Origin: a virus
Reading direction: 5' to 3' (one strand)
Virus record (IMG/VR): IMGVR_UViG_3300044623_000711
Span: 1-40,625 of that record
DNA length: 40,625 nt
Made by a program: the position numbers and the translations under genes. Positions 1-40,625 of this stretch are shown in pieces; positions within the stretch are counted from its first letter, which is position 1; the number at the start of each line of letters is the position of its first letter. The notes under the pieces were generated by a model. It saw only the letters and a list, made by a program, of their open reading frames with translations. It searched no databases and was not told where the DNA came from.

Positions 1-99
1 TGTAGGCTTGGCCAGCATCACCGGATCACCGGAAGGGACCAGGACCACCTTCGTCTGCTGGCAACCCAGGCAGATCGGCAACACGAGCAGCCAGATCAT
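1..99. repeat. 99-bp perfect repeat of 37836-37934
   Basis: Bases 1-99 equal 37836-37934 without a mismatch; the first difference is C versus T at 100/37935. The repeat starts exactly at the window edge. It lies within the lipoprotein gene and continues as a diverged but collinear cassette to about 2722/40539. It is either one arm of a tandem duplication or an assembly overlap between two alleles of one locus. Confidence 0.9.
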
Positions 100-135
100 C
101 CTTGAGGGGTTGAGGTGCTTGGCCATGTTGCACAT
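1..135 (-). CDS. Small phage lipoprotein, cassette 1 copy (partial, runs off window start)
   Basis: The protein begins at ATG 135 (or ATG 126) and is open to base 1, so the C-terminus is missing. It has a short basic N-terminus, a hydrophobic stretch (WLLVLPICLGC) and a cysteine that could be lipidated. The lipobox is loose because Cys-Leu precede Gly-Cys. It matches the complete copy at 37740-37970 almost exactly, and bases 1-99 are identical to 37836-37934. Its 5' part overlaps the 57-aa gene at 26-199 in another frame. By position next to a holin-like gene it could be an outer-membrane spanin, but that is inference only. Confidence 0.7.
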   Translation of the reverse strand, partial: MCNMAKHLNPSRMIWLLVLPICLGCQQTKVVLVPSGDPVMLAKPT

Positions 136-199
136 CGGTGGGTGGTGTTTCGCGGAGCCAGTCGAGCAGGGCCTTGAGGATCTGGTAGACCCAGTTCAC
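26..199 (-). CDS. 57-aa overlapping small protein, cassette 1 copy
   Basis: A GTG start at 199 shares a GTGA overlap with the stop of the preceding membrane-protein gene. The product is 57 aa: an amphipathic, tryptophan-containing N-terminal helix, then a Pro-rich middle and a DLAARVADLPGLPADEGG-type tail. Most of it is encoded in a different frame of the lipoprotein gene. The second cassette keeps exactly the same start, length and stop (37861-38034), with mostly conservative changes in the N-terminal half. That conservation is the main support. Function is unknown. The nested arrangement recalls Rz/Rz1 spanin pairs, but no clear transmembrane helix is seen, so that role is a weak inference. 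Confidence 0.55.
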   Translation of the reverse strand: MNWVYQILKALLDWLRETPPTDVQHGQAPQPLKDDLAARVADLPGLPADEGGPGPFR

Positions 200-396
200 G
201 GCTTGGTTTCGATCACCAGAGGCTTCTCGGTGGCGTCCTTAGCCATGATCAAACCAATGCCGGCGGTGACCGCTGCGATGGTCGAGGCGATGTCGATGTT
301 GGTGCTTGCGTCACCGTCGAAGGCAGCCCGTAAGGCACCACCAACTGCGACAAGTATAGCACCTACACCGGCGAGAGTTGTTTTTGTGTTTTTCAT
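196..396 (-). CDS. Small two-segment membrane protein, cassette 1 copy
   Basis: The protein is 66 aa and starts at ATG 396, which overlaps the upstream stop (ATGA). It has two hydrophobic segments, roughly residues 7-25 and 35-52, joined by a DGDAST loop. The second ends in an IMAKDA motif that I recall from small phage membrane proteins of this type. The partner at 38031-38225 is nearly identical for about 55 residues and differs at the C-terminal tail. It lies directly after the holin-like gene and before the overlapping pair, so a lysis or membrane role is plausible but not shown. Confidence 0.75.
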   Translation of the reverse strand: MKNTKTTLAGVGAILVAVGGALRAAFDGDASTNIDIASTIAAVTAGIGLIMAKDATEKPLVIETKP

Positions 397-563
397 TTGG
401 ATCTAAATAATCGATATGCGGCGTAACAGGCGCAAACTAAGCCAACCACGGCTGTGATAAGCCTTACCCAGTCGGTGAGGATTGGAATAAACGAAACAGC
501 GGTGGCACCTGCCGCTGCTGCTAGGCTGAGTCCAGGGCTGGTGCTGCTGTTCGTTGGTTCCAT
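393..563 (-). CDS. Holin-like small membrane protein, cassette 1 copy
   Basis: This 56-aa product starts at ATG 563 (TAATG overlap with the upstream stop) and ends in an ATGA overlap. It has a polar Ser/Thr-rich N-terminus, an Ala-rich hydrophobic segment at about residues 12-29, a short Asp-Trp-Arg turn, a second hydrophobic helix at about 35-52 and a basic C-terminus. This layout fits a class II holin. The second cassette (38222-38392) encodes an almost identical protein, and the 5' 100 bases are nearly unchanged at DNA level. The lysozyme gene is far away at 18440-18775, so lysis functions are split. Confidence 0.65.
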   Translation of the reverse strand: MEPTNSSTSPGLSLAAAAGATAVSFIPILTDWVRLITAVVGLVCACYAAYRLFRSK

Positions 564-709
564 TACTCGTTAGGCTGTGCTGCGTTGAGGATGATGTCTG
601 CCAGAGGAACGCCAACCTTAGCGTTCTGATAGCCACCGGCCTTGATGGCAATGTCGATGAGTTGGAGGAGGCTATTCACCTGCTCGGTGCTGAGTTCGAT
701 CTTGATCAT
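563..709 (-). CDS. 48-aa small phage protein, cassette 1 only
   Basis: The start is ATG 709, which overlaps the stop of the preceding gene (ATGA). The product is a 48-aa soluble, mostly helical protein beginning MIKIELSTEQVNSLLQLID. The pattern (LSxxxVNxLLQLIDIAxKAGG) is one I recall from unassigned small phage proteins. There is no equivalent in the second cassette, where an unrelated pair of genes fills the same slot between fibre and holin. Function is unknown. An in-frame extension upstream is possible but would run into the previous gene. Confidence 0.65.
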   Translation of the reverse strand: MIKIELSTEQVNSLLQLIDIAIKAGGYQNAKVGVPLADIILNAAQPNE

Positions 710-1104
710 GCGGCGGAAGTATCGGCAACCACCACAGGCTCCGCAACCACAACCGGAGGCGGCACCGGCACCCACGGCAACGGCAGCGTAACCACCGGCG
801 GATTGATCTGATCGTTGATCTGCTGCGTCACGTTCGCCTCAATGGCGGTCTTATCGACTCCATTGGCGTAGCACCAACCAAGCACCTGTTCCTGCGTCAG
901 ATCCTCGTAAGGAGTGAACTCACCAGTCGGCGGTTGGAACGAGCAGGAGCCGTAGCAGGTGCCGCTGTAGCTCTTCTCGTCGTCTCCAGTGCCAGTGGTT
1001 TCAGTGCCGTTGCAACGCCAATCGGCGGTAATCACGACATCGGTGTTGGTGCCTTCGGTGGGCTTAACGAGAAGGCGTTCGATGATCCAAGAGAGGGTAA
1101 TCAT
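706..1104 (-). CDS. Phage hypothetical protein, cassette 1 only (132 aa)
   Basis: Start chosen at ATG 1104, just after the fibre gene stop. Upstream in-frame codons overlap the fibre gene and are a shadow. The N-terminus is beta-like with a Cys-rich, Thr/Gly-rich segment. The centre has a helical pattern (TQEQVLGWCYANGVDKTAIE) that I recall from small proteins downstream of tail genes in many phages. The C-terminus is Pro/Val-rich. It is not present in the second cassette. Function is unknown; by position it may be a minor virion or fibre-associated protein. Confidence 0.65.
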   Translation of the reverse strand: MITLSWIIERLLVKPTEGTNTDVVITADWRCNGTETTGTGDDEKSYSGTCYGSCSFQPPTGEFTPYEDLTQEQVLGWCYANGVDKTAIEANVTQQINDQINPPVVTLPLPWVPVPPPVVVAEPVVVADTSAA

Positions 1105-1108
1105 GGGA

Positions 1109-2224
1109 TTAGGCGAGAGTGATGTTGGCTGTGCGAGTCGTGCCATCAGTACCGCGAACCGAGATGCGGAGGTTGGTGTTGCTGGTGAGGTTAAAGACCA
1201 TTGCTCCATTAGTTGAAAGCGTAGGAGCAGTTGAAGTAAGATAAGAAAGAAAGTTTCCGCTTGCATCAAACTGAGCAACCTCAGTGTTGTTAGTTCTAAT
1301 CCTAAAAGGAGTGTTTGTGAAAGATCCTCCAAATACATTTCCAGAAGCCTCACCGATTATCGCCTGATGCGTAGCTCCACCAACGAGAGCGAATCCAAGA
1401 GAAGAAAACGTCTCAGCCGACAACGCTGAAGTCCTACCCACCAGCAACCGCCCACTCGCATCGATCCTAACACGCTCCGTAGCTCCACCAGCGCCGAACA
1501 ATAGCGCACCGGAAAGCATTGTGACATAGGCTTGGTTAACCGTGTCACTGAATTGCAAGCTGACATCTCGACCGGCTGCTCCAACACGGAAAGTTCCAAC
1601 GACGTTTGTGATTGGACCAGTTCCGGTAGCAGAGCTAAAAATATGAAGCGGTGCGGTCGGACTCGCCCCCACGCCCAACCCCGTAGAGTTGAGGGTCATG
1701 GCGGTGGAGCCAGCTACGGACCAAATGCTGTTGCCAACATTGTCAATGCGATACCGCTCGGTAAGCACATTTGAAGTAGAAGTCTGAAACGCAATGTAAC
1801 CTTCCGACAGGTTTCCGCTTGTTACGTTGGAAGAGACAACGGCTCCGGTCTTGAAGGACGGGCCGCGATTAAACGTGAGCGAAACGGAATTGCTGTTGAG
1901 ATACGTCGCGGCTCCGTACTCATTGTTTCCAATGGTTAGCACATTGGAGTTTCCAATAACAGCGCTAAGAAAATCAGCAACACCAGTCGGACTCGCCGTA
2001 CCAATACCCACCCGATTGTTCGTCGCATCAACCACCAGCGTCGTGGTGTCCACCGTCAGTGCGCCGGTGATGGTGGCGGAGGCGAGGTTGGCGGTGCCGC
2101 CGGCTCCAAGGAGCTGGTTGGGTGTGACTTTATACGTTGTTCCACCTTGAACCACGGGCAACACATCGGTTGCCGGGACAACGGTGATTATTGAACCAAG
2201 TTGTGAAATCTTAAGGTCTGCCAT
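1109..2224 (-). CDS. Tail/head fibre protein, cassette 1 (371 aa)
   Basis: This is a Ser/Thr/Gly-rich beta-repeat protein. The N-terminal 85 residues (MADLKISQLG start, Gln-Leu-Leu-Gly-Ala-Gly-Gly, Val-Asp-Ala-Thr-Asn-Asn-Arg-Val-Gly-Ile-Gly-Thr) match the N-terminus of the fibre at 38905-40029. Beyond that the two diverge completely. A conserved anchor with a variable tip is typical of phage receptor-binding fibres. No chaperone domain or peptidase motif is visible. It lies near the capsid gene rather than the tail cluster, so it could be a head fibre. Role is inferred from composition and modularity. Confidence 0.75.
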   Translation of the reverse strand: MADLKISQLGSIITVVPATDVLPVVQGGTTYKVTPNQLLGAGGTANLASATITGALTVDTTTLVVDATNNRVGIGTASPTGVADFLSAVIGNSNVLTIGNNEYGAATYLNSNSVSLTFNRGPSFKTGAVVSSNVTSGNLSEGYIAFQTSTSNVLTERYRIDNVGNSIWSVAGSTAMTLNSTGLGVGASPTAPLHIFSSATGTGPITNVVGTFRVGAAGRDVSLQFSDTVNQAYVTMLSGALLFGAGGATERVRIDASGRLLVGRTSALSAETFSSLGFALVGGATHQAIIGEASGNVFGGSFTNTPFRIRTNNTEVAQFDASGNFLSYLTSTAPTLSTNGAMVFNLTSNTNLRISVRGTDGTTRTANITLA

Positions 2225-2225
2225 A

Positions 2226-2465
2226 TTAGTAAATTGCTAGGACGAGTTTACCGAGATCCTCCTGCACCAAAAACTCACCGCTTTCGGCCAGGAGAGAATC
2301 GAATGTTCCAAAAGTGATGACCAGGTGACCGCCGTCTTCTTGGACCAGGTAGTCGCCGTTTTCGCAAAGGATGTCGCGCCGCTCGATGGGAGGATCAGGC
2401 GGAATGCCACCAGCGCCAATGCGATGATGACCTCCGAGTCCTAGTCCTAGTCCAAGGCGTGCCAT
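2226..2465 (-). CDS. 79-aa short virion-associated protein, cassette 1 copy
   Basis: Start at ATG 2465, two bases after the previous stop. It has a Gly/Leu-rich N-terminus, a DPPIERR motif, then two related units of the form ENGDYLVQED and ESGEFLVQED. The second cassette has a protein of exactly the same length (40031-40270) with DPPVERR and a matching ending (QEDLGKLIL). Similar Glu-Ser-Gly-Asp-type units occur inside the 928-aa fibre (20425-23211). A fibre-adaptor or decoration role is likely but unproven. Confidence 0.7.
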   Translation of the reverse strand: MARLGLGLGLGGHHRIGAGGIPPDPPIERRDILCENGDYLVQEDGGHLVITFGTFDSLLAESGEFLVQEDLGKLVLAIY

Positions 2466-2467
2466 TA

Positions 2468-2722
2468 TCAGCCGTACTTGCGGTTGTAGGCTATCACAGA
2501 GCCGCTTGAAATCGCGATTGAGGTCCACACACCAGCGATCTCATCGCCAGCCTGTATTGTCACGCCAGCAGGGAAGTTGGTGATGTTGGACACGGTAGCG
2601 CCGAGGATGGTGATCTCAAGCGCGTGGATGCTTTGGAAGTTGCCGGTTATGGTGCCGGATGCGCTGGAGATGTACTGGCCACCGTATTCGCCGGCGAGCT
2701 GACGATTAGATCCAACATTCAT
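2468..2722 (-). CDS. 84-aa beta-rich small protein, cassette 1 copy
   Basis: Start ATG 2722 overlaps the preceding stop (ATGA). The protein is Gly/Ser/Thr/Ile-rich with no long helices, and a C-terminal pattern in which GVWTSIAI is followed by SSGSVIAYN. The homologue at 40273-40539 ends with GTWSAVAI and SSGQVVAFN. A small beta-sandwich virion or decoration protein is the most likely reading. It follows W and the capsid gene, which fits a capsid-surface or fibre-base role. Confidence 0.65.
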   Translation of the reverse strand: MNVGSNRQLAGEYGGQYISSASGTITGNFQSIHALEITILGATVSNITNFPAGVTIQAGDEIAGVWTSIAISSGSVIAYNRKYG

Positions 2723-3105
2723 AATGGAAATTTCTGACTGCTTCTTTTGGCCCCATCGAAACCAACTTGCAAGCGAGTACCTCCGCATTTTACACGCACC
2801 TCGGGATTGTCGCGCTCGATCTCCCGAAGGAACTGCGAGTCCTTCCAACAGCCGTACCCGAGTTTGTGGCCCCAATAATGGTACAGAGTGGGGTCGACAC
2901 GCATTCGAAGTCGACCAATTCCATCGACCGACTTGAAGTCATTGATGGAGGTCTGCTTGGCTATCTTCTGCTGCTGGATGCCAGCATTGACCCACTCTTT
3001 GCGGTAGCCGGACTTGAACTCATTGACCACCTGGTTGCGGAGATCGCCTGGGAGATCGTCCAGGGCATTTGCAATGAATGTCGAGATGGAGTTGGGATTG
3101 GACAT
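2719..3105 (-). CDS. Hypothetical protein W between capsid and fibre cassette (128 aa)
   Basis: Start ATG 3105, preceded by an A/T-rich run and the capsid terminator rather than a Shine-Dalgarno. The N-terminal 75 residues look helical, with a central Tyr/Trp/Gly-rich part (YHYWGHKLGYGCWKD). The C-terminus has GGTRLQVGF, which resembles QGTRFESTF in the partial gene at the right window end. I do not recognise a family. By position it may be a head completion or decoration protein. Confidence 0.6.
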   Translation of the reverse strand: MSNPNSISTFIANALDDLPGDLRNQVVNEFKSGYRKEWVNAGIQQQKIAKQTSINDFKSVDGIGRLRMRVDPTLYHYWGHKLGYGCWKDSQFLREIERDNPEVRVKCGGTRLQVGFDGAKRSSQKFPL

Positions 3106-3110
3106 GATTC

Positions 3111-3157
3111 AAAAAATGGGGGAGGCCCCCGGAACTTTCCAGCAGCCTCCCCCTTTT
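3111..3157 (-). terminator. Rho-independent terminator after the capsid gene
   Basis: A perfect 9-bp inverted repeat (GGGGGAGGC at 3118-3126 pairing with GCCTCCCCC at 3145-3153) encloses an 18-nt loop. On the minus strand it is followed by a T run (plus-strand A run 3111-3116). It lies between the capsid stop and the W start, so it would limit read-through from the packaging/head operon into the fibre/lysis cassette. This is the best terminator seen in the window. Confidence 0.85.
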
Positions 3158-3169
3158 GACAACTAAAGA

Positions 3170-4216
3170 CTAGCTTGCGCCGTTGAACATACCCATGCCG
3201 GCAGGATTCTTCACGCAAAGACCAGCAATGGCCTGAATCAAACGACCCTCACCGCCACCGTTGTTGGGCAGCACAGTGACCTCAGGCAGCTTGGAATAGC
3301 GGATCTCAACCATGTCCATCGGGACCACGTATCCTTTGAAGGCAGTGGTAGTAAACGCAGAACCGTCAGTGGACGAGATCCATACGTCGGGATGTAATAC
3401 AAGCCGTCCGAAGTCGCCTTCGAAAATATCGATTGACGCCTTAAAAGTATCAGCACCTAGATCCTGATTGAAAGTACGGACGCTAGTAGCAGCAATGGTG
3501 TTGGTGTTAACAACCTGGGTTGTGCCCGAGGCCGTAAGGTTGGTGAAAGCACGCTTCAAGGTAGCACCCAAGAACACGTCGTAGTCACGGAACGTGCCGG
3601 TGGCGTTGTAGATGCCTGTCAGCACGTTTTGAGCAGTGGCTTCAACGAACGATGCGGAGGCGGTAGTATCAACAGCAGCGGTATTCGGAGCAAACGTGGT
3701 TGTAGGAGCACCAGTGCCGGCAGAATTAGTGGTCAAAAGCCACTTACCAAGCGAACTGGTCAGATACGGAACAGTTCCGTTGTCGTTCTGAATGGTTTGG
3801 TTAGTGCAAAGGAAGGTCGCCTCCATCTTGCGCTTGAGCTCAATCAAACGCTTGGAAACACCGTTGGCAATTTCACCGCCGGCACCAACGCCAGCGACGT
3901 TCTGAGTATTGGCAACAAATCCGATACGCAGATCGTTTCGGAACACCTGGGCATTGTTGCTCAGGCGGGTACGGTTAGGAACCGGGTTAACCGGGCTGCC
4001 AGGGTTGCCGGCAGTGTAGGTCACGTCAGTGCCGTCAACGATACCACCGGGGAGCGGCGCGGCATAGTTGTCGACCTGCCAGGAGAACACCATGTTCCCG
4101 AGGTCTTTGCCCTTGGGGGCCATAGACACGAACGGAGTCGACTTCTGGTCGACGATGGCAATGTAGTCAGCGAGTTCCTCGCGGATACCGACTTGGTTAG
4201 GTTGGAGTAGTGGCAT
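3170..4216 (-). CDS. Major capsid protein (SU10/DUF5309-like)
   Basis: The 348-aa protein starts at ATG 4216 with MPLLQPNQVGIREELADYI. It continues with a loop near residues 20-45 (DQKSTPFVSMAPKGK) and has HK97-type capsid composition: a long beta-rich middle and a C-terminal AGLCVKNPAGMG. The N-terminal pattern is what I recall for SU10-type capsid proteins. It follows a scaffold-like gene and the portal, as expected for a head module, and is followed by a strong terminator. The assignment rests on pattern recognition and context. Confidence 0.85.
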   Translation of the reverse strand: MPLLQPNQVGIREELADYIAIVDQKSTPFVSMAPKGKDLGNMVFSWQVDNYAAPLPGGIVDGTDVTYTAGNPGSPVNPVPNRTRLSNNAQVFRNDLRIGFVANTQNVAGVGAGGEIANGVSKRLIELKRKMEATFLCTNQTIQNDNGTVPYLTSSLGKWLLTTNSAGTGAPTTTFAPNTAAVDTTASASFVEATAQNVLTGIYNATGTFRDYDVFLGATLKRAFTNLTASGTTQVVNTNTIAATSVRTFNQDLGADTFKASIDIFEGDFGRLVLHPDVWISSTDGSAFTTTAFKGYVVPMDMVEIRYSKLPEVTVLPNNGGGEGRLIQAIAGLCVKNPAGMGMFNGAS

Positions 4217-4219
4217 AGG

Positions 4220-5242
4220 TCAGAGAATACGTTCTAGTAATCGAGCCAATTCAGATTCCCCTCCTGATTTCGAAAACCGAGACTTAGCCGCAGCGATGTC
4301 CGCCTGCGCATTGTCCTTTTTAACGGGACTCGACGTAGGCTTTCCAGGCTGTTTAGGAGCCGTTTTAAGCGGTAGTTTGGCCGAGGGCTTCCCCTTGGCT
4401 GATTCACGCTCCAAACGCAGTCTACGGCCCTCCAGGAAGTCGCCAACAAGCACCTGGTGCTCCGGTAACGCAGAGAGTTGTGGCAACTGCCGCAACACTG
4501 CCTGCGCCTCGGTGTACTGTGTGCTGCTACGATCCTTCCAGAACGGATAGATCTGCTCTGCGATAGGCTGGATCTGCTTGTAGTTGTTCAGGAACCTGGC
4601 TCTCGACGGGATGTGCATATCCAGTGCGTCTTCTACGCGCCGCTTGATCTGCTTGATCTCGCTTGAGCTGTATTCCTTGTCACCTATTTCGCAGCCGTCA
4701 ATGTTATCCTCGCACCAGCGCTTGAGATCTCGGGCTTTGTTCCACTCTTCATCGAGTTTCTTCGCATCCCATACATCTGCAAACGGATCGGCTTGATTCA
4801 CCACCGGCACCGGCCTATCGGTTTGGCTCTTCTCCAGCTTGGACTTGGTTTCGTTCAGCTCCCGCTCTAGCTCACCGGCTTTTTCGATGGCCTCACGCTT
4901 CTGGCGAGTCAGCTTGTCGATGCGCTTGCGGTAGCCGGACGGTTCCTCGTCGGCTTGGTCTTCGGTCTTCTGTTCAGAAAGAACATCCTCAGGAGACTCG
5001 TCCTGATTTTCCTCTTGGTTAGCGGTAGGATCCGCTTCCTCGGTCTGAGATTCCGCATCCGCGGCCTCGGACTCTGGGTCTTCCTCAATGATCTGCTGTT
5101 GCGGTTTTTCTGCCGGCTCACTGAACCTTTGTTCTAGTACCCTGGCCAATGCCGCCTCATCAAAGGTAAGCGGATTGATTTTAGGAGCCTGTGCCGTGTT
5201 TTTAGACAGGATCGCTTCCTGTGTATTCTGTGAGTTATCCAT
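4220..5242 (-). CDS. Scaffolding protein
   Basis: Start at ATG 5242 gives 340 aa; an in-frame TTG at 5260 would add six residues. The sequence is strongly charged: a Glu/Asp/Gln-rich acidic stretch at about residues 35-95, then a Lys/Arg/Glu coiled coil at about 95-140, then a basic C-terminal tail rich in Lys, Pro and Ser. This composition, together with its place just before the capsid gene and after the portal, is typical of capsid scaffolds, which guide procapsid assembly and leave before or during packaging. No protease motif is visible. Confidence 0.8.
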   Translation of the reverse strand: MDNSQNTQEAILSKNTAQAPKINPLTFDEAALARVLEQRFSEPAEKPQQQIIEEDPESEAADAESQTEEADPTANQEENQDESPEDVLSEQKTEDQADEEPSGYRKRIDKLTRQKREAIEKAGELERELNETKSKLEKSQTDRPVPVVNQADPFADVWDAKKLDEEWNKARDLKRWCEDNIDGCEIGDKEYSSSEIKQIKRRVEDALDMHIPSRARFLNNYKQIQPIAEQIYPFWKDRSSTQYTEAQAVLRQLPQLSALPEHQVLVGDFLEGRRLRLERESAKGKPSAKLPLKTAPKQPGKPTSSPVKKDNAQADIAAAKSRFSKSGGESELARLLERIL

Positions 5243-5321
5243 GCTATTTAGACCCTGCAAGCTGGGTATTGTGCGCCATGGTTGTTAAGGTCAACCAAGA
5301 AACCGTTGTGGTTAAGAGGTA

Positions 5322-5567
5322 CTAGTTGGACTGATCCGTCAAACCATTAGCTGTCCTCAAATTGTCGATGTAGCTCGATAAATCCTTGAGTGAAGCGGCT
5401 CTACCACAGTTGTGGGCCCGGCTGGAGTCCGTTAGGTCAGGCTGTATTGCACTGAGCACCTCGGACTCAATCATCTCCGATAGCAGTTGGGTCAAGGCAC
5501 GCATAATCGGCGACTCGTCTCCTGCTGAAACAAAGGCCTCTTGGATTTTCTCGTCTGAAAGTTTCAT
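5322..5567 (-). CDS. 81-aa small protein between portal and scaffold
   Basis: Start ATG 5567 overlaps the portal stop (ATGA), so translation is probably coupled. The protein is soluble, acidic and helical, with no recognised motif. The 79 bases between its stop and the scaffold start show no clear gene or hairpin. The slot between portal and scaffold often holds small head-assembly proteins, but nothing here supports a precise role. Confidence 0.6.
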   Translation of the reverse strand: MKLSDEKIQEAFVSAGDESPIMRALTQLLSEMIESEVLSAIQPDLTDSSRAHNCGRAASLKDLSSYIDNLRTANGLTDQSN

Positions 5568-7654
5568 TGTTGAACTCCTAGTCGACCAGTCACAGCGTTT
5601 TGCTGTTGTTGGACGCTGAACTGCAGGTTCTCGATGTATTTCTGCAGGTTAGCTTGGAAAAGCGGGTCTTGCTGCACCTGCGCCTGGTACTTCGGGTTGC
5701 TTTGGAGCACCTGCTGGCTGAATTGCAGCCGCATGGCAGCCGTAGGATCGGTTTCCCGGAGTTTGGGCGGGTTGCCCAGGCTCATCAGCGCGATCTCGTT
5801 GTTGGTATCCTCAAACATCTTCTGCGATGCAGGCCCGGCAGGCATCACAAGCTCGGTCGCCAGCATCGGGTCAATGGCCCGGAGTGCGACAGAGATCAGT
5901 TTAGCCCGGTCAATGACGCCGGCGGTGTCTAGCGGAAGGATCAAGGTCGAGATCGCCTTCAGTTTCTCGCTCACCAAGTCGGATGACATCTCCCTGACGT
6001 CGAATTTCAAGGTCACGTCGAAGTCCTGCACGTCCTCGCCTATCTGGATCTGCGATCCTGTGATGCGTTGCACCTCCTGGGGCCCCATGTACTGCAAAGT
6101 CAGACTGAACACCTGGCGGAAGGCCTCGGTCCAGCCGTGCAGCCAGTTGTTAATGGTCCGTTGCTGCCGCATCTGGGTCACCGCGGGGGGCACCTTTTCC
6201 GTTGGGCGTCCAAAGTACCTGTCGGTCTGCGCCATGACCTCGTTGATCAACGTAAAAGCCACATTAGGCTCACGGGCAGGAGGCTGCATGAAGCCAATCT
6301 CGCCGCGGCGCAGGACAGGGATCTGGATAGCCGGCCCGATCTTCAGGTTACCACCTCGGGTCTTTGGCACCTCGATGGGGGGCAAGGTTGCAAGGCTGGT
6401 GTAGTCGAACACCGAGTCGCGCTGGGCTTTGATCTCCTGCTGCCAGGTCGAACAGATCTCGGGCACACCGCGGCTCTCGGTCATCTTCCGGTGGATAAGC
6501 TCCGAGCGCCAGCAGACAAACGGGTACTGGCCATGCGCATAGTCCAGCAGCTCAAAGTAGCCCCACTTGTCGCCTACCAGAGGGCAGAACACGGTGTAGT
6601 AAACACCCGGAATACCATCGGCATCCACAGCCTTCTGGTACGCATAGACCACCTCGATGAGGTTTGCGCGGTCGTCGTAGGAATTGTTTGGCAGGCCTAC
6701 GAGGTATGTGTAGTCGGCAAAGTTAGAGAACTTGCCCATCGTGTTGATGGCTTCCTTGGCCCACTCCTCATCCCAGTCGTCGGTCTCAACCTTTTGCAGA
6801 AGCTCGATCTCGGTCATGTAGTACCGGCGGAACACAACCCGGGCACTCTGGATGTCGGTGGTTTCCGGGGGGCATATAATCTCATCCCAGGGGGCCAAGG
6901 CAGTGATCATTGGCTTGTTCTGGGTCATCACAGGCACCGGGAAGTCGCACTCGCCCTCCTCGCGTAGCTCCCGGATGGCCTTAATTGCCCGGCGCTTTTT
7001 TAAGTTTGGAAAGGCAGCCATCATCAACTCCGCGGACTGGTCATCTGCCTCGGGGTTGGCAATGAGGCTGGGGAAGTCAGCCAGGACCGAGCCCTCGGGG
7101 GACTGGGCGGCCAGTGCCATCACCTGGTCCATGGTCAGCTCCTGCTCCTTCTGACCCATCTCCTGCTGCCAGGAGATATGCACTCCGGTCCAGCCATAGG
7201 TCCACAGGTACTGGGACAGCAGCTCGACCTCCCGGGTAAGGTCCGAGTACATCTTGGAGTTCACGGCCCAGTCCATCAGGTTGTGCGCCGTAGCCGCCTG
7301 GTCGACCGTGGTCACATTGCTCGGGACCACTCGGAGCATTGAGCGCCAGAAGGCAGTCGAACACAGGTCGACCAAACCATTCACCACCTCGTCGGCCAGG
7401 GGGATGCGCGTGTCGGATGCACCGTCCCAGGGAAACGCCGGCTTGTTGGCATTACCGTCGGCGTTGTTCTTCTTGCCGTCGGGCGTTTGGCCAGGCCAAC
7501 GGCAGAAGCGCGTGTTCTCAATACGCTCAATGCGGGTACTAATGCCGTTATCCGTAGCAGCACGCCGCAATTCCTCGGTCAACGCACTCACATTGGGCTC
7601 CTCGCCCACCGTTGCCATCACATCCGTTGAATCCTTGTATGAATCGCCTTGCAT
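5564..7654 (-). CDS. Portal protein
   Basis: The 696-aa product starts at ATG 7654, 11 bases after the terminase stop. The early FPWDGASDTRIPLADEVVN pattern, the long helical body and the Gln-rich C-terminal tail fit large podovirus-type portals. The portal forms the dodecameric ring at the head vertex through which DNA is packaged. Context agrees: terminase, portal, scaffold and capsid are in order. The length is larger than the roughly 500 aa of many siphovirus portals and nearer to P22-like portals. Confidence 0.85.
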   Translation of the reverse strand: MQGDSYKDSTDVMATVGEEPNVSALTEELRRAATDNGISTRIERIENTRFCRWPGQTPDGKKNNADGNANKPAFPWDGASDTRIPLADEVVNGLVDLCSTAFWRSMLRVVPSNVTTVDQAATAHNLMDWAVNSKMYSDLTREVELLSQYLWTYGWTGVHISWQQEMGQKEQELTMDQVMALAAQSPEGSVLADFPSLIANPEADDQSAELMMAAFPNLKKRRAIKAIRELREEGECDFPVPVMTQNKPMITALAPWDEIICPPETTDIQSARVVFRRYYMTEIELLQKVETDDWDEEWAKEAINTMGKFSNFADYTYLVGLPNNSYDDRANLIEVVYAYQKAVDADGIPGVYYTVFCPLVGDKWGYFELLDYAHGQYPFVCWRSELIHRKMTESRGVPEICSTWQQEIKAQRDSVFDYTSLATLPPIEVPKTRGGNLKIGPAIQIPVLRRGEIGFMQPPAREPNVAFTLINEVMAQTDRYFGRPTEKVPPAVTQMRQQRTINNWLHGWTEAFRQVFSLTLQYMGPQEVQRITGSQIQIGEDVQDFDVTLKFDVREMSSDLVSEKLKAISTLILPLDTAGVIDRAKLISVALRAIDPMLATELVMPAGPASQKMFEDTNNEIALMSLGNPPKLRETDPTAAMRLQFSQQVLQSNPKYQAQVQQDPLFQANLQKYIENLQFSVQQQQNAVTGRLGVQQ

Positions 7655-7665
7655 AGTCGTTTCTA

Positions 7666-9372
7666 TTAGTATCCACCGCCGCCGCGGGTATCAAAACCTC
7701 CATTGCCCACGTAAGCAAGGCCCGAGACCAAAAGCATACCAATGCAATCAATAGGATCCTTGCTAGCCCCCTTCTGCCCGTCCCGGCCTGTGTGCTCGCT
7801 CAAAGCATAGATCAGGTTGCTGCAGGTCTTGACCACATACAGCGCCGGTTCGTTTAGCGGGGTCAGCGCCTGCGTAGCATCGTAGGACAGCAGGCTGTTA
7901 ATAGCGCTTGTCCGCTGGTCCACAGGCACGCCAGGAGCCGGGATGAAGGCCATCCCCTCGTCATTGGGATTGTCCGATTCAGCCAGTAGGTCGATGAGTG
8001 TGGTGCCCCCCTGCTCCGATAGTGCAGGGCTACCGCCGGCCTTAGGATCAATCAATCGCATCACTGGCTCCCCATAGCCCAGCTCTGACTCAATGGTCCG
8101 AAACATGGTCCGATACTCCGATATCGACCGGCCTGCATCCAGTGTCTGAGCCGGGCCTGCCTTGCCGTCGTGTTTCTCCGATGGGAACGTCCACTCGCCG
8201 TAGTTGGCGTAATCCGGGAACTCACGCACCACGATCCGGCGGCCATTCTCGTACACCAGCATCCACATACAGAACCAGTTCCGAGCGCCGGCAGGGTCGC
8301 ATACCATGTACAGCGTCCCCCCAGGAGGCACGGCCTCGGGCTCGATGCAGTGGATGTCCACCCGAAACCGGGCGAAGGCCTTCCCAATGTTGTCACTGGC
8401 CCACCCATAGGCCCGGGTCAATATCTGCCCCATAGGTGCCGTGATTAGCTTACTCTTCATCTCGTCGAACGGGTTGTAGGGGTTGTCCTCGCTAAAGAAA
8501 AACACCGTTCTCCGGTTAGTTTGGGCCTGCACCATTGTCCTGGCAGCCTTGCCCACAGGCCATGTAGGAAGCGCCTGCTTGCCCTTTAGCAGCTCGGCCT
8601 CATCGAACCGAGTGATAGCAGAGCCGGCGGTGTACTCCTTGTAGACACTGGCCACGCCCTCCAATGGCGTCTGGGTTACCAGTAGCTTGCCGCGGCGTGT
8701 AATGAGCCGGTAGCGCAGAGTCTCAACCCATGACTGTGGCACCAGCTCGTCGCACCAGATCATGTCCGCTTCCCGCCCCTCGATCGTGTTCTCCGATTGC
8801 GTGTAGTTCAAAAAGTCGCACCGAGAGCCATTAGGGAGAATGAAGCTGCCATCGGTGAAACCATTCTTCCGGCTGTAGTTGAGATAGTGGATCCGGCCCT
8901 TCTTAGTGCCTCGTAGCGCTACAGGCAGGTAGTTATATATAGCGGGTTGCTGCACTGTTACACTAGTGGCATGGCTGGTATGACAGCACAGTACCGCGGC
9001 GTTCTCCTTTTCCAGCAGCGTCTGCACCACTCGCCGGGCTGCCCATAGCGTCTTACCTGCCCGGTTGCCGCCGGATACCAACAGCTCCTGGGTGAGTGCG
9101 TACTCGGTGTTGCCAATCTCCCAGTGGTCGGGGATGTAGCCGTAGGTGTAGGGGTCGGCCTTTTCTAAGGTTACGAGCTGGGTGCGCTTGAGTCGCAACT
9201 CGACAGCCCGGGGGTGCGCGGCGTCTACCCGGGGTATAACAGGGTGCAATGGCTGCTCGTTCCACCAGGCTGTGTTGCACGCCTCGGTGCAGAAGCGTTT
9301 CTGCTTAGGGCCGGTGTGGTGCTTGAGGATAACGAATGGCTTGGAGCAGAGGAGGCAGAGGGGGAGAGACAT
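7666..9372 (-). CDS. terL: Terminase large subunit with N-terminal zinc finger
   Basis: The ATPase domain has a Walker A-like SGGNRAGKT at about residues 100-108 and a Walker B ADMIWCDEL near residue 203. The C-terminal half contains Asp-rich stretches (VCDPAG, RLIDPKAGG) fitting the RNase H-like nuclease. Start taken at ATG 9372 (568 aa); a GTG at 9423 would add 17 Pro/Leu-rich residues. Unusually, the first 35 residues carry Cys6-x2-Cys9 and Cys28-x3-Cys32 around a basic loop, a short zinc finger. It packages DNA with the portal. Confidence 0.9.
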   Translation of the reverse strand: MSLPLCLLCSKPFVILKHHTGPKQKRFCTEACNTAWWNEQPLHPVIPRVDAAHPRAVELRLKRTQLVTLEKADPYTYGYIPDHWEIGNTEYALTQELLVSGGNRAGKTLWAARRVVQTLLEKENAAVLCCHTSHATSVTVQQPAIYNYLPVALRGTKKGRIHYLNYSRKNGFTDGSFILPNGSRCDFLNYTQSENTIEGREADMIWCDELVPQSWVETLRYRLITRRGKLLVTQTPLEGVASVYKEYTAGSAITRFDEAELLKGKQALPTWPVGKAARTMVQAQTNRRTVFFFSEDNPYNPFDEMKSKLITAPMGQILTRAYGWASDNIGKAFARFRVDIHCIEPEAVPPGGTLYMVCDPAGARNWFCMWMLVYENGRRIVVREFPDYANYGEWTFPSEKHDGKAGPAQTLDAGRSISEYRTMFRTIESELGYGEPVMRLIDPKAGGSPALSEQGGTTLIDLLAESDNPNDEGMAFIPAPGVPVDQRTSAINSLLSYDATQALTPLNEPALYVVKTCSNLIYALSEHTGRDGQKGASKDPIDCIGMLLVSGLAYVGNGGFDTRGGGGY

Positions 9373-9780
9373 AGGGGTAGAGGAGAGGGGATGGGGCAAG
9401 GCCAAGGCAGGGCTTCCATTCACTTTACAGAGGAGGACGGAAGAGGACAGAGGGTGACTGAAGGCTGTGTTGGGGTGATGTTTGTTAATATTTTTCGCTT
9501 TGGTTTACCCGTCGCCTTTTGGCGCTGCAGCCGATGGCCTGACCCCCTCCCCCCATCCTGCCTTGGCCTGCTTGTCGCTGACCTTGGCGGTGGGGTAGGA
9601 CATTGGCCTTTTGAACGGTGGCTAAAGTGCGTTTGACCCAATGTTTACGGGCTATTGCTGCGTGTTTTTGTGTCGAAGTGAATATAACTGCTATTGTGCA
9701 TCTGACTGCCATAAACAGGCCTAAATGCGTGGTTTCTGCGTGGTCACTATTGGTAGGGGTAGGACATTTCGGGCCATTAC
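9373..9780 (-). promoter_or_regulatory. Long intergenic/control region upstream of the terminase gene
   Basis: About 400 bases with no convincing gene. It holds two 13-bp direct repeats of ggggtaggacatt (9592-9604 and 9756-9768), a polypyrimidine stretch just before the terminase start, and two motifs shared with the gap at 19850-19981: tttcgctttggttt (9493-9506) and cccaatgtttacg (9637-9649). A 75-codon open frame at 9485-9712 exists but has basic, low-information composition. I read this as a control region or packaging-site neighbourhood for the late genes. No clear sigma-70 promoter was found. Confidence 0.5.
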
Positions 9781-10413
9781 CTAAACCACATCGGGCGTCT
9801 GTTCATCGTTCACAGTGATCGTGTTGCGGTCACGCAGGTCTGCCATGAGGTCACGGTGGTTGACCGAGGCTGTCATAGAGAGGTGTATGCTATTAGGCTG
9901 GCCCTTCAGTGTGGATAATTTATCCAAAGTGATTCCTATCGCTACGGGTAAAGTGCGATCATCAATGAATTCAATTGCTGATTCAGCAAGACGTTTAGTG
10001 CCTTTCCATATAGCAACCTCCATGAATCCGACAACATCCTTGCGCCACTCTTCTTCAGTCTCTGGGTAGTCATGCGGAACCTTAACACCTCTAACATACT
10101 TGAACACTGTGCTTTCTATGAACCCTGTCTCCTTCGCTATGGTCTCAAGTGTCTTGTTGAGTATTACTCCTTCTACAATCTTGTCTGCCTTATCTTGTGT
10201 AAGTGTTGATTTGTGATGTTGTGTTGGGTTGTGCGTCTTCTCGTAACCAAGATCACTAGCCGTCTTCAACACCTTGTCGATCATCTCTTGCTTGAACTTG
10301 CCTTTGCCATTCAAGATCTGATTAACACGCACTACATTTACGCCACAGGTCTTTGAGATGGTTTCCTGTGATACACGTCCTACTGGTATTCTGCCATCAG
10401 GCTTACCCGACAT
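9781..10413 (-). CDS. LacI-type HTH protein, candidate terminase small subunit
   Basis: Start chosen at ATG 10413 (MSGKPDGR), overlapping the previous gene by 11 bases; ATG 10428 is an alternative. Residues 12-50 resemble a LacI-family helix-turn-helix (VSQETISKTCGV, then QILNGKGKF and LGYE). A second HTH-like segment follows (ETIAKETGFIESTVFKYV). The C-terminal part has LPVAIGITLDKLSTLKGQP, a pattern I recall from small-terminase-like HTH proteins. No LacI sugar-binding domain is present. Its place just upstream of the terminase supports a DNA-recognition role in packaging. A transcriptional regulator is the alternative. Confidence 0.6.
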   Translation of the reverse strand: MSGKPDGRIPVGRVSQETISKTCGVNVVRVNQILNGKGKFKQEMIDKVLKTASDLGYEKTHNPTQHHKSTLTQDKADKIVEGVILNKTLETIAKETGFIESTVFKYVRGVKVPHDYPETEEEWRKDVVGFMEVAIWKGTKRLAESAIEFIDDRTLPVAIGITLDKLSTLKGQPNSIHLSMTASVNHRDLMADLRDRNTITVNDEQTPDVV

Positions 10414-11218
10414 ACGGTTTAAACCCATAGGGATATTCGCCCCAGTGGTTGAGATGTTTTTTCGGCTGCATGGCATAATGCTTCACATCGCACAGGGACA
10501 ACCTCACCGCGGCAGCATAGTCCTCGCTGAGGTACTCGTGCTGCCCTGGCAGGGTGTCCATGGCGAACGGCATCCATAATGTAGGGAACTGGTCGACCCT
10601 CACATCCTTGCACCAGTCGATCCGATAGGGGTTTGGCACCTCTGACCCTCCGAGCCAATCAAGTGCGCTCATAAGGCAACGTCGGGGGATTGCGAGGCAT
10701 CCCGATGCGAACATTCGGATCGGTACTAGCTCTGTGGCACTCTCGGCATCCGAAGTCTGCATCCTCAGAGCTTTGACGTGCTCGGTGTCGATACGCAGGG
10801 CCGGCCTTAGCGGTAGTGCTCGGCATGGGTAGGGGATGCACACGGTCGCCTGGTGCTCGTGGGCGAGCTCTGCCATGCGGATAATGTCTTTCGCGTCGAA
10901 CTCGATATCGTGGTCAATCTGAACCCATACGTCCTTGCCACTGTCTAGGAACCACTTGGTAGCGCGGCAACGGCTTCGGGATATCAGAGCATCCTCGCGG
11001 ATGGTTCGTAGATCTGTCTGTCTATCTGACGTACTAAAGTTGGCTGTTAGACCTACCCAGGACATAAGACAGGCTGCACTGATACCACCGTAGGCATACA
11101 GGCTGACGTGTATCGAGGGCCTTGTGCCTGATGTAGTCGGCTCATGCACCACGGCTGTAGCCTGTGGAGCGTGGATGAACGGGTCGTTCATGTTGATTGC
11201 TGCTGTTGGATTGTTCAT
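10403..11218 (-). CDS. GT-A-like glycosyltransferase
   Basis: The 271-aa protein starts at ATG 11218 (ATGA overlap). A DxD-like motif (QIDHDIEF) lies near residue 104, followed by helical HEHQATVCIPYP. A late SEDYAAAVRLSL resembles the Glu-Asp catalytic-base region of family 2-type enzymes. This fits a nucleotide-sugar transferase without a membrane segment. Possible substrates are phage DNA bases, virion proteins or host surface glycans; the sequence does not say which. It is unusual in sitting between replication genes and the terminase. A second, unrelated glycosyltransferase-like gene is at 30210-30944. Confidence 0.65.
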   Translation of the reverse strand: MNNPTAAINMNDPFIHAPQATAVVHEPTTSGTRPSIHVSLYAYGGISAACLMSWVGLTANFSTSDRQTDLRTIREDALISRSRCRATKWFLDSGKDVWVQIDHDIEFDAKDIIRMAELAHEHQATVCIPYPCRALPLRPALRIDTEHVKALRMQTSDAESATELVPIRMFASGCLAIPRRCLMSALDWLGGSEVPNPYRIDWCKDVRVDQFPTLWMPFAMDTLPGQHEYLSEDYAAAVRLSLCDVKHYAMQPKKHLNHWGEYPYGFKPYVG

Positions 11219-11559
11219 GGCTGTTTCAAATCGTGTTTGATTCTATCAGATGCGAGTATTGCTTCATGCCCTTTGGCTAATATGTATGTGATTGATCCTC
11301 TTGATACACCAATTGCTTTGGCGGTGTCGTCCAGTGTTAGGCCTAGCTGCCTGAGTTCGTATGCACGCTGACAGAACTCCGGGGTGTACTGCTCCGGGTC
11401 GACGTGTATCTCCTCCTCGATGCCCGGGTCAAGCGAGCCGTCGTCGTGGTATTTCTGGGATAGCGGGTAGGACATGAGGCCCTTGTCGATAGCCCACTTG
11501 ATCAGCCTAGGCGCTTCGTTCAGGAGCTTGGTGCGGTTGAGATCGTATTTGATGTTCAT
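11215..11559 (-). CDS. HTH DNA-binding protein (114 aa)
   Basis: Start ATG 11559 overlaps the helicase stop (ATGA), and its own stop overlaps the glycosyltransferase start. The C-terminal third has a helix-turn-helix pattern, LGLTLDDTAKAIGVSRGSITYIL at about residues 70-92, like resolvase or Xre-type HTHs. The N-terminal half is acidic with no motif. It is likely a small regulator of early or late phage transcription. No catalytic domain is visible. Confidence 0.65.
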   Translation of the reverse strand: MNIKYDLNRTKLLNEAPRLIKWAIDKGLMSYPLSQKYHDDGSLDPGIEEEIHVDPEQYTPEFCQRAYELRQLGLTLDDTAKAIGVSRGSITYILAKGHEAILASDRIKHDLKQP

Positions 11560-12854
11560 TGGAAGCTCGGTGATGGGTCTGTGAAGCGGCAGTATTGGCC
11601 TTCGTAATGGAGTTTTACGTGACCGCATTCACCGTCTCGTTGTTTCGCGATAATAATGGCAGCCTCTCCTGACGGCTCGGTTCTGTCACGGTTTAGAAGC
11701 ATGACCGCGTCGGCATCACGCTCCAGTTGCCCGCTATCCGCCAGGTCACTCAGCTTGGGCTGACGGCATTTTTCCTTATCGGATTCCCGGTTGAGTTGTG
11801 CTAAGGCTAACATGGCCACACCTGTCTGGACGGCGATTGCCTTTAACTTGCCGGATACCTCGGCGACCTCGTAGGTGCGTTTCTCCGAGCGGTCTGCTGC
11901 CTTCACCTTCTGGATGTAGTCGACGATCACCAGGCGAACCTTGTGTTTGCGGACAGCCCGTCGGACATGGGCGGTGATGCTGGCGATACTGTGGCTGCTT
12001 GGTCCATCGAGGAACCATAGGGGGCTGCTTGCGATCTTGGCCGAGGCCGCGGTCATGGACCTCATGTCACCGTCGCTAAGGTCGCCACTCTTTAGGTTCT
12101 GCATCGGGATGCTTCCGATGGTGGAAACCATGCGTCGGAAGATGGCTTCTTGGGACATCTCCAGGCTGACGAATAAGGTGGGCACCTTGTCTTGGATGGC
12201 TGCTTGGTAAGCAATTGCTATAGCGATGGCTGTCTTTCCGATACTTGGCCTGGCCGCAATGATGGCCATCTCTCGAAGCTGCAGGCCGTCGGTCTTGTGG
12301 TCGAGCCAATGAAAGCCTGTAGCGATACCAGATAATGAGCCCTTACGATTGAACCTGTCCTGCATTTGGTCGATGAAGTTACCGGCTACCGTCTTTGAGG
12401 TTGCGAGCATCTCCTTGGATGCCTCAATGCTAAGGCCTGCTTCGGCATTGGCGACGATTTGATCCGGTTGGAGTGTGGTCACCGCGGATTCACGTATCAG
12501 ACGGTCACCGGTGTCTCGCAACTGGCGACGATGGGCCGAGTCGGTGATGCCCTTGAGGTAATACGGGAGGTTGGCCGGCGATGGGCAGATTTCCATGGCC
12601 TGATTCCAGACATCAAAAGGCATAGGCAGTAGGCCATAGGCTTTCTTCCATTCCTTGCCGAGCTCGGACAACGAGGGCTGTTGGTTGGCCTGCACCATGG
12701 TGCGGATGATATCGAAGGTCTGGCGCAGGTTGTCCTGGTTGATCCATTCGCTCCGTATTTCTGCTAGGGCATCGGAGCAGGTGTCGATGGTTCCTGTGAG
12801 GCAAGCTCCGATCATGCCCAGCTCGTCGTCGGCAGGGTAATAGACGTCGTTCAC
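11556..12854 (-). CDS. dnaB: DnaB-like replicative helicase
   Basis: The 432-aa protein has the full DnaB layout: an N-terminal helical domain (about residues 1-100), a linker, and a RecA-like C-terminal domain. Walker A is ARPSIGKT (201-208), Walker B is LVIVDYIQKV (about 305), and the late ALAQLNRE motif matches DnaB helicases. There is no primase domain, and no separate primase was recognised. Its start overlaps the stop of the upstream initiator-like gene (ATGA), pairing loader/initiator and helicase as in lambda O/P-type replication modules. It unwinds the fork. Confidence 0.93.
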   Translation of the reverse strand: MNDVYYPADDELGMIGACLTGTIDTCSDALAEIRSEWINQDNLRQTFDIIRTMVQANQQPSLSELGKEWKKAYGLLPMPFDVWNQAMEICPSPANLPYYLKGITDSAHRRQLRDTGDRLIRESAVTTLQPDQIVANAEAGLSIEASKEMLATSKTVAGNFIDQMQDRFNRKGSLSGIATGFHWLDHKTDGLQLREMAIIAARPSIGKTAIAIAIAYQAAIQDKVPTLFVSLEMSQEAIFRRMVSTIGSIPMQNLKSGDLSDGDMRSMTAASAKIASSPLWFLDGPSSHSIASITAHVRRAVRKHKVRLVIVDYIQKVKAADRSEKRTYEVAEVSGKLKAIAVQTGVAMLALAQLNRESDKEKCRQPKLSDLADSGQLERDADAVMLLNRDRTEPSGEAAIIIAKQRDGECGHVKLHYEGQYCRFTDPSPSFQ

Positions 12855-13600
12855 AGGCTATCCCTCCAATCGAGTTCCTTCTTGGGGCTGCCAGGTGTCG
12901 AGCTAATGGTAATTCCCTGCGACTTGTATAATCCCTTCCAACCCGAGGCTATTGAGTTCTCAACAACCGAAGGCAGTTCTGCTGGTGTGAACTCTCGGGA
13001 CCACTTGGTCAGTGCTGCAGTCAGGCCAGTCTTCTTGTAGGTCTCACGCTTTTCTGCCTTGTACTGCATCCAAAGCCTGATGGCATCCAAGCAGTTCTTG
13101 GTTCGGATAAGTTCGGGCAGTTCTACACCATGGGCAATCTCCCATTCTGACTTAAGAGACACCGATTGTTTCTTCTTTTCTGTCTTCTCTTCTCTATCTT
13201 CTCTATCGGTTACCCCATGGGTTAGCTGTGGGTTAACCTGATTCGGTTCTGGGTTAACCCGTGGGTTACCCGTGGGTTTCTTTGGGCGTCCTCCTTTGCC
13301 TCCATTGGACCAGGCAGCGATGAGGCTGGCGTTCACCTCGTCCCATTGGTGGGCTATCAGGTAGCCATCCTCGACTCTGCAGAAGGTTTGCAGCATAGCT
13401 GACCAGAATACATCGGCATCACCAGGCCATCGGCAGACTGATGACAGGATGGCCGGGCTCCACTCTGGGAAGATGTTGGTCTTCCTTGTTTGGCAGTGTG
13501 ACCACAGCCGGATGACGTAATTAGGCGCTGCATCGGTTTCCAGAAGCCTCATCAGTAGACGGGTCTTCCAGTGATCTAGGAAGTCGGGTTCAATTATCAT
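12851..13600 (-). CDS. Replication initiator (lambda O-like organisation)
   Basis: The 249-aa product starts at ATG 13600. The N-terminal 110 residues resemble winged-helix phage initiators or replisome organisers (DHWKTRLLMRLL, then YVIRLWSHCQTRKTN). A charged linker follows (GNPRVNPEPNQVNPQ, EDREEKTEKKKQ), then a C-terminal domain with a LWMQYKAEKRETYKKTG pattern likely to contact the helicase. The linker DNA carries iteron-like repeats (13217-13280). The stop overlaps the helicase start. This matches initiators that hold their own origin, as lambda O does. Family name not certain. Confidence 0.7.
   Translation of the reverse strand: MIIEPDFLDHWKTRLLMRLLETDAAPNYVIRLWSHCQTRKTNIFPEWSPAILSSVCRWPGDADVFWSAMLQTFCRVEDGYLIAHQWDEVNASLIAAWSNGGKGGRPKKPTGNPRVNPEPNQVNPQLTHGVTDREDREEKTEKKKQSVSLKSEWEIAHGVELPELIRTKNCLDAIRLWMQYKAEKRETYKKTGLTAALTKWSREFTPAELPSVVENSIASGWKGLYKSQGITISSTPGSPKKELDWRDSL
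13217..13280. repeat. Iteron array, candidate origin of replication
   Basis: Five copies of TGGGTTA or a close variant begin at 13218, 13229, 13250, 13262 and 13273. The steps are 11, 21, 12 and 11 bp, that is one or two helical turns. The best copies extend to TGGGTTAACC, which contains the palindrome GGTTAACC. A divergent inverted copy (ggttacccc) lies just before. They encode the Asn-Pro-rich linker of the initiator, as the lambda origin iterons lie inside O. Direct observation of repeats; origin function is inference. Confidence 0.65.
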
Positions 13601-13783
13601 GGTTCAAACAGAAAACCCCACCCAATCCGCGGTGAGAACTCCCGTACAAGCAACGGGACGTGACACGGAAAGAGTGGGGAAAAGTGGGTTGAACATGGCT
13701 TGTAGTTGTGGTGCCTGCGTTGGCTTCTCACGGCTCACGCTGACGGCCTCTCTCTATAGTCTGTCCTGGTCGATGTCCACCGC
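13601..13783 (-). promoter_or_regulatory. Leader/intergenic region upstream of the initiator
   Basis: There is no gene in these 183 bases. They contain an inverted repeat CCCGT/ACGGG with a 7-nt loop near 13633-13649, nested inside a wider ccccac/gtgggg pair (about 13614 and 13674). The wider region could fold as the 5' leader of the initiator-helicase transcript. No good promoter hexamers or U-tract were found. Confidence 0.4.
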
Positions 13784-14446
13784 TTAGTAGGCCGGCATCA
13801 GCACGTCAGCCACCTTCTGCGTCAGCTCGACATCACGCAGGCAGTAATTGATGGCCGCCTCACGGTCGCTTTTAAACAGCTCGGAGAACATGGCCCCATT
13901 GCCGGCCTTATCGCCGAGCCCCAGATGCCTGCTGATGGCCCCGAGACTGCCGTGCGCCCTACTGTCCCCGAGCTGCCACACCTCGCGCAGGTCGACCACC
14001 AGGTCGCTCCAGTACCTGCCCTGCCGTATCCAGTAGGGTGGTGTGATCCTGTGCTTCCATGACCGCTTAATGAGGAAGGGCAAGTCAAACGGTTTAACAT
14101 TGAAACCAATTAGCGAGGGCTGGCGCTCCATGCTGGTGATGAGCTTCCACCACTGGCGCAGCATCTCGGCCTCGCCATCTGCATCACAGCACAGCACCGA
14201 TGGGGTCTCGTGCTCAATACGATAGCCGATGCACAATATCTGGCCCGATAGCGCGTCCAGGGCAGCACCGCGGATGTAGTCGGACACGTGCGTCTCCTCT
14301 GCACGCTGGATCTTCTCTGCTATGAGATCCGGGTTCTTGATGTTGCCGAGCTTCACGTCACTGGCAACGAACGGTGGGATGACCAATTCGCTCAAGGGCA
14401 TAGGCCCGGTCTCGATGTCGAAGTAGATCTTATGGTTGGCTGGCAT
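13784..14446 (-). CDS. DnaQ/PolB-type 3'-5' exonuclease
   Basis: The 220-aa protein holds the three exonuclease motifs of the DEDDy superfamily: Exo I YFDIET (Asp10, Glu12), Exo II LIGFNVKPFDLPFL (about residues 112-125) and Exo III YCLRDVELT near the C-terminus. The order resembles predicted PolB-associated exonucleases. No polymerase domain is attached, and no phage DNA polymerase was recognised, so host polymerase is probably used. The start overlaps the preceding gene by 17 bases. Likely role: proofreading, recombination or nucleotide recycling. Confidence 0.8.
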   Translation of the reverse strand: MPANHKIYFDIETGPMPLSELVIPPFVASDVKLGNIKNPDLIAEKIQRAEETHVSDYIRGAALDALSGQILCIGYRIEHETPSVLCCDADGEAEMLRQWWKLITSMERQPSLIGFNVKPFDLPFLIKRSWKHRITPPYWIRQGRYWSDLVVDLREVWQLGDSRAHGSLGAISRHLGLGDKAGNGAMFSELFKSDREAAINYCLRDVELTQKVADVLMPAY

Positions 14447-14738
14447 TTGGTTTACGGGGGTTGATTGCGTAGTAGGCTGTGTTCAAACCGACATTGAAGT
14501 GATCGGCTATCTCCCGATAGGTGTAACTGAGGTGGGTTTTACGCCATTCAGCGATCTCCTGGGCGATGTCCTTTTTGATGGAATACTTGCGATCTGTGTT
14601 TTTCTTTTCCTTGGGCCCCTTGTTGACCATGGCCTTGGAGTCCAAGTTTTCCTGCTTTGGCTTTGCCTGAGGCTTCACGTACCCGGAAGGCGGAGCACAG
14701 AGCTCTGCGATACGTGCGGCGGTTAAATTGATGTGCAT
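14430..14738 (-). CDS. HTH protein (102 aa)
   Basis: Start chosen at ATG 14738 (MHINLTAARIAEL); an upstream in-frame start would run into the hairpin region. A basic Lys-rich middle (KQENLDSKA, then KKNTDRKYSIKKD) is followed by a C-terminal HTH-like segment, SYTYREIADHFNVGLNTAYYA. It is probably a small DNA-binding regulator. It follows a hairpin (14794-14814) and precedes the exonuclease gene, which it overlaps. Confidence 0.6.
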   Translation of the reverse strand: MHINLTAARIAELCAPPSGYVKPQAKPKQENLDSKAMVNKGPKEKKNTDRKYSIKKDIAQEIAEWRKTHLSYTYREIADHFNVGLNTAYYAINPRKPNASQP

Positions 14739-14793
14739 AAAAGTGATGTGCGTTTGTCGACCGATGCGCACCCCCGGCATTTCCCATGAGTCC

Positions 14794-14814
14794 CCGGTAA
14801 CAACAGGTTACCGG
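14794..14814. promoter_or_regulatory. 8-bp hairpin in early-region gap
   Basis: A perfect inverted repeat, CCGGTAAC (14794-14801) with GTTACCGG (14807-14814) and a 5-nt loop, sits in an 82-base gap between two HTH genes. There is no U-tract on either strand, so it is a poor intrinsic terminator. An operator for one of the neighbouring HTH proteins, or an mRNA processing or stability hairpin, is more likely. Confidence 0.45.
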
Positions 14815-14820
14815 AAAATG

Positions 14821-15219
14821 TTAGATGATCTTGCTGCAGTGGGGGCAGGTCTTGCCCAGTGTTGGCCTGGTCTCCAGAGGAACAACCTCCAGCCACTCGC
14901 AGATCTCGATGTATGACTTACGTCCGAAAGACCATACGCATCCTGGGAACAGGTGGCCGCTCTGATACAAATCCAAAGCGTGCTCCTTGCTATTGATGCC
15001 AAGGTTCTCCAACACCCGGGAGGCCCGTACGCTCAATGGGAAGCCCCACAGGCTCAGGATTCCCTCCATCTGCTTGGCAGACTTGATGATCTGATGGACA
15101 CGTTGCCGGGTTACGTTCAGTTCCTTCCCGATCTCGTCCATGGTGCGCCCTTCGGCTCGCATCTGAACCACGCCCGGCACCAGGTGGGCTACCTTTTGGT
15201 ATTGCTTGCGTGTTTTCAT
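14821..15219 (-). CDS. Sigma-R4-like HTH plus alpha-CTD-like transcription protein
   Basis: Start at ATG 15219, one base after the SSB stop; the longer open frame upstream is a shadow of SSB. Residues 24-50 (RTMDEIGKELNVTRQRVHQI) match sigma-70 region 4 or related HTHs. Residues 56-110 match the RNA polymerase alpha C-terminal domain pattern: LSVRASRVLENLGI, then a spacer and SFGRKSYIEICEWL. A CxxC knuckle (CPHC) ends the 132-aa protein. The combination suggests a phage factor that binds promoter DNA and redirects host RNA polymerase. Domain matches are by eye. Confidence 0.65.
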   Translation of the reverse strand: MKTRKQYQKVAHLVPGVVQMRAEGRTMDEIGKELNVTRQRVHQIIKSAKQMEGILSLWGFPLSVRASRVLENLGINSKEHALDLYQSGHLFPGCVWSFGRKSYIEICEWLEVVPLETRPTLGKTCPHCSKII

Positions 15220-15220
15220 G

Positions 15221-15958
15221 TCAGAAGGGCACGTCGTCGAAGTCGGGCTGATCCTTGGCATCGATCTCACGCAGGCGCTGGATGACCGCGGCGATGAGTT
15301 GTTTGTCATCCGGTGTCTTGCCGGCGCTGATCTGGGCTTTCGGCAGCCAGTGCTCGCCCAGGCCTTTGACCGCAGAGTCGGCCAGCTCCGAGAGCGGTGT
15401 GCCCTTGAACTTGCCCACGTGGACCTTGGTGGCACTCAGGTCAACTGGTCGAGGTGTCGTACCATCCGGCACCACAGTCTTCACCTTGTCGTCATCCTTG
15501 GCCGGGCGATCCTGCATCCGCACCCACAGGCCCGAGGGTTGAAGCGGCTCGCCATGTTTGTGCGGCATCATTAACTTGATGTTCGCGTAGGTCTTGGTGC
15601 CGTCCTGTGACTGCTCATGGGCGATGATGAGCGTCACCGGCTTACCGATGAGCGACTCAAGGTCGAGGCCGTTGTTCTCCGCATCGGTGAGCTTACGGCC
15701 AAACCAATCCTTGAGCACCTTAGTCAGGGCTGCCTTCTCATGGAGGCTCGGGACCAGGGGCTTGCTGAACACTACCCAGGGCTGCACCGGGTCGCGTGAT
15801 CCGTCGATGAGGTCGAGCTCAAAGGCGAACTTGAATTTCTTCTTAACACCGTACTCGGTCTCGTACTCCCGGAGGGGGGTTACGTCTACGCACACTGCTC
15901 GGCCACTAAACTCGGGGCACGGTGCGAACTCTTTACCGCCTGCTGCTTTAATGATCAT
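15221..15958 (-). CDS. Single-stranded DNA-binding protein
   Basis: The 245-aa protein starts at ATG 15958. The N-terminal 130 residues are beta-rich and OB-fold-like (VCVDVTPLREYETEYG, then FAFELDLIDG). The protein ends in an acidic tip, DFDDVPF, matching the conserved SSB C-terminal tail that recruits replication partners. A Lys/Asp-rich linker joins them. It lies among exonuclease, HTH and RuvC genes, as expected for replication/recombination. Phage SSB-like families differ in the core, so the exact family is open. Confidence 0.75.
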   Translation of the reverse strand: MIIKAAGGKEFAPCPEFSGRAVCVDVTPLREYETEYGVKKKFKFAFELDLIDGSRDPVQPWVVFSKPLVPSLHEKAALTKVLKDWFGRKLTDAENNGLDLESLIGKPVTLIIAHEQSQDGTKTYANIKLMMPHKHGEPLQPSGLWVRMQDRPAKDDDKVKTVVPDGTTPRPVDLSATKVHVGKFKGTPLSELADSAVKGLGEHWLPKAQISAGKTPDDKQLIAAVIQRLREIDAKDQPDFDDVPF

Positions 15959-15969
15959 GTCTTACGTTT

Positions 15970-16002
15970 TGTTGTTATTTATTGGTTATTTATTTGTTAT
16001 TT
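15970..16002. repeat. Three 11-bp A/T-rich tandem repeats before SSB gene
   Basis: Read on the plus strand, the units are tgttgttattt, attggttattt and atttgttattt (15970-15980, 15981-15991, 15992-16002). They overlap the stop of the 64-aa gene and end 12 bases before the SSB start. A helical-turn period with A/T-rich composition could be a regulatory site, an unwinding element or simply a low-complexity translation leader. Confidence 0.6.
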
Positions 16003-16191
16003 GGAGGCCTGTTTCTCGACCTCCGAAAGCTGTATCGCCATCCTGTAATAGTTCGCCCAGTAGTCCGGGAAAGCATCCCGGATCTGTTTAAGGTTGGATG
16101 GGTCAGCGGCTAGTGCTGCTGCTCCCAACTTAGAGATGAACGAACCACCGTATTCGATCATGCACCTGGCTACATCTCGGTCTGTTATCAC
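15997..16191 (-). CDS. 64-aa small early protein
   Basis: A GTG start at 16191 overlaps the upstream stop (GTGA), following the phage's coupling habit. The product is a soluble helical protein with an Asp/Arg-rich start, a DYWANYYRMAIQLSE segment and a Lys end. No family recognised. The stop lies inside the A/T-rich tandem repeats. Confidence 0.6.
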   Translation of the reverse strand: MITDRDVARCMIEYGGSFISKLGAAALAADPSNLKQIRDAFPDYWANYYRMAIQLSEVEKQASK

Positions 16192-16340
16192 TTGGTTGCC
16201 TTTCCGCGTTTACGGTTCCAGAAGGTCGTGAACTCTGTTTTGATCTTGCGAGCTGCACGGTATGCTTCACCGGCCTGTTCCTTGGTTAGCTGATATGGAC
16301 CGCTGCCTTGGTTGATGATCTTGCAGACTTCTTTGCTCAT
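16188..16340 (-). CDS. 50-aa small early protein
   Basis: ATG 16340 to a stop that overlaps the next GTG. The 50-aa product is basic, with a helical GEAYRAARKIKTEF segment and a Lys/Arg-rich end, suggesting nucleic-acid contact. No homology recognised. Support: it fills the gap exactly between neighbours, with a GTGA coupling on its 3' side. Confidence 0.55.
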   Translation of the reverse strand: MSKEVCKIINQGSGPYQLTKEQAGEAYRAARKIKTEFTTFWNRKRGKATK

Positions 16341-16350
16341 AGATCATTAG

Positions 16351-16863
16351 CTATTCGGACTTCATCGGTGTGCTCTGAACTCCGGAGTACGCAATGGTCT
16401 TCGGGCGGTAGATGCCCACCTGCTCCGTTTCCTCGACCCAACTAGGACCACCGCGGATGTGGAATATGCAGGAGGACATTCCATTCCAGCTCTTAGTGCT
16501 GCTCTTGGCGGAGGTATACGCAGAACCGAACGTAGCGTTCAAGTCGTCACTGCTCATCGCTTTAACATTTGCCCAATCAAGATCGCCTGCGTGCCACAGT
16601 TTGAAGCCTAGCTCCAGCGGGGCTACCACTTCTGCAATGCCGGGGAAGTGCCAGACCCACTCGTCATGACTGCTGGCATCACCTGACATAACCGCGTAGC
16701 ACTGGTAGTTTCCGAGTGGTACGGAGCCACTGCCCCAGTCGCAGCTTTCGCCGGGCTTGAGAACAGCCGAGCGAGTCGGATGGTCGTTGCATTTAGGCTG
16801 CTCGAAAAGAGCAACGAGGATGGGGACTTCGGTCTGATTTTCGATCTTAATGTGTGTGCTCAT
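16351..16863 (-). CDS. 170-aa beta-rich protein of unknown function
   Basis: Start ATG 16863 overlaps the preceding stop (ATGA). The protein is Ser/Trp/Gly-rich with alternating hydrophobics and no long helix, for example IKIENQTEVPILVALFE, PGESCDWGSG and IFHIRGGPSW. It has four scattered cysteines and no signal peptide. It looks like a beta-sandwich, and its size is unusual in this block of tiny genes. I do not recognise the family. A host-takeover or accessory moron role is possible but unsupported. Confidence 0.6.
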   Translation of the reverse strand: MSTHIKIENQTEVPILVALFEQPKCNDHPTRSAVLKPGESCDWGSGSVPLGNYQCYAVMSGDASSHDEWVWHFPGIAEVVAPLELGFKLWHAGDLDWANVKAMSSDDLNATFGSAYTSAKSSTKSWNGMSSCIFHIRGGPSWVEETEQVGIYRPKTIAYSGVQSTPMKSE

Positions 16864-17060
16864 GTTAGTAGGTGTTTGATGATCTGATTTCTGTCTTTGA
16901 TCGTCGCTCGTAGAATGCTTTCAAGAACAACGTGAGGGTTGATTGTCGCGACGTGTTTCCACTCTGGGCTTTGATCGACGTGCTTGGCTGTATCAAGACT
17001 TTCCACGCGAACGATGCCGTTAAATGCGTGGACGTATATGAATGCGGGGCTGTCTTTCAC
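16860..17060 (-). CDS. 66-aa small protein
   Basis: I place the start at GTG 17060, which overlaps the preceding stop (GTGA). A GTG at 17087 lies deeper in the previous gene. The product has FIYVHAFNGIVRVESLDTA then a helical C-terminus. No family recognised. The upstream overlap carries the 21-bp repeat described at 17057-17337. Confidence 0.55.
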   Translation of the reverse strand: MKDSPAFIYVHAFNGIVRVESLDTAKHVDQSPEWKHVATINPHVVLESILRATIKDRNQIIKHLLT

Positions 17061-17320
17061 GGCTTTGCCTCCTTGGCTTTGAGCCACAATTGCTTTATCG
17101 TACGATTCTCTCGGACTGGAGAAACGTGTTCGTCTAAGTAGTCTCCAACTTTTACTAGCCGCTTGATGCGCTCTTGTAACCGCAGATTCTCTTCATCCAA
17201 TAATTGCTGCTGCCGGATGATTGAGTTTGCTGCGTTGAGTTCGCGTTCCAGCCTCCTGCACAGCATACCAAGGTCGCCTACGTTGTGAGCGGTTGAGTCG
17301 GATATTGGTGTTTCGCTCAC
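17057..17320 (-). CDS. 87-aa coiled-coil protein, paralogue of next gene
   Basis: A GTG start at 17320 overlaps the stop of the upstream paralogue (GTGA). The middle is a coiled coil (RRLERELNAANSIIRQQQ, then LRLQERIKRL) and the protein ends KAKEAKP. The neighbour has the same ERELNA, ERIKRL and KAKEAKP blocks. I recall this type (an ERELNAANERIKRLEEA pattern with a KEAKP end) from many phage early regions. Function is unknown. Confidence 0.7.
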   Translation of the reverse strand: MSETPISDSTAHNVGDLGMLCRRLERELNAANSIIRQQQLLDEENLRLQERIKRLVKVGDYLDEHVSPVRENRTIKQLWLKAKEAKP

Positions 17321-17337
17321 GGCTTTGCCTCCTTGGC
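17057..17337. repeat. Direct repeat marking tandem paralogues
   Basis: On the plus strand the same 21 bases (tcacggctttgcctccttggc) end both coiled-coil genes, at 17057-17077 and 17317-17337. It spans the shared C-terminal codons and the GTGA start/stop overlap, so recombination between copies would delete one paralogue cleanly in frame. Confidence 0.75.
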
Positions 17338-17541
17338 TTTGCGCCCTTGCATCTCGCGCAGCATCACCGTCAACGCCTCCTCCAACCGCTTGATCCGCTC
17401 ATTGGACGCGTTGAGTTCGCGTTCGATGCGTTTCATCTCACCAGCTAGGTCGTACATCGTAGCGTCAGGCTTGAAGTACGCAGCGTCTGTCCTCGGTGTG
17501 TCTTGGATCATTTTCGTGGGGTCAGGAATATGATCATTCAT
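17317..17541 (-). CDS. 74-aa coiled-coil protein, first of paralogous pair
   Basis: Start ATG 17541 overlaps the RuvC stop (ATGA). It has a DTPRTDAAYF N-terminal motif, then the ERELNASNERIKRLEEA coiled coil and the KAKEAKP end. The pair shares a 21-bp identical 3' end (gccaaggaggcaaagccgtga on the minus strand), which points to recent tandem duplication or gene conversion. Function unknown. Confidence 0.7.
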   Translation of the reverse strand: MNDHIPDPTKMIQDTPRTDAAYFKPDATMYDLAGEMKRIERELNASNERIKRLEEALTVMLREMQGRKAKEAKP

Positions 17542-17993
17542 TGAACTCCCTCCGCAATTAAAGCGTGCTCCAATATCAGAAGAGCATCCGCGGTTTTCAG
17601 TGTGATCGATAGGCGAGGATGGCGCTGCTGGGCTATCTGTTTGAGGTGAGCCTTCCACCCGGTGCCGTAAGTGGCTTTAACGCCGCATTGAAGCGTCTTC
17701 TGCCAGCGTTGGGGTGGTACTTCGATCAGCCTTGTTTTGGTGCTGGCGATGAGCCCCAACAGGAAGCCTACGTTGCGACCGAAGTTAAACATCGCGCTCC
17801 CTGGTGCTCCCTTGCCGCCGGCGTACCCACCCACCTTTTCAAGGTAAACCACATCCGAGATCCCTAAGCGGTCGATAACCAGCGTGCATATGTCCTGATC
17901 GGTGGTAGGCATGGAATCCAGGATGATGCCCCCGTGCCCGTGGTAGGCGATGCCGCCGGACATCCCGGGGTCGATGGCGAGGATCCTCTTCAT
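17538..17993 (-). CDS. RuvC-like Holliday junction resolvase
   Basis: Start at ATG 17993 (MKRILAIDPGMSGG), overlapping the RHH gene stop (ATGA). The 151-aa protein has the RuvC/RNase H-fold acidic set: Asp8 in AIDPG, Glu52 in VVYLEKVGG and Asp136 in KTADALLI. The FNFGRNVGFLLGLI segment is typical of RuvC relatives. It would resolve branched replication or recombination DNA before packaging. Length fits phage resolvases. Confidence 0.85.
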   Translation of the reverse strand: MKRILAIDPGMSGGIAYHGHGGIILDSMPTTDQDICTLVIDRLGISDVVYLEKVGGYAGGKGAPGSAMFNFGRNVGFLLGLIASTKTRLIEVPPQRWQKTLQCGVKATYGTGWKAHLKQIAQQRHPRLSITLKTADALLILEHALIAEGVQ

Positions 17994-18124
17994 CGGGCGG
18001 CCTTTCGCAGCCAGGCCATAATGGCTTTGTCGGCAATAGCCTGAATCTTCAATCCGGCCTGTAAACAATGAGCCTTGAGTTTCTTGTGTGTGTCCATGTC
18101 GATAAGGATGGTTTTGGTTTTCAA
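17990..18124 (-). CDS. Ribbon-helix-helix DNA-binding protein (44 aa, TTG start)
   Basis: A TTG at 18124 shares a TTGA overlap with the upstream stop, and the product's stop overlaps the RuvC ATG. The protein reads as a beta strand (KTKTILIDMD) followed by two helices (THKKLKAHCLQAGLK, then IADKAIMAWLRK), the ribbon-helix-helix fold. An internal ATG at codon 10 would lose the DNA-contacting strand, which supports the TTG. Probable transcription repressor of the early region. Confidence 0.65.
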   Translation of the reverse strand: MKTKTILIDMDTHKKLKAHCLQAGLKIQAIADKAIMAWLRKAAR

Positions 18125-18438
18125 TTGTTTTTAATCAACTGTGTTTTAACAACTGATTCTGGGTTTCTTATTGGAATAGAATCAATAAGCTCCGCAGTAT
18201 TTCTGCAATCATCCGCAGTTTTTCTCATGTCAAACACTATGTTGCGAGCAGTTTCAGATGCACAAGGCCAACATAAAGCTAACAGAAACGGTGTAAGATG
18301 ATGTACTTCAGCGTCTTTTTCTTTCTCGCTGTTAATATGTTGAAACTCATATCCCCAACATGGAAATGTTAATCTATCTCCACAAAGGTCACAGTGTGTC
18401 TTGTCTTGTGACTCTGTATCGCTATATATTATTCCCAT
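18121..18438 (-). CDS. Zinc-binding small protein (105 aa)
   Basis: Start at ATG 18438. Two CxxC pairs (CDLCGDR and CWPCASE) and nearby His residues (HHLTPF) suggest a zinc ribbon or HNH-like zinc scaffold. No HNH catalytic pattern is clear. The region is A/T-richer than its neighbours. Function is unknown. Confidence 0.6.
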   Translation of the reverse strand: MGIIYSDTESQDKTHCDLCGDRLTFPCWGYEFQHINSEKEKDAEVHHLTPFLLALCWPCASETARNIVFDMRKTADDCRNTAELIDSIPIRNPESVVKTQLIKNN

Positions 18439-18439
18439 A

Positions 18440-18775
18440 TTATTTAAGATGCTTGCGGACTTTGTTCCAATAGGCCTCGGTGGCCTGCTTCTTCTCACCC
18501 CTGGGACCGCCTCCGTTCCACTTACGGGCTAACTGCTCGGTAGTGCAGCCCTTGCCGTAGTGGCGGAGGTAAGCCTCGCACACCGCCCTGGCCTGCACTC
18601 GGTTGGTCATACTTTCCCAACGGTAATGGCTGCCTGTGAATCGGTTCACGTCCTGCACCACACCGCGGTGGATCTGCAGGGGGCCTACAGCGCGTCCGTT
18701 GTCGCCGATGGCAAGATCGTTGCCCGAGGACTCTACGATGATTAGGGCCGAGATGAGGTTTGAGAGAGTAGTCAT
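18440..18775 (-). CDS. SLT-type lysozyme (endolysin candidate)
   Basis: The 111-aa protein has the lytic transglycosylase pattern: SALIIVESSG with catalytic Glu15, AVGPLQIH, then ARAVCEAYLRHYGKG, LARKWNGGGP and ATEAYWNKVRKHL. It lacks a signal peptide, so it would need the holin for release, or act as an early muralytic. It cleaves peptidoglycan glycan strands. It sits in the early block, separated from the holin-like genes. Confidence 0.8.
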   Translation of the reverse strand: MTTLSNLISALIIVESSGNDLAIGDNGRAVGPLQIHRGVVQDVNRFTGSHYRWESMTNRVQARAVCEAYLRHYGKGCTTEQLARKWNGGGPRGEKKQATEAYWNKVRKHLK

Positions 18776-18779
18776 GGGG

Positions 18780-18989
18780 TTAGAGTGATGGACAAACCAA
18801 GACGCATATTGCCTTGAATGGATGTTTGTACTTAGAACAGAACCGCTTTGCTTTAGACTCAGCCTTTTCAGGGCTGTTGGCCTTTACGATGAACACACGT
18901 TGAACCGTGTCCCTTGAGTACACCTCAAATGTCGCAAAGCCTTTGCTTGGAACGATGTGGCCAATCGGGAATTGGATGTCTGTCGTCAT
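18780..18989 (-). CDS. 69-aa small protein
   Basis: Start at ATG 18989, stop four bases before the lysozyme ATG. It has a beta-rich first half (GFATFEVYSRDTVQRVFIVKA) then a basic helix (EKAESKAKRFCSKYKH). No recognised family. The 69-base gap upstream holds a GCCCC/GGGGC hairpin (19041-19054) without a U-tract. Confidence 0.6.
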   Translation of the reverse strand: MTTDIQFPIGHIVPSKGFATFEVYSRDTVQRVFIVKANSPEKAESKAKRFCSKYKHPFKAICVLVCPSL

Positions 18990-19058
18990 GGTTTGGAGAG
19001 TTGTGCGCGTTGGCCAGTCGCGCCCCTGGAGGTGGTATTGGCCCCACCCGGGGCTAAA

Positions 19059-19208
19059 TTATTCCTCGTCGGTTCCGATTGTTTCAACCAACTGGCCGTT
19101 GATGATCGTCACACCGTGCTCGGCGAGCATTGCGAAGATAGCGAGGTTCTTCTCGGCCTGCTCGGCTTTGAGCTGCTTGATCTTGTTGATCTTGTCGCTG
19201 TTGGTCAT
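19059..19208 (-). CDS. 49-aa small helical protein
   Basis: ATG 19208 to TAA 19059. A Lys/Glu/Ala-rich helix (IKQLKAEQAEKNLAIFAMLA) is followed by a short beta hairpin with GVTIINGQLVETIG. No recognised family. It is preceded by a 15-base gap and followed by a short GC hairpin. Confidence 0.55.
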   Translation of the reverse strand: MTNSDKINKIKQLKAEQAEKNLAIFAMLAEHGVTIINGQLVETIGTDEE

Positions 19209-19223
19209 GGTTTGAATTGGGTC

Positions 19224-19673
19224 TTACGAATGGCGGCTGGCGGTGATTTTACGGCTATAGACATCCATGAAACTGTTGCTGGAAGGGGTGAACCACATTG
19301 GGTCACAAGCCAAAGAGCGGCATTCCAGCACCCCTCCTCGGACCCTGGCCATGTTGCAGAGCGCATAATGCGTCGCGATGGAAGCGTAAAACCCGTTACC
19401 GGTCATAGCCTCGGCATTGAGGGCACGAACCAATCGCGTCAGGTAGAGCGGTGAGGTAGTGGTCAATTCACTTTTGTCCAAGATTCGGTTGAGCGGGACT
19501 TTTGAAGGATTCCTCGAGGTGGGTGTTCCCCGTAGCGGTTTGCCAGATACCAGACCGTCAACCCCTTTACCCGTCTTACCCTCCACAGCTTGCTCGGATT
19601 GATCGCCATGAAGAATGTGTCCCCGCTCTTCCATAAAGATTTCACAAAGGGTTTTCCCTTGTGTTGGGTTCAA
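19224..19673 (-). CDS. 149-aa protein, TTG start, unknown function
   Basis: I favour a TTG start at 19673 that overlaps the stop of the 59-aa gene (TTGA), giving one frame to 19224. The C-terminal 80 residues are hydrophobic-aromatic (LYLTRLVRALNAEAMTGNG, then ALCNMARVRGG) and look more like real protein than the N-terminal part. An alternative is two genes: a 48-aa frame (19463-19609) coupled by TTGA at 19463-19466 to an 80-aa gene. No family recognised. Confidence 0.45.
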   Translation of the reverse strand: MNPTQGKTLCEIFMEERGHILHGDQSEQAVEGKTGKGVDGLVSGKPLRGTPTSRNPSKVPLNRILDKSELTTTSPLYLTRLVRALNAEAMTGNGFYASIATHYALCNMARVRGGVLECRSLACDPMWFTPSSNSFMDVYSRKITASRHS

Positions 19674-19849
19674 GCATTCCTCCTGTCCCATCCAGCCTGA
19701 GCCACCCGGCGGAACTCACGATTGGCTGAGTCCTGAAGATCAATGCTCAGGTGCTTGAGCGACTTTTGGAATTTGCCGAAGAGCAGCTCGAAGTGCTTGG
19801 GGCTTTTGATTTCCCGGGCCTGCTTCATCATCTTGATCGTCGTGTTCAT
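19670..19849 (-). CDS. 59-aa helical protein
   Basis: ATG 19849 to TGA 19670. The product is basic and helical, with MMKQAREIKSPKHFELLFGKF and NREFRRVAQAGWDRR. Its start follows directly after the shared motif AAACCAAAGCGAAA in the control region at 19850-19981. No recognised family; it is the first gene after that region, so probably early-expressed. Confidence 0.55.
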   Translation of the reverse strand: MNTTIKMMKQAREIKSPKHFELLFGKFQKSLKHLSIDLQDSANREFRRVAQAGWDRRNA

Positions 19850-19981
19850 GTTTCGCTTTGGTTTGCTGCCGTTGCTTTCGACAGCAACAACTTGCCATGA
19901 ACACCTTGACGAGTCTACAGCATTCTACTCTTTTCTGTAGATTTGAGAGAAAACCCAATGTTTACGCGGGTCAAACAGGGG
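19850..19981 (-). promoter_or_regulatory. Early control region sharing two motifs with the 9.4-9.8 kb gap
   Basis: There is no gene in 132 bases. It contains tttcgctttggttt (19851-19864) next to the downstream ATG and cccaatgtttacg (19954-19966), the same two motifs and order as in 9373-9780 (spacing 103 versus 144). Between them lies a T/A-rich stretch with TAGAAT (minus strand) but no matching -35. Likely a transcription start region for the genes below 19849. Confidence 0.45.
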
Positions 19982-20155
19982 TTACTCGGAAACGAACTTG
20001 GCCTCAAACTCCGCCTTCGGGCGCACGTAGACCTTACCGGTGTCGAGCCGGCGGTAGACCACCACTGGCCACTTGATCTCACCCATTCTGAGCTCCGCAG
20101 TATCGGCCAAAATTTCGACCACTATCGACGGGTTGTCGCGATTGTGGTGATTCAT
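19982..20155 (-). CDS. 57-aa DUF1653-like small protein
   Basis: Start ATG 20155 overlaps the previous stop (ATGA). The C-terminal part, VVVYRRLDTGKVYVRPKAEF, resembles the short beta fold of DUF1653-type proteins. The role is unknown. The product is otherwise small and acidic. Confidence 0.55.
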   Translation of the reverse strand: MNHHNRDNPSIVVEILADTAELRMGEIKWPVVVYRRLDTGKVYVRPKAEFEAKFVSE

Positions 20156-20412
20156 GGCCAAATCGGATAGACCACGGTGCCTTGGCCATTGGCATCAGTC
20201 AGTTCTACGGCATTCACGCCCTTGAGCTTGGCCAGTGCGGCCAAGAGCAGGGTGTCGTTGTTCGCCTGGGCAATGCAGGTCGAAACGATATCGGCATCGT
20301 CGTAGGAGGCAGCCAGGAGCTCAGTGGTGCGGTCGCGCCAGACTCGGATGACTCGGCCATTGGAGAGCGGGACGCGCCGCATTGATTCAATGCAGGGGAA
20401 GGTGTGTTTCAT
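20152..20412 (-). CDS. 86-aa small protein after the fibre gene
   Basis: Start ATG 20412, 12 bases after the 928-aa fibre stop, with AGG nine bases upstream as a rare Shine-Dalgarno-like site. It has a beta-rich GRVIRVWRDR N-terminus then a helical centre (TCIAQANNDTLLLAALAKL). It may close the late operon or begin the early one. No recognised family. Confidence 0.6.
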   Translation of the reverse strand: MKHTFPCIESMRRVPLSNGRVIRVWRDRTTELLAASYDDADIVSTCIAQANNDTLLLAALAKLKGVNAVELTDANGQGTVVYPIWP

Positions 20413-20424
20413 GGAAACCTAAGG

Positions 20425-23211
20425 TTAGGCCAGCGCCACTGATTTCCAAGCGAATCCGTTGTGAATGTAAAGCACGTTGGTGTTGGTGCTGTTGTTTGTG
20501 TGGAAAAACATCGGCACATTATCAATGCCCGTGTTGGTGGGGGTGTTGCTTGGGGCTGTTGGGCCTGCCGGAATGTAGACAAACCCATCGACCATCGTCG
20601 AATATCCGAGAGGCCCTTTGAAGTCTCCGTTGACCTGATTCCAGCCTGCCCCCTTGATCAATTTCCCGGTGACTCCATCGAACAGCACGAAGTTGTTGTC
20701 AGCGGAAGAACCAGGCCCCACCACGTTGCCTGAGCCCGTCCCAACAGCGTTCAGCACGCCGGCAGTCAGCGACAGGCCTGCGCCCAACGTGAGCTGCTCC
20801 ACACTGCCTGTGCCTGCCGTGCTGCGCCCAAGCACCCGGGCGGTTGCACAGGTTATCCCGGTGTTTTGAATGGCTACAGGGAAGGTGCAGTTGGTAAGCG
20901 TCCCTCCAGAAGGCGTGCCGATGTTCGTATTCAACAGGCTGGCAGTTGTCAGGATGGCTGACGTCTCACGCACCAGATTGCCTGTGCCCGTAGTCGCCCC
21001 CACCTTGATGATCTTGCCAGTGGTGCCGTTGAAAACAGCTACATCCCCATCGACTGCTACGCTCGGCCCGGTGACATCCCCTGAACCGCTGGCGGTAGCG
21101 TTCAGCGTGTTGCCAGCCATCGAAAGGCCTGTGCCAAGGATGATCTCGTCGATAGCAGTGCCCAACGGGCTGCTGCCCAAGAGCCTAGAGGTAGCGCTGG
21201 CAGCCTGAATCTTGCCGTAGGTCACCTTGTTCGCACCGATGGTCGTGGTGATCCCAGTGCTACCGCTGCCGCTCACATCGCCACTGAGGACAATGGCCTG
21301 GTCGCCAGTGTTTGTTCCCGAGGATGAGCCGGTAAGATTGCTCCCAGTGACCGTACCCGATGCAGCCACCGAGGTGGGAGTGATGGCCCCAAGGACAATC
21401 GTGATGGCCGGGGTGGTGGTAGGGTTGGCCACCGTACCGCTGACTCCGTTTGCTGTAACTACCGAGGTCGTGGTGACCGTGCCGGCGTTGGATGTAAACC
21501 CACTGGGGTTGGCCGCGGGATAGGCTCCCAACGAAGTAAGGGCTGCAGCAGCGCTGGTTGCTCCTGTACCGCCATTGGTGAGCGCCAAAGTGCCGCCGAG
21601 GGTCAAAGTTCCCGAAGTGGTTATCGGGCCGCCTGTGAAGCTCATGCCCGTGGTCGAGCCATCGGCATTGACGCTGGTCACCGTGCCCGTGCCTGGTGCC
21701 GAGGCTGACAGCGTGTTGCCCACCATCGCCAGGTTGGCCCCCAGGTTGATCTCGCCGATGCTGGTGCCTGTGGCGTCGGATCCAAGCAGGCGCTTGATAG
21801 CGGCAGCCGACTGGATTTTGTCGTAGGTCACCGCCCCATTGGTGATCGTGGTCGCGAAGGTGGTGGTGCCTGTGCCTGTCACCGGCCCTGTCAGCGCGAT
21901 GATCTGGTCACCGGTGTTCGCTCCCGAGGTGCTCCCGGAGATGTTGGTGCCGGTCACCGTACCGGTGGAGGCTACCGAGGTTGGCGTGATTGCTCCCAGG
22001 CCCAACGAGATGGCCGGGGTCGTCGTCGATGTACCTACCGAGGCTGTGATGCCGTCGGAAGGGGTCACCGTGACGTTGGTCACCGTTCCCCCGGTGCCTG
22101 TGGCCGAGAGCACAGTGCCGGATAGCGAGATACCGCTGCCCAGGCTGATCTCCTCGACCTGTCCTGTGCTGGAACCTCTGCCCAGCAGCCGGTTGGCAGT
22201 GCTCACATACTGCATCTTCTCGTACGTGACAGCCTGCGGGGTGATCACAGCCGGGATGCGGCCTGTGCCCTGCCCGGTGACATCACCTGTCTCAAGGATG
22301 TAGTCGCCGGACTCGGTGATCAGGAAGTCGCTGCCCTCGGTCAGCATCCGGTCGCCGCTCAGGATGATCACCTGGTCGCCGGTGTTAACTCCCGACAGAT
22401 TGCTACCAGTGACCGTAGCCCCGGCAGATATTGCCCCCGAGGCAGCCACACTGGTGGGGGTAATGGCTCCGAGTGCCAGGGTGATGGCCGGCGTCGTTGT
22501 GGACGTTGCTACGGAGCCCGACACGCCATTGGCCGTGGTTACAGATACGCTTGTAACCGTTCCGCCTCCAGCCGGTCCCGGGGGTCCAGCAGGGCCTGCA
22601 GGTCCAGCCGGGCCAGGTGCGCCTTGGATGCCCGATCCACCGGAGGGCTTGGTCAAGCCGGTGTCCAATCGTGTGATCTCGCAGATAGCGTAGATTTCAT
22701 CAATGTTGGCCAGGCTGGTAGGAATACCGAGGTGATTAACGCCTGCTGATGAGATGTAGTATTCCAGCCGGTAAACGTTGTCCTTGTGGGGTTGTACCCG
22801 GAGATTTAGGTCGATGTACGTGTTGGCCTGATTGGAGACCTCGCTCGACACGCTGTACCCGATCACTACATCGACCGGTGACCCAGCACTAGCAGTGGCC
22901 TCTGCACTGGCTGTGACGTCGTAGATCCGCATCCTAGTGTGCCCAGTGTGTCGGAAGGCAGCCATGGCCCGTATCTGGTAGGCACCTGCAGCCAGTTTGA
23001 AAGTGTTGCTTTCCAACTGAAGGATCAGCCCGTTGGGATCGACGGCAATGGTGTTGAGCGTCCGAGTCGACCAGGTAGTCGCCACACCGTTGCCACCACT
23101 GGTGCCCGAGGTCTTACTGTCGGTAAGGACAGCCACCTTGAGAGTAAGGCTGTCGACGTCTTTCCTGAGCTTGTTAATCAGGGTGGTGCTGGTCTGTGAA
23201 TCGTAGCTCAT
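20425..23211 (-). CDS. Collagen-like tail fibre (928 aa)
   Basis: Start ATG 23211 overlaps the preceding stop (ATGA). Domains in order: a short coiled coil (residues 12-31), a C1q/TNF-like beta sandwich (about 40-185), a collagen-like Gly-Pro-Ala run (about 197-213), then repeats of GVSGxVA...TTTPAIT and GDVTGxG units. Four units carry VTYxKxQ...RLLG followed by LGxGLSL. No signal peptide. It is most likely a trimeric receptor-binding fibre. The 309-aa protein at 32883-33812 has one copy of the same VTYxKxQ...RLLGR unit. Confidence 0.8.
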   Translation of the reverse strand: MSYDSQTSTTLINKLRKDVDSLTLKVAVLTDSKTSGTSGGNGVATTWSTRTLNTIAVDPNGLILQLESNTFKLAAGAYQIRAMAAFRHTGHTRMRIYDVTASAEATASAGSPVDVVIGYSVSSEVSNQANTYIDLNLRVQPHKDNVYRLEYYISSAGVNHLGIPTSLANIDEIYAICEITRLDTGLTKPSGGSGIQGAPGPAGPAGPAGPPGPAGGGTVTSVSVTTANGVSGSVATSTTTPAITLALGAITPTSVAASGAISAGATVTGSNLSGVNTGDQVIILSGDRMLTEGSDFLITESGDYILETGDVTGQGTGRIPAVITPQAVTYEKMQYVSTANRLLGRGSSTGQVEEISLGSGISLSGTVLSATGTGGTVTNVTVTPSDGITASVGTSTTTPAISLGLGAITPTSVASTGTVTGTNISGSTSGANTGDQIIALTGPVTGTGTTTFATTITNGAVTYDKIQSAAAIKRLLGSDATGTSIGEINLGANLAMVGNTLSASAPGTGTVTSVNADGSTTGMSFTGGPITTSGTLTLGGTLALTNGGTGATSAAAALTSLGAYPAANPSGFTSNAGTVTTTSVVTANGVSGTVANPTTTPAITIVLGAITPTSVAASGTVTGSNLTGSSSGTNTGDQAIVLSGDVSGSGSTGITTTIGANKVTYGKIQAASATSRLLGSSPLGTAIDEIILGTGLSMAGNTLNATASGSGDVTGPSVAVDGDVAVFNGTTGKIIKVGATTGTGNLVRETSAILTTASLLNTNIGTPSGGTLTNCTFPVAIQNTGITCATARVLGRSTAGTGSVEQLTLGAGLSLTAGVLNAVGTGSGNVVGPGSSADNNFVLFDGVTGKLIKGAGWNQVNGDFKGPLGYSTMVDGFVYIPAGPTAPSNTPTNTGIDNVPMFFHTNNSTNTNVLYIHNGFAWKSVALA

Positions 23212-26200
23212 TTGTTCTTACGTCGAAGGATGCGCTGGGCTTCGTCAAGGCTGGCTGCTACACCGATCAATTCTCCTGCAGGTCCATATAAACGCAGGCT
23301 GCCTTTGGCCTTTCCAGGTAGTGCACGATAGCCTCCGGTAAAACTGTAGGCCCCGGGCATGGCGGAGTCGGGCTGGGGCATGAATCGAAGGCCTTGATCA
23401 CCAGAAACACGCTCGACAGTGGCAATTCTGTTGGCGTTATCGGTGTACTTCTCAACGTAGAGACCAGAGTTCCTCAATGCATCAACCACATCCTGAGAAG
23501 TCGACTCGGGAACAATAGCAGCTTTGAACTCATTCAGTCCAACCGCACGTTGAGGTTTAGCCTCAAAGTATTCGGTAGGAGCGTCTTTCAGGGAGAGGGC
23601 AAAATTCTTTACGTCCGACAGTGCTTGTGGGGTGATACCAACGTAGTCAAAGGAAGCCAACACCGATGCTGCTGAAGCCGGACGCTTGGCAATCTTGCCC
23701 ATAGCTTCAGAAAGATTATCTAGCCGATCAAATGCGTTCCGATTCGGATACTTGTCAAACGGAGCTAATGCTTCTACGACTTGGTCAAACTGGTTTTGGC
23801 TGTTTTTTCGAAATGGCTTTAGCTCCTCCCGCGTCATCAGGCTTCCTTCAGCCGCCCGTGCCTGGCCAAGATCGCGGAACTGCACCGCAGACTCAGAGCG
23901 AGCACGCCCAAGTGAATGCGTTAACCCACCTTCCTCTTGACCGCGGACTTTTCCGGTCATTGCATCGGTGACGTTTTCAAGGGTGTACGGCAGCTTCTTG
24001 CTTCCTCGGATCAGTTTTTTATCGGGTTCAAACGTGTCAGCCACCAGTCCGTCTACCCAATTCTTAAACTCGGTTTCACGGGGTTTGATTTGCTCACGGA
24101 TCCACTCCTGAATGCCGTAACGATCAACCTCCTTCTGGTTCTTTGCGACGATGTCCAAGTCTCCCACAATATCGTCGGCGTACCGAAACGGAAACGGAGT
24201 TCCGGGATCACCATAAGACTTTTTCACCAAGTCGTTCAGGCGCTGTTTCTGCTCATTATTCAGGCCTTCCACATTCCCGCCACGCTCTTTGTATGCAAGA
24301 TCGCGAAGAACGTCACTTGCAGCAATCCCATCCGGTGTCTGGAGAAAGTCGTAAAGGTCACGGCTATGCTGCGAAAGCACAGCCAGTCTCGGGTCGGAAA
24401 GTTGCTCCTTTTCCAAAACACGGTTTCGGAGATTGGGATCCTTCATCAGGCGCGGGACTTGGACGCCATTCTGGGTCAAGAAGGCGGCTTGCACGTCTGC
24501 TGATCCGGTCAATTGGCGAGTGGTCTCTACGACATTGTTTTCGCCCTTCTCTACTACCCGGTCATAAGCCCGTTCACCGGGAGCAATATCGTTCCAGTTC
24601 TGAAAGCCTTTCGGCAAAAGCGCCAGCATCCGCTTAGATAGAGCGTCTTTGGCACCACGCTTCACAGCCTGAAATGGACGTGGCTGTCGCGGAGAATACA
24701 CGTCCGCGTTGTACAGTCGGTTGCGAGGATCTGACTGGGGATCAACTGTCGCTTTGTCTGCAATCAGCGTAATGTCTCCAAATCCAGTGAAAGCCTTGTC
24801 CTTTTTGGTAATTCCCAGACTAGGCACAGGTATGCCCCCCAACTTCAAAGCAGAGCGAATGCCCTCTTCCGTGGTGTTGTGCAAGGCCACTAAGTTTTGG
24901 TCGACATCTGGCATGAACCTTACATCCCCCGCTTGTCGAACCGCCCCGCCTTCGCCTTGGCCTTCTTGGCCACCGACAGCGCGATTGCGACCGCCTGCTT
25001 CTGTGGCTTGCCGGCCTTCATCTCCCGCTTGACGTTGCTGCTGACTGATTTCGGGCTGTAGCCTTGTTTGAGTGGCATAATCTTTTTCTGCTTTGAGTTT
25101 GGCTTGTTCCTGAGTGTCGAAGATCCCAACGGTTGATCCATCGGGGCCGTACAGGCGGAACTTTCCGTTCTTCGACAAGATTCGATAACCGCCATTCTCA
25201 TCGGTGCTGACCCTGGTCTCACCAATGGCCTCTGCAGGCATGAAGTTGAGCTGAGTGCGGCGGTAGCTTGACTGCTCGCCCATGTCGCCTGTCCAGGGGA
25301 TCTGAGCCTTAGTGGAGTCGGCATTCTGGATGCGCTCAAGACGCAGATCCTGGTAGACCGATCCTCCCTTGCGGTTGGCGACGTAGCCGGCAGTCGGGAA
25401 GTTGACCATGACGTCCCCCTTCTTGGGAACTGCACCCATGATCTCGTTGAACATATTGCGCTTCTTAGCGCCATCGATGCCTCCACCAAGCGCCTCGGCG
25501 GAAGGCACAGCACCGGTCTCAGCAATGTTCTTCAGGTACACGTCACGCATCGTGGACATGGCCTGGTCGTAGTTGTTGAACAGGCTCTTGTAGGCCGGCT
25601 TGGTGAGAGCCTTGTACATCCGGGCCTGCACCTTGCCCCAGTCGACCACCTTGACGTTGACGCCGCCCTTGCTGTTGATCGAGATGCCGTAGGGCAGGAA
25701 CAGCTTCTGGGACTCGTCAAACACGCCAGACTTCCCGGTGGATCCGTAGACCTTCCAGTAGCTGCCTTCCATCAACGTGCCATCCCGGATTGCGGTGGCG
25801 ATGTCGATCAGTGTCCTGGAAGAGGATGGACCAAAGATGCCGCTCTTCGATACTGCATCGGCCTCGGCCAGGCTAAGTCTTCCTTCGATGACCGGGTTTC
25901 CGTAGGCATCCATGCCCGAGATGCTGGTGCGTTCAGCCTGAGGAACAGACTCGACGACACGCATCGTGCGGTTAGCTATGTCAGCAGTTTTGGCTGCGAG
26001 TTCAGCCTTAGACAACGGCCTGACGATGCTGCCATCCGGGGCAGTCATAAACAGGTCTGAGTAGCCTCGGGCCATGATGACCGCATTCTGCTGCGCCTGG
26101 GTCATCTTGTTGATGTCGACCCGCTGCTCGGTGGGCTCATAGCCCTCCTTAGGAGTCACCAGGTTCTTGATGGCATCCTCCATCCAGTCGAGCTTGATGC

Positions 26201-28328
26201 GCCGTCCGTTGGCGTCGTAGAAGGTACGGGCAACAGGGTCGAAACCAGCCTGCAATGCACGCCGAGTGAACCGTTCCGAAACAGCCTCCTTGGCGTTGTT
26301 CAGCGCCATCTCAAGGAAGGAAGGAATGCGACCCGGAAGCATCGTCTTCGGGTCTTTGCCTTTGAGCATTTCCTGCGTGTAGTACGCGGCAAACTCATCG
26401 GTGATGCGCTTGAGAGACTCAACCTTTTGAGCCCGTTGTTGAGCAGGATCAAAAGCATCCCGGAGCTCAGTGCGGATGCGGTCAGCAACCACGCGCCCAC
26501 CAGCCGATTGTAGTTTGTCGGCGTACTTGTTAGCGAAGTCGGTGAATTGCCTCTGGAAGTTGGGATCAGCAGAGGCAGTGTCGATGGCTTTAGCCCCAAG
26601 CTGACTCACCATGTCCTGCGTGATGCGTGCGTGCAGGATCTCATGCGGGAGTGCTTCGGGGCTGGCCTTGTCGACATTGATCAGGATCGTCGGCTTTCCG
26701 CTCTTGATGTTGTCGGGACCGATTGCAACACCGGCATAATTCACGTTCTGCAGTCCAGCAGGGACCGTGTCTGCATCGGTGTGGAAGATGACATCGACTC
26801 CAGCGCCTTCAGCACCTGCAACCTCGGACAGCGCCTTAGTGAGCTGCTTGTTGTTGAGGCGTCCGTACAGGGTGGCGCGTGCCTCGGAGTCCTTAATGGT
26901 CGCAGTCTGCTCGCCGGCCACCGGGTCAATGTAGGTGAACTGCACGTCGGTGGGACGAGTGTTGAGATCATCCACCGCGGTCTGTCGGACACGCCCACCA
27001 TTGAAGGCGTTGGCTTGAACAGCCTTAGCGAGCGTGAACCCACCGTCAAAAACACCAAAGCCAGCACCGCTGCCAATGGCCGCGGCAACAGCATCGCCTT
27101 CTTCTCCGGTCAATGCAGCGAGGGCACCGCCGGCAACGCCAGCACCTGCCATCGGCAAAAGAATCGTTGCTGCGCCCCTTACCGGAGTCTCAAGGCCGCT
27201 CCTGGCGAGAGCGGTGCCTAAGGCCCGAGCCCTAGATGATGCGCCTTCAGCCGCGGCAATACGCTCGCCAGCCCCCAGAAGGCCGCGCTGGGTCGCCGTA
27301 AGGCTTGGACCACCGGATACAGTTCCAGCCTCACCAACGGTCTCCATGGCCCCTCCTAGGCCCTTGGTTGCAGTGATTGTCTTAGCAACAGTTCCTAGAC
27401 CAGGAACATTCATGGTAAGCGGGATGCCAGCAGCCTCACCCAAGGTGATTCCTGTGGTTCCTTTGGCGATACCTTCCTGCACCGCTTGGCCCATTTGCTC
27501 GGACCCGGTGATGCCAGCAGTGATTCTGCCTGCTATGTTTTCGGGGCCGCGGCCTAGATTAGAGATGCGTTCGCCAGTGCGTTGGAGAATCTGTCCTGCC
27601 CGGGGGATTAGCGGGATAGCACGCTGCGCCAATGCAGACGCCAGCTTTCCACCGCCGGCAAAAGCAATGGATGACGGGTCAGCAAGGAACCCACCGACAT
27701 CTAAGCCTTGCTGGCTGATTGCTTCCTCGGGAATGCCATAGGCCTGCAAGACATCCTGAGAGGCAGGAACACGCTGGTCTCCTGGTGCATTGGCACGGGC
27801 CAACTGCCGCTTGATCTCGGCAGCAGCAAGGAAGGCCTCGTACTTGTCGTCGTCGTTGCGGAGCTTTCCGGTAATGTCCGACAGCTTGTTCAGCGCGGTG
27901 TCGATCAGTCCGCGGCCCATGTTTTCGGCCTTGAGCCTAGATTGAACTGCGATTTCTGCAGCAGTACCACCGGCAAGCTGCATTGGTGTGACGCCTTCAG
28001 GAGGGTCCATGTACTGCCCAATGGCCTCGCCCAGCTTGTAAGGCATTGAGGCAATGTCCTCCACCGTTTGGACGGCAGCAGTGCCAATGGTTTCCAGTGG
28101 TTTCTCGCCGAGCAGTGGCTTGGTCTTGGATACCTTCAGGTAGTCGAGGAACTCTTGCTTGCTCGGGGTGTAGTCGATCTGCGCTCCTTGAAACTGCAGC
28201 ACCTTGTTGTACGAATCATCAGGTGTTGGCGGGAATTCCTTGGATACAATTGCGTCTATGTCCGCATCGGATGCCCCATCAGCGAACTCAATGCTTCCTC
28301 TATTTGGAATCTCAACAACGATTGGCAT
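23208..28328 (-). CDS. Giant polyvalent/internal virion protein (1706 aa)
   Basis: The N-terminus (VVEIPNRGSIEFADGASDADI) matches the start of many phage internal or ejected proteins. Ala/Gly-rich helical segments follow, then a metallopeptidase-like LPHEILH (His562, Glu563, His566). Two similar GGYRxxxxGKxRLYGPxG motifs lie near residues 1059 and 1679. A segment after residue 1137 (VALHNTTEEGIRSALKLGG) resembles an enzymatic domain of phage polyvalent proteins, perhaps ADP-ribosyltransferase-like. Likely ejected with DNA or acting early in the host. Residues 1083-1137 overlie a 52-aa gene in another frame. Confidence 0.75.
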   Translation of the reverse strand: MPIVVEIPNRGSIEFADGASDADIDAIVSKEFPPTPDDSYNKVLQFQGAQIDYTPSKQEFLDYLKVSKTKPLLGEKPLETIGTAAVQTVEDIASMPYKLGEAIGQYMDPPEGVTPMQLAGGTAAEIAVQSRLKAENMGRGLIDTALNKLSDITGKLRNDDDKYEAFLAAAEIKRQLARANAPGDQRVPASQDVLQAYGIPEEAISQQGLDVGGFLADPSSIAFAGGGKLASALAQRAIPLIPRAGQILQRTGERISNLGRGPENIAGRITAGITGSEQMGQAVQEGIAKGTTGITLGEAAGIPLTMNVPGLGTVAKTITATKGLGGAMETVGEAGTVSGGPSLTATQRGLLGAGERIAAAEGASSRARALGTALARSGLETPVRGAATILLPMAGAGVAGGALAALTGEEGDAVAAAIGSGAGFGVFDGGFTLAKAVQANAFNGGRVRQTAVDDLNTRPTDVQFTYIDPVAGEQTATIKDSEARATLYGRLNNKQLTKALSEVAGAEGAGVDVIFHTDADTVPAGLQNVNYAGVAIGPDNIKSGKPTILINVDKASPEALPHEILHARITQDMVSQLGAKAIDTASADPNFQRQFTDFANKYADKLQSAGGRVVADRIRTELRDAFDPAQQRAQKVESLKRITDEFAAYYTQEMLKGKDPKTMLPGRIPSFLEMALNNAKEAVSERFTRRALQAGFDPVARTFYDANGRRIKLDWMEDAIKNLVTPKEGYEPTEQRVDINKMTQAQQNAVIMARGYSDLFMTAPDGSIVRPLSKAELAAKTADIANRTMRVVESVPQAERTSISGMDAYGNPVIEGRLSLAEADAVSKSGIFGPSSSRTLIDIATAIRDGTLMEGSYWKVYGSTGKSGVFDESQKLFLPYGISINSKGGVNVKVVDWGKVQARMYKALTKPAYKSLFNNYDQAMSTMRDVYLKNIAETGAVPSAEALGGGIDGAKKRNMFNEIMGAVPKKGDVMVNFPTAGYVANRKGGSVYQDLRLERIQNADSTKAQIPWTGDMGEQSSYRRTQLNFMPAEAIGETRVSTDENGGYRILSKNGKFRLYGPDGSTVGIFDTQEQAKLKAEKDYATQTRLQPEISQQQRQAGDEGRQATEAGGRNRAVGGQEGQGEGGAVRQAGDVRFMPDVDQNLVALHNTTEEGIRSALKLGGIPVPSLGITKKDKAFTGFGDITLIADKATVDPQSDPRNRLYNADVYSPRQPRPFQAVKRGAKDALSKRMLALLPKGFQNWNDIAPGERAYDRVVEKGENNVVETTRQLTGSADVQAAFLTQNGVQVPRLMKDPNLRNRVLEKEQLSDPRLAVLSQHSRDLYDFLQTPDGIAASDVLRDLAYKERGGNVEGLNNEQKQRLNDLVKKSYGDPGTPFPFRYADDIVGDLDIVAKNQKEVDRYGIQEWIREQIKPRETEFKNWVDGLVADTFEPDKKLIRGSKKLPYTLENVTDAMTGKVRGQEEGGLTHSLGRARSESAVQFRDLGQARAAEGSLMTREELKPFRKNSQNQFDQVVEALAPFDKYPNRNAFDRLDNLSEAMGKIAKRPASAASVLASFDYVGITPQALSDVKNFALSLKDAPTEYFEAKPQRAVGLNEFKAAIVPESTSQDVVDALRNSGLYVEKYTDNANRIATVERVSGDQGLRFMPQPDSAMPGAYSFTGGYRALPGKAKGSLRLYGPAGELIGVAASLDEAQRILRRKNK
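24920..25078 (-). CDS. Overprinted 52-aa basic protein inside the 1706-aa gene
   Basis: ATG 25078 to TAA 24920, in a different frame of the giant gene. The product begins MPLKQGYSPKSVSSNVKREM and continues with KAGKPQKQAVAIALSVAKK and a basic Gly/Arg tail. This closely resembles small basic phage proteins I recall as independent genes (DUF6496-type in wording). In the giant frame the same bases give a Gln/Gly/Glu-rich low-complexity linker. The family-like sequence in the second frame is the main support. Whether it is still translated is unknown. Confidence 0.6.
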   Translation of the reverse strand: MPLKQGYSPKSVSSNVKREMKAGKPQKQAVAIALSVAKKAKAKAGRFDKRGM

Positions 28329-28331
28329 AGG

Positions 28332-29783
28332 TTACTTTTTAAACACCTTGTACTTAACGCCTCCGATTGTCTGACTTTCTTGATCCGGTGTTTGATTTTT
28401 GTCTGTGGCACCAAACTGCTGCGCCTGCTGGAACGTGTTTGACGGAACAACAAGGTTCTCTGGAATTCCTCTGTCTTTAGCCATTGATCGGTATCTGTCA
28501 GCAACCGATTTCGCTTCGGTTGTTAAACCAAAGTAGCTCTTTTTGGCGGTATTGATAAAGTTGTTACGCTGTTCGTCGTCTGCAAGGAACTCGCCTTTTA
28601 GTGCTTTATTGTAAGTTGCAACAATCCTGTCAGGTATTCCTCCAGCGTTTGCAGCAGTAGCAAACTCTCCTTCTCGGACAGTGCTTCCGGGATCCAGAGT
28701 CTTCATAAACGAGAAGATCAGCGCGATGTCATCGCTGGGCTTATATTGAGGAGTTCCAACTCCAAGACTGTTCATTTGGTTCAAAAACGAACCAGCAATG
28801 CTAAGGTTTTGAACCGTTTTTTCGTTGTTAAAATCCGTGATGAACTTGTCAGCCGTCTTCTGCTGAGGCTCACTCAATTTAAGATAAGCGTTATCGGTTT
28901 GAGGAGTTCCTCTTACTGGAGCTCCGGCGGCTTTTCCAGAAACCATTGGTTGAACCAAATCAGTTCCAGGAATAGGCATAGAAGTAACATTTGGAGGAGC
29001 ACCGTATTCCGTTTCTAGACCACTCGGTCCCATCTTTGCTCCAGTAGGAACCAATCCAGCAGGCAGAGTTTGACCCATCCTGCGCATCATCGGTATTAAC
29101 GCCTGCATCTGAGTCGGAGTCAGCTTGTCTCCATACTTGCCAAGCATTTCCTGTGTGACGTCCTGATAAGGAACTGCAGGAGCTCGACCAGGCTGCATAG
29201 ACATAACCTCGCCCAAAGCCTGCGTGAAGTACGGAGCGGCAGTTGCCTCTCTTTGAGCCTGTCCCAACTGCAACGCACCTATCGCCAACTGCTGCCTGGC
29301 CGCAGCATCGCGCACCTCGTTCGACTGATCGTTCCGATACTGGTTCAGCACCATCACCGCATCACCGAGCGCCGCCTTCTTCTTGGCCAGGCTCATGTCC
29401 GGGAACTTCTCACCGAGGGACGAGAACTTGTTCAGCATCTCACGGTCGGCCTGCACCTGCTGGGTGTAGCGCGGGATGTCCTGCTCGGTTACGCCTTGAG
29501 GAAGCGCTCCGGTCTCCATGTACTGTTGGATGGCCAGGTACTTTGGATCAGAGGCCAACTGCTGCTGCATCATCCCGGAGACAGTCTCCCAGCTCTGCGT
29601 AGCCGCCTCAGTGTCCGCCTTCTTGGTGCGGTACTGCTCAATGGCCTTCCCGATATTCTGGCCCATCGAAGCAATGCCCATCGCCAGGTTGCGACCTGGG
29701 GCCGTAGCCGCCTCCATGTAGCCAGGAGGTAGAGTGGCCACTTGTTGGCCTGTGTAGGGTGTAGAGTAGCTGTAAGTGGCCAT
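28332..29783 (-). CDS. Internal virion protein (483 aa)
   Basis: The N-terminal half is Gln/Ala-rich and helical, as in ejected podovirus core proteins (MGQNIGKAIEQY, QSWETVSGMMQQQL). The C-terminal 170 residues contain a motif I recall from such proteins: DDIALIFSFMKTLDPGSTVR, EFATAANAGGIPDR and NNFINTAKKSYFGL. It directly precedes the giant polyvalent gene. It likely forms part of the ejected DNA channel or internal core. Confidence 0.75.
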   Translation of the reverse strand: MATYSYSTPYTGQQVATLPPGYMEAATAPGRNLAMGIASMGQNIGKAIEQYRTKKADTEAATQSWETVSGMMQQQLASDPKYLAIQQYMETGALPQGVTEQDIPRYTQQVQADREMLNKFSSLGEKFPDMSLAKKKAALGDAVMVLNQYRNDQSNEVRDAAARQQLAIGALQLGQAQREATAAPYFTQALGEVMSMQPGRAPAVPYQDVTQEMLGKYGDKLTPTQMQALIPMMRRMGQTLPAGLVPTGAKMGPSGLETEYGAPPNVTSMPIPGTDLVQPMVSGKAAGAPVRGTPQTDNAYLKLSEPQQKTADKFITDFNNEKTVQNLSIAGSFLNQMNSLGVGTPQYKPSDDIALIFSFMKTLDPGSTVREGEFATAANAGGIPDRIVATYNKALKGEFLADDEQRNNFINTAKKSYFGLTTEAKSVADRYRSMAKDRGIPENLVVPSNTFQQAQQFGATDKNQTPDQESQTIGGVKYKVFKK

Positions 29784-29785
29784 AA

Positions 29786-30220
29786 CTATGAGTGCTGAGA
29801 ATGGTATGCTGCCTCGCGAAGACTTAGGCTGATGGCTCGCATCCTTGGGTATCCTCCAAGGATCCAGGCCACCTGCAAAACCATGTCGTTACCGCAGCAA
29901 CGAATAACATCGGCAATCCGAGCCTTCCATTCGATATCTGATTTTTCCCAAGCCACAGAGTCGGCGTAGGTGCTCGTTACCTGGGCAACCATAGGTGCCA
30001 GCCTGATCCCGTGCTCAATGTAGAACGGCATTGAGTACAGTGAATTGGCCTGTATCAGCAGGTCCAGCATCGACTCGGTGTTGAGCACAACGTCCCCGTC
30101 AACCAGGTCATCAATGGCGTGACAGTAGAAGTGCCAGGCAGCAAGCCATTGGCGTGCAGCTTCGCTCCCTGCAGTTGCTTCGGCATAGATGGATCCGATG
30201 TCTTTGATTTCAGCAGGCAT
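29786..30220 (-). CDS. 144-aa hypothetical virion-cluster protein
   Basis: It is helical with many aromatic residues (ARQWLAAWHFYCHAIDDLVDG, SMPFYIEHGIRLAPMV). No recognised family. It overlaps the preceding glycosyltransferase stop by 11 bases and ends just before the 483-aa gene, so it is part of the late operon. It may be a virion or modification accessory. Confidence 0.6.
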   Translation of the reverse strand: MPAEIKDIGSIYAEATAGSEAARQWLAAWHFYCHAIDDLVDGDVVLNTESMLDLLIQANSLYSMPFYIEHGIRLAPMVAQVTSTYADSVAWEKSDIEWKARIADVIRCCGNDMVLQVAWILGGYPRMRAISLSLREAAYHSQHS

Positions 30221-30944
30221 TTCGTTTGTAAAATTCGTTTTGCATCGACCTCAGTCCTTTTGCCGCATTCTGATCGTTGAACACAGACTTATGCAGACCG
30301 CTCATCCCGGGCATAGATGACTCAATGAGATCAACCCATGTCCCGCAGTGCAGATGGTCGAAGGAAGCAATCTGATCAGCGGTAAAGAACGTCCCTCCTA
30401 TCGCGCTGTAGAGAAGCGCCAGCGTGTCGTAGAACGTGTTCCCGAATGGGGTAGGCATGACCAGCGGATAGAACAGATTTGCCTTCGGAGTGAACACCGA
30501 GTTGGGGCACATTGCGTCCCATCGTGCGATGCGTTTGCGAACCAGCGACGGGTTGATGTACAGCAGGCAGGTGTGCAGCCGTTCCATTGTCACGCACCTT
30601 GAGAAGGGATCCCTGAACCTTGGCGTCAATGTCCCGACAATGTGGGAGCCGATGAGGTTGCTTTGGTCGAACTTCTTCCAGAAAACTATGTCGGTGTCGC
30701 AGATGAAGAACGGCTCGTTCTCCATGGCAACCAAGGATTCAATCCACTTGTGATGGATGGTTTCAACCTCGACCACTGTGCAGCCCACTGCAGCCTCTCG
30801 GATGGCATCTACAGCCTCCGGGATGGCGTTGATGTAGACAGTGACCTTTGCGTCAGGAAAGCCCGTGCGCAGGGTTTTAAAGACAAGCGTGGCTGCCGGC
30901 AGCAACTCCAGCTTCCTGCACGTCGCAAGGATCTTGACGTTCAT
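30210..30944 (-). CDS. Glycosyltransferase-like protein in the virion cluster
   Basis: The 244-aa product starts at ATG 30944 (ATGA overlap with the cupin stop). Near residue 83 is CDTDIVFWKKFD, a DxD-type metal/nucleotide-sugar motif, followed by conserved-looking PRFRDP and HLHCGTWVD blocks. The layout resembles GT-A enzymes. No membrane segment. Genes on both sides encode virion parts, so it could glycosylate virion proteins. It is not a close relative of the enzyme at 10403-11218. Confidence 0.65.
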   Translation of the reverse strand: MNVKILATCRKLELLPAATLVFKTLRTGFPDAKVTVYINAIPEAVDAIREAAVGCTVVEVETIHHKWIESLVAMENEPFFICDTDIVFWKKFDQSNLIGSHIVGTLTPRFRDPFSRCVTMERLHTCLLYINPSLVRKRIARWDAMCPNSVFTPKANLFYPLVMPTPFGNTFYDTLALLYSAIGGTFFTADQIASFDHLHCGTWVDLIESSMPGMSGLHKSVFNDQNAAKGLRSMQNEFYKRNAC

Positions 30945-31267
30945 TGATGGAAGTCAATTGCAGCAGATGTTGGACGGGATTGCCACCGTTCTAGGTTCAG
31001 GAACACCGAAAAAGTGTCTGCCACCGCTGAATGACTCACACCGGCAGGCACTGGCTTAGACCAGCCACAGTGCCAGGTGCTGACACTCTTGGACTTGTCG
31101 CCCATCGTCCAACGCATCCTCCCCAGGACATGGATGATCCGGGAGCGGAATGACTGGTGTGTGTGCGAAGGAATGACTTCTCCAGCAGGGCAGCACCAGG
31201 CCTCAAGCTGCCAGGAGCCAACCCGAAACAGCCTGATTCCAACACAACGCTGGAATCGATGGATCAC
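30941..31267 (-). CDS. Cupin-like small protein
   Basis: 108 aa, start ATG 31267 with ATGA overlaps on both sides. It has CPAGEVIPSHTHQSF (His35, His37), GRMRWTMGD and PAGVSHSA (His79), the usual order of cupin motifs 1 and 2 around a metal-binding beta barrel. Coupled to the glycosyltransferase gene, which suggests a two-gene modification cassette. Substrate unknown. Confidence 0.65.
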   Translation of the reverse strand: MIHRFQRCVGIRLFRVGSWQLEAWCCPAGEVIPSHTHQSFRSRIIHVLGRMRWTMGDKSKSVSTWHCGWSKPVPAGVSHSAVADTFSVFLNLERWQSRPTSAAIDFHQ

Positions 31268-31704
31268 AAGGATTTACCGTATTGAACAATGCCAGCGCCG
31301 GCGTCCCTGGCAATTGCAGCCATGCCAGCTCCGGTGTCTTTGAGGCCGCTTACGGCTGCATTTCCGGTTTGATAAATTAGACCAGGTTTACCTTCTGGAT
31401 TCTTTTCATCCTTTGGAGATCCAAAGAGTGATTCACGAAAATCTTGTTTCATTTGATCCCGCTGCTCATACAACCCAGACTTAAACTTCAGAGCATCGTC
31501 GATCATCGTGTCATCTAGACCGAGATCCTTGAGGCGACGGCGCTGGGCTTCCACTTCCCCCACGGTGTTGGCTCCGTTAGGCATCTGTGCGCCGTAACCG
31601 GTGCCAGACATCATCGGAGGCATTGGAGGTGCGAACTGGGACATCCCGCCGCCCATTCCGTATGGGTTGCCTTGCTGAAGAGCTCCTGGGTATCCGTAGA
31701 TCAT
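31264..31704 (-). CDS. 146-aa Gly/Met/Pro-rich virion protein
   Basis: Start ATG 31704 overlaps the upstream gene stop. The N-terminus is low-complexity (Gly, Pro, Met), followed by a charged helical middle (VEAQRRRLKDLGLDDTMIDD) and an Ala/Gly-rich end. It resembles ejection or internal virion proteins in composition only. Lies between two other virion-cluster genes. Confidence 0.6.
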   Translation of the reverse strand: MIYGYPGALQQGNPYGMGGGMSQFAPPMPPMMSGTGYGAQMPNGANTVGEVEAQRRRLKDLGLDDTMIDDALKFKSGLYEQRDQMKQDFRESLFGSPKDEKNPEGKPGLIYQTGNAAVSGLKDTGAGMAAIARDAGAGIVQYGKSL

Positions 31705-32486
31705 AGTGCTGATAATCCTGCGCCAATCATTGAAGACGTGTTTGCGGCAGTGGCAGTACGTGCAGCCAGTGTTGCTTGCTGGTTACCACCAATCAGGTTG
31801 GCGGCGTACTGCGACTCGGGGTTGAAAAGTTGACCCGGATTGAATCCCTGGGCCTGGCCAATGAAGCCTTGGCCAGCACCAAATGCCTGTGACGGCCTGC
31901 CCAACACCTGTTGGAACACGTCACCGTACACGCCTTGGGATGCTCCGAGGGCTCCCATGGCCTGCTGAGAGCGTTGCTGTTGCATTCCGGCTCCAGATAG
32001 CTGTGAGCGCACAGCCTCCTGTAGGCCGGCTGTCGGGCTTCCTGCGAGGCCTCGGGCGGCAAAGGAACCTCGGGTCTGCTGTTCGACCTGGCGCTGTTGC
32101 TCGGGCGTCAGCCGGGAGCCAGCGTTGAGACCGGATTGAGCCTGGGCGGTAAGACTGTCAGCCAGTGCTGCCTGTTGTGGCGAGGCGGCCTTGATGGCAG
32201 CACGCGCTTGGGGACCGAGAGTCCCAATGTCGGCAATGTCGCCGGCACGGGCACGAGAGCGTGAGGCAGCCTCGGCCTCGCTCATGGCCGGCGATATTTG
32301 ATCCCTGTAGAGCTGCAGCAGCTCTGGGGTCGCAGACCTAAGCAGGTCGAGCTGCAGCTTCTGGTACTGCGGGGCATACTTAGCCTCGGCAGCATACTTC
32401 TCAGGCGCTAACGCAAGCTGAGTTTTGAGAGTTTCTGCAGTCTCCTGTGCGTAGTTCCGTTCTGCTGGTGCGTTAACTCCTCCCAT
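31701..32486 (-). CDS. Internal virion/ejection protein (261 aa)
   Basis: Start chosen at ATG 32486, after an A/T-rich leader; an in-frame TTG at 32501 is an alternative. Ala/Gln/Gly-rich, helical, with PEQQRQVEQQTRGSFAARGL and a C-terminal FNPESQYAANLIGGNQQ. I recall this pattern from podovirus internal proteins that are ejected with DNA. Position among virion genes agrees. Confidence 0.65.
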   Translation of the reverse strand: MGGVNAPAERNYAQETAETLKTQLALAPEKYAAEAKYAPQYQKLQLDLLRSATPELLQLYRDQISPAMSEAEAASRSRARAGDIADIGTLGPQARAAIKAASPQQAALADSLTAQAQSGLNAGSRLTPEQQRQVEQQTRGSFAARGLAGSPTAGLQEAVRSQLSGAGMQQQRSQQAMGALGASQGVYGDVFQQVLGRPSQAFGAGQGFIGQAQGFNPGQLFNPESQYAANLIGGNQQATLAARTATAANTSSMIGAGLSAL

Positions 32487-32886
32487 ATTTTTTATTGGCA
32501 ACCTTATAGATCGGCATAGAGCCTTTCTTGTAGGTGGTTAGTTTACCGTTTCGATGACCGATGGCCGGAAGAATTGCTGATTCAGGCCTGTCGTGAAAGA
32601 ACTTAGCCGCCACCGCCATCGCGAATAGTGCGCAATCGGCAGCGAACTGGTGCCAGTACCAATGGTCGCCATTGGAATCGGACTTCTGCCAGGTCCACTC
32701 CTTAGGCTCTGGCCCCATCTGCCTCCAGCCTACCAGCACAGCGACAACGTGCCCGTCCTGCAGGGCTACCTTGAGCGTGCCCTGCTCGGCATGAAACATC
32801 ACATAGTCTTCCACAGCCTCACGGGTCCAGCCTTGGAAACTGTCCGGCAGCTTGTGCAGCAGGTAATCTGTGATGAGGGGGATCAA
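32473..32886 (-). CDS. GNAT-like protein of the virion cluster (137 aa)
   Basis: It has EQGTLKVALQDGHVVAVLVGW and a helical CALFAMAVAAKFFHDRP, then YKKGSMPIYKV, which fits a small acetyltransferase-like fold. No catalytic residue can be named. Such GNAT-like proteins occur beside internal virion genes in podoviruses. Starts at ATG 32886 in an ATGA overlap with the fibre stop. Confidence 0.5.
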   Translation of the reverse strand: MIPLITDYLLHKLPDSFQGWTREAVEDYVMFHAEQGTLKVALQDGHVVAVLVGWRQMGPEPKEWTWQKSDSNGDHWYWHQFAADCALFAMAVAAKFFHDRPESAILPAIGHRNGKLTTYKKGSMPIYKVANKKYGRS

Positions 32887-33812
32887 GCGAAAATCTCTTG
32901 CAGGATTACTTGGGAGGTGGCGCGTGTAGAAAGAAGCGAAGCCGGAGGTGTTGCAGTTGAATCAGCAGGTGTTCTATTTAGAAAAAATCCAGTAGTAGCT
33001 GTTGGTGCTATAGGAATGGCTCCGTAGATTTTTAGTTTGTATGTAATAACACCAACAGATCCTGGTGAATCAAGAAATTGGATACAATCACTGGCTTGAA
33101 ATGTGTTATCTATAAAATTTAATGATCTTATTCCGTAAATACGATTACCTGGGCTTGAAGGAACAGCTAATTCTACGTCAGGTCCAGCACCAATAGCTCT
33201 TGTAAGAATGAAACAAGCTTTAATGTTAGATGAAATTGAATATGAAATATTAAACGATACGAGTACCTTTGAATTTGCTGCCCGTGTTGTTATGGCTGTC
33301 GTAAGATCGCTTATTGTTACTGCGTCTGCTCTTACGAATTTTACTTCAATTCCAGTTGCTGGAGCACTAAGCACTGTATTTATAGCAACATTTGGGCCGC
33401 TTAACTCTCCTGAGGAAAGCAGAAGGCCTGATCCGACAGTCAGTTCTGCTACACTAGTGCCGCCGCCTGCTCGTCCTAGCAAACGATTGTCGTTTGAAAC
33501 ATTCTGCATCTTTGCGTATGTAACAGCATCGTCTTTAATCACCATTGTGGTTGCATTGAACGTAAAGTCTGCTGAGGCGTCCAACGCTACCGGGCTGTTG
33601 CTGGCTCCAGATCCATTGCCGACAATTGTGGCGTTTGCTTGAGCCACTAAAGATGCGAGCGGAACCGATCCATTAGTGATTGATACAGACCCGCCATCTA
33701 CCGTGCCGGTGACGTCGACACTGGGCGTGCCTAGCAGGTTGAGCGTGGACGCATCCAGCGTGGTGGAGGCTGAGACGGTGGTGCCTGGGGTGACTGTTAC
33801 AAAGAGTGGCAT
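32883..33812 (-). CDS. Short tail fibre/fibre-tip protein (309 aa)
   Basis: Start ATG 33812 (context CCTATGCC, shared with the capsid and 1706-aa starts). The N-terminal half is Thr/Val/Ser-rich with one VTYxKMQ...RLLGR unit also found in the 928-aa fibre. The C-terminal half (about 32930-33640) is visibly A/T-richer and has a distinct beta domain. This mosaic base composition points to recent acquisition of the receptor-binding part. Confidence 0.7.
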   Translation of the reverse strand: MPLFVTVTPGTTVSASTTLDASTLNLLGTPSVDVTGTVDGGSVSITNGSVPLASLVAQANATIVGNGSGASNSPVALDASADFTFNATTMVIKDDAVTYAKMQNVSNDNRLLGRAGGGTSVAELTVGSGLLLSSGELSGPNVAINTVLSAPATGIEVKFVRADAVTISDLTTAITTRAANSKVLVSFNISYSISSNIKACFILTRAIGAGPDVELAVPSSPGNRIYGIRSLNFIDNTFQASDCIQFLDSPGSVGVITYKLKIYGAIPIAPTATTGFFLNRTPADSTATPPASLLSTRATSQVILQEIFA

Positions 33813-33815
33813 AGG

Positions 33816-36800
33816 TTAGACGTCGGTTTTGCCGTAGAGTCGGAAAGGGATTGCGATGGATTTGACGCTGTAAATGTTTAACGCACCGGTGGTAGTGGTA
33901 ACCACAGGCTGCATGGTAATGGAGTGGCGGCGCAGGCGAGCCTTCTGCGTGAACGATTGTACAAGCCCCGCTTGGAATCCGGCAGTGTTACATCGAATAC
34001 CTGGCAGTGTAGAGTAATCCTCGCGATATGGGTCGAGGAAGTTGTTCCCGGAGTTGTTGGTGACGTAGGTTCCGCTGCCATAGATGTAGTAGGCCGTGCG
34101 GCTCTTGGTCTCGTTAGTGGCAATCGGGTAGGACTCATTCACGCCGTCAAAGTTGGCCGTGATGGAATAAGTCGGATTCCATGAGGCAAACTCAAACTGC
34201 AGGTTGGTCCACTGCTTGTGGTCGACGTTGTTATCACCTGCATGGCCCCGGAAATAGACCGAGGTAGCAATCTGTTGGATCGTGCCTACACGATTGCGGT
34301 CCTGCAGTGCTTGATAGTCGAAGTTGTGGATGAACCCACTGTTATCAGCCCAGCAGAGCGTGTCTGTGCCAGCGACCACCAGACGAGTGTAATACCGTGG
34401 AACAAGCAGCGAGCCTTCCCAGTAACCTTCCCACGCCTGATTGAGGAAGTTGTAGACTAGGGTGCGTTGGTTTGTCCCGTCGCCACCTTCCACCGGCACG
34501 CTCAGGATGTACCGGTTGTTGAAATAGGCCCCACATGACTTTTCCCAGTTTACTTGGTCGATCTCTTCGATGACATCCTGAATCGGATCCGACAGCGGTA
34601 GCACTACCGATTGGCTGATGCCAAACTCGGTCTGCTTCATTGAGATCACACCGCGCTGACTCAGGAATAAGATGTCTGACCCAGTGGACGCAATAGACGC
34701 CTGGCTGACGCATCCAAACTCCCGAGTGACCTCGGTGAGCCTTGTGGTCGACAAGTCGCCGTAGAGGTTCTCTACAGCAAGAATGCTGCGTTCCTTGAAG
34801 ATGATCAACGTGGTCGTATTGAACGGGTACAGGGCCACTACAGCGTCATTGGCACCGGTGTTGAGCTTGAACTCATTCAGGATCGGGCTGTAGTGCAGCG
34901 GATCCAGCACGTCGGACACTGCCAGGTAGTCGGGACCGTAGAGCAACAGCAGACGGTTTTGAAAATAAAGCCCTTCACGGCCAGCAGGCACGTTGGCACC
35001 GGAGGCAGAGGACTTCTTGATTGAACCGACAATGAAGTCCGAAGTTATCTCGGTGAGAGTCGATGGTTTTGATGCTGTCACAACCGCTGACGTAGCGCTA
35101 TGGCCAGGGTTGGTAATGGTGACCAATGTCACCTTGCCATCAGTAATGGTAGCCGTTGCGGTTGCGCCGGTTACTCCAGCTATTGCCAAGGTTGGTGCGG
35201 TCACGTAGCCAGCGCCCTGATTCACGATGGTCAAGGCGGTTACACCTGAGCCAGCAGGAGCGACAACTGTTACCGTTGGAGGCGAAGTGTACCCTGTTCC
35301 AGGTGTTACTACGGTAAACCCAGTAACCTTGCCTCCAGAGACGGTTGCTGTAGCCACAGCGCCAACTCCTCCTCCGCCTGAAAATGAAACACCCGGAGCT
35401 GTGGTGTAACCAGCACCACCGATTCCAAGAGTGATTGAAGTAACCGATCCGCTTGCAACAACTGCTGTCCCGGTTGCAGTAACTGCGCCGGTGGTTGCGG
35501 TTATGGTAGCGACTGCTGCCGTGTTGAGCGAATCAAGCTCCTCGGAAGATCCGCTGAACAATTTCAGCGAGTTCTTGTCGGTTGGGAATACGTAGTAGAT
35601 CCCGTTGAAAGGAGACACCGCCGTGACATTGCTGATGGTCACCTGATCACCAGCAACAAACGGATGGTTCGGAACCGTAATCGTGTCGTCAGCAGTTGAT
35701 GAAGCTACGATAGCATTCACCGATGCAATCCGGTTGAAACCGTTATCCAAAGCCGAGACAGGAATACCTGCAGGCGCTGATGCCTCCATTATGAGAGGCA
35801 GGCCATCGTTGTAAAAGTCGCTGACGCCCTGCGTCACCTCGTACCCGGTGGTGTTGTTTGAAAGCTCAAAGTAGTACCGGTTGGACGATGTTAAACCACT
35901 GTTCAAAGTGACAGGGTTCGTACCATTTTGTGCGGTGGCCTTGGAAAGGTGCAGGGTACAAACGCCGGCAGCCTTTACGTTCACAAACATCCCGAAGCCC
36001 TCCCCTGCAACCGTGCTGGTGCCAGGGATGCTCCACAGGTTTGGAGAGGTGCCAATCTGGCTGATGATTACTCGGTCACCGGACTCCATGTCTGGCGAGA
36101 CATTGAGAGTCACTGTCTTGTTGGCCACATTGACGTCCAAACCGGTGAAATAGTACCGGGCATTCCCGGGCCTCAACATCACCACCGCATTGGTGGCCTG
36201 CATCAAACGCACCGGGCTGTAGATGTCGTGCCCGTTTAGCGGTATCTCCAGGTGCGACTGGTTGGGTCGTACCAGATACATCCGGCCCTGACCGCCATCT
36301 TCTGTTGCCAATGTACGGGCCTCGTTGGTGGCCACAACTAGGGCTTGGTAGCCGGTATCAGGATCGCGGAAAGGCAGCACACCGAGGATGTCGGTGAAGG
36401 CTGTGGTAGAACCGTAGAACTGGACGTTCTTGTTTACTGGAGCGCCACCAAATGAAATTGCCGCCGTCGACATTACGACGTTGGTGTTGTCGTCCAGAAT
36501 GCACCTAGTGCCATTAGGAAACACCAGTGCGTTTGCGCTCTGATCGGAGCAAACGATTGAACCAGCAGGGATTAATGGTCCGCTAACTCCTAGCGTTGCC
36601 GCTGAGTTGGAAGTGACCGTGACCGTCCTGGTTGCAGTAGTCCACTTACCGCCCCACTTGGGCTGCACAATGCCCCACCTGTTTGTGATGAGCTGATTCT
36701 GGAAGATCCGGTTGATGGCCTGGCTGACGTATTGCGCCGGCACCTGGGCGGGGTCTAGGCGTGAGATGACTCCCTTAAAGCCATCGTCGACCGACATAAT

Positions 36801-36836
36801 CTCGGGTAAGTCGGGCATATTATCGGCCTGGGACAA
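33816..36836 (-). CDS. Tail hub/stabilisation protein (1006 aa)
   Basis: The N-terminus ([23 protein letters not shown]) and C-terminal blocks ([67 protein letters not shown]) match beta-propeller podovirus hub proteins of the P22 gp10 or T7 gp12 type. An insert at about residues 459-582 has three GxGYxxxP-x-V units and GATATATI repeats, likely a decoration. It follows the adaptor gene and would seal and extend the portal exit. Confidence 0.8.
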
Positions 36837-37743
36837 TTATCTGGCGCACATACTTCTCTTGAAGAGCCACCTTGTCGATCTCCTTGGTCAGTTCAACCTC
36901 ACCGAGCTCAAGGAAAGTGTTGCCCAGGTCGACCTTGCCATCTACCCGGAGCATCTGGCCGGCGGCCTTGAGCGAACACACCTCGCAGAAGCGATAGGGG
37001 AAAGCATAGGCGGTAGCCTCGCCGGCAGTCGATAGCAGCGGAGGGCTCTTGCGGAACTCAATCCAGACAAACGGGAGCTGCTCACCCACCAAGATGCCAT
37101 CGTCGGTGAGCGTGTAGGCTGGCTCCTGTTGGCGCCAGGTGATCCGAGGATCGGCAGGCCATACCGAGAAGGTCTCGCCGATCTGAACAGCCCGGGTAGT
37201 CCCATCTGGGTTGGTCTGCTGGTTGACGTATCGAAGGAACTTGTTCAGTTGTCCCCAGTAGGTGGCGTCGGTGGGAACAGTTCCAGGAGCAGCGGCTACG
37301 CAGAGCTGGTAGTATTCCTGGTCCTCAGGATACAGCACGATGTCGCCAACATTAAAGGTGGTGGTCGTATCCCAGGTCGCAGTGCTGCCGTAGCTCGGCT
37401 GTGCCAGCGCCCAGAACTGCGAGTTCAGAGTGCCTCCAGGGCCGTTGAGTGTGGGAGGGTTGTTGGAACCTAGCGCACCAACATACTGGTAGTACTTCTG
37501 CTCGGTGGGGTAGTAGACCACCATGCCACCGGAGTAGACCTGCGCCGCGCTGTAGTTGGGCGCAAAATACTCCTGCTGATACACGGTCTGCTCGGGCCAA
37601 TTGAAGCACTCCCAGGCGCTCCGTAATGACATGGAGATGAACGTGCGGAAGAGATTGGACTCCTCGGTCGTTAGCGATGAGAAAACGCGCCCAGTGAGCT
37701 CACAGGCACGTTGCAGGACATAGTCGTAGGTGACGGTTCTCAT
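36820..37743 (-). CDS. Head-tail adaptor/tail tubular protein A-like
   Basis: Start ATG 37743 overlaps the lipoprotein stop (ATGA); the preceding in-frame residues belong to that overlap. The 307-aa protein is helical at both ends ([38 protein letters not shown]) with a beta-rich middle holding two [11 protein letters not shown] / [11 protein letters not shown] hairpins. It precedes the hub gene, as T7 gp11/P22 gp4-type adaptors do. Confidence 0.75.
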
Positions 37744-37970
37744 TGCTTTGGAAGTACATACCAACCTGCCGGCAGAACTACCTTGGATGGCCCCACCAAC
37801 TTCTTATCTTTGTCGAATCCGTAGACGCTGGCCGTTGTAGGCTTGGCCAGCATCACCGGATCACCGGAAGGGACCAGGACCACCTTCGTCTGCTGGCAAC
37901 CCAGGCAGATCGGCAACACGAGCAGCCAGATCATTCTTGAGATCATTAGGTGCTTTGCCATGTTGCACAT
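37740..37970 (-). CDS. Small phage lipoprotein, cassette 2 copy
   Basis: 76 aa from ATG 37970, or 73 from ATG 37961. Signal-like N-terminus ISRMIWLLVLPICLGC with a candidate lipidated Cys, then TKVVLVPSGDPVMLAKP and a closing [14 protein letters not shown] recall phage lipoproteins ending in such a GWYVLP motif. Its 5' half lies over the 57-aa gene in another frame. The spanin reading is inference from context. Confidence 0.75.
   Translation of the reverse strand: MCNMAKHLMISRMIWLLVLPICLGCQQTKVVLVPSGDPVMLAKPTTASVYGFDKDKKLVGPSKVVLPAGWYVLPKQ
37836..37934. repeat. Second copy of the 99-bp perfect repeat
   Basis: Identical to bases 1-99. Here the lipoprotein gene continues uninterrupted to its stop at 37740 and into the tail adaptor gene, which shows what probably lies beyond the left window edge. 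Confidence 0.9.
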
Positions 37971-38034
37971 CGGTGGGTGGTGTTGCTCTTAGAAAGTCGA
38001 GAACAGCTCGCAGGATCTGGTAGATCCAGTTCAC
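37861..38034 (-). CDS. 57-aa overlapping small protein, cassette 2 copy
   Basis: GTG 38034 shares a GTGA overlap with the membrane-protein stop; the stop TGA is at 37861. Same length as the copy at 26-199, with conservative N-terminal changes (NWVYQILKALLDWL versus NWIYQILRAVLDFL). Both frames of the overlap stay open in both cassettes. Function unknown. Confidence 0.55.
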   Translation of the reverse strand: MNWIYQILRAVLDFLRATPPTDVQHGKAPNDLKNDLAARVADLPGLPADEGGPGPFR

Positions 38035-38225
38035 GCCTTGGGGTCGATGACGGTCTTGTCGGCATCTTTGGCCATGATCAGGCCGAGGCCAGCAGTGACC
38101 GCGGCGATAGTCGAGGCGATGTCGATATTGGTGCTGGCATCACCGTCGAAGGCAGCCCGTAAGGCACCACCAACAGCAACGAGGATTGCACCTACACCGG
38201 CGAGAGTTGTTTTCGTGTTTTTCAT
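38031..38225 (-). CDS. Small two-segment membrane protein, cassette 2 copy
   Basis: 64 aa from ATG 38225. Identical or nearly identical to the copy at 196-396 up to IMAKDA, then a shorter tail. Two hydrophobic segments with a charged loop. Likely a lysis or membrane accessory. Confidence 0.75.
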   Translation of the reverse strand: MKNTKTTLAGVGAILVAVGGALRAAFDGDASTNIDIASTIAAVTAGLGLIMAKDADKTVIDPKA

Positions 38226-38392
38226 TTGGATTTGAACAGCCTATAGGCTCCGTAGCAGGCGCAGACAAGACCAATCACAGCGGTAATCAATCTAACCCAG
38301 TCGGTGAGGATTGGAATAAACGAAACAGCGGTGGCACCTGCCGCTGCTGCTAGGCTGAGTCCAGGGCTGGTGCTGCTGTTTGTTGGTTCCAT
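38222..38392 (-). CDS. Holin-like small membrane protein, cassette 2 copy
   Basis: 56 aa from ATG 38392 (TAATG overlap). Differs from the 393-563 copy by only a few residues near the C-terminus (Ile for Val, Gly for Ala, Lys for Arg). Two hydrophobic segments and a basic tail fit a class II holin. Confidence 0.65.
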   Translation of the reverse strand: MEPTNSSTSPGLSLAAAAGATAVSFIPILTDWVRLITAVIGLVCACYGAYRLFKSK

Positions 38393-38652
38393 TACTCGGT
38401 GGGCTGGACGGCTTCAACCACCGGATTCGCCGCTTTGTAGGCCGCGACAACCGCCGGAGTCCACAACGCATCGGCGATATTCACCACCTCGGTCGGCTGG
38501 CCTTCCAGCGAGTCACCGGGGTTCAGCGTATACTGCGAGGTAATCTCGGAACCGACAACCGCGCCGTCGCTGTCGTAATCGATTCCGGTCGTCACGAACA
38601 GCGAGTTGTTCTGGTTGCACTGCACTGCGACAATGTTGACTGGTACGATCAT
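38392..38652 (-). CDS. 86-aa protein, second of paralogous pair (cassette 2 only)
   Basis: ATG 38652 overlaps the upstream paralogue stop (ATGA). The C-terminal half has GDSLEGQPTEVVNIADALW then TPAVVAAYKAA, matching the upstream neighbour (GSDLAGQPEQVVAIANAVW). The N-terminus is beta-like. The pair fills the slot held in cassette 1 by unrelated genes. Function unknown. Confidence 0.65.
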   Translation of the reverse strand: MIVPVNIVAVQCNQNNSLFVTTGIDYDSDGAVVGSEITSQYTLNPGDSLEGQPTEVVNIADALWTPAVVAAYKAANPVVEAVQPTE

Positions 38653-38900
38653 TGGATAGCGGGGCTAGGGGTTTGAGCGGCGGCGTAGGCTGCGACAGCG
38701 GCAGGAGTCCAGACAGCGTTGGCAATTGCTACGACCTGCTCGGGCTGACCCGCAAGGTCTGAGCCGGGAGCGAGACAGTAGCGGCGGAATGTGGAAGCCT
38801 TCACGGCTTCTCCATCGACGATCTGGTCCGCTAGTCGAACCTGAAGGACGGTTGAAGGGAGAACCTCGCAGAGCGAGAAGATGGTGCGTTCTGTTAGCAT
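38649..38900 (-). CDS. 83-aa protein, first of paralogous pair (cassette 2 only)
   Basis: Start at ATG 38900, just after the fibre stop; upstream in-frame codons overlap the fibre gene. N-terminal TERTIFSLCEVLPSTVLQVR is beta-rich, then the shared LAGQPEQVVAIA...WTPAAVAAY block. Tandem duplication with the next gene is clear. Function unknown. Confidence 0.65.
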   Translation of the reverse strand: MLTERTIFSLCEVLPSTVLQVRLADQIVDGEAVKASTFRRYCLAPGSDLAGQPEQVVAIANAVWTPAAVAAYAAAQTPSPAIQ

Positions 38901-38904
38901 AGGG

Positions 38905-40029
38905 TTAGGCTGTAAAGTAAGTTGCAGTAAACATAATGCCCCCATTATCATCATAAGGAACGGTACTTATTGCGCCGCCTCCAACAGGAGATTGATACAA
39001 TAAAAAACTAATTGAATTAGGGCTTGCAAAAAGAAGTGGAAAATTGGATGCGGTTAAAGCAATGTTAGAGAAGTATCCAATTGTGCCGCTTGTGTAATTG
39101 TTTGCAATATTTCCAGTTGTAAAAGGAAGCCCTGCAAAAGCAAGGTCTCCAGTTGCACCTGTTCCACCACCCCAAGCAAGATAAACTTGAACGGTTACAA
39201 GCCTTCCTACTTTAGTGTATCTTCCTGTGTTGGCATAATAAGTCCCAATTGTTCCAGCGATCGTGGTTCCAATCACAGTCGGCGTAAACGTCCCCTCCTC
39301 GTAATCGTTCAGTACGTTCGCAGTGGCCGTTCCGGTTCCGCCGGTAACAGCGGAGAAGTCGATGCCGGTGCCGGACGTAGTCATCACTACGTTGCCGTTG
39401 GCTATTTTTACGTTGCCAGTGGAGTCGAGCCGCATCCGTTCAGCAGTTGCCACTCCGTTTGCGGTAACACCAAACACCATTGCGCTGGCGTAATTATTGT
39501 CCGTAGCGTTTTCCTTGATTGTTTTAATGTATCCCGCACGGCCAATCACCGTGCTTGGAGCTTGGAAAACATAACCCATGCTCAATCCGCCGCCGTTATT
39601 AATGGCAAGAGGAGATGTATCAATCACAGCCAGCGATTGAATGTCTGTTCCAGTTCCAATTGCACTGCGAACATCAAGTTTTGAACCAGCAATCGGTGTC
39701 GCCGTACCAATACCCACCCGATCATTTGTCGCATCAACCTTCAGCGTCGAGGTGTCCACCGTCAGATCGCCGGTAACAACAGCGGATGCAAGTGTCGAAA
39801 CACCAGTCACACCCAGCGTCGTCCCCACCGTAGCCGCGCCGGTGATGGTGGCGGAAGCGAGGGTGGCGGTGCCGCCGGAGCCTAGGATCTGGTTGACGGT
39901 TACCTTCTTAGTGGTGCCGCTCGCGGTTATGGTGTTATCCAGCAGATCCACCATTGGCATGGGGAAGGTTGCCGGATTAACCGGATTAGCTGAAATGGCC
40001 GTTAAGGCTGTGATTTTTACGTCTGCCAT
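38905..40029 (-). CDS. Tail/head fibre protein, cassette 2 (374 aa)
   Basis: Start ATG 40029. The N-terminal region (MADVKITALT, VNQILGSGGTATLASATITG, VDATNDRVGIGTATP) matches the fibre at 1109-2224, with an extra repeat unit. The rest differs, and the C-terminal tip (about 38930-39240) is A/T-richer. Same modular logic: shared anchor, exchanged receptor-binding part. Confidence 0.75.
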   Translation of the reverse strand: MADVKITALTAISANPVNPATFPMPMVDLLDNTITASGTTKKVTVNQILGSGGTATLASATITGAATVGTTLGVTGVSTLASAVVTGDLTVDTSTLKVDATNDRVGIGTATPIAGSKLDVRSAIGTGTDIQSLAVIDTSPLAINNGGGLSMGYVFQAPSTVIGRAGYIKTIKENATDNNYASAMVFGVTANGVATAERMRLDSTGNVKIANGNVVMTTSGTGIDFSAVTGGTGTATANVLNDYEEGTFTPTVIGTTIAGTIGTYYANTGRYTKVGRLVTVQVYLAWGGGTGATGDLAFAGLPFTTGNIANNYTSGTIGYFSNIALTASNFPLLFASPNSISFLLYQSPVGGGAISTVPYDDNGGIMFTATYFTA

Positions 40030-40030
40030 A

Positions 40031-40270
40031 TTAGTTAACTGTTAAGATTAGTTTTCCCAAGTCTTCTTGTGTTAAAAATGTAGAGCCATCCTCAATCACT
40101 ATGCTTTCAAATGTCCCATCTGATATCACAATGTAGTCCGTTATTAACTCTAAAGTAAGCGGCTGTGCATCTTCGGTAACAAGAGCGCGTCTCTCGACAG
40201 GCGGATCGACGGGCGTGACGTTTCCGCCAGACCCACTCGAAGCCAATCGTGTTCCGAGAGCGAGTGTCAC
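40031..40270 (-). CDS. 79-aa short virion-associated protein, cassette 2 copy
   Basis: GTG 40270, two bases after the previous stop. Exactly as long as the copy at 2226-2465 and shares DPPVERR, an ISDGTFESIV unit and the QEDLGKLIL end. The GTG is preferred because it gives equal length and avoids overlap with the upstream gene. Confidence 0.65.
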   Translation of the reverse strand: MTLALGTRLASSGSGGNVTPVDPPVERRALVTEDAQPLTLELITDYIVISDGTFESIVIEDGSTFLTQEDLGKLILTVN

Positions 40271-40272
40271 GG

Positions 40273-40539
40273 TTAGGAGCTGATGATTCCGTTGAACGCA
40301 ACCACCTGACCACTGGAAATCTGGAAGCTTGTGATCGGCCCGGGAAGCGTAATGCCAGCGGGGATAGCCACTGCGGACCAAGTGCCGCTGATTCCATTAC
40401 CGGTGATCGAGGTAAAGGTTGTTGCGGCAATCGTGGTGATCGCAACGAATGGGCCAGTGGTCAACGCGGTAGAGGTCACGAGCTGGAAGCCCCCATTACC
40501 CATCGAATACTCGGTTGCCAGATTAGATTCTATGCTCAT
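40273..40539 (-). CDS. 88-aa beta-rich small protein, cassette 2 copy
   Basis: ATG 40539 overlaps the stop of the partial gene upstream (ATGA), so it is preferred over an in-frame ATG at 40548. Thr/Ile/Gly-rich with GTWSAVAIPAGI and SSGQVVAFNG, matching the pattern of the copy at 2468-2722. Likely virion-associated. Confidence 0.65.
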   Translation of the reverse strand: MSIESNLATEYSMGNGGFQLVTSTALTTGPFVAITTIAATTFTSITGNGISGTWSAVAIPAGITLPGPITSFQISSGQVVAFNGIISS

Positions 40540-40625
40540 ATGTCCCAAATTTTACGGATCTGATTCTTGCTGAAAGTGCTTTCAAAGCGGGTACCCTGCC
40601 GGTCTTCCATCCGGCTAAAGCCCTG
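40536..40625 (-). CDS. C-terminal end of a gene entering from the right (partial)
   Basis: Thirty codons open to the window edge: basic, with MEDRQGTRFESTF and a closing KNQIRKIWDI. The QGTRFESTF part resembles GGTRLQVGF near the end of W (2719-3105), which sits in the same place relative to cassette 1. That would make this the end of a W homologue. The match is short and made by eye. Confidence 0.5.
   Translation of the reverse strand, partial: QGFSRMEDRQGTRFESTFSKNQIRKIWDI

Follow-up and report, generated by a model that had tools for sequence, protein, structure and literature searches.

A 132-residue phage protein pairing a sigma region 4-like helix-turn-helix with a divergent alpha-CTD-like domain

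The locus and its genes

The window analysed here, a 40,625-base virus contig from IMG/VR, carries a 132-aa gene on its minus strand, with the ATG at 15219 and the end of the stop codon at 14821, and genes for a capsid protein, a DnaB-like helicase and an exonuclease share this strand. The minus-strand sequence of 14821-15219 is MKTRKQYQKVAHLVPGVVQMRAEGRTMDEIGKELNVTRQRVHQIIKSAKQMEGILSLWGFPLSVRASRVLENLGINSKEHALDLYQSGHLFPGCVWSFGRKSYIEICEWLEVVPLETRPTLGKTCPHCSKII. The gene, the parts of its predicted product and the adjoining features are as follows.

14821..15219, minus strand: gene for the R4/alpha-CTD-like protein, 132 aa plus stop, supported by IMG/VR homologs and purifying selection
15055..15219, minus strand: N-terminal domain, residues 1-55, a sigma-70 region 4-like helix-turn-helix (HTH), from Pfam Sigma70_r4 and model helices
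14875..15042, minus strand: alpha-CTD-like helix-hairpin-helix (HhH) domain, residues about 60-115, from profile, fold and profile-profile comparison
14830..14849, minus strand: CPHC knuckle at the C-terminus, covering residues 125-128 together with their neighbours, with C125, H127 and C128 invariant
15221..15958, minus strand: upstream neighbour, 245 aa, with an acidic, SSB-like tail that closes with DFDDVPF; immediately precedes the gene in 59 of 63 loci
13784..14446, minus strand: downstream neighbour, a PolB-type 3'-5' exonuclease (PF10108, 44.3 bits against 24); downstream in 63 of 63 loci
14748..14818, minus strand: intercistronic hairpin and H-type pseudoknot, 71 nt, outside the protein, with covariation, at least 173 instances and no Rfam match

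The ATG of the 132-aa gene lies just beyond the stop of the same-strand 245-aa gene upstream. A 204-aa version of the same frame, starting at GTG, was rejected as the gene, as the alignment of homologs starts at the ATG and the additional upstream part overlaps the preceding gene. Successive searches of IMG/VR recovered 11, 14 and finally about 63 phage loci with homologs (45-96% identity), essentially full-length in 62 of the 63, with the remaining copy truncated by a contig end. In relatives close enough for measurement, synonymous changes far exceed non-synonymous changes, with an omega of about 0.08-0.22 against close relatives and 0.40 against the most distant relative tested, and the family is under purifying selection. 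The gene is genuine and conserved, and a chance motif can be excluded because of this conservation, the low omega and the shuffle-controlled profile comparison described below. Searches of GTDB species genomes, cultured phages and plasmids, with a reach limited to fairly close relatives, returned no homologs, so that the family looks restricted to a group of uncultured phages.

The 132-aa gene sits within a replication cassette. The 245-aa protein encoded upstream belongs to phrog_862 (function unknown) and has no Pfam match, and its acidic tail and position suggest an SSB-like protein, while genes for a Holliday-junction resolvase (phrog_1770) and a DnaB helicase occur nearby in the same stretch. 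A scan of the window ORFs, some small ones excepted, brought no RNA polymerase to light, and transcription of the phage therefore probably relies on the host enzyme. A regulator that acts at promoters is plausible on this account; the location within the replication cassette leaves room for a role in replication as well. Promoter-like sites near the gene were no commoner than in shuffled sequences, and neither a target promoter nor an operator came to light. Elsewhere in the window, a 1706-aa protein (23208-28328, minus strand) possesses a PBECR5 domain (a Barnase/EndoU/ColicinE5/RelE-like nuclease) at residues 1144-1297.

Between the 132-aa gene and the exonuclease, the 71-nt hairpin and pseudoknot are conserved in all relatives examined. 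Across 30 distinct sequences of the element, 98.9% of cells pair, compared with a shuffled mean of 92.1, and both sides of a pair have changed in 44 cells, compared with a shuffled mean of 15, with slid versions of the structure not coming close; the variable pair of the pseudoknot is T-A in 29 and C-G in 18 of 47 unique sequences, with no mismatch. A strict pseudoknot pattern has at least 173 instances in IMG/VR, with the exonuclease nearby in 171 and the R4/alpha-CTD-like gene nearby in 166 of the 173. Single-sequence folding of the element was unremarkable (z of -1.0) in a folding program that does not model pseudoknots. In one contig (L111, positions 1-450) the SSB-like tail runs directly into the pseudoknot and the exonuclease; hairpin 1 is absent from this contig, and no R4-alpha-CTD gene was detected near its pseudoknot. 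The hairpin as an operator for the 132-aa protein is thus disfavoured, because its arms covary in the manner of an RNA stem and the pseudoknot and exonuclease persist in L111 where the R4-alpha-CTD gene was not detected. The next gene is either a small HTH-like ORF or the exonuclease, and the element, probably its structured mRNA leader, is a candidate new cis-regulatory RNA. A resemblance of the pseudoknot to the guanidine-III riboswitch was considered and set aside, as a comparison with Rfam returned no match to that riboswitch even at E <= 10. A small ORF (14430-14780, minus strand) between the 132-aa gene and the exonuclease is present in one clade and missing from the other, and its conserved starts (MHINLTAARI/MKLNLSAERI) suggest an ATG later than the one listed, which would leave the RNA element untranslated.

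The two domains and the cysteine tail

The N-terminal domain was described previously, from the letters alone, as a sigma region 4-like HTH, and this is upheld by a match of residues 22-48 to Pfam Sigma70_r4 (PF04545) at 29.6 bits, above the gathering cut-off of 24.1, and by the same match in all 10 members scanned. The closest PDB sequences are primary sigma factors, with weak scores (best E of 3e-4), and HTH_23, HTH_28 and MarR_2 score slightly under their cut-offs on the same domain. Helices in the model span residues 3-22, 27-34 and 38-58, and Q39, R40 and Q43 of the recognition helix, equivalent in our own alignment to sigma-70 positions 585, 586 and Q589, are invariant in the family. The domain thus resembles sigma-70 region 4 in its HTH and in a portion of the helix that recognises the -35 element; the Pfam alignment spans just model positions 18-44 of 50, and of the sigma models only the region 4 part matches the 132-aa protein. 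Sigma region 2, responsible for -10 recognition and core binding, is absent. Because of this partial coverage and the lack of region 2, the domain is best described as R4-like rather than as a sigma factor, and a complete sigma-70 family factor can be ruled out for a chain of 132 aa in total that lacks regions 2 and 3.

The case for the C-terminal domain draws on four kinds of comparison. Pfam RNA_pol_A_CTD (PF03118) gives the window protein 13.3 bits at full length and 15.2 bits for the domain only, below the cut-off of 23.8; of 32 members, 23 show the same subthreshold match (best E of 0.012), the sole recurrent Pfam match of the domain. When a profile built from the 32 domain sequences was run on the full set of PDB chains, just two entries scored E <= 10; each is an RNA polymerase alpha subunit and aligns over the entire domain. 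The AlphaFold2 model of the domain alone has a mean pLDDT of 91, and the PDB fold closest to it is the alpha-CTD of H. pylori (2max; prob 0.85, TM 0.59 by query), followed by 7vpd_S (prob 0.80, TM 0.67 by target), a chain from an RNA polymerase complex of Streptomyces that we read as the Streptomyces alpha-CTD. RNA polymerase alpha chains or complexes account for about half of all the fold-search hits of the domain, and three of 20 hits in a viral fold library bear the name 'RNA polymerase, alpha subunit, C-terminal'. The E-values of the domain fold search are weak (best 1.3), as is common for a domain of only about 70 residues, and rank and agreement were weighed instead. With the full-length model, most hits were to HTH folds and no hit reached E <= 0.001; that search is uninformative because the HTH dominates it. 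Finally, in an hhalign comparison with 14 alpha-CTDs the family scored 44.5 (E = 6e-9), with a maximum of 16.3 over 200 column shuffles and 9.7 for the reversed alignment.

A generic HhH repair domain was considered and set aside, with no HHH_* Pfam match in the 32 members and with fold hits to Hel308 and RFC (prob 0.05-0.11) ranked under the best alpha-CTDs. By the combined weight of the subthreshold Pfam matches, the PDB profile search, the fold search and the shuffle-controlled profile-profile comparison, residues of about 60-115 are established, at the level of sequence and model, as a genuine, divergent alpha-CTD homolog. The alpha-CTD signature named in the preliminary description therefore stands: the model is confident, alpha-CTDs top the fold comparison, and the profile searches match alpha-CTD and sigma R4 and no unrelated family. 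The fold, motif order and DNA-binding 265 determinant are common to this domain and the RNA polymerase alpha-CTD, whereas, compared with the complete alpha subunit, the window protein lacks an alpha NTD, falls under the Pfam cut-off and has altered 261 and 287 determinants.

The roles of the 261, 265 and 287 determinants in E. coli alpha-CTD are well established, and the positions were mapped here with our own alignment. Amongst 44 distinct homologs, the residues equivalent to the DNA contacts R265 (R65), G296 (G99) and E302 (E105) are invariant, K298 (K101) and S299 (S102) are each kept in 43, and the position equivalent to N268 is occupied by asparagine in 31 and arginine in 13. The acidic 261 determinant is not kept and has an invariant W58-G59-x-P61 in its place, and the segment of the 287 determinant is swapped for a longer, equally conserved segment containing SGHLxP. 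This residue pattern speaks for a domain that serves to bind DNA rather than to imitate the protein contacts of alpha. Beyond the domain, the CxxC knuckle reported earlier is confirmed as a single knuckle, with C125, H127 and C128 invariant in the same 44 homologs. A complete zinc ribbon, which has two CxxC knuckles, was ruled out, as one CxxC is conserved and the other invariant cysteine, C107, sits in a helix.

Related architectures in other phages

Sigma R4 and alpha-CTD are DNA-reading modules that in bacterial RNA polymerase normally belong to different subunits. Their pairing in one protein is not unique to the window family. IMG/VR was searched with an alpha-CTD consensus that we made without any sigma part, and eight distinct proteins, chosen by eye for a sigma-like HTH (L079, L081, L082, L083, L084, L085, L094 and L097), were then scanned with Pfam; all eight possess Sigma70_r4 followed by RNA_pol_A_CTD, both above the Pfam cut-offs. 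Seven of these fusion proteins, combined into a profile, align to the window family across both domains with the domain order preserved (hhalign E = 5.7e-9, columns 16-110 on 58-214). While a Sigma70_r4-type HTH followed by an alpha-CTD in one chain is common to both, the fusions are 221-390 aa with long linkers, have both domains far above the Pfam cut-offs and in some cases carry an XRE-type HTH, whereas the window protein has 132 aa, joins its domains by a short linker, ends in a CxxC tail and has a divergent alpha-CTD that is three residues longer in its middle. In L084, L085 and L097 the XRE-type HTH, sigma R4 and alpha-CTD occur on a single chain.

The window protein is a compact, divergent variant of a recurrent and apparently undescribed phage architecture, with at least eight other phage proteins sharing the combination. 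The statement in the preliminary description that the combination has no standard name holds insofar as neither a name nor a description was found in the open-licence literature; uniqueness does not. The fusion was not seen in 15 bacterial genomes of one class, a narrow sample, which gave only single-domain matches that we read as rpoA and sigma genes; a scan of bacterial genomes with L082 as query returned an R4 fragment only.

Ruegeria phage V16, Bacillus phage Goe8 and Microbacterium phage Mazun also carry an alpha-CTD within a phage protein, fused in these phages to other domains; a sigma R4 domain was not detected in V16 or Mazun with Pfam, nor in Goe8 with NCBIfam. In Ruegeria phage vB_RpoS-V16 (L065, 3932-4798), the alpha-CTD lies at the N-terminus of a 288-aa protein, the C-terminal part of which in our reading resembles a MazG-type pyrophosphohydrolase; RefSeq labels its copy a pyrophosphatase. 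A survey of jumbo phages (PMC7824862) describes minimal sigma factors with a single HTH as well as gp33-type proteins that bind the flap. These minimal factors and T4 gp33 are, like the window protein, small phage HTH proteins that are sigma-related or sigma-replacing, but they consist of a single HTH or a flap-binding domain, with no alpha-CTD-like domain mentioned in the excerpts of PMC7824862 that describe them.

A putative composite promoter reader and its alternatives

On balance we favour, with modest confidence, a reading of the protein as a two-domain, sequence-selective DNA-binding regulator that would alter the access of host polymerase to composite promoter sites. The sigma R4-like HTH would recognise a -35-like site through its major groove and the alpha-CTD-like HhH domain would grip the neighbouring minor groove, so that the two reading heads on one chain could bind a composite site, akin to sigma R4 beside alpha-CTD on UP/-35 DNA, an arrangement present in PDB 3n97 (listed in the full-length fold search). 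Occupied sites on phage, and perhaps host, promoters may leave transcription by the host RNA polymerase repressed or retargeted in the replication phase. Simultaneous DNA binding by both domains, the promoter sites and the transcriptional output are all what we infer. Counting against the regulator are the scores of single proteins (13-15 bits against the PF03118 cut-off) and the setting amongst replication genes, just as compatible with a role in replication.

Such a role, in which the protein would be a replication or recombination accessory factor to the helicase, the Holliday-junction resolvase, the exonuclease and the SSB-like protein, with both domains on double-stranded DNA either at the origin of the phage or at recombination intermediates, is the obvious competitor, given the near-constant SSB-like and exonuclease neighbours, the resolvase and helicase genes in the same stretch and the frequency of HhH domains amongst DNA-repair proteins. 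It is nevertheless unlikely in our estimation, as the C-terminal domain matches alpha-CTD and not other HhH families, the N-terminal domain is nearest to sigma R4, and operon position alone does not fix function. Still less probable is that the protein recruits holoenzyme to phage promoters, with the HTH docked on the beta flap in the manner of sigma R4 or with the domain replacing the host alpha-CTD in activator contacts. The origin of both domains in RNA polymerase and the jumbo-phage precedents noted above are in its favour, and the preliminary description had indeed proposed a bridge between DNA and host polymerase. That proposal loses ground here, since the minor-groove DNA contacts are nearly invariant while the 261 residues are lost to the invariant G59 and P61 and the 287 segment is replaced, and the HTH match is limited to part of region 4; a DNA reader is favoured over a bridge for the same retention of DNA contacts and loss of the 261 and 287 surfaces. 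An ordinary small HTH repressor, with a C-terminal module of HhH descent serving merely in structure or dimerisation, agrees with the near-cut-off scores of HTH_23, HTH_28 and MarR_2, but is very improbable given that precisely the DNA-contact residues of alpha-CTD are nearly invariant, in 43-44 of 44 homologs, which argues for retained DNA binding.

Beyond the window family, it is conceivable, though rather doubtful, that several phage groups have joined the holoenzyme modules for the -35 (sigma R4) and UP (alpha-CTD) elements of bacterial promoters, independently or by exchange, into a portable UP/-35 reader that blocks or redirects the host RNA polymerase, of which the 132-aa protein would be a minimal version. 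Even as a replication-linked DNA binder and nothing more, the family shows that an R4-alpha-CTD architecture, as yet unnamed, recurs in phages. If a composite UP/-35 site is read by the regulator favoured here, the protein would be a promoter reader that is both natural and portable and would give phages a new means of taking over host transcription, and the promoter-recognition modules of the polymerase would be capable of being detached and recombined.
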